Shown here piece after piece: positions 1-64,000 of a stretch of 64,000 nucleotides of DNA. Source of the stretch: Clostridia bacterium (GTDB taxonomy: Bacteria; Bacillota; Clostridia; Christensenellales; UBA1242); the NCBI GenBank assembly GCA_017478185.1, contig JAFVEA010000003.1, forward strand, positions 62,001 to 126,000, given 5' to 3'. The notes under the pieces were generated by a model that saw only the letters and a list, made by a program, of their open reading frames with translations, was not told the origin of the DNA and ran no database searches. A program made the position numbers and the translations under genes. How positions within the stretch are numbered: the stretch's first letter is position 1; every line of letters starts with the position of its first letter.

Positions 1-3000
1 GAGAAGCAACAGTTACAATCACTGGTGTTAAGAACTTTAAAGATACCTACACATTCACATTCACCATAGATCCAAAGGCGTTAGACAACAGTGACAATTA
101 TGAATTTAGCGTTACAGAAACAAATGTTCAAAACATGGTTGTTTATGATGGAGAAAAACACAAACAAGAACCAAACTTTAAGTATGTTAATGTTGGGTTA
201 ACTGAAGGGCAAGAAAATGATTATACTTTTGTTTATAAAAAATATGTTAACGGAGATTGGATAGATTTAGGAAGCGATGAAGACATTATAAATGTTGGAA
301 CTTACAGAATTTTGGCAACAGGGCACAAAAACTTTAATGGAGAAAGAGCAATTGAATATACTATTTCAGCAAGGCCAATAGAAAGGGTTGCTATAACTCC
401 AAACAGCGTTGTTTATAAAGGAAGCCCTTACATTCTTGGCTTTACGCAATCTCAAGATGATATAGACTTGTTTGCACAAGTTGTTGACTATGAAGGCAAA
501 GACGTTCCAGTTGATAGGTTTGATGTGAAATATTATAATGCTTTATATAATGAAGAAACTGAAGAATATTCTTTGGGAGAAGATGAAATTGAACCAGACT
601 TCACCTCAGCAGGAGTGTTCTACATAAAAGTTATAGCAAAAGATGGGCTTGGATATTCTGGAAGTGCTTATGCTTTGATAAAAATAAATCAAAAAGAATT
701 AGAGATGAGCATGGTTTCAGGAGTGACAAACAAAACCTACACCGGAAAAGCTATTGTTCAAGACGGTTTAACATTAAAATATAATAATATACCTTTAGAC
801 TCAGATGATATCAACGTAAATTATGAAGACAACATAAATGTTGAAAGGGATGATGAAAACAATCTTGTTGCAAAAGCAAAAATAACAATTGAAGGAAAGG
901 GCAACTATAAAGGCACAATTTATGTTTACTTCACAATTCTTCCAGTTAACATTGAAACAAATGAAAACATAACATTTAATGAAAATAATATTATAGACAA
1001 AACTTATAACGGAAAAAATGCTGAAGTAACAGAAGATGAACTTGCAGAAATTTTAAGTTATTCAGTTGAAGATTATGGTTATTTGAAATCTTATGACTTC
1101 TTGGTGTCTTATCAAGAAGATGAAAGAATAAATGTTAACAATGATTATAACTACACTGTTATTTTAACAGGAAAAGGCAACTTTGAAGGCTCAGTTTCAA
1201 CAACATTTAAAATCAAGCCAAAAATCATCACAGAAGATAATGACATTGTTATAACAGAATTGAGTGACCAAACTTACACTGGCTTAGAAATTATGCCAAA
1301 ACAAGATGTTTACGACAACGCAATAATAGATGCATCAACATACAAAAAGCTTGAAGAGGGAACTGATTTTGAATATGACTTTGATGAAGATGGCTATGAC
1401 AACAAAAATGTTTCAAGAGATGAAAATGGAATTATAATTGCAAATGCAATCATAAAGATTGAAGGAATAGGCAATTATCAAGGTTCAAAATTCATAACAT
1501 TTAAGATAACTCCAAAAACTATTTCTGACGGAGATATAATTTTGGGAGATGTAAACTCACTTCCATACACAGGTTTTGCTCAAGAACCAAAAATAACAGT
1601 AACTTGGGAACGAGAAAACTTTGATGACATAACTTTAGAAGAAGGCACAGACTTTGACTTTGGTTGGGAGAACAACATAAATGTTTCAACAGATGAAAAG
1701 AAAGCTAAGATTATCATAAACGCAAAAGGAAATTATGACGGGCAAACATCTAAAGAGTTTTTGATAACAGCGGTTAGCATAAAAGAGGCAACAATAATAT
1801 TTAACGAGCCAGTTGTGTTTAATGATGAAACTAATCATTATGAAGTTGTTTATAACAGGCAGGCTCAACAAGCTTCGATAGTTGTTATGTTAGGCTCAAA
1901 AGAATTAACTGAAGATGAAGACTATGAACTTACATATATTGGCGACACAACAAACGCATCAGATAACCCAGTAAAAATTGTAATAAAAGCAAAAGGCAAC
2001 AACGTAACAGAAGTAACAGAGGCTTTATATTACATAATTAGAAGAGCATTAAAAGAAGAAGATATAACATTAACTGGAATTGGAAGCTCTTACACTTACA
2101 CGGGTTATGAAATTGAGATGACAGGAGATATAGTTATAACAGTTAATGACTTAAATGATTATGAACTGATTAACCAAACATCGGGCGCTGGGGCAGAATA
2201 CAGAGTGACATATTCAGAAAATCACACAAATGTTGTTGATTCAGATGTGACTGTTACAATAGAATTTATTGGAAATTATTCTGGACAAATCACAAAAACA
2301 TTTAAGATTGTTCCAAAAGAATTGACAAGTGATTTAATTTTAGCTATATCTAACCAAGAATACACAGGTTCAGCCATAACTCCAGATGTTGTGATAAATT
2401 ATAATGGACGAGAATATAAAAATGACGATTACAACTTTATTATAACTTATAGCAACAACACTCAAGCTTCAACAATCACAGAAAAAGCAAAAATAACCAT
2501 AAAAACCACGCAAAACAGCAACTTCTTTATTGATAATGACGATAAAGAAATTGTGATTGAATTTGTTATAGAAAGAAAAATTGTTAGTGATAATATTTAT
2601 GATGACTTTAATGTTTTGATTGAAGGAGATGAAGATTATTCAACCGTTTATAACGGGAAAGCGCAAGAACCAACTGTTTCAATAACTCCAAAATTTAGCG
2701 GAGCGGAAACTCTTAAAAAAGGCGTTGATTATGAAGTTTCATATAATTATAACACAGAGGTTTCAAGAAATAATGAAAACAAAGTTATCAAAAATGCAGA
2801 AATCATAATAACATTCATAAAAGATTATATTGGAACAAGAACAGTTAAGTTTACAATCACTCCACAAAGCATAAATAATGCTGGTTTAACCCCAATTGAT
2901 GACATAACTTATGATGGCTTAGAGCATCAAATTGCTCCAACACTTACTTATAAAATAACTTCTGATAATGATCCTTTAGACGCTAAGAATTTTGAATATC

Positions 3001-5948
3001 ATTATTATCGTGGAAGCGCTTTAACTGAAGATTTCATAAATTATGGTGAAATAACAATAGAAATTATAGGAAAAGGCAATTTTGAAGGCAGAAGAGAAAC
3101 AAGTTATGAAATTTTGCAAAAGAGTTTGAGTGATGATGATGTTATTGCAAAAATGGAGAAACAATATTATTCTAGGTCAAAACTAACTCCAGAATTTAGC
3201 ATAACCTATAATGATATGTTGCTCACAAACATTGTGGATGGAGAAGTTGTGTCAAGTGTGTTTGATATTTCTTATGGAGATAGCACTCACAACAATAAAG
3301 ATGTTTCAAGTGGCGGTATTATAATTATAGAAGCTAAAGAAAACACCAACTATAAAGGAAGCAAACGAATTGAGTTTGACATCTTAAGGCAAAACATAAC
3401 TGAGCTTTCAATAAGTGTTAACGATGCAATTTACAACGGGAACAAACAATTCCCAGAAGTTAAAATAATTCACAACGGTGAACAATTAACAACACCAAAT
3501 GACTTTAAATGCAATTATTCAGACAACATTTTGGTTGGAGATGCAACTGTTGTGATAGAAGGTCAAAACAACTATTATGGTGAAGTTACAAAAATATTTA
3601 AAATTGCAGCAAGGAAGCTAACTCCAGATAACGTTGTTATTGCTTGGACCGATGTTTCAGGACAACCAGATTTAACCTATAACACAAAACAGCATACGCC
3701 AAGCTTCACACTATATTTAATTGATGATGAAAACATCAGACATCAGCTTACAAGTGGCGACAAAAATGATTATGTTTATAGTTATAGAAACAACATAAAT
3801 GCTGGTGAATTTGCAGAAATCGTTGTTCGAGGCACCAACAACTTTATGGGTGAAGTTTCAAAATACTTCACAATAAAACCACAAAGCATTGAAACTAAAG
3901 AAATTGTTTTGTTTGAAGACATTCCTCCACAACAATTTACGGGACTTTCAATTAAGTTTAACATTAATGGAACATTTAAACCAGACAAAGACACTTTGAA
4001 AAATATTTTTGGTGTTGATAGGTTGCAATATAGCGAAAACAACGCAAACGGTTACTCTTTTGTGATTGATTGGGAAAATAACCAAGGCGTTACAACAGAA
4101 GATAGCAAAGCAAGAGCAATTCTAACTGGAATTGGCAACTTCACTGGTCAAAGAATTTTGGAATTTGACATAACTCCAAAGGCAATTGATTATATTGTTC
4201 TTCCAACAACAATCACCGACTTTAATGCACAAGACCAAAAAGATAAGATTAGTTATTCAGTTTATTCAGGAACAACAAAACTTGTTGATGACGTGGATTA
4301 TGAAGTTAAATATTATAGAACTTATGTTGAGGGCGGAGAAAAAGTTGAAACAACCGACTTTACAAATGCTGGAAAAATATTTGTTGTTGCAACAGGAAAA
4401 GGCAATTTTGCAGGAACTCAAATAAAAGAATTTACAATTAAGCCAAAGAACTTTGCCGATGAAGACATCATTGTTTCAGGAATAGAAAAAATCAAATTCT
4501 ATAATTATGGCGCAGAAGTTAAACAAAACATTGTGGTAACCTATAATGGAGAAGAGCTAACAGAAGGCGTTGACTATATTGTTGAGTATGAAAACAACAT
4601 CAATGCAGGAAAACGAATTGATGACAAGGCAAAAATAACAATAATAGCAACAACTGGCGGAAACTTTATGGGTCAGAGAATTGCATACTTCACAATAAGC
4701 AAGGTTGCTCCAATAATTCATCCATTCATAGAACAAATAACATATTTTGTTGGTTCACAATTGCCAACACTAAACTTAGATTTGGATGACACAAAAGGCA
4801 CAATTTTCTGGGTTAACGAATCACAATTAATTGAGCTTGGAGAATATCAATATGCATATTTGTTTATTCCAGAAGATGCAGACAACTATGAAACAGTTTC
4901 TGGCTTTATAACAATAACTGGAACACCAATTGTTATTAATGAAATTGTTGTTGTTGGATTTGAACAAACAGAATACACTGCTTATGACAAATTTAACAGC
5001 GAAGGCGTAACAATCATAGCCAAATATAACAATGGAGATGAAAGAGAGCTTGCTGGAGATGAATATAACTTTAACCATTTTGAAGAAGAAGAGTTAACTG
5101 TTGATGACACAGAAATTGTTGTTAGAACTCCTCTAAACGAGCTTGTTCAAACATCAATAGACATAAATGTTAATCCAGTTGAACTTGAAGTAACCTTTGA
5201 AGATAAAGAAATATTTATTGAAAATGGCGAAGTTCAACAAATTGGCTATGAAATTTCAGGCATATTAGAAAATCATGACCCAGAAATTCAAGTTGTTTAC
5301 ACAAACACAGAAACAAATGAACAATCTTATGGAATTCTTAAGAGTGGAAACTATAAAGTTAATGTTTTGGCACTAAACAAAAACTATAAATTTGTGGGAG
5401 TCACAGAAAAAGATATTTTTGTAAGAATTGGAATAATAAGTTCAGAAGACGGCAGAGTTGTTGTTATAAGTGATGTTGGCTTTGAAGAAGGCATAACAGT
5501 AACAATGATTGAAGCTGAAACTGACCGAGATAAACAAAGTTATTTGGGCAACTTTAGGTATCCAACAGAAAAAGTTTATGTCGTCCAGCTTTGGAAAGAC
5601 GGACGAGAATATCATCCAAACTTTGACATGACAATAAAAATTCGAACGGATGCAAGACTTTTGCAAAATGAAGGGCTAAAATCTTATACAAAACAGATTT
5701 CTGACTTTGTTTATAGAAAAATTGATTTTGAAAACGAAAATAATGAATATATAAAATTCAATGCAACTGATGCGGGAGTGTTTATATTATCAACCGCTGA
5801 CATACACTTTGCAGTTTCAGGCTGGTTATATATTTTGATTCTTGTGTTGTTTATTTTGGTTATTATATTATTCATTATATTTGAATACTTGCGAAGAAAG
5901 CATAAACGAGAAAGATTTATGAAAGAGCAAGAGAAAAATCAACAATAA
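1..5948 (+). CDS. Giant cell-surface protein with about 16 MBG-like repeats (5' truncated)
   Basis: The reading frame is open from the first bases of the window, so the true start lies upstream; the first in-frame ATG (135) is internal. The visible part is about 1,980 residues. It holds roughly sixteen degenerate repeats of 90-110 residues. Each has a Y(T/N)G start, a GxDYxVxY-type middle, an NNxNxG segment and a GKGNYxGxxxxxFxIxPK-type end, resembling the bacterial MBG/YDG class of extracellular beta-sandwich repeats. A bacterial Ig-like segment with a typical KYNNGD stretch follows near the C-terminus. The protein ends in one membrane helix (about 22 residues, starting WLYILILVLF) and a short basic tail, so it is anchored with the repeats outside. 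It has no LPXTG motif. Adhesion or surface-layer stalk function is inference. The gene ends at a bidirectional terminator. Confidence 0.85.
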   Translation, partial: EATVTITGVKNFKDTYTFTFTIDPKALDNSDNYEFSVTETNVQNMVVYDGEKHKQEPNFKYVNVGLTEGQENDYTFVYKKYVNGDWIDLGSDEDIINVGTYRILATGHKNFNGERAIEYTISARPIERVAITPNSVVYKGSPYILGFTQSQDDIDLFAQVVDYEGKDVPVDRFDVKYYNALYNEETEEYSLGEDEIEPDFTSAGVFYIKVIAKDGLGYSGSAYALIKINQKELEMSMVSGVTNKTYTGKAIVQDGLTLKYNNIPLDSDDINVNYEDNINVERDDENNLVAKAKITIEGKGNYKGTIYVYFTILPVNIETNENITFNENNIIDKTYNGKNAEVTEDELAEILSYSVEDYGYLKSYDFLVSYQEDERINVNNDYNYTVILTGKGNFEGSVSTTFKIKPKIITEDNDIVITELSDQTYTGLEIMPKQDVYDNAIIDASTYKKLEEGTDFEYDFDEDGYDNKNVSRDENGIIIANAIIKIEGIGNYQGSKFITFKITPKTISDGDIILGDVNSLPYTGFAQEPKITVTWERENFDDITLEEGTDFDFGWENNINVSTDEKKAKIIINAKGNYDGQTSKEFLITAVSIKEATIIFNEPVVFNDETNHYEVVYNRQAQQASIVVMLGSKELTEDEDYELTYIGDTTNASDNPVKIVIKAKGNNVTEVTEALYYIIRRALKEEDITLTGIGSSYTYTGYEIEMTGDIVITVNDLNDYELINQTSGAGAEYRVTYSENHTNVVDSDVTVTIEFIGNYSGQITKTFKIVPKELTSDLILAISNQEYTGSAITPDVVINYNGREYKNDDYNFIITYSNNTQASTITEKAKITIKTTQNSNFFIDNDDKEIVIEFVIERKIVSDNIYDDFNVLIEGDEDYSTVYNGKAQEPTVSITPKFSGAETLKKGVDYEVSYNYNTEVSRNNENKVIKNAEIIITFIKDYIGTRTVKFTITPQSINNAGLTPIDDITYDGLEHQIAPTLTYKITSDNDPLDAKNFEYHYYRGSALTEDFINYGEITIEIIGKGNFEGRRETSYEILQKSLSDDDVIAKMEKQYYSRSKLTPEFSITYNDMLLTNIVDGEVVSSVFDISYGDSTHNNKDVSSGGIIIIEAKENTNYKGSKRIEFDILRQNITELSISVNDAIYNGNKQFPEVKIIHNGEQLTTPNDFKCNYSDNILVGDATVVIEGQNNYYGEVTKIFKIAARKLTPDNVVIAWTDVSGQPDLTYNTKQHTPSFTLYLIDDENIRHQLTSGDKNDYVYSYRNNINAGEFAEIVVRGTNNFMGEVSKYFTIKPQSIETKEIVLFEDIPPQQFTGLSIKFNINGTFKPDKDTLKNIFGVDRLQYSENNANGYSFVIDWENNQGVTTEDSKARAILTGIGNFTGQRILEFDITPKAIDYIVLPTTITDFNAQDQKDKISYSVYSGTTKLVDDVDYEVKYYRTYVEGGEKVETTDFTNAGKIFVVATGKGNFAGTQIKEFTIKPKNFADEDIIVSGIEKIKFYNYGAEVKQNIVVTYNGEELTEGVDYIVEYENNINAGKRIDDKAKITIIATTGGNFMGQRIAYFTISKVAPIIHPFIEQITYFVGSQLPTLNLDLDDTKGTIFWVNESQLIELGEYQYAYLFIPEDADNYETVSGFITITGTPIVINEIVVVGFEQTEYTAYDKFNSEGVTIIAKYNNGDERELAGDEYNFNHFEEEELTVDDTEIVVRTPLNELVQTSIDINVNPVELEVTFEDKEIFIENGEVQQIGYEISGILENHDPEIQVVYTNTETNEQSYGILKSGNYKVNVLALNKNYKFVGVTEKDIFVRIGIISSEDGRVVVISDVGFEEGITVTMIEAETDRDKQSYLGNFRYPTEKVYVVQLWKDGREYHPNFDMTIKIRTDARLLQNEGLKSYTKQISDFVYRKIDFENENNEYIKFNATDAGVFILSTADIHFAVSGWLYILILVLFILVIILFIIFEYLRRKHKRERFMKEQEKNQQ

Positions 5949-5982
5949 AAAATAAAGCACTAAAGTTAGTGCTTTATTTTTT
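5947..5982. terminator. Bidirectional intrinsic terminator
   Basis: A near-perfect stem (AAATAAAGCACTAA / TTAGTGCTTTATTT) with a 2-base loop is flanked by A and T runs. It sits between two convergent genes and can serve both strands. Confidence 0.85.
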
Positions 5983-6643
5983 ATATTATAGAGTTTATCA
6001 AACTATTTAAACAATTTTGTTCTTTAGCCAGGTTTAAAAGTTTTGGTGTTATGATTGCATTTTTTCTTGCAAGAATAATGTTTTTATTGTTAATTAAATC
6101 TCTAAAAAGTCTTTTTCCAATCAAGCTGTTGTTCGGCACAACTTTTATGGGAATTTTGCTTGTTATAACAACTTTTTGGTTGTTGCTTTGTTTTATGATT
6201 ATTTTATTTTTGGGTTTAAATTGATGTTTTTTATATGTTTTTTCGCTATTATTTACTATTATTATGTTGTTGTTAGAAACAATTTTTTCAGGGTTTATGG
6301 CTGTTTTTAAAGTTAAAATTTCTTTTATTTTTAAATTTTCTATGTTTAAATCAACAACAGTTCCCAAAATTTTCCCGTCAAGGGTTATAACTTCTTTGTT
6401 TAAATAACTTTCTTTATTTTCATTTTCTGAAACAATAAGTTTGCTATTATTTTTTATAACAATGCATTCATCAAAGCAAAAAACATCTTTTGTGTTTAGT
6501 GTTTTAAATTGCTCATCACTTGTTTTTATAATCAGTTTTGTTAGTTTAAAATTTTTGTTAAACAAAATTTCAAAAACAATTCCTTCAACTTTTCCTTCAT
6601 AAACAGAAACAACTTTTTTATTTATTAAATTTGTATAATTCAT
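5981..6643 (-). CDS. PRC-barrel-like protein
   Basis: A 220-residue soluble protein whose N-terminal half shows two PRC-barrel-like segments. These are residues 6-60, with the VVSVYEGKVEGIVFEILF pattern, and residues about 80-125, with a LNKEVITLDGKILGTVVDL pattern. The basic C-terminal half has no recognised domain. PRC barrels occur in RimM, photosynthetic reaction centre H subunit and YlmC/YmxH sporulation proteins; a second, shorter PRC protein lies at 11398. The ATG at 6643 has GGGAG seven bases upstream. It is divergent from the SPFH gene. The cellular role is unknown; the family assignment rests on the strand pattern. Confidence 0.6.
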   Translation of the reverse strand: MNYTNLINKKVVSVYEGKVEGIVFEILFNKNFKLTKLIIKTSDEQFKTLNTKDVFCFDECIVIKNNSKLIVSENENKESYLNKEVITLDGKILGTVVDLNIENLKIKEILTLKTAINPEKIVSNNNIIIVNNSEKTYKKHQFKPKNKIIIKQSNNQKVVITSKIPIKVVPNNSLIGKRLFRDLINNKNIILARKNAIITPKLLNLAKEQNCLNSLINSII

Positions 6644-6712
6644 AACAATTCTCCCAAAATTTATAATATGCTTTAAACTTTTGTTTAATTATAAAAAACA
6701 AAATATTTTTTG

Positions 6713-6741
6713 TTGATTGCAAACAAAATATATGTTATAAT
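6713..6741 (+). promoter_or_regulatory. Sigma-A-type promoter of the SPFH-DUF1858 pair
   Basis: TTGATT, a 17-base spacer and a perfect TATAAT, followed 25 bases later by the start codon with AGGAG. Confidence 0.75.
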
Positions 6742-6765
6742 AAGCCTTAAATAGGAGATATCTTT

Positions 6766-7734
6766 ATGGGACTCATTAAATTTTTCAAAAAATTATTAGA
6801 CAGAAAAGTTATTCAAATGAAGCCTTCAAAACAAAATATTTTAATTCAAGCTCAAAGTTCCAAGTTAAGTGTTATAAAATTGGGGCAAAAAATTATGGTT
6901 GAAAAAGGTTATTCAGCCGTTATTGTTGCAAAAGATAGAGTTTTGGATGTGTTTTTTGAAGGAACTCATGAAATAAGCCTTGCCTACATTCCAAAAACAA
7001 CAAAATTATTAAAATTAGACCACGGCAAAGTTGTAAAACACGGAATGGTTGCAGAAGCTGTGTTGCCAACAAAGTTTAAGTGTGATTTATATTATGTTAA
7101 AACAGAAGAAATATTAAATAGAATGTGGAAAAGTGGAAAAGTTAAGGTTCGAGAAAAGGGTAAAAAAAGGTTTCATTTTAGTATGCAAGGCAATTATTCT
7201 TTTCAAATAACAGACCCAGCAAAAGTGGTAGAATTTTTTTTGATTGATTGGGCAAGAATAGTTCCAGGCAAAGAGCTGAAAAAACTGGATATGCTTGTTG
7301 GAGATGAAATAACTGAAGCTTTGTGGAGAAAGAAAATAAAAAGCAAAGATGAATTAACAGAATATGACATGGGCAACAATGTTATAAAGCCAGCTATATT
7401 TAAAACATTTAACAAATATGGCATTTGCATAAATGATATAGTGGTTGAAAATATAATTTATCCAGAAAATTTAAAGTCAAAAACCTATCAAAATGTTGAG
7501 GCAGAAAAGCTTGAAAATGCTCAGGAAGCAACAAACAACAGTGAAATAGAAAGCAAAGAAGATTTGATTGAATATGAAAACCATAATATAGCTAAAACAG
7601 AAAATTTAGAGCAAACAAAAATTCCATACAAAAGTTTTGAAGAAAGCAAGTTTAAATGCCCAAATTGTGGCCAAGAGTTGGATATAAGTAGCATTTTTTG
7701 CAATAAGTGTGGAACAAAGTTAAAGGAGGATTAA
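6766..7734 (+). CDS. SPFH-domain protein with C-terminal zinc ribbon
   Basis: A 322-residue protein. Residues about 30-250 match the SPFH (band-7) type known as YdjI or 'virion core protein-like'. It has a beta-rich start, an AVLPTKFKCDLYYVKTEEI strand, and a helical stretch ending before residue 260. The C-terminus (about 297-318) carries CPNCG...CNKCG, a four-cysteine zinc ribbon. There is no membrane helix. Family members form membrane-associated oligomers, and some act in envelope stress or recruit partners; the partner here is not evident. The start has AGGAG and a strong promoter. The next gene begins one base after the stop, so the two are co-transcribed. Confidence 0.7.
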   Translation: MGLIKFFKKLLDRKVIQMKPSKQNILIQAQSSKLSVIKLGQKIMVEKGYSAVIVAKDRVLDVFFEGTHEISLAYIPKTTKLLKLDHGKVVKHGMVAEAVLPTKFKCDLYYVKTEEILNRMWKSGKVKVREKGKKRFHFSMQGNYSFQITDPAKVVEFFLIDWARIVPGKELKKLDMLVGDEITEALWRKKIKSKDELTEYDMGNNVIKPAIFKTFNKYGICINDIVVENIIYPENLKSKTYQNVEAEKLENAQEATNNSEIESKEDLIEYENHNIAKTENLEQTKIPYKSFEESKFKCPNCGQELDISSIFCNKCGTKLKED

Positions 7735-7735
7735 A

Positions 7736-7999
7736 ATGGAAGAAGAAAACAGTTTAAAAGAAACAAAAAAAGTTAAAAAAGAAAGCACAAAAAAATCTAT
7801 TCGAAAAAAACCTCAGTTCACAAAAGATAGCACTTTGGGTGAGGTAATACAAAAAAAGCCAGACGGGGTTGCAATACTCTTAGGCTTTGGGATGCATTGT
7901 TTTGGTTGCCCAGTAACTCAGTTTGAAACTTTGGAAGAAGCTGCCATGGTGCATGGGGTTGAATTAGACTTTTTGCTAAAAAAATTGAATGAAAATTAA
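7736..7999 (+). CDS. DUF1858 (redox disulfide) domain protein
   Basis: An 87-residue protein with a lysine-rich N-terminal 25 residues followed by a DUF1858 domain. The domain has TLGEVIQKKP, then a GMHCFGCPV motif holding a CxxC pair, then the usual ETLEEAAMVHG helix. This domain is found near hybrid-cluster proteins and in the N-terminus of ScdA/YtfE-type iron-sulfur repair proteins. It is thought to act through the CxxC disulfide. No hybrid-cluster gene is nearby. The start has AAGGAGG. Its stop overlaps the stop of the convergent LysM gene by two bases. Confidence 0.85.
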   Translation: MEEENSLKETKKVKKESTKKSIRKKPQFTKDSTLGEVIQKKPDGVAILLGFGMHCFGCPVTQFETLEEAAMVHGVELDFLLKKLNEN

Positions 8000-8304
8000 A
8001 TTTCTAATAATTGTCCAATAAATATTTGTTGGACATTATTTTTTTTTAAAATATCTAAAGGCGTGGTGTTATAAAGTTTGGCAATACTTTTTATTGTTTC
8101 GGTTGGCCTAACAAGATGATATTTTTTGTTTAATCCGCTTATGGCTATGCATTGCCCAGCATAAATGTTTTGTGTTTTGTTGTGTTTTAAAACCTCTAAG
8201 CTTATGTTATATTTTTTTGCCACATCAAAAAGTGTTTCATTTGCTGAAAATTGATGCAAAATTGTTTCATTGTATATTTTGTTTTTACCCAAAAATTTTA
8301 TCAT
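7996..8304 (-). CDS. Small protein with two LysM-like repeats
   Basis: 102 residues from the ATG at 8304, which has AGGAG six bases upstream; an in-frame ATG at 8412 has no such site and would add a hydrophobic, unlikely leader. Two LysM units are visible: residues about 13-55 (FSANETLFDVAKKYNISLEVL) and about 60-102 (YHLVRPTETIKSIAKLYNT then GQLLEI). LysM binds N-acetylglucosamine polymers such as peptidoglycan. In spore formers, small LysM proteins without an obvious signal peptide are often spore-coat or cortex components. That role is inference. Confidence 0.75.
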   Translation of the reverse strand: MIKFLGKNKIYNETILHQFSANETLFDVAKKYNISLEVLKHNKTQNIYAGQCIAISGLNKKYHLVRPTETIKSIAKLYNTTPLDILKKNNVQQIFIGQLLEI

Positions 8305-8473
8305 AAAAACTCCTATATAATTATTTGTATGCTTAAAAACAAAAAAATGAGCATTAGTCATAAAAAATTGGAACTTATAACAAAAAACAAAGAAGCGCTT
8401 TGCTTTTTTCATTTTAAGAGATAAAGATTGTTTTTATCTTTATTATTTTAAACAAGATAAAAAACCATTTTTT

Positions 8474-8545
8474 GTCATTGTTGAGCATCGCTTGCAATGT
8501 GTTAAATGGAGATTGCCACGGAGCAAAAGCTCCTTGTAGTGACAT
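8474..8545. repeat. Partial copy of the GAGATTGCCAC interspersed repeat (copy D)
   Basis: The stretch GAGATTGCCACGGAGC, then a small hairpin, then GTAGTGAC matches the inner part of copies A and C. The bases just before it (GTCATTGTTGAGCATCGC) resemble the same motif in reverse. The outer ends of the family are absent. It lies in the 370-base gap upstream of the SpoVB-like gene, which otherwise holds only AT-rich sequence. Confidence 0.55.
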
Positions 8546-8671
8546 TTTAATTTTTGCAAGTTTCAAAACACTTTAATCTTAGTTAAAAATTTTTAGCATT
8601 AAATTTTTAATTTTGTTATAAATTTTAGGTTAATTTCGTATGTTTTAATTATACTAATTTATGGAGGAACA

Positions 8672-10204
8672 ATGGCAAAATCTTTGTTTAAGGCTGTTTT
8701 TGTTGTGGCGATATTTTCAATAATAACAAGAGCAATAGGCTTTTTGTTTAGAATTTATTTGTCACGAGAAATGGGAGCTGAACTTTTGGGAATATATCAT
8801 ATTGCAAGTTCTGTTTTTATGATTTTTGTTTTAATTGTGTCGTCAGGGCTTCCATTAACCATTTCAAAAAACACAGCAAAATGTATTGCCAAAAATGATT
8901 CAAAAAATTCGCATTTTGTTGCAACTTCGGGCTTAATTATTGGAATTGTTGCAAGCCTTATTATATGCCTTTTGGTTGTTGCTTTTCAAAATCAAATATC
9001 ACAGCTTTTCACAGATTCAAGATGTATGAAAATATTACTCATACTTCTTCCAGCTGTTTTGTTTAGTGCAATATATGCTGCACTACGTGGTGTTTTGTGG
9101 GGCAAATGTGATTATTTTTCACTGGGCTGGACAGAACTTTTTGAGCAAATAATAAGAATTATTGTTTTTGTTTTGTTTGCTGAAATTTTGTTTCCTTTTG
9201 GCTCTAAAGCAGAATTAGCGGGTTATTCCATGACAATTGCGTGCTTTCTTTCTTGTGTTGTTGTTATCTTTGTCTATTACAAAAAAGGTGGCAAGTTAAG
9301 TTATCAAAAAGGGCACATAAAAGAAGTTTTGAAAAGTTCAACACCAATCACTGGAGTTAGAACAATTTCAAGTTTGATTCAGCCAATAATTGCTGTTTTG
9401 TTTCCGTTTATGATGGTTTTAAACGGATTTAGCAACAGTGGAGCAATGGCTGTTTATGGAGCGGTTATGGGAATGACTTTTCCGCTTTTGTTTTTGCCAT
9501 CAACAATTATTGGAGCACTTTCTTTTGCATTAATTCCAGAATTATCATCTGTTTTAGAGCAAAAGAGATATGATATATTAACTCAGCGCATAAAATCTGG
9601 TTTGTTGTTTTCACTAATAATTAGCGCTTTGTTTGTGCCAGTTTTTATGGGTCTTGGAGTTCCTATTTGTCAGCTTTTGTTTAACAATACCCTAAGTGGC
9701 GAATTTTTGGTTGGAGCTTCAATTATTATGATTCCACTGGGGCTATCAAACATAACTTCAAGCATATTAAATTCATTAAATTTAGAGGTTAAATCTTTTG
9801 TTAACAACTTAATAGGAGGCGCCTCTTTAATTGTTTGCATTGTTGCTTTTTCGGGCATTTTGCAGGCGTATTCACTTGTTTTGGGATTTGGACTTTGTAT
9901 GCTTATCACAACAACTTTAAACCTTTTGATGATAAAAAAACACACAAAAATAAAGCTTGGACTCATAAAACCAACACTTTTTTGTTTAATTTTTATAATT
10001 CTTTCTGCCTTGCTTTCAAAATGGTTGTATGGCTTGATGTTAATTATTTTTCCAAATATTATCGCTTTAATTATGTCTTGTTTTGTGTGTGTTCTTTCGT
10101 TTGTTTTGCTTTGTGTGTGTTTTAAATTGTTTGATGTTATGATTGTTTTTTCAAAAGTAAAAAATATTGCAAAATTTTCAAAAAAGAAGCATAAAAATGT
10201 GTGA
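8672..10204 (+). CDS. SpoVB/MurJ-type lipid flippase
   Basis: A 510-residue polytopic membrane protein (about 14 hydrophobic segments) of the MOP/polysaccharide exporter superfamily. The N-terminus matches the SpoVB/YtgP/MurJ group: SIITRAIGFLFRIYLSREMGAE, then GLPLTISK. In Bacillus the SpoVB branch is needed for spore cortex formation and the YtgP branch flips lipid II; this sequence could be either. The start has TGGAGG six bases upstream. The DUF421 gene follows after 18 bases. The other sporulation-linked genes around it favour the SpoVB role, but that is inference. Confidence 0.8.
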   Translation: MAKSLFKAVFVVAIFSIITRAIGFLFRIYLSREMGAELLGIYHIASSVFMIFVLIVSSGLPLTISKNTAKCIAKNDSKNSHFVATSGLIIGIVASLIICLLVVAFQNQISQLFTDSRCMKILLILLPAVLFSAIYAALRGVLWGKCDYFSLGWTELFEQIIRIIVFVLFAEILFPFGSKAELAGYSMTIACFLSCVVVIFVYYKKGGKLSYQKGHIKEVLKSSTPITGVRTISSLIQPIIAVLFPFMMVLNGFSNSGAMAVYGAVMGMTFPLLFLPSTIIGALSFALIPELSSVLEQKRYDILTQRIKSGLLFSLIISALFVPVFMGLGVPICQLLFNNTLSGEFLVGASIIMIPLGLSNITSSILNSLNLEVKSFVNNLIGGASLIVCIVAFSGILQAYSLVLGFGLCMLITTTLNLLMIKKHTKIKLGLIKPTLFCLIFIILSALLSKWLYGLMLIIFPNIIALIMSCFVCVLSFVLLCVCFKLFDVMIVFSKVKNIAKFSKKKHKNV

Positions 10205-10222
10205 TTTAAACAAAGTAATAGT

Positions 10223-10942
10223 ATGTTTATAATCCTTTTTAGAGTTTTAATAATTTATGTTATTGTTTTAACCTATTTAAGAATAATGGGTAAGCGTCAG
10301 GTTGGAGAAATGCAACCTTTTGAGCTTGTGATAACACTAATTATGGCAGATATTGCCACTCTTCCAATGACCCAAACAAGTATGCCACTTTTGTTTAGCT
10401 TAATTCCTTTAACAATGATTGTTATTGTCCATTTTTTGGTGTCGCTTTTATCTCGAAAAAGTATAACTATGCGAAAGATAATAAATGGCAGACCAGTTGT
10501 TGTGATTTCACCCAAAGGAGTGGAACTTGATGCTTTAAGAGAGCTTAATATGACTTTTGATGATTTAATGCAAGGGCTTAGAGCGATGGGAGTTTATAAG
10601 CTTGAAGATGTGTCTTATGCTTTGGTTGAAACAAATGGAACTTTATCAGTTATTCAAAAAGCAGACACCTTGCCAGCATCAAACAAAGACCTAAACATAA
10701 AAGTGGCTCCATCAAGTTTGCCTTTAATTTTGGTGTCTTGTTCAAAACTCATTGAAAAAAACATAAAAATTGCAGGAATTGATAATAATTTTTTGCAAAA
10801 TATATGTGAAAAAATAAAAGTTAAAAATTATAAAGATATTTTAATTTTAACATTAAACGCTTTTGGCGATGTTTATGTTCAACCCAAAAATGGATTTGCT
10901 CAAACATTGAAAACAAATTATAATGGGGTGGGCAAATGGTGA
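10223..10942 (+). CDS. DUF421 (YetF-type) membrane protein
   Basis: A 239-residue protein with three N-terminal membrane helices (about residues 1-22, 33-50, 55-75). The family signature YLRIMGKRQVGEMQPFELV is present, followed by a soluble alpha/beta domain with the expected GRPVVVISPKGVELDALREL. YetF-type proteins sit in spore or vegetative membranes of Firmicutes; their biochemical role is unsettled. There is no clear Shine-Dalgarno site, so translation may be coupled to the upstream flippase. The end overlaps the DUF4363 start by 7 bases, the usual partner arrangement. Confidence 0.85.
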   Translation: MFIILFRVLIIYVIVLTYLRIMGKRQVGEMQPFELVITLIMADIATLPMTQTSMPLLFSLIPLTMIVIVHFLVSLLSRKSITMRKIINGRPVVVISPKGVELDALRELNMTFDDLMQGLRAMGVYKLEDVSYALVETNGTLSVIQKADTLPASNKDLNIKVAPSSLPLILVSCSKLIEKNIKIAGIDNNFLQNICEKIKVKNYKDILILTLNAFGDVYVQPKNGFAQTLKTNYNGVGKW

Positions 10943-11319
10943 AAAAAGTTTGGGTTATGCTTGTTATTTTTATAGTTTTGATTGTGGGCGTTAGTTTAGA
11001 GCAAAGCTATATTGACAAAACTTATAATAGTATGGTAGCCAAAACAACAACTCTTCAAAGTGAAATTTTAAATCAAAATGAAGAAAAAGGTTTGGTTGAT
11101 ATAAAAAATATTGATAAATATTGGAAAGATAGAGAAATAGTCTTAAGCTTGTTTGTGGATTATAAAGATATTGAACAAATAGGAAGACAAATAAGTTTGA
11201 TAAAATCGCATTTAAACAATCAAGATTTTGAACTTGCAATGGTGGAGTGCAATTTGCTTTTGCACATCATTTCAACTTATTATAAAACTATTAGTTTTGA
11301 TTGGCAAAATATTATATAA
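10936..11319 (+). CDS. DUF4363-type protein, partner of DUF421
   Basis: A 127-residue protein with one N-terminal membrane helix (residues 4-22), then a helical domain that probably faces outside the cytoplasm. The size, the helical content and the position directly after (and overlapping) a DUF421 gene match DUF4363, which is commonly paired with DUF421 in spore-forming Firmicutes. The start lies in a GGGGTGGGC context that can serve as a ribosome binding site. The gene ends at a strong terminator. No catalytic motif is visible. Confidence 0.65.
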   Translation: MVKKVWVMLVIFIVLIVGVSLEQSYIDKTYNSMVAKTTTLQSEILNQNEEKGLVDIKNIDKYWKDREIVLSLFVDYKDIEQIGRQISLIKSHLNNQDFELAMVECNLLLHIISTYYKTISFDWQNII

Positions 11320-11350
11320 AGCAATAATTTTAATTTATATAAAAATTAAC

Positions 11351-11378
11351 AAAAAACTCTATTAAAATAGAGTTTTTT
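11351..11378. terminator. Bidirectional intrinsic terminator
   Basis: Stem AAAAAACTCTATT / AATAGAGTTTTTT with a 2-base loop, between the convergent DUF4363 and YlmC/YmxH genes. Confidence 0.85.
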
Positions 11379-11397
11379 ATGTTTTATGACAAATTTT

Positions 11398-11715
11398 TTA
11401 ACTATTTTTGTTTTGCGTGTTTGGCAAATATGAATATTGTGGTTGGTTGTTTATATCTTTATGGTTTAAAATCCCTGTTGGAGTTAATTGAACCAAAACT
11501 GTGTCTTCTCCAATTTTGCAAATGCTGTGATAAGGAATAAAGATGTCTTCTTTTGCTTTAAAAATTGAAAAAAAGCCTCTGTTTCCAGGAACAATAACTC
11601 CAAGTATTTTTGCCGTGTTTTGCTCAAATATGAGGTCAATAATATGCCCAAGTTTTTTGCCGTCAGACAAATTTATAACAAGTTTTGAGCGAAGTTCAGA
11701 AAAACTATTTTCCAT
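11398..11715 (-). CDS. YlmC/YmxH-family PRC-barrel sporulation protein
   Basis: A 105-residue protein with a single PRC barrel. FSELRSKLVINLSDGKKLGHI, then PGNRGFFSIFKAKEDIFIP and IGEDTVLV are the family hallmarks. YlmC/YmxH genes are widespread in spore formers and are under mother-cell control in Bacillus, but their molecular task is unknown. The C-terminal 25 residues are asparagine/glutamine-rich and not conserved in the family. The start has GGGAGC about nine bases upstream. It is divergent from nrdR. Confidence 0.8.
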   Translation of the reverse strand: MENSFSELRSKLVINLSDGKKLGHIIDLIFEQNTAKILGVIVPGNRGFFSIFKAKEDIFIPYHSICKIGEDTVLVQLTPTGILNHKDINNQPQYSYLPNTQNKNS

Positions 11716-11782
11716 TTTTTAAAAAGCTCCCTAATATTTTATATGAAAAAACAAAAAAAATAAATTACTAAAACACTAATAC

Positions 11783-11811
11783 TAGACTTTTTTTGCTATT
11801 TTTGTTACAAT
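11783..11811 (+). promoter_or_regulatory. Promoter of nrdR
   Basis: TAGACT, 17 bases, TACAAT. The nrdR start codon with GAGGTG follows 17 bases downstream. Confidence 0.6.
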
Positions 11812-11828
11812 AAAAAAAGAGGTGTTAT

Positions 11829-12278
11829 ATGAAGTGTTTGTATTGTGGCTTTCAAGACACAAAAGTTATAGATTCACGAACAAATGAAGACATAACTTCA
11901 ATAAGAAGAAGGCGTGAATGCCCCAAATGCGGAAAGCGTTTCACAACTTTTGAGGTTTATGAAAGTTTGCCCGTAAGAGTTATAAAAAAAGATGGCAGAG
12001 TGGAAGCCTTTGACAGAGAAAAAATAAGAAAAGGGCTTGTTAAAGCTTGTGACAAAAGGCCAGTTACAATGGCGCAAATTGAACAAATTGTTGATTCAAT
12101 AGAAAAAAATATTTATAATAGCTTGGCTCAAGAGGTGACATCACTTCAAATTGGTGAGCAAGTTATGAAGGCTTTAAAGCCACTTGATGAGGTGGCATAT
12201 GTTAGGTTTGCCTCAGTTTATAAACAATTCACTGATATTGACAATTTTATAGAATTATTAAAAAAATTGAAAAAATAA
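11829..12278 (+). CDS. nrdR: Transcriptional repressor NrdR
   Basis: A 149-residue protein, normal NrdR length. The N-terminal zinc ribbon uses C3, C6, C31 and C34 (MKCLYCG and ECPKCGKRFTTFE), and an ATP-cone domain covers residues about 49-139. NrdR senses ATP/dATP through the cone and represses ribonucleotide reductase genes at NrdR boxes. No reductase gene is in the window, so its targets lie elsewhere. GAGGTG precedes the ATG. It is followed by der, which has its own promoter. Confidence 0.97.
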   Translation: MKCLYCGFQDTKVIDSRTNEDITSIRRRRECPKCGKRFTTFEVYESLPVRVIKKDGRVEAFDREKIRKGLVKACDKRPVTMAQIEQIVDSIEKNIYNSLAQEVTSLQIGEQVMKALKPLDEVAYVRFASVYKQFTDIDNFIELLKKLKK

Positions 12279-12287
12279 AATTTAATA

Positions 12288-12316
12288 TTGTTTTATAAAA
12301 AATAATGTGCTATTAT
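12288..12316 (+). promoter_or_regulatory. Promoter of der
   Basis: TTGTTT, 17 bases, TATTAT, placed 18 bases before the der start codon and overlapping its short leader. Confidence 0.55.
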
Positions 12317-12334
12317 TTTGTTGGAGGAAAAATT

Positions 12335-13660
12335 ATGTCTAAACCAGTTCTTGCAATAATAGGAAAACCAAATGTAGGGAAATCTACATTTTTTAATCGT
12401 GTTGCAGGAAGGAGAATAAGCATTGTTAAAAACATTCCAGGTGTTACCCGTGACCGCATAATTGTTGACACTGAGTGGTCGGGTTATGCTTTTTCAATGA
12501 TAGACACTGGTGGGATAGAACCAGCAAAAGATGATGAATGGCAAAAATATATTTTTGCGCAAGCTGAACTTGCTATTGATATTGCTGATGTTGTTTTGAT
12601 GATAGTGGACGGAAAAGAGGGTATAACATCAAGTGATGAAAATGTGGCTCAAATCTTAAGAAAAAGCAAAAAACCAATAGTTTTGGCTGTTAACAAGCTT
12701 GAAAATGACAAAGAAGAAACTTTTGTTTCTGATTTTTATAAACTAGGGTTAGGAAAGCCATATGCTATGTCTAGTGAACACGGAATGGGCGTTGCGGATG
12801 TTTTGGATGCTGTTGTTAACAAATTTAAAACAAAAGTTTCTCCTCAACAAGAAACACAAAAAACAAAAATTGCCATAGTTGGAAGGCCAAATGCAGGAAA
12901 AAGTAGCATAACCAACAGGCTTATTGGTGAAAACAGAGTTGTTGTGAGTGATGTTGCGGGAACAACAAGAGATGCTGTTGATGTTCCGTTTAAATATAAC
13001 AAAAAAGATTATATCTTAATAGACACTGCTGGCATTAGGCGAAAAAGCAAAATAGATTATGAAACAATAGAAGGCTTTAGCGTTATGCGAAGCTTGCAAG
13101 CAATTAGAAGAGCTGATGCTGTTGTTTTTGTTTTAGATGCAAGCGAGGAAATAAGTGAACAGGATGTAAGGCTTCTTGGTTATGTTCACGAACAAGGCAA
13201 ACCAAGCGTTATTGTTTATAACAAATGGGATTTGGTTGAAAAAGACACAAAAACTGCAAATAAATATACAAAAAAATTACAAGAAGAGCTTAAATTTATG
13301 GATTATTTTGTTGCTTTGTTTGTTTCAACTTTAGATGGCACAAGATTTGGTAAAATTATGGAAAGTGTTGAAATGGTTTTAAATAATGCAAAAACCAGAA
13401 TTTCAACAGGTCTATTAAATGAAATTTTGCAAGATGCCATAGCAACAACAGAGCCACCAACTCACGCAGGCAAAAGGCTTAAAATTAAGTATATGACACA
13501 AATTGATATTTGTCCGCCAACTTTTGCTATTTTTGTTAATGATGAAAGCCTTATGCACTTTTCTTATAAAAGATATTTAGAAAATTCAATACGAAGAGCA
13601 AAAGATTTTAGTGGAACACCAATAAGACTACTTGTTCGTCAAACAAAAAAGGAGGATTAA
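12335..13660 (+). CDS. der: Ribosome-assembly GTPase Der (EngA)
   Basis: 441 residues from the ATG at 12335, which has GGAGG eight bases upstream; the in-frame ATG at 12305 lies before that site. Two tandem GTPase domains are present. The first P-loop is GKPNVGKS (residues 9-16) with DTGG and NKLE. The second P-loop is GRPNAGKS with DTAG and NKWD. A C-terminal KH-like domain follows. Der binds the 50S subunit and is essential for its maturation. It is followed at once by plsY, the classical der-plsY order of Firmicutes. Confidence 0.97.
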   Translation: MSKPVLAIIGKPNVGKSTFFNRVAGRRISIVKNIPGVTRDRIIVDTEWSGYAFSMIDTGGIEPAKDDEWQKYIFAQAELAIDIADVVLMIVDGKEGITSSDENVAQILRKSKKPIVLAVNKLENDKEETFVSDFYKLGLGKPYAMSSEHGMGVADVLDAVVNKFKTKVSPQQETQKTKIAIVGRPNAGKSSITNRLIGENRVVVSDVAGTTRDAVDVPFKYNKKDYILIDTAGIRRKSKIDYETIEGFSVMRSLQAIRRADAVVFVLDASEEISEQDVRLLGYVHEQGKPSVIVYNKWDLVEKDTKTANKYTKKLQEELKFMDYFVALFVSTLDGTRFGKIMESVEMVLNNAKTRISTGLLNEILQDAIATTEPPTHAGKRLKIKYMTQIDICPPTFAIFVNDESLMHFSYKRYLENSIRRAKDFSGTPIRLLVRQTKKED

Positions 13661-13661
13661 A

Positions 13662-14549
13662 ATGAATTTCTGGCTTCTTTTTGTTTTGGTTGTTTGTTCA
13701 TATTTTGTTGGCTGTATAAGTTTTGGAAGAATTTTGGCAAAATCAAAAAATATAGACATAACAAAAAAGGGTTCAGGAAATCCAGGGGCAACCAATATGT
13801 TTAGAAATGTTGGTGCGGGAATTGGTTTTTTAACCTTGTTTTTAGATGCTTTAAAAGGCGCTTTAAGTGCTCTTTCTGGCTATCTTTTTTTTGGAATTAA
13901 CACAACTGAAGGGCTAATTGGGCTTTATGCTTGTGGCCTTTCTGCTGTTGTTGGGCATATGTTTCCAATTTATTATAAGTTTAAGGGTGGAAAAAGTGCG
14001 GCAACAATGATAGGGGTGTTTGCTGTTTCTCAGCCAATTCCAATGCTAATTTGTTTTGCTATTGCTTTTGTTTATGTGTGGTTTTTTAAGTATGTTTCAG
14101 TTGCATCAATGCTTATAGTAACAGCAATGGTTATTTATCAGAATTTAACAATGCCAGAGCCAGATTTAACCATAAGCCTTTTAACTTTTGCCATATTTTT
14201 GCTTATTTGGTTTGCTCATCGTTCAAATATTGAAAGGCTTTTAAAAGGAAAAGAAACTGAAACCAACATTCAAAAGAAAATTTTTAAAGATAAGAAAAAA
14301 CAACAAAAAATTGAAGAAAAACACGAAGATAGAGCAATAAAAATTGAACATAAATTTGAAAAGAAAGAAGAAAAGGCTGAAATAAAAGAAGCAAAACACG
14401 AAATTAAAAGAGAAAAGAAAGAAATAAAAAAGATAAGAAAATCTGTTTTAAAATCAAAAAAGCCTAAAAAAAGATTAAAAGCATTCAAACTTTTAAAAAG
14501 AAAAAAACAAAAAAACACTGAAAACAACAACAAAAACAATGAAAAATAG
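13662..14549 (+). CDS. plsY: Glycerol-3-phosphate acyltransferase PlsY with long charged tail
   Basis: 295 residues from the ATG at 13662, preceded by GGAGG. The first about 195 residues are a standard five-helix PlsY, with motifs SGNPGATN, the KGG loop (YKFKGGKSAAT) and a final LIWFAHRSNIERLLKGKE. PlsY moves an acyl group from acyl-phosphate to glycerol-3-phosphate, the first committed step of phospholipid synthesis. Residues about 205-295 are a lysine/glutamate-rich, coiled-coil-like tail absent from typical PlsY (about 200 residues). The tail would lie on the cytoplasmic side and its purpose is unknown. Confidence 0.95.
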   Translation: MNFWLLFVLVVCSYFVGCISFGRILAKSKNIDITKKGSGNPGATNMFRNVGAGIGFLTLFLDALKGALSALSGYLFFGINTTEGLIGLYACGLSAVVGHMFPIYYKFKGGKSAATMIGVFAVSQPIPMLICFAIAFVYVWFFKYVSVASMLIVTAMVIYQNLTMPEPDLTISLLTFAIFLLIWFAHRSNIERLLKGKETETNIQKKIFKDKKKQQKIEEKHEDRAIKIEHKFEKKEEKAEIKEAKHEIKREKKEIKKIRKSVLKSKKPKKRLKAFKLLKRKKQKNTENNNKNNEK

Positions 14550-14569
14550 TGCTAAAAAGCACTTTTTTT
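14548..14569 (+). terminator. Intrinsic terminator of der-plsY
   Basis: AGTGCT, loop AAAA, AGCACT, followed by seven T. It overlaps the last base of the plsY stop region. Confidence 0.8.
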
Positions 14570-14610
14570 ATTATATTTAAAAAAGTTTAAAAATTTAACT
14601 ACTTTTCATT

Positions 14611-14640
14611 TTCACACAAAAACAAAATTTGCCATATTAT
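14611..14640 (+). promoter_or_regulatory. Promoter of murA-ftsQ
   Basis: TTCACA, 18 bases, TATTAT, 15 bases before the murA start codon. Confidence 0.5.
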
Positions 14641-14655
14641 TTAGTAGAGGTTTTT

Positions 14656-15918
14656 ATGGATAAATTTATAATTGTTGGCGGAAACAAACTTGAAGGAGAA
14701 ATTGAGGTTGAAAGCGCAAAAAATGCCTACCTTCCAATTTTGTCTGCCTGCCTTTTGTGTGAAGAAGAAGTTGTGTTAAAAAAGTGCCCAATGTTTGAAG
14801 ATATAAAAAATATGTGTGATATATTAACATCTCTTGGGGTTAAAGTGGAAAGATTTGAAGATGAATTACATATAAATGCAAAGTGTGCAAATAATTTTTT
14901 TATTTCTCAAAATTTGTCTAAAAAACTTAGGTCAAGCATATTCACTTTGGGCTCGCTTTTGGGTAGGTTTAAACAAGCAAAAGTTGCTTATCCAGGAGGG
15001 TGTGAAATAGGGCTAAGGCCGATTGACCTTCACTTAAAAGGCTTAAGGGCTTTGGGTGTTAAAATTAAAGAGTTTCATGGCTATATAAGTTGTGACGGAA
15101 GTGGGCTTTGTGGGGCGGATATTTATCTAGATTTTCCAAGTGTTGGAGCAACAGAAAATTTAATAATGGCAGCAGTTTTGGCTAAGGGAGTTACCACAAT
15201 TTTTAATCCAGCAAAAGAACCAGAAATAGAAGATTTGCAAAATTTTTTAAACAAAATGGGAGCAAAAGTTTGTGGAGCAGGAACAAACTCCATAAAAATT
15301 GTTGGGGTTAAAAAACTTTATGGTTGCACCCACACTCCAATTCCAGACAGAATTATTGCAGGAACTTATTTAATTGCATGCGCTATGTGTGGCGGAAAAA
15401 TGTTAATCAAAAACACTATTTCAAATCATTTTTCTATTTTAATCAACAAATTACAAAATTCTGGTTGCAAAATAAAGCAATTTAATGATAAAATTTATAT
15501 AGAAAGCACCAAAAGGCCCAAATCCATAAATTTTGTAAAAACAATGCCTTATCCGGGCTTTCCAACAGACCTTCAATCACAAATACTTTGCATGCAAACA
15601 ATTTCAAAAGGTTATTCACAAATTCAAGAAAATTTGTTTGAAACAAGGTTTAAATTTGTTCCAGAGCTATTAAAAATGGGAGCAAACATAACAATAAAAA
15701 ATCAAATAGCTTATGTTTTGGGAGTTAAAAAACTTTTTGGAGCAGAAGTTTATGCAAAAGACCTAAGAGGAGGAGTGGCACTTGTTTTGGCTGGGCTTTG
15801 CGCTGAGGGCTACACAACAGTTTGTGATGTTTATCATATAGACAGAGGGTATGAAAATTTAGAAAAAAAGTTAAGCCTTTTGGGTGCGAACATAAAAAGG
15901 GAAAGAGAGTTAAAATGA
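14656..15918 (+). CDS. murA: UDP-N-acetylglucosamine 1-carboxyvinyltransferase MurA
   Basis: 420 residues from the ATG at 14656, which has AGAGG upstream. It transfers enolpyruvate from PEP to UDP-GlcNAc, the first committed step of peptidoglycan synthesis. KNAYLPIL binds substrate, and the active-site loop YPGGCEIGLRPIDLHL has the fosfomycin-target cysteine at C116. The two-domain inside-out barrel length is normal. The stop overlaps the ftsQ start (ATGA), so the two genes are translationally coupled. Confidence 0.97.
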   Translation: MDKFIIVGGNKLEGEIEVESAKNAYLPILSACLLCEEEVVLKKCPMFEDIKNMCDILTSLGVKVERFEDELHINAKCANNFFISQNLSKKLRSSIFTLGSLLGRFKQAKVAYPGGCEIGLRPIDLHLKGLRALGVKIKEFHGYISCDGSGLCGADIYLDFPSVGATENLIMAAVLAKGVTTIFNPAKEPEIEDLQNFLNKMGAKVCGAGTNSIKIVGVKKLYGCTHTPIPDRIIAGTYLIACAMCGGKMLIKNTISNHFSILINKLQNSGCKIKQFNDKIYIESTKRPKSINFVKTMPYPGFPTDLQSQILCMQTISKGYSQIQENLFETRFKFVPELLKMGANITIKNQIAYVLGVKKLFGAEVYAKDLRGGVALVLAGLCAEGYTTVCDVYHIDRGYENLEKKLSLLGANIKRERELK

Positions 15919-16703
15919 CAAAAAAAAATAAAATTTTAACCATATTTTTTTCAGTTTTTGCAGGAGTTGTTTTGCTTGTGATTTTGTCAAGCACTCTTTT
16001 TTCAGTTAAAACAATAAGTGTTAGTTGGGAGAGCGAAAAAAATGTTTTGTCATCCACATTAGATTCAGACATTATTGAAAAATCCAACATAAAAACTGGA
16101 ACAAATGTTTTTTTTGTTTCAAAAACAAATGGGCAAAACAATATTGAAAAAAACTTTCCTTATATAAAAATTTTAAACATAGAAACAAAATTTCCAAACA
16201 AAATAATAATTCACGCAATTGAACGAAATGAAGTGTTTGCATTTCAAAAAGATGACAAATATTATATAACAGATAGTGACCTAAAAGTTTTAAGAGTGGA
16301 GAGCGGGGATTATGTTTCAAACAAAGATAATCCCATAAAAATTTTATCTTATGAGTGTGAAGAGGCTTTTAGTGGAGATTTTTTAAATGCTCCAAAAAAC
16401 TTTGATGCAATAAAAACTCTGGAAAGCAGTTTTTGCCAAAATTATGAACAAGAAAATCAAGCAATAGCTCTTGTTGATATGCTGGCAATGTTTAGTGAAA
16501 TAACTGTTTTTGAAGATAAGATGTTAATAAAATATTGTGATGGGGTGAATATAGCAATTTATGCTCCAACAATAAACCAACAAAAAAAGATTGCAATGGC
16601 ATTATATATGCTTGACAATGAGCTTAGTGTGGATGAGAAAAAAACTGGAACAATTTCTGTTATAACAAAAGATGGAAAAATTGTTGGAAGTTATAAACAA
16701 TAA
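15915..16703 (+). CDS. ftsQ: Cell division protein FtsQ/DivIB
   Basis: A 262-residue bitopic membrane protein. It has a short basic cytoplasmic start, a membrane helix at about residues 8-30 and an external POTRA-like domain (about 33-105, ending PNKIIIHAIERNEVFAF), then the FtsQ beta domain. It recruits late divisome proteins at the septum. It overlaps murA by four bases and lies just before ftsA-ftsZ. Sequence identity to characterised FtsQ is low, as is usual, so the call relies on domain pattern and context. Confidence 0.88.
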   Translation: MTKKNKILTIFFSVFAGVVLLVILSSTLFSVKTISVSWESEKNVLSSTLDSDIIEKSNIKTGTNVFFVSKTNGQNNIEKNFPYIKILNIETKFPNKIIIHAIERNEVFAFQKDDKYYITDSDLKVLRVESGDYVSNKDNPIKILSYECEEAFSGDFLNAPKNFDAIKTLESSFCQNYEQENQAIALVDMLAMFSEITVFEDKMLIKYCDGVNIAIYAPTINQQKKIAMALYMLDNELSVDEKKTGTISVITKDGKIVGSYKQ

Positions 16704-16732
16704 AAATGGGTAAAAGAAGAACCCATTTTTTT
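16702..16732 (+). terminator. Intrinsic terminator after ftsQ
   Basis: AAAAATGGGT / ACCCATTTTT with a 9-base loop and T run. It separates murA-ftsQ from ftsA-ftsZ transcription. Confidence 0.85.
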
Positions 16733-16762
16733 GTGTTTTTAAGCAAAATCCCTTAAATTTGT

Positions 16763-16791
16763 TTGACTTATTTTTCTAAATAAATTAAGAT
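16763..16791 (+). promoter_or_regulatory. Probable promoter of ftsA-ftsZ
   Basis: TTGACT, 17 bases, TAAGAT, about 55 bases before ftsA. A second TATAAT-like stretch lies just downstream without a matching -35. Confidence 0.45.
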
Positions 16792-16845
16792 ATATAATAT
16801 AGTTAAGTTTTTAATTGTATAAAAATAAAAAATAAGGAGCGAATT

Positions 16846-18006
16846 ATGGCGAGAAAAAACATAGCAGTTTTAGATTTCGGAAGTGGTCATATATCTGTTA
16901 TGATGGGAAGCCTTAGCCTTAATGACACTTTAAATTTAAAGGGTTATGGTGAAGTGACATATGCGGGTTTTATGGATGGTGAATTTTTAGAACCAGAAGC
17001 TTTGAAAGAAGATATTCACTCTGCCATAAATATGGCACAAAACAGTGCTGGTTGTCAGATAACTCATCTTTATATTGGTGTTCCTGCAGAATTTTGTTCT
17101 GTTGTTGTGAAGCAAACAGAAATGAATTATTACACTCCTCACAAAATAACCGAACAAGATATTGTTGATTTATATAACTCAGCAGATAATTTTAAAAATG
17201 AAAGATTCAGCGTTGTTAGCCGTTCACCAATTTATTTTATGCTTGATGATGGTGAGAGAATTATAAAAGCAAAAGGCAAAACAACAGAAAAGTTTTCGGG
17301 GCTTGTTAGTTACACCTTGGCGGATAACAAATTTTTGGAAATTGTGCAAGGAGCATTATCTTCACTAAACATAGAGCATGTTGAATTTTATGGCGAGCAA
17401 TTAAGTGAAAGTTTGTTTTTGGTGGACTCTGAAGAAAGAGATAAATGTGCGGTTTTGATTGATTGCGGATTTTTAACAACAAGCGTTTCAACAATTATGG
17501 GTGATGGGCTTTTGGATTTAAAAAGTTTTTCATTAGGTTCAGGACATATGATATCTGATATGTGCAAGCTTTATGAAATCAGCCCAGAGCAGGCGGAAGA
17601 ACTGAAAAGAGAAGTTTCATTAACTGAAGATTGTGAAGGGCAAGTGTTTGAAATAAGTTTGGATAACGGTGAAACAAAAGAAATTAAGGTTGAAGAAGTT
17701 TGTGAAATTGTGAAATATCGCATAAAACAGATTGCCAAAACCATTAAAAAGTGTTTTGATGACAGTGACATACAAATTCCATCACAAAGCAAAATTTACA
17801 TAACTGGTGGAGGGCTTGATTTTATTGAAGGAGCAGAAGAACTGGTTTCAGAAGTTTTAGGAAAAGAAGTTATCCCAGTTGTTCCAAAAGTTCCAGGGTT
17901 AGACAAACCACATTTGTCTTCAACAGTAAGCTTACTTAATATGGCACTAAAAAACAACAGGCAAACAATAGGATTATTTTTTATAAAATTATTTAAAAGG
18001 AAATAA
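16846..18006 (+). CDS. ftsA: Cell division protein FtsA
   Basis: A 386-residue actin-fold ATPase. It has a phosphate-1 motif near the N-terminus (VLDFGSGHISVMM), a central VLIDCGFLTTSVS motif and YITGGGLDFIEG as the adenosine motif. The last about 16 residues (NRQTIGLFFIKLFKRK) form the amphipathic membrane-targeting helix that tethers FtsZ filaments. AAGGAGCG precedes the ATG. ftsZ follows after 17 bases (true start at 18024). Confidence 0.95.
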   Translation: MARKNIAVLDFGSGHISVMMGSLSLNDTLNLKGYGEVTYAGFMDGEFLEPEALKEDIHSAINMAQNSAGCQITHLYIGVPAEFCSVVVKQTEMNYYTPHKITEQDIVDLYNSADNFKNERFSVVSRSPIYFMLDDGERIIKAKGKTTEKFSGLVSYTLADNKFLEIVQGALSSLNIEHVEFYGEQLSESLFLVDSEERDKCAVLIDCGFLTTSVSTIMGDGLLDLKSFSLGSGHMISDMCKLYEISPEQAEELKREVSLTEDCEGQVFEISLDNGETKEIKVEEVCEIVKYRIKQIAKTIKKCFDDSDIQIPSQSKIYITGGGLDFIEGAEELVSEVLGKEVIPVVPKVPGLDKPHLSSTVSLLNMALKNNRQTIGLFFIKLFKRK

Positions 18007-18023
18007 AGATTATGGAGGAAAAT

Positions 18024-19241
18024 ATGAATTATAACGATTTTGCATCTGAAAACCAAGTGAAACCAGTGGTAAAAATAAAAGTTGTTGGCGTTGGTGGAGG
18101 TGGAAACAACGCCGTTAACAGAATGGTTAACGCAGGAGTTAGTGGCGTTGAATTTATTGCCGTTAACACAGATAAACAAGCATTGCAAGTTAGCAAGGCT
18201 GATTATAGAATACAAATAGGAAGCAAACTCACAAAAGGTTGGGGAGCGGGAGCAGACCCAGAAGTTGGCCTAAAGGCAGCTGAAGAAAATTTGGATGAGT
18301 TAAAACAAACATTAAATGATGCTGACCTTGTTTTTGTAACAGCAGGAATGGGTGGTGGAACAGGAACAGGAGCAGCCCCACTTATTGCTTCTCTTGCCAA
18401 AGAAAAAGATATTTTAACAATAGCTGTTGTAACAAAGCCTTTCAATTTTGAAGGTAGAAAAAGAATGGAAAACGCCGAAAAAGGTGTGGAGGCCTTAAGA
18501 AAGGTTGTTGACTCTCTTGTTATTATTCCAAATGAAAAGTTGTTTAAGCTAGTTCCAAAAGGGACGTCAATTGTTGACACATTTAGATATGCTGATGATG
18601 TTTTGAGGCAAGGTGTTCAAGGTATTTCAAACATTATTGTTGACAACTCTTTGATAAACCTTGATTTTGCCGACATTAACACCATAATGAAAAACAGAGG
18701 CCTAGCACACATGGGTATTGGAAGAGCAAAAGGAGATAGAAAGATATTTGATGCTTTGTCTCAAGCTGTTTCAAGTCCGCTTCTAGAAACAACAATAGAA
18801 GGAGCAACAGGAATTATATTCAACGTTAAAGGTGGAGTTCAACTTCCAATAGATCAAGTTCACGAAGCTGCTGACCTTATGAGAGAAATTGTTGATCCAG
18901 ATTGTAACATAATTTTTGGAACAAGCGTTGATGAAAGTTTGGAAGATAGCGTTGAAATAACTGTTATTGCAACAGGATTTAAGGGAAATGAATCTCAATC
19001 ACTATTAGAAACCCAAGAAGAAGAGAAAAAGCCAGAAATGGCAACTGAGGATTTAAAATATAACAATCAATATTCAGACTTTTTAAGAAATCGCTTTAAT
19101 GATGCGGATGAAGAGCAATCAGTTTTCAAGAAAGAACAACCAAAGAAAGAAGAAGAACCAAAAGAAAAGTTGTCAAGTTCAAGAATTCAGGTTGATGAGT
19201 CGGATATTCCACCATTTTTAAGAAAATTAAGAAATAAATAA
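18024..19241 (+). CDS. ftsZ: Cell division GTPase FtsZ
   Basis: 405 residues from the ATG at 18024. An ATG at 18012 is in frame, but its following bases TGGAGG form the ribosome binding site of 18024. The tubulin-like GTPase shows GVGGGGNNAVNRM and the signature GGGTGTGAAP (about 110-119). The C-terminus ends DIPPFLRKLRNK, the conserved tail that binds FtsA and SepF, after an acidic/lysine linker. It forms the Z-ring. A small membrane-protein gene follows after 15 bases. Confidence 0.98.
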   Translation: MNYNDFASENQVKPVVKIKVVGVGGGGNNAVNRMVNAGVSGVEFIAVNTDKQALQVSKADYRIQIGSKLTKGWGAGADPEVGLKAAEENLDELKQTLNDADLVFVTAGMGGGTGTGAAPLIASLAKEKDILTIAVVTKPFNFEGRKRMENAEKGVEALRKVVDSLVIIPNEKLFKLVPKGTSIVDTFRYADDVLRQGVQGISNIIVDNSLINLDFADINTIMKNRGLAHMGIGRAKGDRKIFDALSQAVSSPLLETTIEGATGIIFNVKGGVQLPIDQVHEAADLMREIVDPDCNIIFGTSVDESLEDSVEITVIATGFKGNESQSLLETQEEEKKPEMATEDLKYNNQYSDFLRNRFNDADEEQSVFKKEQPKKEEEPKEKLSSSRIQVDESDIPPFLRKLRNK

Positions 19242-19256
19242 AAAGGAGAATAAAAA

Positions 19257-19895
19257 ATGGAAGTTGTTAAAAACAAATTATATCATTTAGTTTTAGGTTG
19301 TATGGCATTAGTTATGCTTGTTTTGGGAATTTTGCTTGTTGGAGGAATTATTCCTTCATCAGTCCCATCTTGGGTTTGGGCAATAACCCTAATATGTTGC
19401 GGAATTAGTTTGGTTGAAATGATTATTTATTTTATGTTTTCTAATTCAGAAATATCATTGCTTCTTTGCAAATGGCTAAATTTATTTTTGGGAATAATAC
19501 TTCTTATTGTAAACTTTGCAGGACTTTGCCTTGCTGAAGACGAAATGTTTTCAAACTTTGGAGCAGTTTCAGGTTGGCTCAGCTTTGTGTTTGTTTTGTT
19601 TAATGTTATTCAATTTGTGTTTATGTTTGCTTACTTTATCTTTGCTGTTAAAGCAGAAAGTGAAGAAAAAGCATTAAGAGCAGCAAAAAGAAATTCACAA
19701 CCAGCAAAAGAAACACAAAAAGAAGAAAAAGAAGAAAAGGTTAAAGAACAAAAAGCTGAAGCAAAACAAGAAGCTAAAGAAGAAGTTAAGCCAGCAAAAA
19801 CAGTTAGAAAGCCAAGAACAACATCAACAAAAACTGCAAGCGCAGAAAAAACAGAAAAACCAAAAACCACCAAAACTAAAAAAACACAAAAATAA
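19257..19895 (+). CDS. Four-helix membrane protein with lysine/alanine-rich tail
   Basis: A 212-residue protein, family not recognised. Four membrane helices lie in residues about 8-140, with short polar loops. About 70 residues of K/E/A/T-rich low-complexity sequence follow (AEAKQEAKEEVKPAKTVRKP and similar), resembling histone-H1-like tails, predicted to be cytoplasmic. AAGGAG precedes the ATG, and the gene is only 15 bases behind ftsZ, so it is co-expressed with division genes. A terminator follows. A role in division or nucleoid-membrane contact would be speculation. Confidence 0.7.
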   Translation: MEVVKNKLYHLVLGCMALVMLVLGILLVGGIIPSSVPSWVWAITLICCGISLVEMIIYFMFSNSEISLLLCKWLNLFLGIILLIVNFAGLCLAEDEMFSNFGAVSGWLSFVFVLFNVIQFVFMFAYFIFAVKAESEEKALRAAKRNSQPAKETQKEEKEEKVKEQKAEAKQEAKEEVKPAKTVRKPRTTSTKTASAEKTEKPKTTKTKKTQK

Positions 19896-19909
19896 TTAGT
19901 TAAAATAAA

Positions 19910-19936
19910 AGGGCATTTTGAATAATGCTCTTTTTT
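19910..19936 (+). terminator. Intrinsic terminator of ftsA-ftsZ operon
   Basis: AGGGCATT / AATGCTCT (one G-T pair) with T run. It falls in the leader of spoIVA, so spoIVA must have its own start site in the about 35 bases that remain. Confidence 0.75.
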
Positions 19937-19971
19937 GTTGCATATATTTTGATATACAAAAAGGAGCGATT

Positions 19972-21453
19972 ATGGAAAATAAAAATATTTATGAAGATAT
20001 TATGACCAGAACAAATGGTGATATATATGTTGGAGTTGTTGGGCCAGTTAGAGTTGGAAAGTCTAGTTTTATAACAAGATTTATGGAAGAGTTTGTAATT
20101 CCTAAAATAGCAAACAAAAACACAAAAGCGTGCGCTATTGATGAGCTTCCGCAAAGCGCTGACGGAGCAACAATTATGACAACGCAACCAAAGTTTGTTC
20201 CAGCAGAAAGTGTTAAAATAGACCTTAAAAACAGTATTTCAATGAATGTTAAAATGATTGATTGTGTTGGTTATTTTGTTAAAGGAGCAAATGGCGATAA
20301 ACAAGAAGGCAAGCCTCGAATGGTTAAAACTCCGTGGAGCAAAGATTTAATGCCACTAGAATCTGCCGCCGAATATGGAACTCAAAAAGTTATAAAAGAA
20401 CATTCAACAGTTGCCATTTTAATGACAACAGACGGCTCTTTTGGGGAAATCCCACGAGAAAATTTTGTTGAGGCAGAAAACAGGCTTGTCAGTGAATTAA
20501 AAGAATATCAAAAACCTTTTGTTATTGTTTTAAACAGCAAAAATCCACAAGATGAAAAAACAAAAAAGTTAGAAAAAGAACTAGAACAAAAACACAAAGT
20601 TTCAGTTATTTCATTAAATGCTGAAGTTATGACCGAGCAAGATGTTGCAAACGTTTTTGAAAAAATGTTAAATGAATTTCCGTTTGTTAGCATCAACATC
20701 AATATGCCAAATTGGCTTACAGCTCTTTCGTTTGATAGTGAAATAATAAGTGAAGCAGCAAATGAGTTTAAAAAAGCAGTAACAAATTTAGAGCGAATTG
20801 GCCAGTTTGATAAAAATATGATATTGTTTGAAAATAGTGAAAATTTTGAGCCAACAAAAATATCAAACGTTGAACTTGGAACAGGCAAGCTTGTTTTTAA
20901 CCTAAAGCCAAAAGAAGGGTTGTTTTATCAAGTTTTAAGCAATGAATGTGGTATGCAAATAAAAGATGATTTCGAGCTTGTTGCAAAAATGAAAGATTTA
21001 GCTTTTTCAAAGCAAAAATATGACAAACTTAAAGATGCGTTAACTCAAGCTGAAAAAACAGGTTATGGAGTTGTTTTGCCAAGCGTTAATGACCTAACTC
21101 TTGATGAGCCCGAACTTGTTAAGCAAGGCTCAAACCGTTATGGGGTAAAGCTTAGAGCAACGGCGCCAAGTTTGCATATAATGAGGGTGGACATTGAAAC
21201 AGAAATAAGCCCAATGATTGGCTCGGTTGAACAATCAAAAGATATGATAACTTATTTGACAGACCAGCAAAAGAACAACCCAGAAGGGCTTTGGAACATA
21301 AATATGTTTGGCAAGTCTATGCAAGAACTTATGAATGAAGGCCTAAACGGAAAAATTAACAGAATGCCAGTTGAAGCTCAAAAGAAGATGCGAAAAACAC
21401 TCACTCGAATTGTTAACGAAGGCAAAGGCGGAATAATTTGCATATTGTTATAA
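19972..21453 (+). CDS. spoIVA: Stage IV sporulation protein A (coat morphogenetic ATPase)
   Basis: 493 residues from the ATG at 19972 with AAGGAGCG upstream; the upstream in-frame ATG lies in the preceding terminator. Near-standard SpoIVA: MENKNIYEDIMTRTNGDIYV, then Walker A GPVRVGKS (24-31), and the C-terminal NEGKGGIICILL that anchors to the forespore membrane through SpoVM. SpoIVA polymerises with ATP hydrolysis to form the basement layer of the spore coat. This is the strongest evidence that the organism, or a recent ancestor, makes spores. Confidence 0.98.
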   Translation: MENKNIYEDIMTRTNGDIYVGVVGPVRVGKSSFITRFMEEFVIPKIANKNTKACAIDELPQSADGATIMTTQPKFVPAESVKIDLKNSISMNVKMIDCVGYFVKGANGDKQEGKPRMVKTPWSKDLMPLESAAEYGTQKVIKEHSTVAILMTTDGSFGEIPRENFVEAENRLVSELKEYQKPFVIVLNSKNPQDEKTKKLEKELEQKHKVSVISLNAEVMTEQDVANVFEKMLNEFPFVSININMPNWLTALSFDSEIISEAANEFKKAVTNLERIGQFDKNMILFENSENFEPTKISNVELGTGKLVFNLKPKEGLFYQVLSNECGMQIKDDFELVAKMKDLAFSKQKYDKLKDALTQAEKTGYGVVLPSVNDLTLDEPELVKQGSNRYGVKLRATAPSLHIMRVDIETEISPMIGSVEQSKDMITYLTDQQKNNPEGLWNINMFGKSMQELMNEGLNGKINRMPVEAQKKMRKTLTRIVNEGKGGIICILL

Positions 21454-21459
21454 AAGAAG

Positions 21460-21488
21460 AAAGCATTTAAAACACAAAATGCTTTTTT
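21460..21488 (+). terminator. Intrinsic terminator of spoIVA
   Basis: AAAGCATTT / AAATGCTTT with an 8-base loop and T run. Confidence 0.8.
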
Positions 21489-21567
21489 CTTTTTAAACAA
21501 AACAATATTTTTGTTTTATATAACAACATTTTTGAGCATAATAATAAAACAAAGGTTTTAAAAATAT

Positions 21568-21596
21568 TTGCTTTTTGCATAATATAATGTTATAAT
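21568..21596 (+). promoter_or_regulatory. Promoter of ftsH
   Basis: TTGCTT, 17 bases, perfect TATAAT, 32 bases before the GTG start codon. Confidence 0.7.
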
Positions 21597-21628
21597 AAGT
21601 CATAAATCTATTATTTTAGGAGGCTTAA

Positions 21629-23824
21629 GTGGAGCAAAGAAACAATTCACCCCAGAAAAAGCAATTTCCATATTTTACTGTTATTTTAATAGCAATTTTG
21701 GCAATTTTGCTAATTGCTAGTTTTATGCAAAGAGGAGATAACAAAAAAATATCTCGCAGTGAGTTTGAAACTGCATTTCAAGCTGATGAAGTTGCGGGAG
21801 TTTATGTTTATGGAACAACCGTTAAGGGAGTTTATAGAGAAGGTTTAGACAAAAATAAAGTTAAACTTGAAACTTTTCAAAAATCAAATGGTGGCTCTTA
21901 TGACTTTTATTTCACAATCATTGCAGGCTCTGAAATAGACACTTTGATTGAAAGCATAAAAGCATATAACAATTCACACGTTGATGTTATTTGGTATGAT
22001 GAAAGACCAGTTGAAGAAAGTTTTATAAGCAGAATTTGGCCATTTGTTTACATTATTTTAATTGTTGTGTTCTTTATTATAATCTTTAAATCTTTTAAAA
22101 GAATGGGCGGACAAAATATGGACTTTGGAAAAAACAAAGCCAGAATGGAGTCTAACTTAAAAGTTAGATTTAAAGATGTTGCTGGTTGTGAGGAAGAAAA
22201 AGAAGAAATAGCCGAAATTGTTGAATTTTTAAAGAACCCTAAAAAGTTCACTGATTTGGGGGCAAGAATTCCAAAAGGAGTTTTGATGGTTGGCCCTCCA
22301 GGAACTGGAAAAACTTTACTTGCAAAAGCAATTGCTGGAGAAGCTGGAGTTCCTTTCTTTAACATAACAGGAAGTGACTTTGTTGAACTTTTTGTTGGTG
22401 TTGGTGCAGCCAGAGTTAGAGATTTGTTTGAAACAGCCAAGAAAAACAGCCCATGTTTAATTTTTATTGATGAAATTGATGCGGTTGGAAGGCAAAGAGG
22501 AGCAGGACTTGGCAACACAAATGATGAAAGAGAACAAACATTAAACCAGCTTTTGGTTCAAATGGACGGATTTGATGTTAATGAAGGCATAATTGTTATT
22601 GCTGCAACCAATAGGCCAGATGTTTTGGACCCAGCCCTTTTGCGTGCGGGAAGGTTTGACCGAAGAGTTACAGTTGGATATCCAGATGTTAAGGCAAGAG
22701 AAAAGATTTTAAGGCTTTATGCCAAAGATAAGCCAATGGCAAAAGGCATAAATTATGCTGATATTGCAAGGCATTTAGGGCCGGGAACAACAGGAGCTGA
22801 AATAGAAAACATCTTAAACGAAGCAGCAATTTTGGCAGCAAGAGCAGGTCACTCCATAATCACTCAAGGTGACATTATGGAAGGAACAATAAAAGTTGCA
22901 TTTGGGCCTCAAAGAAAGAGCGCAGTTGTATCTCAAGAAGACAAAGAAAACACAGCTTATCACGAGGCAGGGCACGCCATTGTTAGCCGAACAGCCAAAA
23001 ACTTAAAACAAGTTGTTAATGAAATTAGCATAATTCCAAGAGGAATGGCGGGTGGCTACACATCCCCATCAGCAGAAAAAGAAATGAATTATTACACCAA
23101 AGAACAACTTCTAGATAGGATAGAAGTTGCAATGGGTGGAAGAGCAGCTGAATATATAAAATATGGTCGTTACACAACAGGCCCATCAAATGACTTAAAA
23201 CAAGCAACTCAAACAGCAAGAAGAATGGTAACTGAATTTGGAATGAGTGAAAAGCTTGGGCCAGTTTCATATAGTGGTGATGGCGAAGTGTTCTTGGGAA
23301 GAGATTTCCAAACAAGAAACAACATCAGTGAAAAAACCTCAGAACTTATTGACCAAGAAGTTAAAGATATGCTTGAAAAAGCTTTCCAAAACGCTATAAA
23401 AATTTTAAACAAACACAAAGATGAACTAGAAGTTATGGTTAAAGTTTTGCTTGAAAAAGAAACAATTTATTCAAAAGAAGTTGATATGATTTTGGAAGGA
23501 AAAACCTATGAAGAAGTTATTGACTTTGTGAACAAGAGAGAAGAAGAGCATAAAAAAGAAGATTCTGAAGCAAAAAAAGCCAAAAAGGTTCAAGCGGTTG
23601 TTGAAAATGAATATGACGCACAAAGAATGCAAGAAATAAAAGAAAAGGCATTAAAAGCATTTAATGGGCAAGATGAAAAAGAGAAAAAAGAGGAAGCAAA
23701 AAAAGCTAAAAAAACTGAGCCAAAAACCGATTTAGAAACTGATAAAACCAAGCAAAAAAAGACGCCGAAAAGTGGAATAAAAAAAGAGCAAAAACCAAAA
23801 ACTAAAAAAGATGAACAAAACTAG
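21629..23824 (+). CDS. ftsH: ATP-dependent zinc metalloprotease FtsH
   Basis: 731 residues starting at GTG (21629) with TAGGAGG five bases upstream. Two membrane helices (about 14-32 and 138-154) flank an external domain. The AAA+ module has Walker A GPPGTGKT (222-229), Walker B IFIDEIDA and SRH. The protease has HEAGH (445-449). It degrades membrane and short-lived cytoplasmic proteins. The usual length is about 640; here the last about 90 residues are a lysine/glutamate-rich tail, one of several such tails in the window. Confidence 0.97.
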
Positions 23825-23831
23825 AATTTGC

Positions 23832-23860
23832 TTGACTATATTTTAAATTTAATTTATAAT
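23832..23860 (+). promoter_or_regulatory. Promoter of the 23893 gene
   Basis: TTGACT, 17 bases, TATAAT, starting just after the ftsH stop codon. Confidence 0.75.
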
Positions 23861-23892
23861 AGAATAAACAAAATTAAGGGAGCTAAAAATTA

Positions 23893-24564
23893 ATGAAAGC
23901 TAAAGAATGGATATGTTATTCATTGCTTGCGGTTATTGCTGTTGTTATTGTTATTGTTATTATTTTGTCTTTTGTTCCAAAAAAACTTGCACCAACAATA
24001 AGTGCGGTCTCAAGCAAATCTATTGTTGATGAGTTGCCAACAGCTCAAATAAGCGTTTCAAAATATGAAGATGGAAAAGAATATGCCTATAAAATGATCA
24101 CATCAAAGTTGGAGACAGATGAGACAATGAAAAGTGATTATGAAAGCGTTATAAAAACTTTTAACAATTTGAGCAGTTATTCAATTATGCAAGGCTTGTT
24201 TTTGGGATTAAGCAATGCTGACCAAAAAATAACTTATAAAGAAAGTGGCCCAAGCATAACATCACTTCATCAACAAACAGATGGATATTTGATTGAGTTT
24301 GAGTGGACTGAAAAGCAAAAACTTAAAAATGTTGACGGAACAGAATATAAAACTTCAGATAATCAAAGTGTGACATTCACAAAACTAGCAATTTTTGTTG
24401 ATGACAAAAATGAAGTTGCAGACTATAAGATTTATGTTAAAACATACACAAGTGATGACAGTTCTTGTCGTTATTACTACACAGCATACAGCAATGTTTT
24501 AAGTTTGTATAATTTGGCAACAAGTTTTGACAACGCAAACAAATTGCAAGCGCCATTAAAATAA
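23893..24564 (+). CDS. Membrane-anchored protein of unknown function
   Basis: 223 residues, family not recognised. One N-terminal helix (about 7-29) has only a short, weakly charged start and no lipobox, so it is anchored with the rest outside. The external part is rich in Ser, Thr, Asp and Tyr with a helical first half (KYEDGKEYAYKMI) and a beta-rich second half (YLIEFEWTEKQK, LAIFVDDKN), a layout seen in small NTF2-like or lipocalin-like folds. The start is preceded by AAGGGAGC. It has its own promoter and terminator. Confidence 0.6.
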   Translation: MKAKEWICYSLLAVIAVVIVIVIILSFVPKKLAPTISAVSSKSIVDELPTAQISVSKYEDGKEYAYKMITSKLETDETMKSDYESVIKTFNNLSSYSIMQGLFLGLSNADQKITYKESGPSITSLHQQTDGYLIEFEWTEKQKLKNVDGTEYKTSDNQSVTFTKLAIFVDDKNEVADYKIYVKTYTSDDSSCRYYYTAYSNVLSLYNLATSFDNANKLQAPLK

Positions 24565-24565
24565 C

Positions 24566-24597
24566 AAAAAAGTTGCAATTTTTATTGCAACTTTTTT
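24566..24597 (+). terminator. Intrinsic terminator
   Basis: AAAAAAGTTGCAA / TTGCAACTTTTTT, loop of about 6 bases. Confidence 0.85.
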
Positions 24598-24615
24598 ATT
24601 GTGCACTAATTTATT

Positions 24616-24643
24616 TTACTTATATTTATTTTTGAGATATAAT
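24616..24643 (+). promoter_or_regulatory. Promoter of the acyl-CoA synthetase gene
   Basis: TTACTT, 16 bases, TATAAT, 28 bases before the ATG. Confidence 0.5.
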
Positions 24644-24671
24644 AGATAATATATAAAAAGTAGGTGAAAAA

Positions 24672-26780
24672 ATGAGAAAATTAGATAAAATTTTATACCC
24701 AGAAAGCGTGGCTTTGATTGGGGCAAGTGAAAAAGAAGGGTCGGTTGGAAATGAACTTTTAAAAAGAATAACAGAATTTAAGTATAACGGAAAATTATAT
24801 CCCATAAACCCAAAACATTCATCCATTATGGGAATAAAATGTTATGCAAAAATAACAGATGTTGTTGATGAAATAGATTTGGCAATAATTGCAGTTCCTG
24901 CCAAATTTGTGTCTGGCGTTATTGATGAATGTCATTTGGCACAAGTTCACAATGTTATTATAATTTCAAGTGGATTTAAAGAAATTGGCGGCGAGGGAAT
25001 TGAGCTTGAAGAAAAACTTAAAAACCAAATTGAAAAATATAATATGACTCTAGTTGGTCCAAACTGTTTGGGAGTTTTTAATGCAGACGGAAAACTTAAT
25101 TTTGACGGCTGTTTTGGCCCAACAATTCCAGAAGTTGGAACAATAGGTTTTGCCACTCAATCAGGAGCACTTGCTGGTGGTGTTTTCAACATTTCAAAAA
25201 GTGCCAGAATTGGATTTAGCCAAATGGTGTCACTTGGAAATCAAACAGATGTTGATGCACTTTCTGTTTTGGAGCAATGGGAAAATGATGATAATGTTGC
25301 TCAAATTCTTTTGTATCTTGAAAGCATAAAAGACCCAGAAAAGTTTAGAAAACTTGCAACCAAAATTGCAACAAAAAAGCCTATTCTTGCCATAAAAGCA
25401 GGCCGAAGCAGTGCTGGAGCAAAGGCTGCAGCGTCACACACAGGTTCACTTGCTGGAACAGATAGTTATTTTGAAGGGCTTTTAAAATCGTGTGGGGTTG
25501 TTAGAGAATTTAGCCTAAGAGAAATGTTTAACGATGCCAAAGTTTTGGGGAACTGCCCACTTCCAAAAGGCAAAAGGCTTGCGATTATAACAAACGCAGG
25601 TGGCCCAGGAATTATTGCAACCGACACAGCAAGTGATTATAAATTGGAAGTAAACACATTTAGTTCAGAACTTCAAGAAAAGTTAAAAACCTTAACTCTT
25701 CCTCAAGCAAGCGTAAAAAATCCCGTTGATTTGGTGGCAAGCGCTTCAATGGAGCATTACACCAATGTTTGTGAAGAGGTTTTAAAAAGCGATGAAGTTG
25801 ATATGCTTTTGGTTATTTATTTGTATATCACAGGCAAGCACGATATGGATATATTAAAAAGCTTAGAACAGCTTAAAAAGAAATATCCAACAAAGCCAAT
25901 CATAATTTCATATATGACAACTCCAGACTTTTTTGAAAGAGTTAAAACTGAAATGCCAAACAGCACAATTCCTTTGTTTGATGATGTTCAAGATGCTGTT
26001 CGTGGATTTAAACTTTTGTGTGATAGAAAAGAGTTTTTGGATGGAATAAAACAAAAAACTCCTATCTTTGAAGTGAAAAATGATGTTGTTGACAAAATAT
26101 TAAAACAAGCTGAAAAGGAAGCAAGAACTCTTTTAACAACAAAAGAGAGCTTAGAGATATTTAAGGCTTATGGGCTTTTAATGCCAAAGTTTGAGTCAGC
26201 GCTAACTTTGGCTCAAGCTGAAAAAGCAATCAAAAAAGTTGGCTTTCCTTGTGTTTTGAAAATAAGTAGCAAAACGGTTAGCCACAAAACAGATTTTGGT
26301 GGAGTTGTTGTTGGAATTAAAAACAAAGCTGATTTTATCGAAAACTTTAATATGCTTTTAAACAAGTGTAGAGAAGCAAAGATAGAAAAATCTTTGGATG
26401 GCATAATTGTTATGGAGCAAGTTAAAGGAAGCTCAAGAGAGCTTGTTGCGGGGGTTGCTCCGGTTGGAGAAAAAGGACATCAAATGATGTTTGGAATTGG
26501 TGGAATTTTTGTTGAAGCTTTAAAGGAAGTTGCTTTCAGACCTTGCCCACTAACTATGCGTGATGTTGATGCCTTGGTTTCAAGCACAAAAGCCAAAAAT
26601 ATTATGGGAGAAGTTAGAGGCAAGAAAGCAGTTGACATAAATGTTGTTAAAGATTCCCTTCTAAGATTAAGCCAGCTTGTTTCTGATTATAAAAACATAA
26701 AAGAATTGGATGTAAATCCATTTATGATTGATGATGAAGGAAGGTTTTTAACAGTTGACGCAAGAATTGTAATGAAATAA
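24672..26780 (+). CDS. Acetate/acyl-CoA ligase (ADP-forming), fused alpha-beta
   Basis: 702 residues. The alpha part has a CoA-binding Rossmann domain (PESVALIGASEKEGSVG, residues 9-25) and succinyl-CoA-ligase-like domains with the phosphohistidine loop AASHTGSLAG (about 252-261). The beta part has an ATP-grasp domain (about 485-700; VLKISSKTVSHKTDFGGV). The enzyme converts acyl-CoA, ADP and phosphate to acid, CoA and ATP, giving substrate-level ATP in fermenters. Some relatives are protein acetyltransferases of the Pat type, but no GNAT domain is present. GTAGGTG precedes the ATG. Confidence 0.9.
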   Translation: MRKLDKILYPESVALIGASEKEGSVGNELLKRITEFKYNGKLYPINPKHSSIMGIKCYAKITDVVDEIDLAIIAVPAKFVSGVIDECHLAQVHNVIIISSGFKEIGGEGIELEEKLKNQIEKYNMTLVGPNCLGVFNADGKLNFDGCFGPTIPEVGTIGFATQSGALAGGVFNISKSARIGFSQMVSLGNQTDVDALSVLEQWENDDNVAQILLYLESIKDPEKFRKLATKIATKKPILAIKAGRSSAGAKAAASHTGSLAGTDSYFEGLLKSCGVVREFSLREMFNDAKVLGNCPLPKGKRLAIITNAGGPGIIATDTASDYKLEVNTFSSELQEKLKTLTLPQASVKNPVDLVASASMEHYTNVCEEVLKSDEVDMLLVIYLYITGKHDMDILKSLEQLKKKYPTKPIIISYMTTPDFFERVKTEMPNSTIPLFDDVQDAVRGFKLLCDRKEFLDGIKQKTPIFEVKNDVVDKILKQAEKEARTLLTTKESLEIFKAYGLLMPKFESALTLAQAEKAIKKVGFPCVLKISSKTVSHKTDFGGVVVGIKNKADFIENFNMLLNKCREAKIEKSLDGIIVMEQVKGSSRELVAGVAPVGEKGHQMMFGIGGIFVEALKEVAFRPCPLTMRDVDALVSSTKAKNIMGEVRGKKAVDINVVKDSLLRLSQLVSDYKNIKELDVNPFMIDDEGRFLTVDARIVMK

Positions 26781-26847
26781 AAAAGTTAAGTTTATTAACA
26801 ATTTTTGTAACATTATTATATTTTTTGCATAATTAAGGATTAAAAAA

Positions 26848-28629
26848 ATGATAAAACAGTGTTTTCAGTGCCCACGGCATTGCAAGGTTGATAGAGATAA
26901 AGAAAAAGGATTTTGCGGTGCATTAAATGATGCAAAAATTGCAAAAGTTATGCTTCATCATTGGGAAGAGCCAATAATTTCTGGAAGTGAAAAAGATAGC
27001 GGAAGTGGCGCAATATTTTTTAGCCATTGCAACTTAAAATGTGTTTATTGCCAAAATTATAAAATAAGCCATAATGATGTTGGAGAAGTTTATTCTCCAC
27101 AAGATTTGGCAGATTTATTTAAAAAACTGGAACAAATGGGAGCTTTAAATATAAATTTGGTGACTCCAACGCATTATTCTAAAAGCATTTTAAAAGCCTT
27201 AAAAATATATAAGCCCAAAATTCCGGTTGTTTATAATTGTGGTGGTTATGAAGATGAAAAAATGCTTGAAGAACTGAAAGATTATATAGACATTTATTTA
27301 ACTGATTTAAAATATTTTTCAAGTGATTTGAGCAAAAAATATTCTTTTTGTCCAGATTATTTTGAAAAAGCAACAAAAGCAATTTTAAAAATGCGAGAAA
27401 ATGTTAAAAATGATGTTATAGAAAATCGCTTAATGAAAAAAGGCTTAATCATAAGACATATGGTTTTGCCAAATCAAACAGATGACAGCTTAAAAGTTTT
27501 GGATTGGATAAAAACAAATTTAGGAACCAAAACTTATATAAGTTTGATGAGCCAATACACTCCTTTTGGCGAAGCTAAAAATTATCCAGAAATAAACAGA
27601 AGTTTAAAACCACTTGAATATAAAAGAGTTTATAATTATTTGTTGAAGCTTGGTTTTTATAATGGCTTTATGCAAGAGATGTCAAGCAGCAACAATTGTT
27701 ATATTCCAGATTTTGATAAAAATGAAAAGGAGAATTTTATGAAATCAAAAGTTTATTACACAAAAAACATAACCCCAGAGAGTTTAATAAAAATTTATGA
27801 AGCATTAAACATAAATTTAGATGGAAAAGTTGGTGTTAAAGTTTCAACAGGCGAAGATGGTTCAAGGGGATATCTAAAAAAAGAGTTAATAGCTCCACTT
27901 GTTCAAAAACTTAATGCAACAATTGTTGAATGCAACACCGCATATGCTGGCATGAGAACAAACAAACAAGACCATATGCGTGTTGTCGAAAAACACGGAT
28001 TCACCAGTTTTGCCAATGTTGATATTATGGACGGCGATGGTGAGTTTAAAATTCCAGTAAATTGTGGAAAGCATTTAAAATATGATATTGTGGGCGAAAA
28101 TTTAAAAAATTATGATAGTATTTTAAATTTAGCACACGGCAAAGGTCATATGATGGGTGGATTTGGTGGAAACTTAAAAAATCAATCCATTGGAATAGCT
28201 TCCAGAAATGGTAAAGCTTATATTCATAGTTGCGGAAAAACCATTGACCCAGACAAGGCTTGGACAGTTCAGTATGAGCAAAAAGATTTTATAGAATCTA
28301 TGGCAGAAGCAGCAGGAGCTGTTTGTGATTATATGAAAGAAAACAACAAAAAAATTGCCTATATAACAGTTATGAATTTCTTGTCTGTTGATTGTGATTG
28401 TGACGCCAACCAAACAGACCCAGTTATGGAAGATTTAGGCATTGTTGCTTCTCTTGACCCAGTTGCAAATGACCAAGCTTTTATTGATTTGGTATGGAAC
28501 TCACAAGATAAAGGCGCAAAACTATTACAGCAAAGAATTGATAGGCAACAAGGCAGACACATTTTGCCTTATGCCCAAAGTTTGAAAATTGGTTCAACTG
28601 AATATGAACTTATTGATATTGATAAATAA
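26848..28629 (+). CDS. PflX-type radical SAM domain fused to DUF362 protein
   Basis: 593 residues. The N-terminal half (1-about 292) is a PflX/PflA-like radical SAM protein (COG1313 type): CFQCPRHC, CGAL, and the cluster motif HCNLKCVYCQNYKIS with CX3CX2C, ending YIPDFD as stand-alone family members do. The C-terminal half (from residue 298, MKSKVYYTKN) is a DUF362 Fe-S-centre-type protein with the usual VSTGEDG and AHGKGHMMGGFGGNLKN. It lacks the ferredoxin CxxCxxC insert often found there. At the junction lies GGAG, six bases, then ATG (27739), so the second half may also be made separately. The substrate is unknown. Confidence 0.85.
   Translation: MIKQCFQCPRHCKVDRDKEKGFCGALNDAKIAKVMLHHWEEPIISGSEKDSGSGAIFFSHCNLKCVYCQNYKISHNDVGEVYSPQDLADLFKKLEQMGALNINLVTPTHYSKSILKALKIYKPKIPVVYNCGGYEDEKMLEELKDYIDIYLTDLKYFSSDLSKKYSFCPDYFEKATKAILKMRENVKNDVIENRLMKKGLIIRHMVLPNQTDDSLKVLDWIKTNLGTKTYISLMSQYTPFGEAKNYPEINRSLKPLEYKRVYNYLLKLGFYNGFMQEMSSSNNCYIPDFDKNEKENFMKSKVYYTKNITPESLIKIYEALNINLDGKVGVKVSTGEDGSRGYLKKELIAPLVQKLNATIVECNTAYAGMRTNKQDHMRVVEKHGFTSFANVDIMDGDGEFKIPVNCGKHLKYDIVGENLKNYDSILNLAHGKGHMMGGFGGNLKNQSIGIASRNGKAYIHSCGKTIDPDKAWTVQYEQKDFIESMAEAAGAVCDYMKENNKKIAYITVMNFLSVDCDCDANQTDPVMEDLGIVASLDPVANDQAFIDLVWNSQDKGAKLLQQRIDRQQGRHILPYAQSLKIGSTEYELIDIDK
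27729..27741 (+). promoter_or_regulatory. Internal ribosome binding site and start codon inside the fusion
   Basis: AAAAGGAGAATTTTATG reads in frame as the linker K-E-N-F-M of the fused protein. It has the ideal Shine-Dalgarno sequence and spacing for starting DUF362 alone at 27739. Confidence 0.65.
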
Positions 28630-28634
28630 TTAGT

Positions 28635-28798
28635 GGTATTATAAATTGTATGAAATAAATAAGATAGAGATTGCCACAGCCCTAAAGGGCTTCGCAATGC
28701 CTTGAGGCGTTAGCCGAAAGGCATTCTGAGCAAAACTTGTTTTGCGTGAGAATCTCAAAAAACTTTTATTTAAAAATTACACTTTTCATAATATCGCC
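28635..28798. repeat. Interspersed repeat copy A (MITE-like)
   Basis: About 164 bases. The left end is GGTATTATAAATTGTATGAAA, then TAGAGATTGCCACAG, a CCTAAAGGG hairpin, GCGTTAGCCGAAAGGC, then GTGAGAATCTCAAAAAA and CTTTTATTTAAAAATTA. The right end is ATATCGCC. The ends are imperfect inverted repeats of each other (GG(T/C)G..TAT). Inner GAGATT and AATCTC are also inverted. It shares blocks with copies B and C. There is no coding capacity. Confidence 0.75.
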
Positions 28799-28816
28799 AA
28801 ACAATTTTAAAAAACA

Positions 28817-28851
28817 AAAAATAATATGCTTTTTTGCATATTATTTTTTAA
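28817..28851. terminator. Bidirectional intrinsic terminator
   Basis: AAAATAATATGC / GCATATTATTTT with a T6 loop, between the fusion gene and the convergent ileS. Confidence 0.85.
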
Positions 28852-28863
28852 ATTTATTTATTT

Positions 28864-31800
28864 TTACTCTTTTTTAATTTTTATTGTCACATTTTCAACA
28901 ACTGTTTCAAAATCTGGAGATGAAACTGTTTCAAAATCTGAAAGAGTTTCCGATTTAATATAATCTAAAAAGTTTTTAGGGATATCTCCAACAAGTTCAA
29001 GTTTTATTCTGTCCATAATTTCTAAATTTAGTTGTTTTCTGGCATCTTGAATGTTTCTAACAATTTCACGAGCTAAGCCTTCTTGTTTTAGTTCTTCACT
29101 AATTTTTAAATCCAAGCAAACAACAAGGTGTGAATCGCTAAAAACTGGAAGTTCACCTTTTGCAACAAAGTTAATTAAGATATCTTCTTTGTTTAATGTT
29201 AAATTTGCCTCACTCACAAAATAATTTTTTCCGTCAAATTTTAATGTGTTTGTTTTTATTGCTTTTGTTATCACTGGAATCATATTTCCCATAGTTTTTC
29301 CAACAGTTGCAAAGTTAACTTTATAATTTATTTCTGCAATTTCATCAATGTTTTCAACAATTTCAATGCTTTTAACATTAAGTTCTTCTTTTATAACCTC
29401 ACTGTTTTCTTCTATGATTTTATAATCATTTTTATCAACGGATGCAACTTTCAAAAGGCTTAGAGGTTGCCTGTTTTTGATGTTGTTTTTGTTTCTGATG
29501 TTTCTTGCAAGGTGAATTAAGTTTTGAACAATTTCGGTTTCATTTAATAGTTTTTTATTATCATATTTTTCATCAATTTCTGGCCAATTTTCTAGGTGAA
29601 CACTTTCTTTGTCTGTTAATGATTTATAAACCTTTTCGCAAACAATAGGGGCAACTGGAGCCATAATTTTGCAGATGTTTGTTAAGCAATAATAAAGTGT
29701 TTCATAAGCGTTTAATTTGTCTTTATTCATTCCGTCAGTCCAGAATCTACGCCTTGAACGCCTAATATACCAGTTTGAAAGTCCATTTAAAAACTCTAAA
29801 ACAGGTGGCATATAACAATCTATTTGATAAGCATCCATTTTGTTTTTAATTTCTTTTTCTGTTTTATAAAGAAGAGCTAATATCCACTTATCCAGATTAT
29901 TGTCTGAATTTGGCAATGTTTTTTCATTTCCAACAAAGTTGTCAATTTTAGAGTAACTTTGATAAAATCCAGCGCAGTTCCAAAGAGGTAAAATAAATTG
30001 TTGCAAGCTGTCTTTCAGCCCATTTTCATCAAACATCATATCATTAACAAGCATAGCATTTGATTGATACATATAAAGCCTAAAAGCATCAGTTCCATAT
30101 TCATTTATCAAAAGTAGTGGGTCAGTGTAGTTTTTGCTCTTTTTTGAAAGCTTTTTGCCGTCTTTTGCCAAAACTGTTCCATGAACAATACAATTTTTAT
30201 ATGCTGGTTTATCAAAAAGTCCAACGCTTAAAACATGCAAATAATAGAACCAACACCTAATTTGTCCAGTATATTCAACAACAAAATCAGATGGTGAATG
30301 GCTGTCAAACCAACTTTTGTTTTCAAAAGGATAGTGAATTCTGGCAAATGGGGCAGAACCTGATTCAAACCAACAGTCCAAAACTTCAGGAACTCTTATG
30401 TATTTTCCGCCACAATCACAAGAAAATGTAACTTTGTCAAGATATTGTTTATGCAAATCTGTTATTTTTACACCGCCACATTGTTCAATTTCAGCAATAC
30501 TTCCCAAAACTTTTTGCTTGTGGCATTTGTTGCATTCCCAAACAGGAATAGGAGTGCTCCAATATCTGTTTCTTGAAATATTCCAATCTCTTGCTCCGCT
30601 AAGCCAATTTCCAAATCTTCCAACTTTTATGCTGTTTGGAATCCAGTTAACAACTTCATTTTTTTCTATAAGTTTGTCTTTTAGTTTGTCAACAGACAAA
30701 TACCAAGCCTCCATTGCCTTATAAATAAGAGGTTTTCCGCAACGCCAGCAGTGAGGATAGTTGTGAACCAAAGTTCCATCAGCAACATAACCGTTGTTTT
30801 CTTTTAAATATTTGATAACTTCAGGGTTGGCGTCAAACACCATTTTTCCAGCAAAAAGGCTAACTTCTTTTGTAAACACTCCTTTTTCATCAACAGGACA
30901 AACAAGAGGAATATTGTTTTTCTTGCAAGACCAATAGTCATCTTCACCAAAAGCTGGGGCAGTGTGAACAATGCAGATGCCTTCATTTTCATCAATATAG
31001 TCAACAGCAATAACTTTGAATGCACCTTTTTTTGCTTTATCTTTAAAGAAGTCAAAAAGTGGGGTGTAAGTTTTGCCAACAAGTTCGCTTCCCAAAACCT
31101 CTTTTAAAACTTCAGGATTTTCTCCAAATACATTTTTATATCTTGATAACGAGTTTGAACCAGCAACAAAAACTTCATCATTAACTTTTATAAAAGAATA
31201 TTTAACTTTTTCACCAACTGCAAGTGCCATATTTGATGGAAGAGTCCAAGGAGTTGTTGTCCATGCCAAAAAATAAACTGGCAAGTTGTTAATTTTTAGC
31301 TCTGTTTTAAATTTAACCATAACCCAACGGTCTTGTTTTGGTCTTGTTGAGTCAGATTCTCTGGTGTCTGAAATTGAAAGCGCTGTTTCACAACGATAGC
31401 AATAAGGAGTTACTCGATAATCCTTATAAATAAGACCTTTAGAAAAAAGTTCTTTAAATGCCCAAATAACACTTTCCATATAGTTTGTGTCCATTGTTCT
31501 ATAGGCGTTGTCATAATCAACCCATCTTGCCATATTTTCAACATATTCACGCCAAGAATCATTGTTTTGAGAAACTATTTCACGGCATTTGTTGTTAAAA
31601 ACATCAATTCCAATAGATTTTTCAATTTCACTTTTATCAGTTATTCCCAAAAGTCCTTCCGCTTGAACCTCAATAGGAAGTCCATGGCAATCCCAACCCC
31701 ATTGCCTTGCAACTTTGTTGCCACGCATTGTTTGATATCTTGCAACCATATCTTTTATAAAAGATACCAAAATTGTGCCGTGGTGTGGCTTTCCAGTAGG

Positions 31801-31944
31801 GAATGGTGGGCCGTCATAAAAAACAACTTCTCCTTTAGATTTTTTTTCAACGGATTTGAAAAAGGTGTTGTCTTTTTTCCAAAACTCTAAAACCTCTTTT
31901 TGCATTTCTTGCAAATTTGGCATACGGTCTAATTCTTTTTTCAT
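28864..31944 (-). CDS. ileS: Isoleucyl-tRNA synthetase
   Basis: A 1,026-residue class I synthetase. The HIGH-type motif is PHHGT in FPTGKPHHGTILVSF (about 53-57), followed by WGWDCHGLP. The KMSKS-type loop is GKKLSKKSKN (about 600). The CP1 editing domain (TTPWTLPSN) and a C-terminal anticodon-binding region are present. It charges tRNA-Ile. The form of the GPPFPTGKPHHGT block and the length resemble the eukaryote-like IleRS type 2, which often tolerates mupirocin; that is inference. AGGAG precedes the ATG. No T-box was seen upstream. Confidence 0.95.
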   Translation of the reverse strand: MKKELDRMPNLQEMQKEVLEFWKKDNTFFKSVEKKSKGEVVFYDGPPFPTGKPHHGTILVSFIKDMVARYQTMRGNKVARQWGWDCHGLPIEVQAEGLLGITDKSEIEKSIGIDVFNNKCREIVSQNNDSWREYVENMARWVDYDNAYRTMDTNYMESVIWAFKELFSKGLIYKDYRVTPYCYRCETALSISDTRESDSTRPKQDRWVMVKFKTELKINNLPVYFLAWTTTPWTLPSNMALAVGEKVKYSFIKVNDEVFVAGSNSLSRYKNVFGENPEVLKEVLGSELVGKTYTPLFDFFKDKAKKGAFKVIAVDYIDENEGICIVHTAPAFGEDDYWSCKKNNIPLVCPVDEKGVFTKEVSLFAGKMVFDANPEVIKYLKENNGYVADGTLVHNYPHCWRCGKPLIYKAMEAWYLSVDKLKDKLIEKNEVVNWIPNSIKVGRFGNWLSGARDWNISRNRYWSTPIPVWECNKCHKQKVLGSIAEIEQCGGVKITDLHKQYLDKVTFSCDCGGKYIRVPEVLDCWFESGSAPFARIHYPFENKSWFDSHSPSDFVVEYTGQIRCWFYYLHVLSVGLFDKPAYKNCIVHGTVLAKDGKKLSKKSKNYTDPLLLINEYGTDAFRLYMYQSNAMLVNDMMFDENGLKDSLQQFILPLWNCAGFYQSYSKIDNFVGNEKTLPNSDNNLDKWILALLYKTEKEIKNKMDAYQIDCYMPPVLEFLNGLSNWYIRRSRRRFWTDGMNKDKLNAYETLYYCLTNICKIMAPVAPIVCEKVYKSLTDKESVHLENWPEIDEKYDNKKLLNETEIVQNLIHLARNIRNKNNIKNRQPLSLLKVASVDKNDYKIIEENSEVIKEELNVKSIEIVENIDEIAEINYKVNFATVGKTMGNMIPVITKAIKTNTLKFDGKNYFVSEANLTLNKEDILINFVAKGELPVFSDSHLVVCLDLKISEELKQEGLAREIVRNIQDARKQLNLEIMDRIKLELVGDIPKNFLDYIKSETLSDFETVSSPDFETVVENVTIKIKKE

Positions 31945-32015
31945 TTTATTCTCCTAAAAAGCTAAAAATAGCTAAAATTTTATATTGAGGCTTAAAGCCT
32001 ATGTAAACGCTTATA

Positions 32016-32044
32016 ATTTTATTATAATTAACAAAAAAAGTCAA
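32016..32044 (-). promoter_or_regulatory. Promoter of ileS
   Basis: TTGACT (32044-32039), 17 bases, TAAAAT. The about 65-base leader carries a short AGGCTTTAAGCCT palindrome but none of the T-box elements often found before Firmicutes synthetase genes. Confidence 0.65.
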
Positions 32045-32183
32045 CAATTTTATTGTTAGCAAAACTTTGTTTATATAAAATACTGTTTAAGTGGGTGATA
32101 AATTTTTTTATAATTCAAAATTTAAAAAATTATTTAAATAATTAATAATTTGGAATTTTAATATTTAACAAATTTTTATATTA

Positions 32184-32213
32184 AAAAAATAGCATAATTC
32201 TATGCTATTTTTT
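32184..32213 (-). terminator. Intrinsic terminator of mscL
   Basis: AAAAAATAGCATA / TATGCTATTTTTT with a 3-4 base loop directly after the mscL stop. Confidence 0.85.
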
Positions 32214-32220
32214 CATTTAA

Positions 32221-32838
32221 TTATTCACTTTTTTCTTCGTTTTTGCTTTTTTTCTCATTTTTTGATTTTGGTTCATTTTGCTTTTTCATTTCATCCAAAA
32301 TTTGAGTTAAAAGTTCTTCTGTTGTTGGTTTTGGTTCAACAACAACTTTGTTCTTTTCACGAAGTTCTTTTGTGGCTTTTATAACTTGTTTGTGGTCTTT
32401 CATGTCAACGCCTTGTTCTTTAAGCTGTGCTTTTTCTTCTTTTGTTGGTTGTTCAGATTTCTTTGCTTGAATATATCCTTGAGAAGACATCATAACCTTT
32501 AAAATAACAAACAAAACAAGAGCAATTAACAAGAAGTTTATGATTGCAGTTAAAAATGCGCCCCAATCAATATAAATTGAGTTAACCAAATCAACTTCAC
32601 CAGTTGGATTGCCGTCTGCATCTTTTAGTGACACCCATTTTAGGTAAGTGTAGATAGAATCCAAGCTTTTTCCACCAGTTATAACCAGCAAAAACCAGTT
32701 TATGATTGGCATTAAAATTTTGTTTGTAAGGGCTGTTACAATTGCTGTAAAAGCTGTTGCAATAATAACACCAATAGCCATATCAACAATGTTTCCACGA
32801 GTTATAAACTTTTTAAAATCGCTAAAAAACTTTTTCAT
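32221..32838 (-). CDS. mscL: Large-conductance mechanosensitive channel MscL
   Basis: 205 residues from the ATG at 32838, preceded by GGAGG; a TTG further up lies inside that site. The first helix is [20 protein letters not shown], the typical MscL pore helix. A periplasmic-side loop and the second helix (about 95-115) follow. MscL opens under membrane tension to release solutes. The family is usually 130-150 residues. Here the cytoplasmic end is extended by about 60 residues rich in Lys and Glu, ending in [12 protein letters not shown]. Confidence 0.95.
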
Positions 32839-32860
32839 TATTATTTCCTCCAATATCTAA

Positions 32861-32889
32861 AATATAACATAAATCATCAAATAATGCAA
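32861..32889 (-). promoter_or_regulatory. Promoter of mscL
   Basis: TTGCAT, 17 bases, TATATT, 22 bases before the ATG. Confidence 0.6.
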
Positions 32890-32956
32890 TAAAATGACAA
32901 AAAAATATTTAAATAAAATTAAAAAATAATTTAATGTTGCGTTTTTTAAATATTTA

Positions 32957-32985
32957 TAGACATTTTTTTATTTTTGTGTTATAAT
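32957..32985 (+). promoter_or_regulatory. Promoter of the Sir2-like gene
   Basis: TAGACA, 17 bases, TATAAT, 21 bases before the ATG. It is divergent from mscL. Confidence 0.7.
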
Positions 32986-33006
32986 CTAAGTTAAGAGGTA
33001 ATAAAA

Positions 33007-34146
33007 ATGTTTCCACTAAAGATATTTAAGTTTAAAAAATTAGAAGAACAGGTTTTTGATAAATATTTTGCTGAAAGTGATGGGAATTTTTATTTTGAAG
33101 GAATGTGGTTTAGAAATCAGCGTCCAGAAAACAAAAATCAATCTTTTTATGTTGATGAAACAACAAAGAGAAGAAGATATTTTCATTTTTATAACACATA
33201 TCAAAATATAGATGGTTATTTTTCGTTAACCAGCACTTATATTTATGTTTCAAACACGCTAAAAAAAGAGGAAAACAAAAGATATCTAAACAGAATTGAA
33301 AAGAAGCTAAAAAATTTTAAGAAAATAAATGATAACACATATGAGTTTGAAAATTTATGGGTTATTATAAATAAATATGAAAATCATCCAAAGAACAAAA
33401 TAGCAAATGCCGTTTTCCCAAAAGATTATAACACAGTTGATGTTATCATTTGTTCAAAAAATTATGATTATAAACCACTTTATGATAGAATGTGGGAACA
33501 TTCAACAAAGCTTTTCAGAATTCCAGGCAAAAGAGATAACCCAACATACATAAAATCAGTGAAAGAAATACTGCCTTATTTGCCAGCTCAGGTTGAAATG
33601 GGGTGTGGACCATCAATAGAAGCTGGGATTGCACCGCTTTATGAAATGCATGAAACATATAAGGTTCAAAATCATCAAACCAAAAAGTTTTATTTTGCAG
33701 ATGATGATGATTTTGTTGAAAAGTTTTTAGAAAATCCTGAAAAAAGTTTTATTTATTTTAGCAAAACTCCAGAAAATTGTATAAAAGCAAAACCAACAAA
33801 AGGTTATAAAATTTTTCAAAAATTATATGAAAAAGGATATTTTGTTGGAACAATTCTAAACAATAATTTTGATAGACTTGTTAAGAGAATGAACATAGAT
33901 GAAAAGATTTTAAGAACATATAACAAAAAAACTTATATTCCTAAAGTTAAGTTTGAAAAAGGTGTTAAATCACTTATTTGTTTTGGTTGCCACGCAGATA
34001 GAAGGCAAGTTGAAAAGCAAGCACGAGAAGCTGGCTTAAAAGTTATTTACATAGACCCAGAATGTTTTATTGAAGATGGTCAAATTGTTGAATATCCTTT
34101 AGAAGCCCCACAAAAAAATGATTTTGTTTATCAGCAGTTTTTTTAA
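33007..34146 (+). CDS. Divergent Sir2-like (DHS-fold) protein
   Basis: 379 residues. The C-terminal half matches the sirtuin layout. MGCGPSIEAGIAPLYEMH (about 198-215) corresponds to the NAD-binding GAGxSxxSGIPxFR. GTILNNNFDRL corresponds to TQNxDxL. CFGCHADRRQ with KVIYIDPE corresponds to the C-terminal GTSLxV/IN region. No paired CxxC zinc module is seen, and the usual catalytic His is not clear, so deacetylase activity is doubtful. The N-terminal about 140 residues (aromatic, lysine-rich, FEGMWF and FENLW repeats) are unrecognised. AGAGGTAA precedes the ATG. The neighbours give no functional clue. Confidence 0.55.
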   Translation: MFPLKIFKFKKLEEQVFDKYFAESDGNFYFEGMWFRNQRPENKNQSFYVDETTKRRRYFHFYNTYQNIDGYFSLTSTYIYVSNTLKKEENKRYLNRIEKKLKNFKKINDNTYEFENLWVIINKYENHPKNKIANAVFPKDYNTVDVIICSKNYDYKPLYDRMWEHSTKLFRIPGKRDNPTYIKSVKEILPYLPAQVEMGCGPSIEAGIAPLYEMHETYKVQNHQTKKFYFADDDDFVEKFLENPEKSFIYFSKTPENCIKAKPTKGYKIFQKLYEKGYFVGTILNNNFDRLVKRMNIDEKILRTYNKKTYIPKVKFEKGVKSLICFGCHADRRQVEKQAREAGLKVIYIDPECFIEDGQIVEYPLEAPQKNDFVYQQFF

Positions 34147-34228
34147 AAAGCAATGCTTGATTTTGAAAAAGAATTATTAAAATAAAATAGAGTAGTTTAA
34201 AAATTTTTGTTTTGAGTTTTTTGTTTAA

Positions 34229-34268
34229 AAAAGAACATATTGAAAAACTGTAATCAATATGTTCTTTT
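34229..34268. terminator. Bidirectional intrinsic terminator
   Basis: A 14-bp perfect stem AAAAGAACATATTG / CAATATGTTCTTTT between the convergent Sir2-like and cotH genes. Confidence 0.85.
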
Positions 34269-34272
34269 AAAT

Positions 34273-35877
34273 TTAATGTTCATTTAAAAGGCTATCTAAA
34301 AGTGTTTTTCTGTTTGTTAGCCAATTATTTAAAAAATCTAAATTTTTTGTTGTTAAATCTTCATCAATTTCATTATACCATTTATCTTGATTTAACTCTA
34401 ATGAAGTAATAATTTCATTTTGTATTTCATTTATTTTTGTAATAACTGTTGATATTGCATCACTTCCAACATTTTGATATCTTTGTTTATATAGTGTGAA
34501 TAATTCCTCACAATTTTGAATGGCTTGAAAAAATATGTTTGAATATGAAATTTCATTAGACACAACATAACTTTCATTTGGGCATCCTGTCCAAGGAGTG
34601 TATAAACACCAATCATAATCCCAAATTGGACCAAAATTTAATTTATAGTTTTCTGAAATATTTTTTGAAGTTGTTGTGTAAAACATATTAAAAGATTTGT
34701 AAACATGGTCAGATTCACCCATAATTTGGTCAACTATTAAAAAATCTATAAGTGAATTTATATTTGTTTTGCTTTTTATGCTCTCAACATTTTTATCATA
34801 AAATGTATCAAAAATATCTTTAACATAAATTTTCAGCTGGCCAAAAAAGCTTTGAAATTGTTCTTCTGAACAAAAATCTTCTTTTTCAGGGTACTTTAAT
34901 TCAATATATTTATCATATTCTTCTAAATAAAAATATGTTTTATCTAAAATACTAGTTGGGTCACCGGTAACACTAGCATCCATAGAAATAAAAAAGTTAA
35001 AATCTTTTAAATCTGCCATATCTTCGGTTATTTCATTCATTTCAATATTCATTCGACCGCTATTTTCTTGAACTTGTTCACATAATGTGTAAAGCCCAAC
35101 ATATTCATCATTTAAATATAAATTAACTTTTTGTGGGTGAGGTGTAAATGATAAATTGTCAAGCTCGTTTCCCAAATTTAAAGCGGCGTAGTTATGTAAA
35201 TTTGAAGGGTCAAGATATTCAGCCAAAAGAACCCAACTTTTAGCTTTTGGCAAGCCAAACAAACTTTGTTTTTTATCAAATTTAATGCGGTATGGTTTTT
35301 TGTCATATCCACTTGTTGAATTTCCTCTAAGCCTTATGCCTCCACTTATATTGCTTAATTCATCTGTGCTATTTAATAGATTAAATGTCATTTGTGTGTA
35401 ATCTTCTTTATCTTTAGAGTTTATTTCTCCATCTACATTAATGTTTATTATTGGCAATTCATCTGTTGCGTAATCAGCATAACAAATTATTGACGAGCTT
35501 TCTTTTATGTCTTTTAAATTTATAATATTATTAGTTATTTGGTTTCCATCAATTTCATAATATAAAAATTTGTAGCCTAATTTTGGAATAATGTTAACAG
35601 TTTCTAAATTTTTTATATTCTGATTTTCTAATGTATCATAAAGCTCCCCATCAACTTCAAAATTTAAGCCTTTACTTATATTTGAGTTTAATGTTAATGT
35701 TATATCTTTTTCAACTTCCAAATTTTCAATTATATCAGAGCTTATCGCATCTTCTTGCTTGTTTGAAGCATTTGAAGAATTTTTAAAATGAATCACAAAA
35801 AACAGTGTTAATCCAACCGCAATAACCAAAAAAGCGGTTAAAATTAAAGATATTTTTAATAAATTTTCTTTGTTCAT
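34273..35877 (-). CDS. CotH-family protein, membrane anchored
   Basis: 534 residues. One N-terminal helix (about 8-30) anchors it. A small beta domain (about 50-130) is followed by the CotH kinase-like domain (about 145-520). The motifs are GGIRLRGNSTSGYDKKPYR, SLFGLPKAKSWVLLAEYLDP, LHNYAALNLG, and the metal-binding WDYDWCLY. CotH of Bacillus phosphorylates spore coat proteins; related membrane or secreted proteins occur on bacterial surfaces. GGGGAG lies about 11 bases before the ATG. The promoter spacer is a run of eleven C, suggesting on/off switching. It is followed by a terminator shared with the Sir2-like gene. Confidence 0.85.
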   Translation of the reverse strand: MNKENLLKISLILTAFLVIAVGLTLFFVIHFKNSSNASNKQEDAISSDIIENLEVEKDITLTLNSNISKGLNFEVDGELYDTLENQNIKNLETVNIIPKLGYKFLYYEIDGNQITNNIINLKDIKESSSIICYADYATDELPIININVDGEINSKDKEDYTQMTFNLLNSTDELSNISGGIRLRGNSTSGYDKKPYRIKFDKKQSLFGLPKAKSWVLLAEYLDPSNLHNYAALNLGNELDNLSFTPHPQKVNLYLNDEYVGLYTLCEQVQENSGRMNIEMNEITEDMADLKDFNFFISMDASVTGDPTSILDKTYFYLEEYDKYIELKYPEKEDFCSEEQFQSFFGQLKIYVKDIFDTFYDKNVESIKSKTNINSLIDFLIVDQIMGESDHVYKSFNMFYTTTSKNISENYKLNFGPIWDYDWCLYTPWTGCPNESYVVSNEISYSNIFFQAIQNCEELFTLYKQRYQNVGSDAISTVITKINEIQNEIITSLELNQDKWYNEIDEDLTTKNLDFLNNWLTNRKTLLDSLLNEH

Positions 35878-35903
35878 AAAATTTTTAACTCCCCTTATTT
35901 GAT

Positions 35904-35938
35904 ATTATGATATCAAAGCTAGGGGGGGGGGGTGTCAA
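35904..35938 (-). promoter_or_regulatory. Poly-C spacer promoter of the CotH gene
   Basis: On the minus strand a perfect -35 TTGACA (35938-35933) is followed directly by eleven C (35932-35922) and then TAGCTTTGATATCATAAT. With a 17-base spacer the -10 is TGATAT (35915-35910). A better -10, CATAAT (35909-35904), is at 23 bases and would need a shorter C run to be used. Slippage in the run would change promoter spacing. Confidence 0.6.
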
Positions 35939-35997
35939 GCAAAATAACAAAGGCTTTAAATATTTTATCTAAGCAAAACGGCAACGTGCATTTTGGC

Positions 35998-36119
35998 GGG
36001 TTATAAATTGTATGAAAATAATAAAATAGTGTTTGCCACAGTTTCAAGGCATTCTCACACAAAACTTGTTTTATGTTAAAATCTCAAAAAAGCTTTCACT
36101 TAAAAATTATAACATCACC
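35998..36119. repeat. Interspersed repeat copy B (MITE-like)
   Basis: About 122 bases sharing with copy A the left end GGTTATAAATTGTATGAAAA, the TTTGCCACAG block, the GCATTCTCACACAAAACTTG block, ATCTCAAAAAAGCTTTCACTT and the right end ATCACC. It is shortened in the middle. The 404-base gap upstream of the XRE gene holds this copy, the cotH promoter and otherwise AT-rich sequence. Confidence 0.7.
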
Positions 36120-36281
36120 ACATTTTTGTTCTTGTTATAAAATAAAATTTAAATTAAAAGCTTAAAAAACTTTAATGTTTAAAAACTGCAAAAAATAATA
36201 TACAAAAACGCCGTAACTCTACGATTAATAGGGATAATTTCATATTTTTATATGATATAATAAAAAACAAAGGAGGGGATT

Positions 36282-36887
36282 ATGGATATAATAAGTATTG
36301 GAAAATTCATAAAAGAACAAAGAAAGGCAAAAGGGTTAACCCAAAATGAGCTTGCATCAAAGCTTATGATAAGCGAAAAAACCGTTTCAAAATGGGAATG
36401 TGGCAATGGTTTGCCAGATGCAACACTTATGATTCCGTTGTGCACAGAACTCAATATCTCTGCCAATGAACTGCTATCTGGCAGAAAACTTTCAAGCGAA
36501 GAATATAAACAGCAAGCAGAGCATAATTTGTTTGATTTAAAACAAAAACAAGAACAAACCGCCAAATTTTTGCTAGCAATTGAGTGCGTTTTGGGCTATA
36601 TAACATCAATTTCTTTTTTTATTTTTATTTTTATTGCTTCATATTTTAACATTCCATTAGGGTGGAGAATTGCGCTTATTGTGATTGGAATTTTAAATTT
36701 TTTTGTTGGAATTCACTTTTGCCTAAAAATTGAAAAAGATGCCGGATTTTATGAATGTAATTGTTGCCACAACAAATATATTCCAACTTATAATCAAGTT
36801 TTGTGGTCTATGCATTTTGGGCGAACAAGATATATGAAATGTTCAAAATGCAATAAGACAAGTTGGAATAAAAAAGTGATAAAATAA
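36282..36887 (+). CDS. XRE-family regulator with membrane helices and zinc ribbon
   Basis: 201 residues. A Cro/CI helix-turn-helix (about 6-62; FIKEQRKAKGLTQNELASKL then ISEKTVSKWECG) is followed by a polar linker and two membrane helices (about 95-115 and 124-145). A C-terminal zinc-ribbon-like segment (ECNCCHNK ... MKCSKCNK) closes the protein. The layout is that of membrane-tethered XRE regulators seen in Firmicutes that respond to envelope signals. GGAGGGG precedes the ATG. Targets are unknown; it may control itself or the genes just downstream. Confidence 0.8.
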   Translation: MDIISIGKFIKEQRKAKGLTQNELASKLMISEKTVSKWECGNGLPDATLMIPLCTELNISANELLSGRKLSSEEYKQQAEHNLFDLKQKQEQTAKFLLAIECVLGYITSISFFIFIFIASYFNIPLGWRIALIVIGILNFFVGIHFCLKIEKDAGFYECNCCHNKYIPTYNQVLWSMHFGRTRYMKCSKCNKTSWNKKVIK

Positions 36888-36888
36888 C

Positions 36889-36921
36889 AAAAATGACTTA
36901 GTTTAAAGCTAGGTCATTTTT
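36889..36921 (+). terminator. Intrinsic terminator of the XRE gene
   Basis: AAAAATGACTTAG / CTAGGTCATTTTT with one mismatch pair and a 7-base loop, followed by T. Confidence 0.75.
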
Positions 36922-36986
36922 AATTATTTTTATAAATTGTTTAAAAAAGCTAACATAAAAGTGCAAAAACCCTTGACACACTGTGA

Positions 36987-37035
36987 TATAATATAAACGA
37001 TAAAAGGCAAACAACCTTTTGGCTTGTTTTTTATT
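36987..37035 (+). repeat. 49-bp direct repeat, copy 1
   Basis: 46 of 49 bases match the copy at 37579. It contains ATAAACGATAAAA and a hairpin AAACAACC-TTTT-GGcTTGTTT with a T run, so each copy looks like a small terminator. A TTGACA lies ten bases upstream. It is placed upstream of the 37106 gene. Confidence 0.75.
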
Positions 37036-37105
37036 CTAATTATTCTGGATGGATGTTATATCCTGAAGGAAAAATAGTGAACACCACACCATTCGGAGGT
37101 TGGAT

Positions 37106-37573
37106 ATGATGAAAAAATTTGATTTAGTAATTTTAAATAATGAAAAACCTTATGAGGGACTTAATATAAAAAAAGACACCTTAGGTGTTGTTCTTGACTT
37201 TAAAGGAAACAATGCACAAGTTTTATTTTTTAATTCAAAAAATTTGGGTGAATATATAGTTACAGAGATTTACCAAAAAGATTTAATTGTGCAAAAAGAA
37301 GAAATTTCAAAAGAGATAAAACAAGATATAAACAGCAAATTAGCTCAAATCTTAAAAAAAGCAAAAAAAACTTTTGATATTCCTAAGCTCAAAATATATG
37401 ATAAAGTAAAACTATTGGTTGAAGATGAAAAATACACTAAATTTGGAATTCATAAAGGTGAAATTGGTGTTGTTGTTGATGATAATGCCGTGCAAGATTT
37501 TATTGAAGTTGATTTTTTAAATTTTAATGACTCAATTTCTGTAAATTTTAATGATTTGGAACCAATAAAATAA
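37106..37573 (+). CDS. Small protein with two SH3-like repeats (DUF4926-like), flanked by direct repeats
   Basis: 155 residues from the ATG at 37106 (GGAGG six bases upstream). Two similar halves each have the pattern xDxVxL...Y.G(I/L)xKGxxGVVxD, then a beta stretch ending in V.F.. These are FDLVILNNEKPYEGLNIKKD then GVVLDF, and YDKVKLLVEDEKYTKFGIHK then GVVVDD. This resembles small SH3-like DUF4926-type proteins found near toxin-immunity loci. The leader contains a possible hairpin CCACACC/GGTTGG that includes the ribosome binding site. Function unknown. Confidence 0.6.
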   Translation: MMKKFDLVILNNEKPYEGLNIKKDTLGVVLDFKGNNAQVLFFNSKNLGEYIVTEIYQKDLIVQKEEISKEIKQDINSKLAQILKKAKKTFDIPKLKIYDKVKLLVEDEKYTKFGIHKGEIGVVVDDNAVQDFIEVDFLNFNDSISVNFNDLEPIK

Positions 37574-37578
37574 GTTAA

Positions 37579-37627
37579 TATAATATAAACGATAAAAATC
37601 AAACAACCTTTTGGCTTGCTTTTTATT
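37579..37627 (+). repeat. 49-bp direct repeat, copy 2
   Basis: The same unit as 36987, starting six bases after the stop of the enclosed gene. It has three mismatches, one of which weakens the hairpin. Confidence 0.75.
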
Positions 37628-37773
37628 AAAATTAAAAATTGCTATAAACTAACCGGCTTAATGTGAACAATATTAAAGCTAAATTGCAAAGATTAAAAAA
37701 TTGAGCATATTTATTTGCAAAAAAAAGCCAAAAGTGCTAACATATAGTTATAACAATTAAAAGGAGAAAAATA

Positions 37774-38250
37774 ATGAAAGGTTTACAAAAGATTTTGCAA
37801 TGCTGTGGAATGCTTTTAGGAGTTGTTGCATTTATTTTAATGCTTGCCTGCAGTTCAATGACTTATCAAGTGTTTGGCGGGACAGGTGCTTTTTCGGGTA
37901 TTTTAGGAATTTTCGGAGGGGAATACCTTTACGTTGAATATAAAGCAACTTGGACAGCAATTATAGCATTTATTTTGTTTATTGTTGCTTTGCTTTCAAT
38001 CATTTGCGCTTTGGTTTTGCCTTATGTGAGCAAAAAAACAAAAGAATTGCCAAAAATTTTAACTTTTGTTGCAGCAGGTGCAATTATTGTTGCAGGAGTG
38101 TTACTTTTCTTTGAAGTTGGAGCATTTAAAGGCGCTAATAACATTGAAAGTTGGGATTTAAGCCTTGGCATTGGTTGGATTTTCTCGGCAATTTTGGGAA
38201 TCGTTTCAGGATGTTTGATGCTTTGCTCAAATTTTGTTAAAGGAAAATAA
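37774..38250 (+). CDS. Four-helix membrane protein, tandem paralogue 1
   Basis: 158 residues with four membrane helices (about 8-28, 58-80, 92-112, 130-152). It shares with the next gene an FGG...TWTAI block, an SIICALVL helix, an FxGAN motif and the final L(G)xGWI helix. The two are clear tandem duplicates. The family is not recognised; the layout recalls small MARVEL- or claudin-like four-helix proteins, but this is only shape. AAGGAG precedes the ATG. A terminator follows. Confidence 0.65.
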   Translation: MKGLQKILQCCGMLLGVVAFILMLACSSMTYQVFGGTGAFSGILGIFGGEYLYVEYKATWTAIIAFILFIVALLSIICALVLPYVSKKTKELPKILTFVAAGAIIVAGVLLFFEVGAFKGANNIESWDLSLGIGWIFSAILGIVSGCLMLCSNFVKGK

Positions 38251-38281
38251 TAAAACACCAAACTTAAGTGTGGTTATTCTT

Positions 38282-38311
38282 AAAAGAACTCTTTTTAAAG
38301 GGTTCTTTTTT
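38282..38311 (+). terminator. Intrinsic terminator between the two paralogues
   Basis: AAAAGAACTC / GGGTTCTTTT with an 8-base loop and T run, so the second paralogue probably has its own start site. Confidence 0.7.
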
Positions 38312-38383
38312 ATATTCTTTTTTTATTTTAATTGCAAAATAAAAAATTATATGCTACTATATAGTTATGAGAGGAGAAAAATT

Positions 38384-38857
38384 ATGAATGTTCAAAAGGT
38401 TTTTCAAGCTATAAGTTTGGTGTTTGCGGCAGTTAGCTTTGTTTTGCTTTTGTTAACCCAATCTGTTGTTGGCAATTTTGGAGATGTTTTTGCAAGTGGA
38501 ATTGAAGGCATTTTTGGAGGAAATGGTTATAAGCCAACGTGGACGGCAATTCTTGCTGTTGCTCTTTTAATATTTTCTATGTTTTCAATAATTTGTTCAT
38601 TGGTTTTAAAAGCTCAAAGCAAAAGGAATTGGGAGCTTTCGATATTTTTCACATTGGTTGCAGCAATAGCTTTGATTTTGTGTGGATTTTCAGTGTTTTT
38701 TGAACCAAGCACTTTTGCTGGGGCAAATGATTTGATTGGAGACAACTATGTTTTGGGAGTTGGTTGGATTTTATCTATAATTTTATCAACTGCTGCAGGA
38801 CTTATTTTGTTGGTTTCATTGTTTTTCACAAAGCAAAGAATAAAAACAACTTTTTAG
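38384..38857 (+). CDS. Four-helix membrane protein, tandem paralogue 2
   Basis: 157 residues from the ATG at 38384 with GAGGAG upstream; the longer frame to 38234 runs through the terminator of the previous gene. Four membrane helices and the shared blocks GIEGIFGGNGYKPTWTAIL, SIICSLVLK, FAGANDL and LGVGWILSIIL show it is a duplicate of the 37774 gene, at moderate identity, so the duplication is not recent. Function unknown. Confidence 0.65.
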   Translation: MNVQKVFQAISLVFAAVSFVLLLLTQSVVGNFGDVFASGIEGIFGGNGYKPTWTAILAVALLIFSMFSIICSLVLKAQSKRNWELSIFFTLVAAIALILCGFSVFFEPSTFAGANDLIGDNYVLGVGWILSIILSTAAGLILLVSLFFTKQRIKTTF

Positions 38858-38868
38858 CTTTATAATTT

Positions 38869-38893
38869 TGGGGGTTAAGTTACCCCCATTTTT
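38869..38893 (+). terminator. Intrinsic terminator
   Basis: TGGGGGT / ACCCCCA with a 6-base loop, then T run. It is unusually GC-rich for this region. Confidence 0.85.
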
Positions 38894-38903
38894 CTTTTTG
38901 TGC

Positions 38904-38932
38904 TTGAAAAAATTGGTTAAAAATGATATAAT
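38904..38932 (+). promoter_or_regulatory. Promoter of the 38952-40669 gene pair
   Basis: TTGAAA, 17 bases, TATAAT, 19 bases before the ATG. Confidence 0.7.
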
Positions 38933-38951
38933 TAATGTATAAGGAAAAATT

Positions 38952-40664
38952 ATGGAATATAATAGTGATGAAATTAAAAGCATAAACACAAAAAAGCCAG
39001 TTGTTTTGGTTGTGGGGGCAAGTGGCTTTGCTGGCGATGTGTTTTTTGGCGGAGTTAAAAAAATATTAGATAACAGCTATAACATAGTGCCTTTTAGCTA
39101 TAAAAAAGATAGTTACACAAAAGTTGATGAACCAGATGAAGAGCTTGTTAAAGATTTTTCTAAAAATGTTATTATGCCAAGAGTTATGAGTGGAAGTGGA
39201 CAAAAGCTTTCAAATGTTCTTGCGATGAAAAATTTAAGAAATTTAAACATAATTTCACATAATTTTGGCTCTGATTTGGTGGAAAAAAGTTTTAAACAGG
39301 CAAAACAAGATATGAAAAATTTGGGGTATAGCAACAATGTTTGTGATGAAATTTTAAAACAATGTTTTCATATTTCATACAACTCACCATTAGAAGAAAA
39401 GTTAAAAGAGAAAACAGCCACAACTTTTGAACTTTTAGAAAAGGATAGCAATCTTTTTGGGGAAAAATATGATAAATATTTTAAAGAGCAAAACATAACA
39501 CAGACTTATTTAAAAGCAGGAGTTTTAAAGAGAAGAAAAAATGATTTAATTCTTGCAACAAACAACTTAATTGGCGAAAAAAACAAAAAGCTGTATGAAG
39601 AAGCCTTGGTTGAGCTTGAACAAATTTTTAACAAAATGCCAGAGCGTGATGAAAATTTTGAGCTTGTTTTGTATGAACTTTATTTAAGTATGTTTGGTCC
39701 AAACAAAAATTTGGAAAAGAATTCACGCATAAATGCAATAACAGATTTTATTAGAAGGGCTATTCAAAATTCAGTTAAAAATGCTTTAAACAGCAATAAT
39801 GACGAAATGGCGTTTGTTCCAAATTTTGATGAAGAAAAAGCAGAAGAGAATTTAGAAGAAATCATTAAGGAAGAAAACAACTCAAATTTTGAAGATGAGC
39901 AAGAAAAATTGTTTAGATACAAAAATTTTGGGAAACCATTAACTGAATCTATGCAGGAGTTTGGCATCACTTATTTTGAACTCATAAATGGTATGGTTTT
40001 AAATATTGATGAGTTTTTGGAATATGCCACAACATATAATGGTGAAGTTGTTGATATAGATTTTGAAGGAACAGACCTTAATATGGATATGTTAAGAATA
40101 AATCTAGAGCAACATAGGCTTAACCAAAAAATTCAAGATGAAGATTATCTTTTAGATTGTGAATGCGGAAAAGAAATGCTTGGAATAATTATGGAAGATG
40201 GAGAATCTTTTAATAGTTTTGAAAATAATGTTGATATGCAAAAAGATTGGATACGAAACAGCGCTATAGCAATGAAAATAAATCAAAAATACCCTAAAAA
40301 CAATATTGTTTATAAGTTTGTGAAAAATGGTTCAGACAGCACAAAAAACTTTATAAATATTGAAAGTGGATTGATGTTAGAAGGTGGGCCATTTGATAGC
40401 GTTGAGGAAGCAAAAAGGCACCAAGTTTCAAGCATAAAAGGGGACTTTGTTCTTTCTGAAAAGCAAACAAGAGTTATTTTAAATTTGGCAATAGCAACAA
40501 AAACTCCATTTGAAAACATTTTGCTTCCGCCAAATTTGAGTTTAAACAAAAATGTTTTAATGTTTGAAGCGGGCATAACAAAAGATGGCAAAGTTGTGAA
40601 TCAAAAAACAAGCAAAAAACCAAACAAACCCATAAAAGAAAGAGAATTAAAAAAAGGGGAGTAA
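38952..40664 (+). CDS. Unknown protein, paralogue of the next gene, long version
   Basis: 570 residues, family not recognised, no signal peptide or membrane helix. The first about 280 residues match the next gene: KPVVLVVGASG (15-25), QKLSNVLAMKNLRNLNIISHNFG (84-106), LGYS..C..IL.QCFHISY, TTFELLEKD, and a conserved LATNNLIGE. The order hydrophobic strand, then S-H-N-x-G in a strand-turn-helix setting recalls an alpha/beta-hydrolase nucleophile elbow, here with Asn at the nucleophile place. An acidic linker (about 295-320) leads to a unique C-terminal domain with no known motif. Confidence 0.55.
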   Translation: MEYNSDEIKSINTKKPVVLVVGASGFAGDVFFGGVKKILDNSYNIVPFSYKKDSYTKVDEPDEELVKDFSKNVIMPRVMSGSGQKLSNVLAMKNLRNLNIISHNFGSDLVEKSFKQAKQDMKNLGYSNNVCDEILKQCFHISYNSPLEEKLKEKTATTFELLEKDSNLFGEKYDKYFKEQNITQTYLKAGVLKRRKNDLILATNNLIGEKNKKLYEEALVELEQIFNKMPERDENFELVLYELYLSMFGPNKNLEKNSRINAITDFIRRAIQNSVKNALNSNNDEMAFVPNFDEEKAEENLEEIIKEENNSNFEDEQEKLFRYKNFGKPLTESMQEFGITYFELINGMVLNIDEFLEYATTYNGEVVDIDFEGTDLNMDMLRINLEQHRLNQKIQDEDYLLDCECGKEMLGIIMEDGESFNSFENNVDMQKDWIRNSAIAMKINQKYPKNNIVYKFVKNGSDSTKNFINIESGLMLEGGPFDSVEEAKRHQVSSIKGDFVLSEKQTRVILNLAIATKTPFENILLPPNLSLNKNVLMFEAGITKDGKVVNQKTSKKPNKPIKERELKKGE

Positions 40665-40668
40665 GCGG

Positions 40669-41733
40669 GTGGCAGAAAGAGAACCATTTTTTATAGGGAA
40701 AAGAGTGGAAAAAACTGAGCAAAATAAAAATGGCTTTGAGATTGTAAAGACTTCAAAATTGTCTGAAAACAAACCCATTATTTTATGTTTAGGAGGGCAA
40801 TATGTGTTATCTCCTCGAACGGCTAACGGACTTTGCAAATTTTGTTTAAACATAATGAACAAAGATGCTAAAAATAGTGATTTTGATGTTTTTTCAGTAA
40901 TTTATGGAACTGATTTTGATGATATGAAAGGGAATCTTTCAAAAGATGAGATAACAGAGCTTTGTGAAAGTGTTTTTATTTCTAGAGTGAAAAATGAGAA
41001 TAACCAAAAATTAAGCACAGAACAAGCAATGAAAAATATGAGACAAGTTAACATTTTATCTCATTGTTATGGGCAAATTGCGCTTAACCAAATTGTGGAT
41101 GAAGCAGAGCAAAGAATGGAAAGTTTGGGGTATAGCAAAAAAGAGTGTAAAAACATTTTAAGCCAGTGTTTTAATATTTCTTATGCTCCACAAATTGATA
41201 GCCGAAACGATTATATCACCACTTTTGAATTTATGTCTTTAAAAGATAGTGTTTTTAACAAAAATTATGAAAGTTTTTATACGCAAAAAATGGGAAAACC
41301 TCCTCAATTTTTGGGCGCGGGAGAACTTTTGGTGGATGATGAAAAAAATATATTAACATTTATAACAAACAGTTTTTTGGGTGAAGATGAAAAGCTTTTG
41401 GGCACTGATGAGCATATGATAACAACGCTTAAAAGAGATGAAAATTTTGAACTTGTTGAGGATTGGAAAAACGAGCAAAATAGAACAAAGGCATTAAAAA
41501 ACCCAAGAACAAACATAATTTCAATGAGTTTGGGATTTGCGATGAATTTGGCGGTTGAAAATTCAATAAAAAATCAAAAAAATGATGTGTTTTTGCCACT
41601 ATTTCAGCCACAAAAGCTAAAATCTTTTATAAAACCTTTTGTTGATGAACAAAACAAAATGCCATTTGAGAAAAAACAAAAAAACTTATATGACCAAAAA
41701 GCAAAAAATGACCAAAAAATAAAAGCGTTATAA
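40669..41733 (+). CDS. Unknown protein, paralogue of the preceding gene, short version
   Basis: 354 residues starting at GTG (40669), with GGGGAG seven bases before and four bases after the previous stop, so the pair is one operon. Shared blocks with the 38952 protein are KPIILCLGG (35-43), QKLSTEQAMKNMRQVNILSH, LGYSKKECKNILSQCFNISY, FITNSFLGE and a final N-terminal-domain helix. The elbow-like motif is S131-H132-C133-Y134-G135, with Cys where hydrolases of the dienelactone type have their nucleophile. That reading is inference. It lacks the C-terminal domain of its neighbour. Confidence 0.55.
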   Translation: MAEREPFFIGKRVEKTEQNKNGFEIVKTSKLSENKPIILCLGGQYVLSPRTANGLCKFCLNIMNKDAKNSDFDVFSVIYGTDFDDMKGNLSKDEITELCESVFISRVKNENNQKLSTEQAMKNMRQVNILSHCYGQIALNQIVDEAEQRMESLGYSKKECKNILSQCFNISYAPQIDSRNDYITTFEFMSLKDSVFNKNYESFYTQKMGKPPQFLGAGELLVDDEKNILTFITNSFLGEDEKLLGTDEHMITTLKRDENFELVEDWKNEQNRTKALKNPRTNIISMSLGFAMNLAVENSIKNQKNDVFLPLFQPQKLKSFIKPFVDEQNKMPFEKKQKNLYDQKAKNDQKIKAL

Positions 41734-41734
41734 A

Positions 41735-41760
41735 AAAAGATTAAGTTAACTTAATCTTTT
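41735..41760. terminator. Bidirectional terminator (perfect palindrome)
   Basis: AAAAGATTAAG TTAA CTTAATCTTTT, a 26-base perfect dyad between convergent genes. Confidence 0.85.
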
Positions 41761-42543
41761 TTAGTTTCCGCCTTCAGCCAGTTTTTTGATTTCATCGTGT
41801 TTTGCAACTTCTTGAGCTAAATCTCGTTTTAAAGTCCAACATTCTTTATATAAAAGCTTATCATCTTCTTCGTTTAAATTTGAGTGATAAACATCATAAA
41901 TTGTGTTTATATATTTTCTTGCAAGCAAATCTCTCTTTAAAATATTGTGCTCAATCACATAAGTTCTAGACAAAAATTGCAAAATTCTATCAAGTTTTGT
42001 GTGAATAACTGTTCCATGCAAATTTTGCCTTAACCTAAATTTTGCCAAAACTGCTGGAGTAACTCCGTCAGCATTAAGCCACAATCTTTGAAGACCGGTT
42101 GCGGTGTATTGCAAATTGCTGTAGCAGTCAGCATCTCTTAAAATTGGCATAAATTTGTTCATTTTTTCTTCTTTTCCAGTATATGGGTCAGTGTGATAAG
42201 CAATAAGTTTTAAAGCTAAATTTTGCTCTTGTTTTGTTTTAAAGAATCTTTTAATCCAACCAGTTTCCAAAAACTCAACACCCAAAAGTTCGTGAGGGCG
42301 TGTTTTTGTGTCTGAAAAATTTGCATATTTTTTCCATTGAATCATTCTTCCAATGTCGTGCAAAAGTCCAACGGTGTAGATAAAAACTCTTTCTTTTTCA
42401 TTAAAATATTTTGAGCTTGCAAGCGAAAAACAACAATTTGCTGTGTCCAGACCGTGAACAAATCTCCTTAGTATGTTTGGGTCATTTAAGTTAAATTCTT
42501 TGCAAAGGTCAAAGAAATTTTGATTTATTGTGCTTATATCCAT
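41761..42543 (-). CDS. HD-domain phosphohydrolase-like protein
   Basis: A 260-residue soluble protein. The HD superfamily pattern is visible: RRFVHGLDTANC, then VGLLHDIGRMIQW (HD pair), RPHELLGVEFLE, AYHTDPYTGKE and LRDADCYSNLQ. These supply the metal-binding His and Asp residues. Members hydrolyse nucleotides, cyclic dinucleotides or similar; no specificity domain is attached. It follows clpX by 45 bases, and its AGGAG lies in a short TCCTATT/AATAGGA hairpin. It ends the tig-clpP-clpX transcription unit. Confidence 0.8.
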   Translation of the reverse strand: MDISTINQNFFDLCKEFNLNDPNILRRFVHGLDTANCCFSLASSKYFNEKERVFIYTVGLLHDIGRMIQWKKYANFSDTKTRPHELLGVEFLETGWIKRFFKTKQEQNLALKLIAYHTDPYTGKEEKMNKFMPILRDADCYSNLQYTATGLQRLWLNADGVTPAVLAKFRLRQNLHGTVIHTKLDRILQFLSRTYVIEHNILKRDLLARKYINTIYDVYHSNLNEEDDKLLYKECWTLKRDLAQEVAKHDEIKKLAEGGN

Positions 42544-42588
42544 TTTTTTCTCCTATTTTTAATAGGATAGCAAAAAAAACACAAAAAA

Positions 42589-43812
42589 TCAACTAACTGC
42601 GCTAATTTCTGTTTTGTTATTTTGATTTAAGTTTTTTATTTGATTTTCATTTATTACAATTTTGGTATTTTTTTGAGAGGGCAAGTTAAACATAATGTCA
42701 AGCATACTAACTTCAAGTATGCTTCTAAGCCCTCTTGCTCCCATTTTTAGTTCAAGAGCTTTTTGTGCAATTTGTTTTAATGCATTTTCATCAAACTCTA
42801 GGTCTATTCCGTCAAGCTTAAAAATGGTTTTATATTGCGATATTAAAGAATTTTTTGGAGTGGTTAAAATATCTATAAGGGTTTTTTCATCCAAGTTTTC
42901 AAGTTCGATAACAACTGGAAGTCTGCCAACAAATTCTGGAATAAGCCCAAATTCAATCAAATCATTTGGTGTTATTGTTTCATTTTGTTTATAATCTATT
43001 TTTTGTATGTTATTTTTTAAAGAAAACCCAACAGAGGAGCGTTTTGTTCTGTTTTTTATAATGCTTGCTAAGTTTACAAAAGCTCCGCCACAAATAAACA
43101 AAATATTTGATGTGTTAATTTCAACAGTTTCTTGATTTGGGTGTTTTCTTGTTCCGTTTGGGCTAATATTTACTTTTGTCCCTTCCAAAATTTTTAAAAG
43201 TGCTTGTTGAACGCCTTCACCACTAACATCACGAGTCAAGTTTCTGTTTTCACTTCTTTTTGCAATTTTGTCTATTTCATCAATATAAACAATTCCAATT
43301 TCAGCTTTTTTGATGTCATAATCAGCATTTATAAAAAGTTTAGACAAAATGCTTTCAACATCATCCCCAACATATCCTGCTTCAGTTAAAGTTGTTGCAT
43401 CAACACAAACAAAAGGAACTTTTAAAATTCTTGCAAGTGTTTTTGCAATAAGAGTTTTTCCAACTCCAGTTGGACCAATTAACAAAACATTGCTTTTATC
43501 TAATTCAACTTTGTTTTCAATGCTTGATAAATTATAGTTAATTCTCTTATAGTGATTATAAACAGCAACAGCCATTGTTTTTTTGGCTTTGTCTTGCCCA
43601 ATAATATATTTATCCAGCTGATTTTTTATTTCAAGCGGGGTGGGGAGCTTGAATTTTTGCTTATTGTTTTTTTGTTCTTGTTCTTTTAATATTTCTGTGC
43701 AAATATCAATGCAATTGTTGCAAATATATGAAGTGCCATCTGGGCTTGCAACCAATTTTTTAACTTCACTTTGATTTTTTCCGCAAAACGAACAAAATGT
43801 TTCTGTTTCCAT
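42589..43812 (-). CDS. clpX: ATP-dependent unfoldase ClpX
   Basis: 407 residues. The N-terminal zinc-binding domain (CSFCGK ... CNNCIDIC) binds substrates and adaptors. The AAA+ module has Walker A GPTGVGKT, Walker [12 protein letters not shown], and the pore loop GYVGDDVES. It unfolds proteins and feeds them to ClpP. The ClpP-binding IGF-type loop is not obvious by eye; the matching region reads [12 protein letters not shown], where VGF would serve. It lies 13 bases after clpP. Confidence 0.96.
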
Positions 43813-43825
43813 TTTTTTATTCCTT

Positions 43826-44410
43826 TTAAACTATAGATTTACTTAAAACTTTGTCACAAATTCCATATAAAACAGCTTTTTCAGCATCCATATAATTATC
43901 GCGTTCAATATCTTTTAAAATTTGTTTTTTGTCTTTGTTGCAAAATTTTGCAAGCAGTTCAGCGTAGGTGTTTTTATCTTTTTGTCCTTCTTTTAAATAA
44001 ATTTCTATTTCTGTGATTTGCCCCTTAACGCCACCCCAAGGTTGATGAATCATAACTTTGCTGTGTGGCAAAATAAATCTTTTTCCTTTTTCGCCACTGG
44101 CTAAAAGTAGGGCAGCAGCTGACGCACAAAGCCCAATGCAAATTGTTGAAACAGGGCATTTAATTAAGTTTATTGTGTCAACAATTGCAAGCCCAGATTG
44201 TGAAACCCCTCCAGGTGAGTTTATATAAAGAAAAATATCTTTTGAGCTGTCTTTACTTTCCAAAAACAATAATTCAGCAATAACAGTGCTTGCCAAATCA
44301 TCATTTATTTCGCCACTAACAAAAATTATTCTATCTTCTAAAAGTCTGGAATAAATATCATAGCTTTTTTCACTCCCGTTTGTTTTATCAGTTACAGTTG
44401 GAATTAACAT
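43826..44410 (-). CDS. clpP: ATP-dependent Clp protease proteolytic subunit
   Basis: 194 residues from the ATG at 44410 with AGGAG six bases upstream; the open frame further up runs through the tig-clpP intergenic hairpin. The catalytic triad is Ser97 (GLCASAAA), His122 (MIHQPWGG) and Asp171 (ERDNYMDA). It begins [20 protein letters not shown], which is standard. It forms the tetradecameric protease chamber with ClpX. A terminator-like hairpin sits between tig and clpP, so part of the mRNA may stop before it. Confidence 0.97.
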
Positions 44411-44426
44411 AAAATCTCCTTTTAAA

Positions 44427-44456
44427 CAAAAAGAATCGCCCATTTTGAACGATTCT
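44427..44456 (-). terminator. Terminator-like hairpin between tig and clpP
   Basis: On the minus strand AGAATCG / CGATTCT with an 11-base loop and TTTTTG after it. It lies before the clpP ribosome binding site, so it may attenuate clpP-clpX relative to tig. Confidence 0.6.
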
Positions 44457-44474
44457 AATTCATTATCCTTAAAA

Positions 44475-45872
44475 TTATTTGTTGCAGTTGCAGTCATCGC
44501 CACAATCGCAGTCATCGCCACATTCACAATCATCACCGCAATCACAGTGACCGTCGTGGCAAGAACATTCGCTTTTTGCTTCAACAGTTTCAATTTTGTT
44601 GTTTGACTTTAAAAAAGCAACCAGCTTATCCATTAGTATATCACTATAAAGTCTGTCCATTGCATGAGAATTTGTGTCTTTTTTGACTTGTTCTAGCGTT
44701 TTATTTTGAATTTTGGCAATTTCTTCCAATTTCTTGTTTGCTTCATCTGTTGAAACAGATAGATTTTCAGCTTTAACCAAAGCTTCCAAAACAAGTTTTG
44801 TTTTTGTAACATGTTCAGCATCTTTCATTCTATCTTGTCTTAGCTTTTCAACTGTTTGGTTTGTGTATTTTGCATAGTCAGCTAAGTTTAAACCTTGATA
44901 AGCAAGTCTATATTCAAGGTCTTTCATAATGTTATCCAAATTTTCTTGAACTAAAACAGGAGGAAGCTGAACTTCAGATTTTTCTATAATTTCTTTTAAG
45001 ATTGAATCTTCTTCAACTTGTTTGTTTTGATGTTCTAGGTCATATTTTATTTGAGCTTCAACATCTTTTTTATATTCTTCAAGATTTTTATAATCTCCCA
45101 TAGCTTTTGCAAATTCGTCGTTAATTTCTGGAACAACTTTTTCGTTAACGCTTTTAATTGTGCATTTAAATAATGCTTTCTTTCCAGCAAGCTCTTTTGC
45201 TCCATAATCTTTTGGGAAGGTTACATTAACATCAACCTTGTCTCCCTTTTTGTGACCAACAAGTTGGTCTTCAAAGTTGTCTATAAATGATTTTGAACCA
45301 AGTTCAAGTTTGTGGTTTTCAGCTTTTCCGCCATCAAACTCAACGCCATCAATTGAGCCAACAAAGTCTATAACAACAATGTCGCCATTTTCAGAAACTT
45401 TTCCGTCAACAGGTCTGTCAGTTGTTTTGTGGATTTGTGCGTGTTTAAGTTCTTCATCAAGCATTTTTTCACTATATTTTTTCACTGGAACTTTTATGGT
45501 TGTGTCTTTATATTTTGCAAGCTTAACAGGAGGAACAACTTCTGTTGTTATTGTTAATTCAAGCCCTTTGTCATCAACTTTGTCAACATTTAAGTTTGGT
45601 GAGCCAACTGGGTCAAAATCTTTGTTTTCTGCTATTGCCTTTCTAAAGCCATCGTTTGCAACTTCTGTTATAGCATCTTCCCAAAAAACAGTGTTTCCAT
45701 AGTTTTGTTCAATAATCTTTTGAGGAACTTTGCCTTTTCTAAAACCTTGCAAAGTGTATTTTCCTTTTTGTTCTTCATAAACTTTTTCAACTGCCTTTTT
45801 CCATTCTTGAGCGTTGATTGAAATTTTTAGTTCTTGTGTTAATTCTGATTTTTTTATTATTTTATATTCCAT
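44475..45872 (-). CDS. tig: Trigger factor with cysteine-rich C-terminal tail
   Basis: 465 residues. It has a ribosome-binding domain (GFRKGKVPQKIIEQNYG, about 43-59), an FKBP-like PPIase domain (about 155-240) and C-terminal chaperone arms. It binds nascent chains at the exit tunnel. After residue about 433 comes a unique tail of about 30 residues with ten Cys and many Asp, built on repeats of CGDDCxC and also holding two His, encoded by a repeated 18-base unit. This looks like a metal-binding tail (compare the His/Cys-rich tail of SlyD). AAGGA precedes the ATG. It is first of tig-clpP-clpX. Confidence 0.95.
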   Translation of the reverse strand: MEYKIIKKSELTQELKISINAQEWKKAVEKVYEEQKGKYTLQGFRKGKVPQKIIEQNYGNTVFWEDAITEVANDGFRKAIAENKDFDPVGSPNLNVDKVDDKGLELTITTEVVPPVKLAKYKDTTIKVPVKKYSEKMLDEELKHAQIHKTTDRPVDGKVSENGDIVVIDFVGSIDGVEFDGGKAENHKLELGSKSFIDNFEDQLVGHKKGDKVDVNVTFPKDYGAKELAGKKALFKCTIKSVNEKVVPEINDEFAKAMGDYKNLEEYKKDVEAQIKYDLEHQNKQVEEDSILKEIIEKSEVQLPPVLVQENLDNIMKDLEYRLAYQGLNLADYAKYTNQTVEKLRQDRMKDAEHVTKTKLVLEALVKAENLSVSTDEANKKLEEIAKIQNKTLEQVKKDTNSHAMDRLYSDILMDKLVAFLKSNNKIETVEAKSECSCHDGHCDCGDDCECGDDCDCGDDCNCNK

Positions 45873-45884
45873 AATTTTTTCCTT

Positions 45885-46268
45885 TTAAATAATTTTTGCG
45901 CAAATTAAAAATAAGAAGATTGAAATTCCTGTTAGGGCTAAAAAGGTGTAGGGAGCAAGTGAGTGATTAAATCTGGCATTTTTTAGTTGCCTTCTTTCTT
46001 TCCTTGAATATTCGAAATCTTTTACTGCGTCTTCATTTCCCATTTCTTCAGCATAGCGATATGCCTCTTGGTTTTTTTGGTCTTCAATTGCATTTTTATA
46101 TAACTTATATTTAAAAAAACTTACAACAGTTAACCAAAAAAATATAACAGATAGCCCCAAACTTCCAATGATTGCAAAGGCATCGGCAACTTGAATTAAA
46201 CAAAATGAAACTATCGTTATCAAGATAAGTGAGCAAAAGATTATAAAACTTGGTGATTTAAAGTTCAT
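45885..46268 (-). CDS. Small membrane protein upstream of tig
   Basis: 127 residues, family not recognised. Three hydrophobic helices (about 9-27, 32-52, 105-125) flank a charged central segment (KNAIEDQKNQEAYRYAEEMG). The ATG has AGGAG seven bases upstream. It lies 12 bases before tig and 9 bases after the preceding small membrane-protein gene, so all are in one operon from the promoter at 46615. Confidence 0.65.
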   Translation of the reverse strand: MNFKSPSFIIFCSLILITIVSFCLIQVADAFAIIGSLGLSVIFFWLTVVSFFKYKLYKNAIEDQKNQEAYRYAEEMGNEDAVKDFEYSRKERRQLKNARFNHSLAPYTFLALTGISIFLFLICAKII

Positions 46269-46277
46269 AATTATCTC

Positions 46278-46589
46278 CTAAAACAGGCTGGTTATTATCA
46301 CAAAAACAATAATAACCGATGCAATAACTTGAAGAATCAAAAACATTATGTTTCTTCTGCTTCTAGCATAACTTAAACCGGTGAAAATTGCTAGCAAATA
46401 TGCCAAAATGTTTGCAACACAAATAAGTGATGATGACACACCGTTTTTGAAAGAAAGCCCAGGAAGGCTCATACCAAAATGTCCATTTTGAATCCATGCA
46501 ACAATCCCAGCGATTAAAATAGCAGTTGCTATTAAAATTGTTACAACAAATCCAATCAAGTTTAATGGTCTTTTTCGCTCCAAAGCCAT
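46278..46589 (-). CDS. Small three-helix membrane protein
   Basis: 103 residues from the ATG at 46589, with GGAGG eight bases upstream. Helices are at about 10-32, 52-70 and 80-102. The N-terminus MALERKRPLN is basic. Family not recognised. It is the first gene of the transcription unit leading to tig. The in-frame upstream start at 46643 would precede the promoter and is not used. Confidence 0.65.
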   Translation of the reverse strand: MALERKRPLNLIGFVVTILIATAILIAGIVAWIQNGHFGMSLPGLSFKNGVSSSLICVANILAYLLAIFTGLSYARSRRNIMFLILQVIASVIIVFVIITSLF

Positions 46590-46614
46590 AATAACAATCC
46601 TCCTTATTTGTATA

Positions 46615-46643
46615 ATTATACACGCTATGAGCAAAAAAATCAA
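46615..46643 (-). promoter_or_regulatory. Promoter of the membrane protein-tig-clpP-clpX unit
   Basis: TTGATT (46643-46638), 17 bases, perfect TATAAT, 25 bases before the ATG. Confidence 0.75.
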
Positions 46644-46670
46644 TCATTTTCTGTTATACTTTTTTAAAGC

Positions 46671-47588
46671 TTAAGAAATAGGCTTTAATTTTTTTAATAT
46701 ATCTTCAAAATAAGAAGGCAGATTTGTTTCAAACTCCATTGTTTTTAAAGTTCTTGGATGAGAAAATTTGATGCGTTTTGAGTGAAGAAGTTGCCCGATG
46801 TGTCCAAACTTTTCTCCACTGCCATAAACTGGGTCACAAACAATAGGGTGGCCAATATGTTTTGCGTGCACTCTTATTTGGTGGGTTCTGCCTGTTTTTA
46901 AAACCCACTCCATAAGGGTGTAACCAGAATATCTTTTCAAAACCTTATAGGTTGAAATTGCAAGTCTGCCTTCGCCGTCATTTAAAACATCCATTTTTTT
47001 GCGGTCTTTTTTGCTTCTGCCAATATAGTTTTCAATAATCCCTTCATCTTTTTTAACATTTCCACAAACCAAAGCCCAATAACATCGTAGGCAAGTTTTT
47101 TCTGATATTTGTTTTGCTAGGCTCTTGTGTGCAAAATCATTTTTTGCAACAAGCATAAGGCCTGAGGTGTCTTTGTCAAGCCTATGAACAATTCCTGGCC
47201 TTAGCTCTCCATTTATGCCACTCAAGTTTTTTATTGAACCCAAAAGGGCATTAACAAGTGTTCCAGAATGAACACTGCTAGCTGGGTGAACAACCATTCC
47301 TTGAGCTTTGTTTAAAACCAAAAGGTCATCATCTTCAAAAACAATGTCAAGAGGGATTTTTTCGGGCAACAAGTCTGTTTTTATGGGGTCAAAAAGGGTT
47401 ATAACAACTTTTTGATTTTCCTTTAATTTAAAACCACACTTAACAGCTTTTTGGTCAACCAAAACTTGATTTTTTTCAATTAAGTTTTGTATATGATTTC
47501 TTGAAGTGTTTTCAAGTTTAGACATCAAAAACATATCTAATCTTTTTTTGCTATCTTCTTTTTTAACTAAAAATTCTTTTGTTTCCAA
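46671..47588 (-). CDS. rluD: 23S rRNA pseudouridine synthase RluD-type
   Basis: 305 residues. An N-terminal S4 RNA-binding domain (about 15-70) is followed by an RluA-type catalytic domain with the motif HRLDKDTSG, catalytic Asp138, and TGRTHQIRVH. It isomerises uridines in 23S rRNA helix 69 or related sites. RluD versus other RluA-group members cannot be settled by eye, but a position directly after lspA is the usual Firmicutes arrangement. It starts one base after the lspA stop. Confidence 0.92.
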   Translation of the reverse strand: METKEFLVKKEDSKKRLDMFLMSKLENTSRNHIQNLIEKNQVLVDQKAVKCGFKLKENQKVVITLFDPIKTDLLPEKIPLDIVFEDDDLLVLNKAQGMVVHPASSVHSGTLVNALLGSIKNLSGINGELRPGIVHRLDKDTSGLMLVAKNDFAHKSLAKQISEKTCLRCYWALVCGNVKKDEGIIENYIGRSKKDRKKMDVLNDGEGRLAISTYKVLKRYSGYTLMEWVLKTGRTHQIRVHAKHIGHPIVCDPVYGSGEKFGHIGQLLHSKRIKFSHPRTLKTMEFETNLPSYFEDILKKLKPIS

Positions 47589-47589
47589 T

Positions 47590-48093
47590 TTATTTTCCTT
47601 TTTTGTTTTTTAGGTTAGATTTTTCTTTATATGAAAAGAACAAGAGCCAAACAATTAAACATATAACTCCAATTGTTAAAGCGCTGTCAGCAATGTTAAA
47701 AACGGCAAAATTCATAAACTGAAGTGAAATAAAATCTCTAACATAGCCCAAAAATATGCGGTCAACAACATTTCCTATAATTCCACCAACCATAAGTGAT
47801 GCGCCCACAAAAAACCAAGCATTTAGATTTGATTTTTTGGCTAAAAGGCTATACAAAACAATTAACACGCTAACAATTATTCCAAGGATTATAAAAACAA
47901 TTTGCGCTGCTTTCGAGCCAGCAAACATAGAAAAACTTGCACCAGTGTTATGAAAGCTTTCGATTGCAAAAACTCCTTTTATGCCTTCTTGAAAAACAAC
48001 TCCGTCTGTGATTTTTTTTGTTATTAAGTCAATTATAATAACAAAAATTGCAATTAAATACCATAAAAAATTTAAGTTTATTTTTTTATTCAT
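47590..48093 (-). CDS. lspA: Prolipoprotein signal peptidase LspA
   Basis: A 167-residue, four-helix membrane aspartyl protease. Motifs HNTGASFSMF, GNVVDRIFLGYVRDF (first catalytic Asp region) and FNIADSALTIG (second Asp). It cleaves lipoprotein signal peptides after lipidation and would process the lipoproteins at 48761, 55759 and 60053. Two ATGs are possible (48099, 48093). AGGA is nine bases from 48093 but only three from 48099, so 48093 is chosen. It overlaps the end of sepF. Confidence 0.95.
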   Translation of the reverse strand: MNKKINLNFLWYLIAIFVIIIDLITKKITDGVVFQEGIKGVFAIESFHNTGASFSMFAGSKAAQIVFIILGIIVSVLIVLYSLLAKKSNLNAWFFVGASLMVGGIIGNVVDRIFLGYVRDFISLQFMNFAVFNIADSALTIGVICLIVWLLFFSYKEKSNLKNKKGK

Positions 48094-48472
48094 CTTCATT
48101 TATCCTATTTAAAATTTTTGTTCCACTTGGGGCAAAAACATAAAGCCCTTCACCAACGCACTCACATGTTGCCCCAGCAGCAGAAGCTCCACCCAAAATT
48201 ATATCAAAAGCTCTTTTAACAACACTTTTTTCAAGCATTGAAACATTTATTAACACTGGTTCTTTTTGCCCTAAAAATTCAGTGGCTTTTAAAATGTCTT
48301 CCAAATTTGTAGGGCAAAAAATTGCGAGCTTGCTGTTTTTTGCTTGTGGCAAAAAGTTATCTTTTGAATTTTTTCTTAAAATTAGGCTGTCATCATTTTT
48401 TGTTTTTTCTTGGTCATCATTTTTTAATTTACGAACACCAAAGCCAGCCAAAATATAATCTAAAAAACTCAA
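48086..48472 (-). CDS. sepF: Cell division protein SepF
   Basis: 128 residues. It starts with TTG (48472), which has GGAGG six bases upstream; no ATG fits. The SepF core (about 48-120) reads AIFCPTNLEDILKATEFLGQ, then VLINVSML and FDIILGGASAAGA. The N-terminal amphipathic start MSFLDYILAGFGV is the membrane anchor. SepF forms rings that align FtsZ filaments. It leads sepF-lspA-rluD with small overlaps. Confidence 0.92.
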   Translation of the reverse strand: MSFLDYILAGFGVRKLKNDDQEKTKNDDSLILRKNSKDNFLPQAKNSKLAIFCPTNLEDILKATEFLGQKEPVLINVSMLEKSVVKRAFDIILGGASAAGATCECVGEGLYVFAPSGTKILNRINEDE

Positions 48473-48490
48473 TTTATGCCTCCAAACAAA

Positions 48491-48519
48491 ATGATATCAA
48501 AAATAATAATTTTTTGCAA
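48491..48519 (-). promoter_or_regulatory. Promoter of sepF-lspA-rluD
   Basis: TTGCAA, 17 bases, TATCAT, 18 bases before the TTG start codon. Confidence 0.6.
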
Positions 48520-48582
48520 TGTTATTTTGGCTTTTATAGTTAAAAATAATGTTTTAATTTGTTGTTTTTTAAAAATAAACAA

Positions 48583-48604
48583 AAAAAGGCTTAAAAACCT
48601 TTTT
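48583..48604 (-). terminator. Isolated terminator-like hairpin
   Basis: AAAAAGG / CCTTTTT with an 8-base loop followed (minus strand) by T7. It lies between divergent sepF and the lipoprotein gene, where the only candidate gene to end is the tiny frame at 48631. Confidence 0.45.
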
Positions 48605-48630
48605 AAGAATTTGCTATATTTTCATAGTTT

Positions 48631-48690
48631 TTAGTTTTTGATAAAGACCACTCTTAATTCATTTCTTCTTTGTTGTTCTTTTTGAGCCAT
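48631..48690 (-). CDS. Possible 19-residue small protein
   Basis: The minus-strand frame MAQKEQQRRNELRVVFIKN has GGAG three bases upstream of the ATG (an alternative ATG at 48699 would give 22 residues). It is followed by the terminator-like hairpin at 48583. Ribosome site, basic peptide and terminator together suggest a real small gene, but the length gives no statistical support and no family is recognised. Confidence 0.25.
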   Translation of the reverse strand: MAQKEQQRRNELRVVFIKN

Positions 48691-48760
48691 TCGCTCCATT
48701 TTTATGTGCAAAATGAATTCCTTTATAATATTTTTTAATGTTGTTAAATATTATATTATT

Positions 48761-49519
48761 ATGAAAAAAATGTTATTTGTTATATGTTTAGCAGTTGTGA
48801 TTTTCTCTTTTTCGGGGTGCTCAAGCATAACTTATGGAACGCTTGTTAATCAAGATGGAAGCATATCTGAAGTTTTGGAAGTTATGTTGGATGAAGAAAA
48901 ATTAGAAGAAAAGGGCATAGAGCCACAAAAGCTGTTTGAAGAAATTGAAAAAGAATATTCTGTTTTTGTTTATAACAAAACTTATAAAAAAAGCATTGAG
49001 GGGTTTGATTATAACTTAACAAAAGATGAAAAAAACAAAAAAATAACTCTAATACTAAATTATCAAGACATAAACAGCTATTATGCTTTTTGGGAAGCTA
49101 ATTTAAATGATGTTAAAAGCAAGCAAGATTATGAATTTTGTTTTTTGTTTGACAAATTAAAAATTATTGATGATAAAACAGTTTTTCACAACATTCAAAA
49201 CTCTTCCATTGCCAAACACTTTTATGATTGGTGTGAATTAAATTATGGGCAAATAGAGTGGAATAGTTGTGATTTTAAATTTAATTATGTTTATGCAATT
49301 CCAACATCATTTGGCTATCAAACAAACGCTCAAAAAGTTCAAACAATTGGTGACACAAGTTATCATATTTGGCAATTTGATTTATCTCAAACAGACCAAA
49401 ACATAAGCGTTTTTGTGCCCCTTATAACAAACCGAAATGTTGCGTGCTGGTTTATTTTAATATTGTTTTTAAGTGGGGTTTTTGGCTTGTTGTTATATTT
49501 TAAATTTAGAAATAAATGA
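48761..49519 (+). CDS. Lipoprotein with C-terminal membrane helix
   Basis: 252 residues from the ATG at 48761. The lipoprotein signal is MKKMLFVICLAVVIFSFSGC with the lipidated Cys20. The external domain (about 21-225) is acidic and beta/alpha mixed, with a GTLVNQDGSISEVLEVMLD start reminiscent of LppM-like (DUF3153-type) lipoproteins. A C-terminal helix (about 227-247) with a basic end pins the other side. No good ribosome site is seen. Function unknown. Confidence 0.65.
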   Translation: MKKMLFVICLAVVIFSFSGCSSITYGTLVNQDGSISEVLEVMLDEEKLEEKGIEPQKLFEEIEKEYSVFVYNKTYKKSIEGFDYNLTKDEKNKKITLILNYQDINSYYAFWEANLNDVKSKQDYEFCFLFDKLKIIDDKTVFHNIQNSSIAKHFYDWCELNYGQIEWNSCDFKFNYVYAIPTSFGYQTNAQKVQTIGDTSYHIWQFDLSQTDQNISVFVPLITNRNVACWFILILFLSGVFGLLLYFKFRNK

Positions 49520-49546
49520 TTATATTTTTAATTTTAAAATAAAAGT

Positions 49547-49887
49547 GGTGTTATAAATTGTGTTACACACATAAAATAGAGATTGCCACAGACCTAAAGG
49601 GCTTTGCAATGAATTGAAGCGTTAGCCGAAAGTTTGGTGCAGTTTTAAGCAGTTGAGATTGCCACGCAAGGAAGAACCTTGCTCGCAATGACGGAAATAA
49701 AAGCCAAAAACCATTTGCAAAAACAAAGAGAAGTTGATTGGTGCTTTAAAAAGAAGCTCAAGGAAGTAGCGCAGCACCAAGCTTTCGGCTGTCGCCTCAA
49801 GGCATTCTTAAGGAGGCACTTTAGTAGCCGACGTGAGAATCTCAAAAAAAGCTTTTATTTAAAAATCATATTTTTCATTTTATCACC
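49547..49887. repeat. Interspersed repeat copy C (MITE-like, expanded)
   Basis: About 341 bases. The left end GGTGTTATAAATTGTG and the right end TTTTATCACC are inverted repeats. Inside are AGAGATTGCCACAGACC, GCGTTAGCCGAAAG, a second GAGATTGCCACG...CGCAATGACGG unit, an inverted CTTTCGGCTGTCGCC, then GTGAGAATCTCAAAAAAAGC and TTTTATTTAAAAATCA. It fills most of the 476-base gap before the 49996 gene. Confidence 0.75.
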
Positions 49888-49995
49888 AAAATAAAATAAT
49901 ATATTGATTTTTTGTGTGATTTGTGCTATAATGCCAAAAACGGGGGTTCTTTTAACAATTTTTAATTTGTATAAATAAGGGCAAAGGAGAAAATT

Positions 49996-50928
49996 ATGGA
50001 AGAATTTAAAACACCAATCAGTCTTTTTAAAGAAACAGACAAGCGTTTTCAGCCACAAAAACCAGAAAATAAATATGATTTGTTTTGGCATACAAAACAG
50101 TTTTTGGAAGATAACAAAAACAATGAAAAAATAACAAAAATAACTGCAACAAATGGCGCTGAAACAAGCAATGAATTAAGAATAAACAGGCTTAATAATA
50201 TAAAAAATTATTTAAATACAATTTATGATGAGTTTGATAAAAAAACTCAAAATCTTTGGAAGTATGAGCCAAAAAGAGAAGAAATTATTTCAAATGCAGA
50301 ACAACTTTTGGTTAGAAGCCAATATAATATGGGTTATGCTCAAAGTGGGCTATATCTTGATTATAACAAGTTTTTTGAAGTTTTGGATAACAAAACAAAG
50401 CCTATGGAAGCAAAAAGAATTATTGATAACAATTTGTTTTTAGGGAATATGGCAACTTTTTACACCAGTTCTGTTGAAGAAGGGGAACAAAAAGAGGTTA
50501 TAGAAAACGCAAAACATAATTATTTAAAAACGCTAGAGCTTATGCAAAGTGACAGCATTCATTTTAGATTGCCTTATGAAGAACCAAAATATTTTAAGTT
50601 TTTGGTTCAAGATGGAGATGTTAAATTAAAAGTTTTTTCAAAAGAAGTTCAAGATAACGGTGTTTATGTGGCGAGTGGCCCTCAGGTTTTGAGTGAATTT
50701 ATATTTTTTAAGAGCAGAGAAAAAGAAGAAATAAAAAATCAAATTGATGAACTTTCAAAAAACTTAACAAGTGATAACAAAAGCTTAAAAGATATAAGCC
50801 AAAGAAAGAAAGACCAAAAGCAAGCTGAATTCGAAAAAATTTTAAAAGAACAACAAAGTTATAAAAATGAATTAAACAAATTGCAAAAACAACACAATTT
50901 AAATCAAGAAATGGGAATGAAAAGATAA
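49996..50928 (+). CDS. Unknown soluble helical protein
   Basis: 310 residues, family not recognised. It has no signal peptide or membrane helix. It is strongly charged (K, E, N, Q) and mostly helical. Residues about 1-230 may be globular (YDLFWHTKQFLED, YFKFLVQDGDVKLKVF). Residues about 235-300 are a coiled coil (KEEIKNQIDELSKNL and following heptads). AAAGGAG precedes the ATG. It converges on the 50964 gene, with which it shares a terminator. Confidence 0.6.
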   Translation: MEEFKTPISLFKETDKRFQPQKPENKYDLFWHTKQFLEDNKNNEKITKITATNGAETSNELRINRLNNIKNYLNTIYDEFDKKTQNLWKYEPKREEIISNAEQLLVRSQYNMGYAQSGLYLDYNKFFEVLDNKTKPMEAKRIIDNNLFLGNMATFYTSSVEEGEQKEVIENAKHNYLKTLELMQSDSIHFRLPYEEPKYFKFLVQDGDVKLKVFSKEVQDNGVYVASGPQVLSEFIFFKSREKEEIKNQIDELSKNLTSDNKSLKDISQRKKDQKQAEFEKILKEQQSYKNELNKLQKQHNLNQEMGMKR

Positions 50929-50929
50929 C

Positions 50930-50958
50930 AAAAAAAACTAGAATTTTTCTAGTTTTTT
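50930..50958. terminator. Bidirectional intrinsic terminator
   Basis: AAAAAACTAGAA / TTCTAGTTTTTT between convergent genes. Confidence 0.85.
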
Positions 50959-50963
50959 TGTTT

Positions 50964-52358
50964 TTAGGACTTCACTAATGGGACTGCAGGTCTTGTATCT
51001 GCCTTTTTTTGCTTTTGTTCAGGTTCTTTTGGTGGTTGATTGTTTACTTTTACTTTTATTGTGTGGAGTGTGGCGGATAAATTTTCACCATTCTCTTTAT
51101 TTTTGTTTACTTCATTTTTTGGGGCACTACCGCCAACTGGTTTTTTTGCATTCTTTTTATCGTCTTTTTTGTCTTTCTTTTTGTCTTTTTTCTTATCTTT
51201 TTTTGCTGGCTTTGAGCCTTTTGATTTTGAGCCAGATTTTGCTTTTGCTGGTTTTTTTGCTGTTAATTTTTTGCCGCCAATTTTAACTGTTCCAGCGCCA
51301 GCTCCACCGCCAGAAGGGGCAGGAGCCTTGACGGTTGCAATTGCTTGAACAGCCTCTTTTGCTCTTTTATAATCTTCAGTTTCTTTTATTTCTTTGCTGA
51401 TGTTTGAAGCTTTGTTTAAATATTTCACCGCCAAAATTTGCATAGAAATTTTATAAGCTTGCTCTTTTTCAAAATCATCAAAATAAGCTTCTAAAATGGA
51501 GGTTAAAAGTTCATTTAATGCTCTATATTTGTTTCTTGGGTTGTTGATAAAATATTTGTCTAAAGCACTTCGTTTTTTGTTGAATTCACTCAAAACCAAA
51601 GCGCCCTTCGGAATTTCATTTAGAATTTGAATTCTAGCATTAAAAAATGATTCTTCTAATAATAAATATTGGTCTTTGCTGGCTTTTTTAACTGCTGCCA
51701 AATATTTATAGCGAGCATCAACATAATGCGCATCTTCTGGTTTTAATGCGCCATCATCTTCAGCGCCCTCATTGCTAACAATATGCAAAGCTCGATAACA
51801 ATAATTTTTATAATACTCATCATATTTATAAGAGTAGGTTGCAACAGGGGTGGAGATGGTGTTTTGTATATATCCATTAACTTTGTTAACAGTTTCAAGC
51901 AAATATAAAACACTTTCAGCAGTGTGAGTTTTTGGGTCTTCGCTCCCAATTTTTAACAAAAAGTTAAAGCTTCTTCCATCTTTATATGGAGCACGAACTT
52001 TGGTTCCAAATTCATTTGTAACTCCAACAATTTTTTTAAGATTGGCAAGTTCTGTTAAAATTTCAGTTGAAATATAATATTCTCCATTTTCATCAAAGCT
52101 TCCAAGAAGTTCATTGGCAATAACATCATATTTTCGCATTGCTTTTAATAAGGCTGTTTCATAAGTTGATGTTGTGTGGCCAGTTTCAGAATCTTCACGC
52201 TCATATTTCTGATCTTTTAAATCTTGAACTGTTGTTTCGCCTTCACCTTGGCTTGTTTCATCAAGTGTTGCAATTTGCTGTGATTTTTCTTTCTCTTTTT
52301 TTTCTGTTGCTTTTTTCTTTAATATTTCTTTTAATTCAGTCATTTCTTGTTCACTCAT
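50964..52358 (-). CDS. Unknown protein with lysine-rich low-complexity linker
   Basis: 464 residues, family not recognised. An acidic N-terminal 60 residues lead to a helical domain (about 65-335; TYETALLKAMRKYDVIANEL, RSFNFLLKIGSEDP, YKYLAAVKKASKDQYLLLEE). A Gly/Ala-rich hinge and about 60 residues of nearly pure Lys/Asp/Ala/Ser (KKDKKKDKKKDKKDDKK type) follow, then a proline-rich end. There is no export signal. GGAGG precedes the ATG. The linker resembles histone-like or nucleic-acid-binding tails; function unknown. Confidence 0.6.
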   Translation of the reverse strand: MSEQEMTELKEILKKKATEKKEKEKSQQIATLDETSQGEGETTVQDLKDQKYEREDSETGHTTSTYETALLKAMRKYDVIANELLGSFDENGEYYISTEILTELANLKKIVGVTNEFGTKVRAPYKDGRSFNFLLKIGSEDPKTHTAESVLYLLETVNKVNGYIQNTISTPVATYSYKYDEYYKNYCYRALHIVSNEGAEDDGALKPEDAHYVDARYKYLAAVKKASKDQYLLLEESFFNARIQILNEIPKGALVLSEFNKKRSALDKYFINNPRNKYRALNELLTSILEAYFDDFEKEQAYKISMQILAVKYLNKASNISKEIKETEDYKRAKEAVQAIATVKAPAPSGGGAGAGTVKIGGKKLTAKKPAKAKSGSKSKGSKPAKKDKKKDKKKDKKDDKKNAKKPVGGSAPKNEVNKNKENGENLSATLHTIKVKVNNQPPKEPEQKQKKADTRPAVPLVKS

Positions 52359-52382
52359 AAAATTACCTCCACCATTTGCAAT

Positions 52383-52411
52383 ATTTTAACACAAACACAA
52401 AAAATTAGCAA
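52383..52411 (-). promoter_or_regulatory. Promoter of the 50964 gene
   Basis: TTGCTA, 17 bases, TAAAAT, 24 bases before the ATG. Confidence 0.6.
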
Positions 52412-52432
52412 ATAATTTATCATATTTATAAA

Positions 52433-52460
52433 ATAAAAAAATAGCAAAATCTTGCTATTT
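52433..52460 (-). terminator. Intrinsic terminator of the CorC/HlyC-like gene
   Basis: AAATAGCAA / TTGCTATTT with a 4-base loop and T run on the minus strand. It overlaps the stop codon. Confidence 0.8.
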
Positions 52461-53817
52461 AGCTCTTTTGTGTTTTTAAAATTTTGTTGTCTTTTATTTG
52501 AATTAAAACTTGCCTTATTCTTTTGTTTTCAACTTTTATAAGCTTAAAGAGCAGTGAAACCTCAATTTCATAATAATTTGCATCATCATCCACTCGTTCA
52601 TCAATGGTTTTGAACTCTAAAGTTTGCCCCTCTCGAGGAACTTTTTCAGCTAATTCAAACAAAAAAGCTCCCAAACTTGTGTAGTTTTTGCTTGGAAGAT
52701 GTTCAATTTTTAATTTTTCAAACAATTCTTCAAGCTCAATTTCAGCATCAGCAATAAATGTTTTGTCATCTTTTTTGATTAAAAGTTCTTGTTTTTGAAC
52801 ATCATCGTGTTCGTCATAAATTTCACCCCAAACTTCTTCAATGGCGTCTTCTAATGTTATGATGCCACTTGTTCCGCCATGTTCATCCAAAACAATAGCA
52901 ATATGCTTTTTTTCTCTTTGCATTTTTCTTATCATATCATCAAGCTTCATATTTTCGTTAACAAACATAGGCTTGTTCATAAGCTTTCCAATATCAATGT
53001 TTTGGTTGTTTATAACAGCTGAGAAAAAATCTTTTTCAGACAAAACTCCAACAACGTTATCTATGTTTTTGCTATAAACTGGAATTCTTGAAAACATAGT
53101 GTCTAAAAACACTTTTTTAACACTTTCGATGCTATCATGAATTTCAATTGCTGTTACGTCAACACGAGGCGTCATTGCATTATACACAATTTTTTGATCT
53201 AAGTCTAAAACTCCCTGAATTAAGTCAGCATCTTTGCTGTCTATAACGCCTTCTTCTTCCATTGTGTCGATAATGCTTTCAAGTTCTTCCTCAGTCACTT
53301 GTGGGGCAGTGTCTTGTTTTTTCTTCAATAATTTTTGTTGATATTTGTTAAACAAAAAGGTTATTGGTGTTAAAACTTTTATAATCACAAACAATATACC
53401 CGAAAATTTTAAAGCAACTTTTTCTGGATTTTGTTTGGATAGCGCTTTTGGAGTTATTTCACCGCAAATTAAAAGTATGATTGTCATAATAAGCGTGTTT
53501 AAAATGTTTGCTAGCGCTTGATTTATTATTGCTTCAGCAAACAAAAACGCACAAATTGTGGTGCTTGCAATATTTACAAGATTGTTTCCAACCAAAATTG
53601 TTGATAATGTGATGTCATAGTGGTCACAAATCCAAACAGCTTTTCTGGCTCCTTTAACTTTTTCTTCCGCATAATGCTTCATTCTAATGCTGTTAACTGA
53701 AGTGTAGGCTGTTTCACATCCGCTAAAAAACGCAGAACAAGCAATTAAAAACAGAATAACAACACTCAAAGTTAGATTTAGTTGCCAAGATAAGCTGGCT
53801 AACATAATGGGGACCAT
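52459..53817 (-). CDS. CNNM/CorC (HlyC)-family transporter-like protein
   Basis: 452 residues. An N-terminal DUF21 (CNNM) membrane domain of four helices (about 10-150; FFSGCETAYTSVNSIRMKH, GNNLVNIASTTI, CGEITPKALSKQNP) is followed by a CBS pair (about 205-320; MTPRVDVTAIE, HIAIVLDEHGGTSGIITLED) and a C-terminal CorC_HlyC domain. Members are linked to magnesium or cobalt efflux, although often annotated haemolysin. AAGGAG lies 12 bases before the ATG. It has its own promoter and terminator. Confidence 0.92.
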   Translation of the reverse strand: MVPIMLASLSWQLNLTLSVVILFLIACSAFFSGCETAYTSVNSIRMKHYAEEKVKGARKAVWICDHYDITLSTILVGNNLVNIASTTICAFLFAEAIINQALANILNTLIMTIILLICGEITPKALSKQNPEKVALKFSGILFVIIKVLTPITFLFNKYQQKLLKKKQDTAPQVTEEELESIIDTMEEEGVIDSKDADLIQGVLDLDQKIVYNAMTPRVDVTAIEIHDSIESVKKVFLDTMFSRIPVYSKNIDNVVGVLSEKDFFSAVINNQNIDIGKLMNKPMFVNENMKLDDMIRKMQREKKHIAIVLDEHGGTSGIITLEDAIEEVWGEIYDEHDDVQKQELLIKKDDKTFIADAEIELEELFEKLKIEHLPSKNYTSLGAFLFELAEKVPREGQTLEFKTIDERVDDDANYYEIEVSLLFKLIKVENKRIRQVLIQIKDNKILKTQKS

Positions 53818-53855
53818 AAAATTTAATAACTCCTTAACTAAATATTATTTTTAAT

Positions 53856-53884
53856 ATTATAGCATATGATTAAAAATATGTAAA
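53856..53884 (-). promoter_or_regulatory. Promoter of the CorC/HlyC-like gene
   Basis: TTTACA, 17 bases, TATAAT, 38 bases before the ATG. Confidence 0.65.
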
Positions 53885-54018
53885 GTATAATAAAAAGTTT
53901 CAAAATTTTTTAAAAGTAAACAATGTTTAATTTTTCTAAAAATAAAATAACATTATTTTTTAATATATGTTAATAATAAGTGTTTTGAACATATATCAAG
54001 AAAAATTGAATAAAAAAC

Positions 54019-54047
54019 TTGCAATAAAAAGAATTTTGTGATATACT
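54019..54047 (+). promoter_or_regulatory. Promoter of tRNA-Leu
   Basis: TTGCAA, 17 bases, TATACT, 14 bases before the mature tRNA 5' end. Confidence 0.75.
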
Positions 54048-54061
54048 AAAAAAGTAATCGT

Positions 54062-54148
54062 GCAGGTGTGGTGGAATTGGTAGACGCGCTGGACTCAAAA
54101 TCCAGTGAGGGCAACCTCATGAGGGTTCGAGTCCCTCTACCTGCACCA
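54062..54148 (+). tRNA. tRNA-Leu (anticodon CAA)
   Basis: An 87-base class II tRNA with encoded CCA. The acceptor GCAGGTG pairs with TACCTGC (one G-T), discriminator A. The D-arm is TGGTGGAATTGGTAGACGCG, and the anticodon stem CTGGA/TCCAG holds loop CTCAAAA with anticodon CAA. The long variable arm is GTGAGGGCAACCTCAT, and the T-arm GAGGG TTCGAGT CCCTC is intact. It decodes UUG. Its 3' end is repeated downstream. Confidence 0.97.
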
Positions 54149-54360
54149 GAAGTAGATAAAATCGAACAAAAAAGGTTCGATTTTTTGTTTAAAAAATAAC
54201 GAGTGAGGGACTCGAACGGGCACGAAAGAAAAGTTGCCAGTGGCAAGTTTTCAGTGCCCCGGCCTGAAAGCGAAGTAAAGAGGAAAAAGAAACCAAGAAG
54301 AATAGATAGAGTATAAAGGCAAAACAACTCAAAAAGCCCATAGCGGTGGGAGCCCTCCAC
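54141..54360. repeat. tRNA-3'-end repeat unit 1 (220 bases)
   Basis: It begins with the last bases of tRNA-Leu (CTGCACCAGAAGTAGATAAA) and runs through the terminator hairpin. Then comes GAGTGAGGGACTCGAACGGG, which is an inverted T-arm-like sequence, then a TTGCCAGTGGCAA hairpin and GCGAAGTAAAG. The end GGTGGGAGCCCTCCAC is a decayed copy of the tRNA T-arm/acceptor side. Unit 2 follows head to tail at a 220-base period. Confidence 0.8.
54158..54186 (+). terminator. Intrinsic terminator of tRNA-Leu
   Basis: AAATCGAAC / GTTCGATTT with a 7-base loop and T run. The same hairpin recurs in each repeat unit (54378 and 55340 regions). Confidence 0.8.
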
Positions 54361-54544
54361 CTGCACCAGAAGTAGATAAAATCGAACAAAAAAGGTTCGA
54401 TTTTTTGTTTAAAAAATAACGAGTGAGGGACTCGAACGGGCACGAAAGGAAAGTTGCCAGTGGCAATTTTTCAGTGCCCCGGCCTGAAAGCGAAGTAAAG
54501 GGGAAAAAGAAATTAAGAAGAATAGATAGAGCATAAAGGCAAAA
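54361..54544. repeat. tRNA-3'-end repeat unit 2 (partial, 184 bases)
   Basis: Nearly identical to unit 1 until AAAGGCAAAA at 54544, where the toxin-module DNA begins. Differences are a few single-base changes such as GAAAGA/GAAAGG and AAACC/AAATT. Confidence 0.8.
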
Positions 54545-54604
54545 AGTTTTTGATTTGTTTTTTATATAAAAGGCTTATTCATTGAGTTAATTGTTGATTT
54601 CTTT

Positions 54605-54633
54605 TTGAAAATAGTATATAATATCTGTATAAT
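54605..54633 (+). promoter_or_regulatory. Promoter of the antitoxin-toxin pair
   Basis: TTGAAA, 17 bases, TATAAT, 23 bases before the antitoxin ATG. Confidence 0.7.
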
Positions 54634-54656
54634 AGTTTTTAAGGAGGTTTTTTATA

Positions 54657-54794
54657 ATGGCAAAAAATATGAAGAAAGAGAATAAAAGCACCAAAAAAGA
54701 AAGAATTGTATTTGTAAATAATCCCAAATTTGACGCTGCTGTTTTAAAAATACTTGCTGAAAGACAAAAAATGTTTGAGGAGCTTGCAAAATGA
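54657..54794 (+). CDS. Small antitoxin of the Doc module
   Basis: 45 residues, start MAKNMKKENKSTKK, end RQKMFEELAK, with AAGGAGG nine bases upstream. It is basic and lysine-rich at the N-terminus. The C-terminal helix FDAAVLKILAERQKMFEELA is the type that plugs the Fic/Doc active site. The stop overlaps the toxin start (ATGA), the usual antitoxin-first coupling. Much shorter than Phd (about 73 residues) and without its clear DNA-binding domain. The antitoxin role comes from position and coupling. Confidence 0.7.
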   Translation: MAKNMKKENKSTKKERIVFVNNPKFDAAVLKILAERQKMFEELAK

Positions 54795-55174
54795 AAAAAG
54801 TTTTTGATAAAGAAAAAGTAAAACTATATCACCAACTTTTAATTCAAAGCTCTGGTGGAAGTTTTGGAGTTAGAGATGAAAAGCTTTTAGAATCCGCATT
54901 AGAAAATATTTTTCAAACATTTGATGGTCAAGAATTATATAAAACAAAAGAAGAAAAGGGAGCAATGCTTGGTTATTCTTTAATTTCCAATCATGCTTTT
55001 ATTGATGGAAATAAAAGAATAGGAATGCTTGTTATGTTGTCTTTTTTAGAATCAAATGGCATACATTTATCTTATAAAGATGAGGATGGGGTAAAATTGG
55101 GACTTGGAGTGGCTAGTGGAAAAATTGATTATAAAAAGTTGTTGGAATGGATAAAAACACACAAAGAGACATAA
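54791..55174 (+). CDS. doc: Doc-type (Fic fold) toxin
   Basis: 127 residues, the normal Doc length. The Fic motif HAFIDGNKR (68-76) has catalytic His68, Asp72, Asn74 and Arg76. The N-terminal YHQLLIQSSGG and the GVRDEKLLESALEN helix are typical of death-on-curing proteins, which phosphorylate elongation factor Tu and halt translation. It overlaps the antitoxin by four bases. The module lies between tRNA-Leu-derived repeats, so it was probably acquired. Confidence 0.92.
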   Translation: MKKVFDKEKVKLYHQLLIQSSGGSFGVRDEKLLESALENIFQTFDGQELYKTKEEKGAMLGYSLISNHAFIDGNKRIGMLVMLSFLESNGIHLSYKDEDGVKLGLGVASGKIDYKKLLEWIKTHKET

Positions 55175-55216
55175 AAATTAGTTAATAATTGAAGTGAATC
55201 CCTCGTGTTGGATTAA

Positions 55217-55372
55217 AACGGGCACTGAAAGCGAAGTAAAGAGGAAAAAGAAATCAAGAAGAATAGATAGAGCATAAAGGCAAAACAACTCAAAAAGCTT
55301 ATAGCGGTGGGAGCCCTCCACCTGCACCAGAAGTAGATAAAATCGAACAAAAAAGGTTCGATTTTTTGTTTT
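55217..55372. repeat. tRNA-3'-end repeat unit 3 (internally deleted)
   Basis: It starts AACGGGCAC, lacks about 41 bases that hold the TTGCCAGTGGCAA hairpin, then continues GAAAGCGAAGTAAAG to the GGTGGGAGCCCTCCACCTGC junction and the terminator hairpin, ending at TTTTTTGTTT. It closes the toxin module on the right. Confidence 0.75.
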
Positions 55373-55455
55373 AACTTTGTTTAAAATGGTATACTTATAA
55401 GCGCCCATAGAACTTTATTTTTTTAAAATTTTTGCAAAAATTTTTTCAAAAGGTA

Positions 55456-55533
55456 TTTAAATTTCAAATTAGTTGTGTTATACTTCAAATATATTCTTTA
55501 AAAGAATATAGATAATGATATATTTATATCATT
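55456..55533 (+). promoter_or_regulatory. Possible promoter followed by two dyads
   Basis: TTTAAA, 17 bases, TATACT (55479-55484), then a 21-base dyad centred at 55500 (TATATTCTTT A AAAGAATATA) and a second dyad AATGATATA TT TATATCATT (55514-55533). These could be operators or leader hairpins of the lipoprotein gene about 225 bases further on. The rest of the 55373-55758 gap is featureless AT-rich sequence. Confidence 0.35.
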
Positions 55534-55758
55534 TTATAACAAATATTAAATTTAAAAAGCCTTGCAAAGATAAAAAATGTTATAACAATTTTAAGATTAA
55601 AACAGATATAATATTTTTATAATAAATAAAACACAATTACATAAATAAAATTATAAATAGTTTTTATATCTTTAGCTCAAATTAACAAATTATTTAAGAT
55701 TTTTAAATTAAAATCGCAATAAATTTAACCTTGCAAGGAAAATGCAAAGGAGAAAAAA

Positions 55759-57753
55759 ATGAACACAATTCAAATGAAGAGATTATTTTTTCCACTTGTG
55801 TTGGTAATTGCACTATTTTTTAGCGCACTTGGTTTTTCAGCTTGTGGAAAAGATGATGGGAATGAAAGTGCTTTAGAAACTGAAACAAAGCTTATGAATG
55901 CTTACACTTTGGTGCAAGCAAATGGATTTACTGGAACTTACGAAGATTTTATTGGAGCAATAAAAGGAGATAAAGGAGAAGACGGAGTTGGCATCAGCTC
56001 AATTGAAAAAGCTTCAACGAATGGAAATGTTGACACCTACACTATCACATTAACAAACGAAGAACAATTAACCTTCACAATCACAAACGGCATAAATGGG
56101 AGTGACGGCAAAGATGGAACAAATGGCGTTGGCATTTCGCTTATTGCAAAAACATCTAGTGAAGGGCTTGAAGACACTTATACAATAACATATACAGATA
56201 ACACGACTTCAACTTTTGTTGTTAAAAATGGTGCAAACGGTGCTGACGGACAAGATGGAAAAGATGGTAAGGACGGCTTAAATGGTCAGGATGGGGCAGA
56301 CGGAGTTAGCGTTGTTAATGCAAACATAAATGAAAACGGCGAACTTGTTCTAACCCTTTCAAACAATCAAACACTTAATGTTGGTGTTGTTGGAGCGAAC
56401 GGACAATCTGCTTATGAAATTTACAAAAAGTATTTTAATTATCAAGGCACAGAAAGTGAATGGATTTCTGACCTCATCAACGGAAATCTGGCAACAGTAA
56501 ACACGGTAACTTTTGATTCACAAGGTGGAAGTGAAACTCCAGCTCAAAGCATAAAATATGGTGGAAAGGCAAGTAAACCTCAAAATCCAACAAAAGCTGG
56601 TTATGAATTTGCTGGATGGTTTTATGAAGATGAAAAGTGGGTTTTTGTTGGATACTCAATAACTGAAAACATAACTTTAGAGGCAAAATGGAATGCAATA
56701 AGCTATAATGTTACATTCAATTTTAATGGAAATGGCGAAAACTACACTCAAAGTTTAACTTTTGAAGATGACTTGGTTCTTCCTGTTCTAGATTTTGATG
56801 GTTATACTTACGAATGGCAAGTTGAAGGACAGCCTATCACAAACGGGAAATGGAATATTGCAAGTGATACTGAAATTGTTTTAACAAAAACTCCAATAAA
56901 TTATAATATAACATATAATTTAGATGGTGGCACAAATGAAAATAATCCAAGCTCATACACTATTGAAAGTGAAACAATAATTCTTAACAAAGCAAGCAAA
57001 ACTGGATATGACTTTGTTGGGTGGTTTGATAACGCTAAGTTTAACGGAAATGCAATAACTCAAATTTCTAAAGGCTCAACAGGCAACTTAACTTTGTATG
57101 CAAAATTTACTGAAATAGTTAGAGCAAAATTAACTTATTCACTTAACAATGATAACAATTCTTACTCAGTTACAGGCATTGAAGATTTATGTGGACAAAC
57201 TGAAATTATAATTCCAGAAACTTATAATGACTTGCCAGTAACAAAGATTGGAGATTACGCATTTAGCTTTGATGGTGCAAGTGGAAATATATCCAGCATA
57301 GTTCTTGGAAGTGGCGTAACAACAATTGGCGATGGCGCTTTTGATAACAGTGGTTTAACCAAAATTTATTATAATGGCTCAAGTGAAGATTATGGCAAAA
57401 TTTCTTTTGGAGAGTATGTTTTTCCTGAAGATATCACAGTTACAGTGTTTTATTTAACTTTAAACAAAGAAAATGAAACTCAAGAAGGCAATTGGTGGTA
57501 TTATAACAACGGAGAAATCACAGAAAAGGTAATAACATATTGCACGGTTACATATATAAGTGGAGAAGATGGCACAAGCGTAGAAACAAAAGTTTTAAAA
57601 GGCTCTAAAATAACAAATCCAGAAGATGCCGAAGAAATTGATACTTTAACTTTTGTTTGCTGGTGCACAGATGAAGAATTGCAAACTCAATTTAATTTTG
57701 AAACGCCAATAGAAAATAATTTAACACTTTATGCAAAATATGTCCTAAATTAA
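55759..57753 (+). CDS. Lipoprotein with collagen-like, InlB-type and leucine-rich repeats
   Basis: 664 residues. The lipoprotein signal ends FSALGFSAC (Cys29). Collagen-like GXX runs follow (GDKGEDG, GSDGKDGTNG, GADGQDGKDGKDGLNGQDG; about 69-180) alternating with short beta segments. Three InlB/Listeria-Bacteroides-type repeats come next (about 248-310, 312-375, 377-445; GYEFAGWFYE and GYDFVGWFDN). A BspA-type leucine-rich segment (about 465-550; ITVLGSGVTTIGDGAF-like) and a last InlB-type repeat complete it. AAAGGAG precedes the ATG. A surface adhesin role is inference. Confidence 0.85.
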   Translation: MNTIQMKRLFFPLVLVIALFFSALGFSACGKDDGNESALETETKLMNAYTLVQANGFTGTYEDFIGAIKGDKGEDGVGISSIEKASTNGNVDTYTITLTNEEQLTFTITNGINGSDGKDGTNGVGISLIAKTSSEGLEDTYTITYTDNTTSTFVVKNGANGADGQDGKDGKDGLNGQDGADGVSVVNANINENGELVLTLSNNQTLNVGVVGANGQSAYEIYKKYFNYQGTESEWISDLINGNLATVNTVTFDSQGGSETPAQSIKYGGKASKPQNPTKAGYEFAGWFYEDEKWVFVGYSITENITLEAKWNAISYNVTFNFNGNGENYTQSLTFEDDLVLPVLDFDGYTYEWQVEGQPITNGKWNIASDTEIVLTKTPINYNITYNLDGGTNENNPSSYTIESETIILNKASKTGYDFVGWFDNAKFNGNAITQISKGSTGNLTLYAKFTEIVRAKLTYSLNNDNNSYSVTGIEDLCGQTEIIIPETYNDLPVTKIGDYAFSFDGASGNISSIVLGSGVTTIGDGAFDNSGLTKIYYNGSSEDYGKISFGEYVFPEDITVTVFYLTLNKENETQEGNWWYYNNGEITEKVITYCTVTYISGEDGTSVETKVLKGSKITNPEDAEEIDTLTFVCWCTDEELQTQFNFETPIENNLTLYAKYVLN

Positions 57754-57841
57754 AAATTTAAATAAAAATGTAATATAATGTTAAAAAATTTAAGTTATAA
57801 TTAGAAAAAATGAAAGTATAGTTAAATTTTTTAAAAAAAAC

Positions 57842-57874
57842 AAAAAACCTAAGAGCTAAATCTTAGGTTTTTTT
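57842..57874. terminator. Bidirectional intrinsic terminator
   Basis: AAAAAACCTAAGA / TCTTAGGTTTTTT with a 6-base loop between convergent genes. Confidence 0.85.
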
Positions 57875-57888
57875 GTGTTTTTATTTTT

Positions 57889-58548
57889 TTATTTTTCTTC
57901 TTGTTGTTCAATTTGTTTTTCTTCAGCTTTAGGAGCTTGGTTTCCAATAGCTTTTTCTTTTTTTAAGTTTTCATAAAATTCAGCTTTTGCAACTTGCATA
58001 TATGGACTAATCCACAAGAATAAAATTCCCAAAGTTAAAATGCTTAAAAGAATCCAACCAATAAAACTGAAGTATAAGCAGAACAATTTCCATTTGTAGC
58101 CATCCATCATTTCAATACTCTTTTTTCTTGCATCACTAAAACTAATTTCAGGGTTTTCATTTAGAATAAAGAAGCTCATTGAATATGAAAATGTTTTTAT
58201 AATTCCAGGTACAATTAAAAGAAGTGACCACAAGAAAATAAAAATACTATTTACAAGTTCCAAAACAAATGCTTGAACAAAGTTTTTAAATCCAAAGAAT
58301 AAATCTTCAACTTTAACATCTTGGTTCTGTTGAACTTTTTGTGAAGTGTAAGCCCAGCTTAATTCAAATGGTCCAACAACGATTATGGTAACAATGAATG
58401 CAATACTACCCAAAATATAGGGCTCTATTGATGTTAATGAATCAACAACACCAATAATTAAAAAATAAATAAGCGTCATAACAGCCAAAGTTCCCCATTT
58501 TCCACCTAGCTTTCCCCAAGCAGCTTGTCTAAAATCTTTTGCATACAT
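57889..58548 (-). CDS. DUF975-family membrane protein
   Basis: 219 residues from the ATG at 58548, which has GGGGGA nine bases upstream. An N-terminal amphipathic start (RQAAWGKLGGKWG) and about five membrane helices are present. The DUF975 signature is FFGFKNFVQAFVLELV, LLIVPGIIKTFSYSMSFFI, then NPEISFSDARKKSIEMMDGY. A charged Glu/Lys/Gln-rich tail ends the protein. Biochemical role unknown. It is divergent from the histidine phosphatase gene. Confidence 0.85.
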   Translation of the reverse strand: MYAKDFRQAAWGKLGGKWGTLAVMTLIYFLIIGVVDSLTSIEPYILGSIAFIVTIIVVGPFELSWAYTSQKVQQNQDVKVEDLFFGFKNFVQAFVLELVNSIFIFLWSLLLIVPGIIKTFSYSMSFFILNENPEISFSDARKKSIEMMDGYKWKLFCLYFSFIGWILLSILTLGILFLWISPYMQVAKAEFYENLKKEKAIGNQAPKAEEKQIEQQEEK

Positions 58549-58743
58549 AAACAAAATCCCCCTTATGTTTTGATTGTAGCATATAAAGAAAAGATTGTCA
58601 ATAATATATATAAATCGATAAATTTTTATTTTTAAGAATTTTTTTTAACAAAAGTAAAAAATTTTCACAAAAACTCTTTTCAATTCATATTTATTATGAT
58701 ATAATAAACTTTGCACACACTCAAACTTAAAGGAGGTTTAATT

Positions 58744-59421
58744 ATGATTTATTTTGTAAGGCACGGAGCAACATCTTGGAATGAAAATGTTGATGAAAAT
58801 GGAAACAAAAACCCAAGATATCAAGGCAGAAAAGATTTAAGTCTAAACGAAAAAGGAATTTCTCAGGCAAAAGAAGTGGCTCAAAAGCTTCAGGGAATAA
58901 ATTTTGATGAAGTTTTTTGTTCACCCCTTAAAAGAGCAAAAGAAACTTGTGAAATAATCTATGATGATAATATAATTTTTGATGATAGAATAATTGAGCG
59001 TGATTTTGGAGAGCTTACAGGAAAAACCAAAAAAGATTTTGATTATGCTGGATTTTGGAATTTGTCTGGCAAGCAAGATTATCAAGGGGCAGAAACAATA
59101 AAAGATGTTGAGAAAAGAGTTTTTGACTTTTTGGATGAATTAAAACAAGATAGTGACAAAAACATTTTGATTGTGGCTCACAGTGGAATAGGGCGAATTA
59201 TGATGTCTTATTTTTATGGCGTTCCAAAAGACGGTAATTATTTAAACTATGATATAAAAAACGGGCAGGTTTTGCAATTTGATTATGATATGGTTTCATC
59301 GCGAGATGAATCAGAAGATGTTTTGGAGCATGTTAAAAGAAATGCTATAAAAAGAAAAGTTCAGATAGATGAAAAACAAAAAATTTATACCACTCAAAGT
59401 GCTGTTTGGGGTGAAAATTAA
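58744..59421 (+). CDS. Histidine phosphatase (phosphoglycerate mutase-like)
   Basis: 225 residues from the ATG at 58744, with AAAGGAGG upstream. The catalytic RHG is at residues 6-8 (YFVRHGATSWNEN). It has SPLKRAKETCEII, the acid residue in ERDFGELTG, and the second His in VAHSGIGRIMM. Members dephosphorylate small metabolites; GpmB- or CobC-type substrate choice cannot be told. The last about 40 residues after the fold (RNAIKRKVQIDEKQK) are unusual. A terminator follows. Confidence 0.88.
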   Translation: MIYFVRHGATSWNENVDENGNKNPRYQGRKDLSLNEKGISQAKEVAQKLQGINFDEVFCSPLKRAKETCEIIYDDNIIFDDRIIERDFGELTGKTKKDFDYAGFWNLSGKQDYQGAETIKDVEKRVFDFLDELKQDSDKNILIVAHSGIGRIMMSYFYGVPKDGNYLNYDIKNGQVLQFDYDMVSSRDESEDVLEHVKRNAIKRKVQIDEKQKIYTTQSAVWGEN

Positions 59422-59453
59422 AACACTTTAACTTTTTGTTAAAGTGTTTTTTT
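59420..59453. terminator. Bidirectional intrinsic terminator
   Basis: AAACACTTTAAC / GTTAAAGTGTTT with a T5 loop between convergent genes. Confidence 0.85.
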
Positions 59454-59847
59454 AATAATAATTATTGCTGTTAAAGCTATTTAATTGTTTTAAAATCCAA
59501 GTCATAATAACCTCAACAACATAGTCAAGTTCATATTGTGATAAGGTTTTATCTTTTTTTATGTGATGCCATTTTTTTAAACAATCTCTGCAACAAGTTG
59601 CTGTTGCGTGTTGAGCAACAAAAACAGGGTGACCCTTTAGTGGGGTTTGCTTTCCGTCATTTTCAATTATTTTTGGAACAAGCCTTTTTTCTAAAAGTTC
59701 ATAAGCGTGTTTTTTTATGGTTTCAAGCCCTTTTTCTTTTATGTAAACAACATCTTTAAATCCAAGATGAAATTTGTTTCTAAAAATAGACATACTTAAT
59801 TTTTGCAATCTTTCTTCAATCACTGTTTTATTATTTTCATATAACAT
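59452..59847 (-). CDS. DUF4186-family protein
   Basis: 131 residues from the ATG at 59847. The ATG at 59862 lies upstream of the -10 box and is unlikely. The family motif GHPVFVAQHATATCCRDCL, then KWHHI, is intact, with two Cys and several His that could bind a metal. FHLGFKDVVYIKEKGLETI is also typical. Function unknown. The promoter -10 ends six bases before the ATG and no ribosome binding site exists, so the mRNA may be leaderless. Confidence 0.85.
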   Translation of the reverse strand: MLYENNKTVIEERLQKLSMSIFRNKFHLGFKDVVYIKEKGLETIKKHAYELLEKRLVPKIIENDGKQTPLKGHPVFVAQHATATCCRDCLKKWHHIKKDKTLSQYELDYVVEVIMTWILKQLNSFNSNNYY

Positions 59848-59853
59848 AAATTT

Positions 59854-59882
59854 ATTATACATTTATTTTTTTGTTTTGTTAA
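59854..59882 (-). promoter_or_regulatory. Promoter of the DUF4186 gene, close to its ATG
   Basis: TTAACA, 17 bases, perfect TATAAT. The last -10 base is followed by AAATTT and then ATG, so transcription would start at or near the start codon. Confidence 0.7.
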
Positions 59883-60009
59883 GCAAATAATTTTATTTTT
59901 TTATGAATAAGAAAGCTTTTATTTAAAAGTGTGGCATAAAAATATAATTTGTGGTTATTTTTATATTTTTTATAAAATTAATTTATTAAACTTTTTTGTT
60001 TTATAAAAA

Positions 60010-60045
60010 TAAAAATAGTCTTTTAATTTTTTAAAAGACTATTTT
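60010..60045 (-). terminator. Intrinsic terminator of the foldase gene
   Basis: A 15-bp perfect stem AAAATAGTCTTTTAA / TTAAAAGACTATTTT with loop TTTT. The 190-base gap to the DUF4186 gene otherwise holds only AT-rich sequence and an AAAGCTTTTATTTAAAA piece resembling the right end of the interspersed repeat. Confidence 0.85.
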
Positions 60046-60052
60046 ATTTGTT

Positions 60053-61909
60053 TTAAGAAAACTTTTCAACCAATTGTTTTAAAACGCCTTCATAATAATT
60101 TATGGTTTTGTTTTCTTTAAGCCCTGCCAAAACAGAACTTTGATATTTTGAATAGTTGCTAATTGAAATTTGTTCAATAACATAATCAAGCATTGTTTTT
60201 TTGTTTGTTTCATTATTGTTTAATGGGTTTAAAACATAGTTATTTAAATCCTCAATTGTGGCTGTTTGGTCTGTGTTTAATGTTTGAATTTCACCCAAAT
60301 AAACAACTATGTGATAACCGCTATAACTTGGAGTTTGTGTTTGGTTAGAATTATCTAAATAACCGTCAATTTCATTAACTTCCACCAAATCACTTATGGC
60401 TCCAACAGTTTTTGTTGCTCTTAACTCTCTTGAAGTGTTGGCAAAAGGTGTTACCATACTGTCATTTTCTTCATCTTCTGGGATGTAGTAGGCATAATCA
60501 GCATTGTTAACTCCATCATCCATATTAAAACGATAGATAAAGTCATTAAAAGCGTTTAGCCTTGCTTGTTCATCTTTTGAGTAACTAACTTTCCCAGCTC
60601 CGTCAACACTTATGCCCATAGCATCTTGAAGCATTTTTAAAACTTCTTGAGCTGAATAAGATTTGTTTGTTTTTCGGTCTAAAAACTTCATTGAATTTTT
60701 AACTTTTAAAACTTGTTCTTCATAAAAGCTTTTGGCTTCCTCACCGCTACCAAATTTTCCATCTTTATATTCTGTTTGCAATTTTTTTAATGTGGCCACA
60801 TCTTCATCAGAAAATTTTAAAAGTATGTGTGAAACTTGGAACCATTCATTTGTTTTGTCAAAGTATAACATTGGTTCACTTCGATTTTTCATAGCTGAAA
60901 CAAAAGCGGAGTAGTTGTTATAATCATCTCTATATTTTTCATTTTGAGCGCTTGCCAAATTGTTGAAAACTTTTAAAACTGTTGATTCTGTTATTTGTTC
61001 TTTGTTTTCATAATTTTTTTGGAAAGCTGAAATTAGAGCTGAATCATATTGTTCTTCAAACAATTTGTCTAAATAACGATAAAAAACTTCTTTTGTGTCG
61101 GTTGAAAGACCTTTATCTTTTTCATTACTTTTTAAAACGCTTATAAATTTGTTAAATGCAAGCTCGGCATAAACTTCGCCCTTGCTGTTTTTTTCTTGGT
61201 CAGCATAGTGAGTCCAGAAATTTTCTCTAAAATTATTATATGCTCTTGAAGCTTTTTCTTGTGTTGTCATTGAATCTAATTTTTCTTTCAAGCTGTTAAA
61301 TCCAGCCATTTCTTCTTCACTAAATTTAAACACATCAGAACTTGTTGTAACAATTTCATCAGGTTCTATTATTTTTTTAAGTTCATACTCATTGTTTTCA
61401 TTTAAAACATATTCATAAGTTTTTTGGTAGGCTTGATAAGATTTTTGATATCCACTTTCTTCAGCTTCCTCATCAGAAGTTTCTAAGGTTGTTAATGTTT
61501 TGTTATCCTTTTCCATAATTTGTTTTTGATAACTTTCAATTGTGTCATTCAAACTTTCATAAATGCTGTTCCAAACATCGTTTATTTCTGATTGTGTTAG
61601 GGTGGTGTGATATTTTCCGTTTTCATCTTTTAATGCTTTTAACAAAAGTTTTCTGTTTATAAGTTGAGTTGCTGTTTGTTCAATCCCATTATATGTTGCT
61701 GTTCCTTGACCGTCAAAATAATAATTCCCATAACTATAATAGGCATCATAAACATCTTCATATGTAACTTCTATATCATCTATTTTTGCTGCTGTTTGAT
61801 TTAAAACTTTTTGCTCGTTTAGCGTCCACAAATTACATCCACTAAAACATAAAACAAAACTTACAAGCATCAAAAGCACTAAAAACATCTTGTTTAAGAC
61901 TTTGCTCAT
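60053..61909 (-). CDS. Lipoprotein foldase, PrsA/SurA-like
   Basis: 618 residues from the ATG at 61909, with GGAGG nine bases upstream. The lipoprotein signal ends LCFSGC. The N-terminal chaperone-like helical domain (AAKIDDIEVTYEDVYDAY) resembles SurA/PrsA starts. A divided parvulin-type PPIase domain is suggested by WFQVSHILLKFSDED (about 370) and the closing SGYHIVVYLGEI, with a long insert between. It would help fold exported proteins outside the membrane. It is roughly twice the length of PrsA, and catalytic competence is uncertain. Confidence 0.75.
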   Translation of the reverse strand: MSKVLNKMFLVLLMLVSFVLCFSGCNLWTLNEQKVLNQTAAKIDDIEVTYEDVYDAYYSYGNYYFDGQGTATYNGIEQTATQLINRKLLLKALKDENGKYHTTLTQSEINDVWNSIYESLNDTIESYQKQIMEKDNKTLTTLETSDEEAEESGYQKSYQAYQKTYEYVLNENNEYELKKIIEPDEIVTTSSDVFKFSEEEMAGFNSLKEKLDSMTTQEKASRAYNNFRENFWTHYADQEKNSKGEVYAELAFNKFISVLKSNEKDKGLSTDTKEVFYRYLDKLFEEQYDSALISAFQKNYENKEQITESTVLKVFNNLASAQNEKYRDDYNNYSAFVSAMKNRSEPMLYFDKTNEWFQVSHILLKFSDEDVATLKKLQTEYKDGKFGSGEEAKSFYEEQVLKVKNSMKFLDRKTNKSYSAQEVLKMLQDAMGISVDGAGKVSYSKDEQARLNAFNDFIYRFNMDDGVNNADYAYYIPEDEENDSMVTPFANTSRELRATKTVGAISDLVEVNEIDGYLDNSNQTQTPSYSGYHIVVYLGEIQTLNTDQTATIEDLNNYVLNPLNNNETNKKTMLDYVIEQISISNYSKYQSSVLAGLKENKTINYYEGVLKQLVEKFS

Positions 61910-61946
61910 TATAAAACTTCCTCCAGATTTCAAATAAGATTAGTTA

Positions 61947-61975
61947 ATTATATATTATTTTTTCAAATAAATCAA
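61947..61975 (-). promoter_or_regulatory. Promoter of the foldase gene
   Basis: TTGATT, 17 bases, TATAAT, 37 bases before the ATG. Confidence 0.7.
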
Positions 61976-62029
61976 TTATTTTATTATATTTTATATTATA
62001 AATATAGCCTAAAATAGTGAAAACATACT

Positions 62030-62557
62030 TTAATTTTTTATGAGTTCAACAATTTTTTCACAAGCTTTGTCAATTCCAGACATAACCAAAGCCTTTCTTT
62101 CGCCTGAAAGTTTTGACAAAACAAAATCAAAAAGCTCCATATTTTCTGGGGGCTTGCCAACACCAATTCTAATTCTTTTAAATTCCGTTGTCTTTAATAG
62201 CGTAACAATATTTCTAAGCCCATTATGAGTTCCGGCGCTTCCTTTTTCACGATATCTAATATCGCCAGCTGGCAAATCAATATCATCAGATATAACCAAA
62301 ACGTCTTTTAGTGGAACTTTAAATTTTTTTACATATCTTAAAACGCATTCACCGCTGTCATTCATATATGTTTGAGGCTTTATGAGCAACACTTTTTCAT
62401 CGTTTATAAATATTTCAGCGGCTATTCCTCTTTGTTTTGTTTTTCCAAATTTTCCGCCAAATTTTTCACAAAGCTTGTCCACAACCATAAATCCACAGTT
62501 GTGAACTGTTTCATTAAACTCATTGCCAAAATTGCCTAAACCAAAAATCATTTTCAT
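62030..62557 (-). CDS. pth: Peptidyl-tRNA hydrolase
   Basis: 175 residues from the ATG at 62557; the ATG at 62575 is part of the GGAG site. It has FGLGNFGNEFNETVHNCGF with catalytic His19, then KPQTYMNDSGE, DDIDLPAGDIRYREKGSAGTHNG and the RIRIGVGKP loop. It recycles peptidyl-tRNA dropped by stalled ribosomes. It follows the GlmU-like gene by one base. In Bacillus pth also lies downstream of glmU, which supports the neighbour's origin. Confidence 0.96.
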   Translation of the reverse strand: MKMIFGLGNFGNEFNETVHNCGFMVVDKLCEKFGGKFGKTKQRGIAAEIFINDEKVLLIKPQTYMNDSGECVLRYVKKFKVPLKDVLVISDDIDLPAGDIRYREKGSAGTHNGLRNIVTLLKTTEFKRIRIGVGKPPENMELFDFVLSKLSGERKALVMSGIDKACEKIVELIKN

Positions 62558-62558
62558 A

Positions 62559-63374
62559 TTATTTTTTAACTCCATTTAAAATATAAGAAAAAGGTTTTAT
62601 ATTCGATTTTTCTTTGATTTCACTATTTTCTATATAACAATTTTTTAAAACACTATTTTTATGAATCTTGCTTGATTTTATTGTGCAAAAAGGCTCTATA
62701 ACAACATTATCACCAATTTCACTTTCTCCCATAATAGCATTGTTTGGATAAATTATAACATTTTTTCCAATTTTAACATCACTTTCAATATATGTTGAAT
62801 TTTTGTCAACAATCAAAACTCCTTTTTGCTGATGAGAAGATATGATTTTGTTTTTTAAAATTTGATTTGCTAGTTCTAGCTGATTCATATTAAAAACTGT
62901 TAAAAAATTTTCTTTAAACAGGTCACAGCTGTTTATTGATTGAAGATGCTCGCTGTTTTTTAGATAATCAGTCAAAAAAACATAACCTCTTTCAAGCTTT
63001 AATGCTTCAAATCTTTTTATTTGCATATAGTCCATAATGTTTAAAAAAGTTTTGCGGTCCAAAAGAGGAGTGTCGGCATAAAAGATTGCGGTGTATTTGT
63101 TTTCTGTTAGGTGAGGCTTGATTGTTGAGATTATGTCACTTTTCATATCTGTTTCAATTTCTGTTATGTTGCCACTAAATGCAAGTTTAACCCAATCTAT
63201 CATCTTTTTGCCCATTAAATTTAGATTATAACTTTTTTCATCTGTTAAAAGAGCGGGGTTGTGAATTTTTAGAATAATAATATGAACATCTTTGTCAACT
63301 GGCTCTAACTCGATTTTTTGAATTAAAGTTTCAATATCTTCCAAAAAATCAACATCAGCTTCTTTAATTTCCAT
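62559..63374 (-). CDS. Degenerate GlmU-like protein
   Basis: 271 residues. The middle resembles the end of a GlmU uridylyltransferase domain (YADTPLLDRKTFLNIMDYM; VFNMNQLELANQILKNKI). Then comes the linker and start of the left-handed helix (GVLIVDKNSTYIESDVKIG, VIIYPNNAIMGESEIGDN). The N-terminal nucleotide-binding LAAGxGTxM signature and most of the acetyltransferase helix, including its catalytic His region, are absent. Pyrophosphorylase activity is unlikely. It overlaps the tadA end by 11 bases. It may be a regulatory or repurposed remnant. Confidence 0.7.
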   Translation of the reverse strand: MEIKEADVDFLEDIETLIQKIELEPVDKDVHIIILKIHNPALLTDEKSYNLNLMGKKMIDWVKLAFSGNITEIETDMKSDIISTIKPHLTENKYTAIFYADTPLLDRKTFLNIMDYMQIKRFEALKLERGYVFLTDYLKNSEHLQSINSCDLFKENFLTVFNMNQLELANQILKNKIISSHQQKGVLIVDKNSTYIESDVKIGKNVIIYPNNAIMGESEIGDNVVIEPFCTIKSSKIHKNSVLKNCYIENSEIKEKSNIKPFSYILNGVKK

Positions 63375-63846
63375 TTTTTGATTTCCTTTTAGTTTTAAAA
63401 TAATTTGTCAAAATTTCTCCACAAGGTTTTTCTAAAATTCCTTTTATTAAATTAGGAGTATGGTTAAATTTATGGCAAAAGTCAAACACGCTTTCAAAAC
63501 AACCAGCCTTTGGGTCAGAAGCGCCAAAAACAACGGTTCCAACTCTTGAGTTTATTATAGCTCCAGCGCACATAGGGCAAGGCTCCAGTGTTACAAAAAG
63601 TTGGCAATTTAAAAGGTGCCAATCATTTAACTTTTTCATTGCTTTGTTTAGCGCAATAATTTCTGCGTGATAAAGTGAATTGTTCTTTTTGTTTTTTTGG
63701 TTGTGTGATTTAGCGATAATTTTGCCATCCTTAACAATAACGCATCCAACAGGAACCTCATCAATATTTTTTGCTTTTTCTGCTTCTTTTAAGGCTTCTT
63801 GCATAAACCTTTCATAATCTTGTGTTTTAATTTTGTTTTCCTCCAT
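63364..63846 (-). CDS. tadA: tRNA-specific adenosine deaminase TadA
   Basis: 160 residues. The zinc deaminase motifs are HAE (60-62; catalytic Glu62) and PCPMC (89-93), with LEPCPMCAGAI and GASDPKAGC as in TadA. It converts A34 to inosine in tRNA-Arg(ACG). The ATG at 63846 lies five bases after the promoter -10 and has no upstream ribosome site; GGAGG occurs inside codons 1-3. Either the mRNA is leaderless or a rare start just downstream is used. Confidence 0.95.
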   Translation of the reverse strand: MEENKIKTQDYERFMQEALKEAEKAKNIDEVPVGCVIVKDGKIIAKSHNQKNKKNNSLYHAEIIALNKAMKKLNDWHLLNCQLFVTLEPCPMCAGAIINSRVGTVVFGASDPKAGCFESVFDFCHKFNHTPNLIKGILEKPCGEILTNYFKTKRKSKNGN

Positions 63847-63851
63847 AAGCT

Positions 63852-63881
63852 ATTATACCTTAAATTTATCCAAAAGTGCAA
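63852..63881 (-). promoter_or_regulatory. Promoter of tadA, close to its ATG
   Basis: TTGCAC (63881-63876), 18 bases, perfect TATAAT, five bases before the ATG. The -10 box overlaps the stop codon of the upstream gene. Confidence 0.7.
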
Positions 63882-64000
63882 GTGATTTTGTGATAACATT
63901 TTTGTTTTGCATTGCAACAAAAAGCAAGTGTTTTTTGCTTATGGGGTGAGCTAGATTATCTCTTCCAACAATTATATCGATTGAAGGAATATCAAATTTT
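63853..64000 (-). CDS. C-terminal end of an unidentified gene (partial)
   Basis: An open minus-strand frame enters from the right edge and ends at TAA (63855-63853). The visible 48 residues include FDIPSIDIIVGRDNLAHPIS and end SLALLDKFKV. The frame has normal codon use for the region and abuts tadA. No family is recognised from this piece; the 5' part is outside the window. Confidence 0.55.
   Translation of the reverse strand, partial: KFDIPSIDIIVGRDNLAHPISKKHLLFVAMQNKNVITKSLALLDKFKV

Follow-up and report, generated by a model that had tools for sequence, protein, structure and literature searches.

A cytosine tract in the promoter spacer of a CotH-family gene and related G/C-tract promoters in a Clostridia bacterium suggest phase variation of surface proteins

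Introduction

Does the run of eleven cytosines between the promoter elements of a gene encoding a CotH-family protein act as a length-dependent expression switch? The original prediction had described an 11-base G/C homopolymer directly after a perfect TTGACA, upstream of a membrane-anchored CotH protein, and had inferred phase variation by promoter spacing with the architecture of the Neisseria porA and opc promoters. Two related mechanisms form the background. The phase variation known in gut bacteria consists mostly of DNA inversions (Bacteroidales and C. difficile being notable cases), and homopolymer phase variation is known mostly in pathogens.

Results

Organization of the cotH promoter region

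The homopolymer was confirmed by sequence readout as a C11 run at positions 35922–35932 of the window, which is the whole analyzed stretch of DNA (64 kb). The run consists of C on the minus strand and G on the plus strand and lies directly 3' of TTGACA. The minus-strand layout is CTTGACA-C11-TAGCTTTGATATCATAATATCAAATAAGGGGAGTTAAAAATTTT-ATG, and this ATG opens the 534-amino-acid CotH-domain protein. The following features were assigned:

34273..35877, minus strand: gene encoding the CotH-domain protein, 534 amino acids (ORF call, Pfam PF08757)
35889..35896, minus strand: Shine-Dalgarno-like AAGGGGAG (sequence)
35898..35917, no strand: 8-4-8 inverted repeat TTTGATAT-TATG-ATATCAAA across the −10 region
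35904..35909, minus strand: CATAAT, −10 candidate of the original prediction, spacer 23, less likely
35907..35915, minus strand: proposed extended −10, TG-A-TATCAT (hexamer 35912–35907, spacer 20, non-repeat part 9)
35910..35915, minus strand: TGATAT, −10 candidate of the original prediction, spacer 17, lacking A2, less likely
35922..35932, minus strand: C11 homopolymer, first part of the promoter spacer (sequence, run counts)
35933..35938, minus strand: −35 element, perfect TTGACA (sequence)
36282..36887, plus strand: HTH_3 regulator gene, divergent neighbor (ORF call, Pfam)

Such a run is exceptional in its surroundings. C/G runs in the window have lengths of 1 to 5 bases plus the lone run of 11, with none of 6–10; the second-longest length, 5 bases, occurs eight times. 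At the window composition, a 64-kb stretch should contain about 0.0002 runs of at least 11 bases, and the observed number of C8 matches was never attained in 100 dinucleotide shuffles.

The assignment of the gene to the CotH family held (profile PF08757, E = 1.6e-33, 117.1 bits against a curated cut-off of 23.8). The claimed membrane anchoring is consistent with the single N-terminal hydrophobic segment that was found; the protein scored as exported-like and is predicted to be N-terminally anchored and surface-exposed. A comparison with PDB sequences yielded no match to the CotH protein at E ≤ 0.01, and the catalytic residues therefore remain unmapped. The gene forms a single-gene unit, the next gene downstream being convergent. 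No evidence was obtained that ties the divergent HTH_3 regulator gene to a switch. A rightward promoter directed toward this gene was rejected, because the plus strand carries no −35 element upstream of the G run.

The transcription start of cotH is predicted at about position 35900, an inference from sequence alone. A consensus promoter scan of the region returned 17 promoter-like sites compared to 16.8 in shuffled sequences, that is, chance level, so that other cotH promoters cannot be excluded; the scan also reported a weak −35/−10 match at 36047–36018. The inverted repeat at 35898–35917, about 340 bp from the divergent regulator gene, might serve as an operator of the cotH promoter. Palindromes of the 8-4-8 type occur about 0.10 times per 60 nucleotides in the window, and a chance origin of this one is not excluded.

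Ten tracts in the genome, all located in promoter spacers

The genome (G000; 1.10 Mb, nine contigs) was examined by pattern searches, from which all genome-wide counts are derived, with C8 searched on either strand. Exactly ten distinct C/G runs of at least 8 bases are present, with lengths of 9 to 14, and every one of them lies between a −35-like and a −10-like hexamer. Random sites of the window met both hexamer conditions at a frequency of 0.0007. The −35 element reads TTGAC at nine tract promoters and TTGAGA at the remaining one; the −10-like hexamers are TATAAT, TAAAAT, TATACT, TACAAT, and TATCAT, most of them TGn-extended. The coding strand carries G at nine tracts and C only at the cotH promoter.

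The shortest tract of the genome (L033:4743–4751; C3:336242) is a G9 run with a spacer of 18. It is flanked by a yqfC-like sporulation gene and by a divergent gene for a 191-amino-acid protein lacking a signal peptide and any Pfam match. The yqfC/yqfD-like sporulation genes of L033 provide the gene-content evidence, the only kind used here, for a Clostridia-like affiliation. This promoter is likely to be active, although this is inferred from the sequence alone.

Three contig ends (C1:57520–57543, C6:21–34, and C3:540149–540658; L031, L036, and L034, respectively) are located about 12–500 bp from tracts, and contig ends near tracts were also observed in many relatives of G000. Assemblies probably break at the repeated tract promoters.

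The spacers share a fixed part

The spacing of the tract promoters was compared with that of ordinary promoters. Pairs of TTGACA and TATAAT elsewhere in the genome have a spacer of exactly 17 in 33 of 60 cases, and TGn-extended promoters at spacer 17 gave 39 matches in the genome compared to none for a reversed-pattern control. The ten tract promoters have spacers of 18–23. When the run is subtracted from the spacer, 9 bases are left at seven of the ten loci and 7–8 at the other three. The tract starts 0–6 bases past the −35 element; the sum of the non-repeat parts is thus regular, and its portions are variable. With such a fixed part, about eight repeats give a spacer of 17, the length preferred in this genome. 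Trimming the tracts to approximately eight bases is accordingly predicted from the sequence to restore this spacer at most loci.

This regularity bears on the choice of the cotH −10 element, for which TGATAT at 17 bases and CATAAT at 23 bases had been proposed. Both distances are arithmetically correct; the boxes themselves are probably wrong, and the intermediate TG-a-TATCAT at spacer 20 had been missed. TGATAT is doubtful, as it lacks the consensus A2 and was not reported by the consensus scan at spacers of 16–18. The two hexamers imply fixed parts of 6 and 12, respectively, outside the ten-locus pattern; only TGaTATCAT gives the fixed part of 9 common with other loci and is therefore preferred. 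Two sites in the TGn-extended spacer-17 set carry a TATCAT hexamer, which makes TGa-TATCAT a believable −10 element. In the absence of a mapped start, TGaTATCAT at spacer 20 remains a prediction, but a likely one. The assembled 11 C set the cotH spacer to 20. One-base changes of the tracts are predicted to move the spacers across the optimum of 17, and the assembled cotH length is probably one at which the promoter is weak or OFF; the effect on expression is inferred.

Genes downstream of the tracts

Besides cotH, the tract promoters precede two genes for BspA-type LRR lipoproteins (PF13306, E down to 1.6e-136), four for other lipoproteins, and two for proteins without signal peptide or Pfam match; at the C1 tract, the contig ends before any gene. 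Among the nine readable tract genes (cotH included), seven were exported-like, compared to 11 of the 54 genes of the window (p = 0.0014). The term exported-like refers to a simple hydrophobicity rule devised for this analysis and not to a trained predictor. By the same rule, 87 of 123 downstream reading frames (≥100 amino acids) in other genomes were exported-like. In G227, G157, and G225, paralogous families of large surface proteins were found, every member of which is located behind a tract promoter. By this rule, tract promoters mostly drive genes of exported proteins.

Distribution of tract promoters among relatives

The pattern TTGAC, followed by up to eight bases and a run of at least nine G, was detected in 115 of the 309 family genomes, representing 27 of 42 genera, and the reversed-pattern control was nearly silent (a handful of matches). 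The highest counts were 40 matches in G071 and 18 in G091. Across 391 genomes sampled from the whole class, the pattern was nearly confined to G000 and a sister family belonging to the same order, in which one genus was positive in three of four sampled genomes and another genus once; the remainder of the sample contributed single matches in five other genomes. The C-strand form is rarer than the G form (13 compared to 29 of 147 genomes, with the matching pattern).

This distribution argues against the explanation that the runs are neutral expansions or assembly or sequencing artefacts with an incidental upstream placement. In favor of an artefact, homopolymers are error-prone and contigs C1, C3, and C6 end at or near tracts. 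However, artefacts would not account for the location of all ten runs in promoter spacers, the link to one gene class (p = 0.0014), the recurrence across 27 of 42 genera against a nearly silent control, or the absence of C/G runs of 6–10 bases from the window. We consider this explanation very unlikely.

No close ortholog of the CotH protein was found in the genus, and the cotH tract is therefore not comparable between species. Among 80 CotH relatives in other genomes, a tract in the promoter just upstream was present only in a Bacilli MAG from rabbit gut (L069). There, TTGACA-N9-G10-TATATT (tract at L069:327–336) precedes a gene (L069:405–2486) for a 693-amino-acid CotH-domain lipoprotein (35% identity over the CotH part); it might be an independent instance of the same promoter arrangement. 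A search of viral contigs for copies of the cotH locus that would reveal length variation returned none.

Some relatives display additional inverted repeats. In G012 and G111 (L197–L200, L202, L209, L213, and L215), promoters of the type TTGACAAAAATGC-G9-TAAAAT or TAGAAT are directly followed by an inverted repeat, which takes in the −10 box, ends with ACCC, and has a stem differing from locus to locus; some of these promoters are located a few hundred bp before genes of exported proteins. Hairpin leaders, attenuators, or small RNAs are conceivable functions. G10–G12 tract promoters of G120 (L272–L275) carry a palindromic sequence (atatgatagtacta...) at and past the −10 box.

Length differences between tracts

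The promoters of two LRR lipoprotein genes (C3:295832 and C7:112886) are near-identical over about 390 bp and differ in the run, G11 compared to G12. This paralogous pair is the sole direct length difference seen in the genome, and an assembly or sequencing error might underlie it. As the lengths represent the assembly consensus, a one-base error cannot be excluded in any single case. The related lipoprotein promoters of contigs C1 and C6 were rejected as proof of slippage: their run lengths differ because a T is replaced by G at the edge of the tract, with a spacer of 21 in both.

Across genomes, run lengths range from 9 to 14 in G000, 10 to 13 in G023, 12 to 14 in G025, 11 to 23 in G058, 10 to 14 in G076, and 10 to 16 in G138. 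In G076, four promoters that resemble one another in their flanks carry runs of 10, 11, 12, and 14. In G058, promoter-like spacers contain runs of G20–G23, which often lie at contig ends (L277, L278, L279, and L284). The runs in G012, G111, G157, G196, and G640 are nearly all of length 9, with spacers of 15–16; the family search required at least nine bases, which truncates the length distribution. Orthologous lipoprotein promoters of G131 and G142 (L139 and L140) both have a spacer of 16 with C9 and C8, respectively, a substitution replacing one C.

These data bear on a second explanation, which sees in the run a stable promoter element of constant length that shapes the spacer or binds a regulator. 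It is supported by the five genomes with runs of nearly always exactly 9 and constant spacers, and by the G131 and G142 orthologs, which hold a spacer of 16 despite C9 versus C8. Against it, lengths vary in the six genomes listed above, and the occurrence on G and C strands at varied spacer positions is ill-suited to a protein-binding motif. A stable element appears unlikely. Some G-tract promoters, however, do not look variable. The evidence for variability is strongest in the genomes with longer runs, including G000, and short runs may represent promoters that are stably ON or nearly so.

MutS is encoded by an uninterrupted, full-length reading frame. A general mismatch-repair defect is therefore not implied, and loss of mismatch repair was rejected as a cause.

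Discussion

Slipped-strand phase variation via promoter spacing, acting on a genome-wide set of surface protein genes, is the likely and best explanation, and evidence beyond that of the original prediction supports it. The tract, its position, its recurrence in the genome, the regular spacing, the gene class, and the occurrence throughout the family are shown; slippage and its rate, population heterogeneity, and the effect on expression are inferred. In the proposed mechanism, slipped-strand mispairing during replication would add or remove C between the −35 and −10 elements of the cotH promoter, the spacer would pass through 17 bp (about 8 C) and off it (20 bp at 11 C), and cotH transcription would rise and fall in one-base steps. 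The cotH promoter would be one among ten switching promoters in the genome. Since tract promoters are mostly located before exported proteins, cells would differ in their combinations of surface proteins.

A third explanation accepts a varying tract that only tunes the basal level, with main control exerted by the extended −10, another upstream promoter, or a repressor at the palindrome. A TGn-extended −10 can work without a well-placed −35, most tract promoters of the genome have such an element, and the palindrome covers the cotH −10. However, the palindrome does not stand out clearly from chance, and nine of the ten promoters retain a TTGAC −35 despite off-length spacing, which suggests that this element is in use at some lengths. 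We regard basal tuning as unlikely and retain phase variation by promoter spacing as the preferred reading.

The claimed likeness to porA and opc holds by anatomy; population variation and the effect on expression remain inferred. In the Neisseria meningitidis porA promoter, a G tract is likewise located in the spacer before a surface protein gene, and expression changes stepwise with one-base changes: surface expression is highest with 11G, followed by 10G and 9G, with 2.2- and 13-fold differences (PMC3639595). However, porA is a single Gram-negative gene, whereas approximately ten promoters, mostly with TGn-extended −10 elements and mostly before lipoprotein genes, are concerned here in an uncultured low-GC lineage in which switching is inferred from sequence. 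The opc promoter of the same species resembles that of cotH in its coding-strand C tract and its one-base effect on an adhesin, a change from 11C to 12C raising Opc (PMC3447861). Gene and lineage are unrelated, though, and the cotH optimum is predicted at about 8 C, in contrast to high opc expression at 12 C.

The phasomes of Campylobacter, Helicobacter, and Neisseria also comprise numerous homopolymer loci that are independent of one another and associated with surface-related genes, but many of those tracts are located in reading frames, unlike the ten described here. Bordetella fim and Mycoplasma vlp promoters are known for homopolymer length in promoters of surface structures, with several independently switching loci; they belong to different lineages, the vlp tract is poly-A, and no sequence comparison stands behind this likeness.

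The mechanism is thus already known. The present case departs from the known ones in its lineage, in the placement of all long C/G runs within promoter spacers, in a common TGn-extended −10 and fixed spacer part, and in its extent across the family. No description of phase variation in this lineage or of such a promoter set was found in the literature searched, which left out most subscription papers; lineage, scale, and regularity therefore only provisionally seem undescribed.

A bolder reading can be drawn, which we find as hard to accept as to dismiss. Here, a family of small-genome uncultured Clostridia-like bacteria would possess a dedicated phasome consisting almost only of promoter-spacer tracts, with as many as about 40 tract promoters in a genome, most of them preceding surface protein genes. 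The fixed part of the spacer would be tuned to a common optimal repeat number, genomes with long runs would mostly be parked at OFF lengths, and the loci would switch independently and in combination.

If phase variation by promoter spacing is true, uncultured Clostridia-like bacteria would diversify their surface, including lipoproteins, BspA-type LRR proteins, and CotH, by simple slippage. As the tract length records the switch state, switching would be readable from existing metagenome reads without culture.
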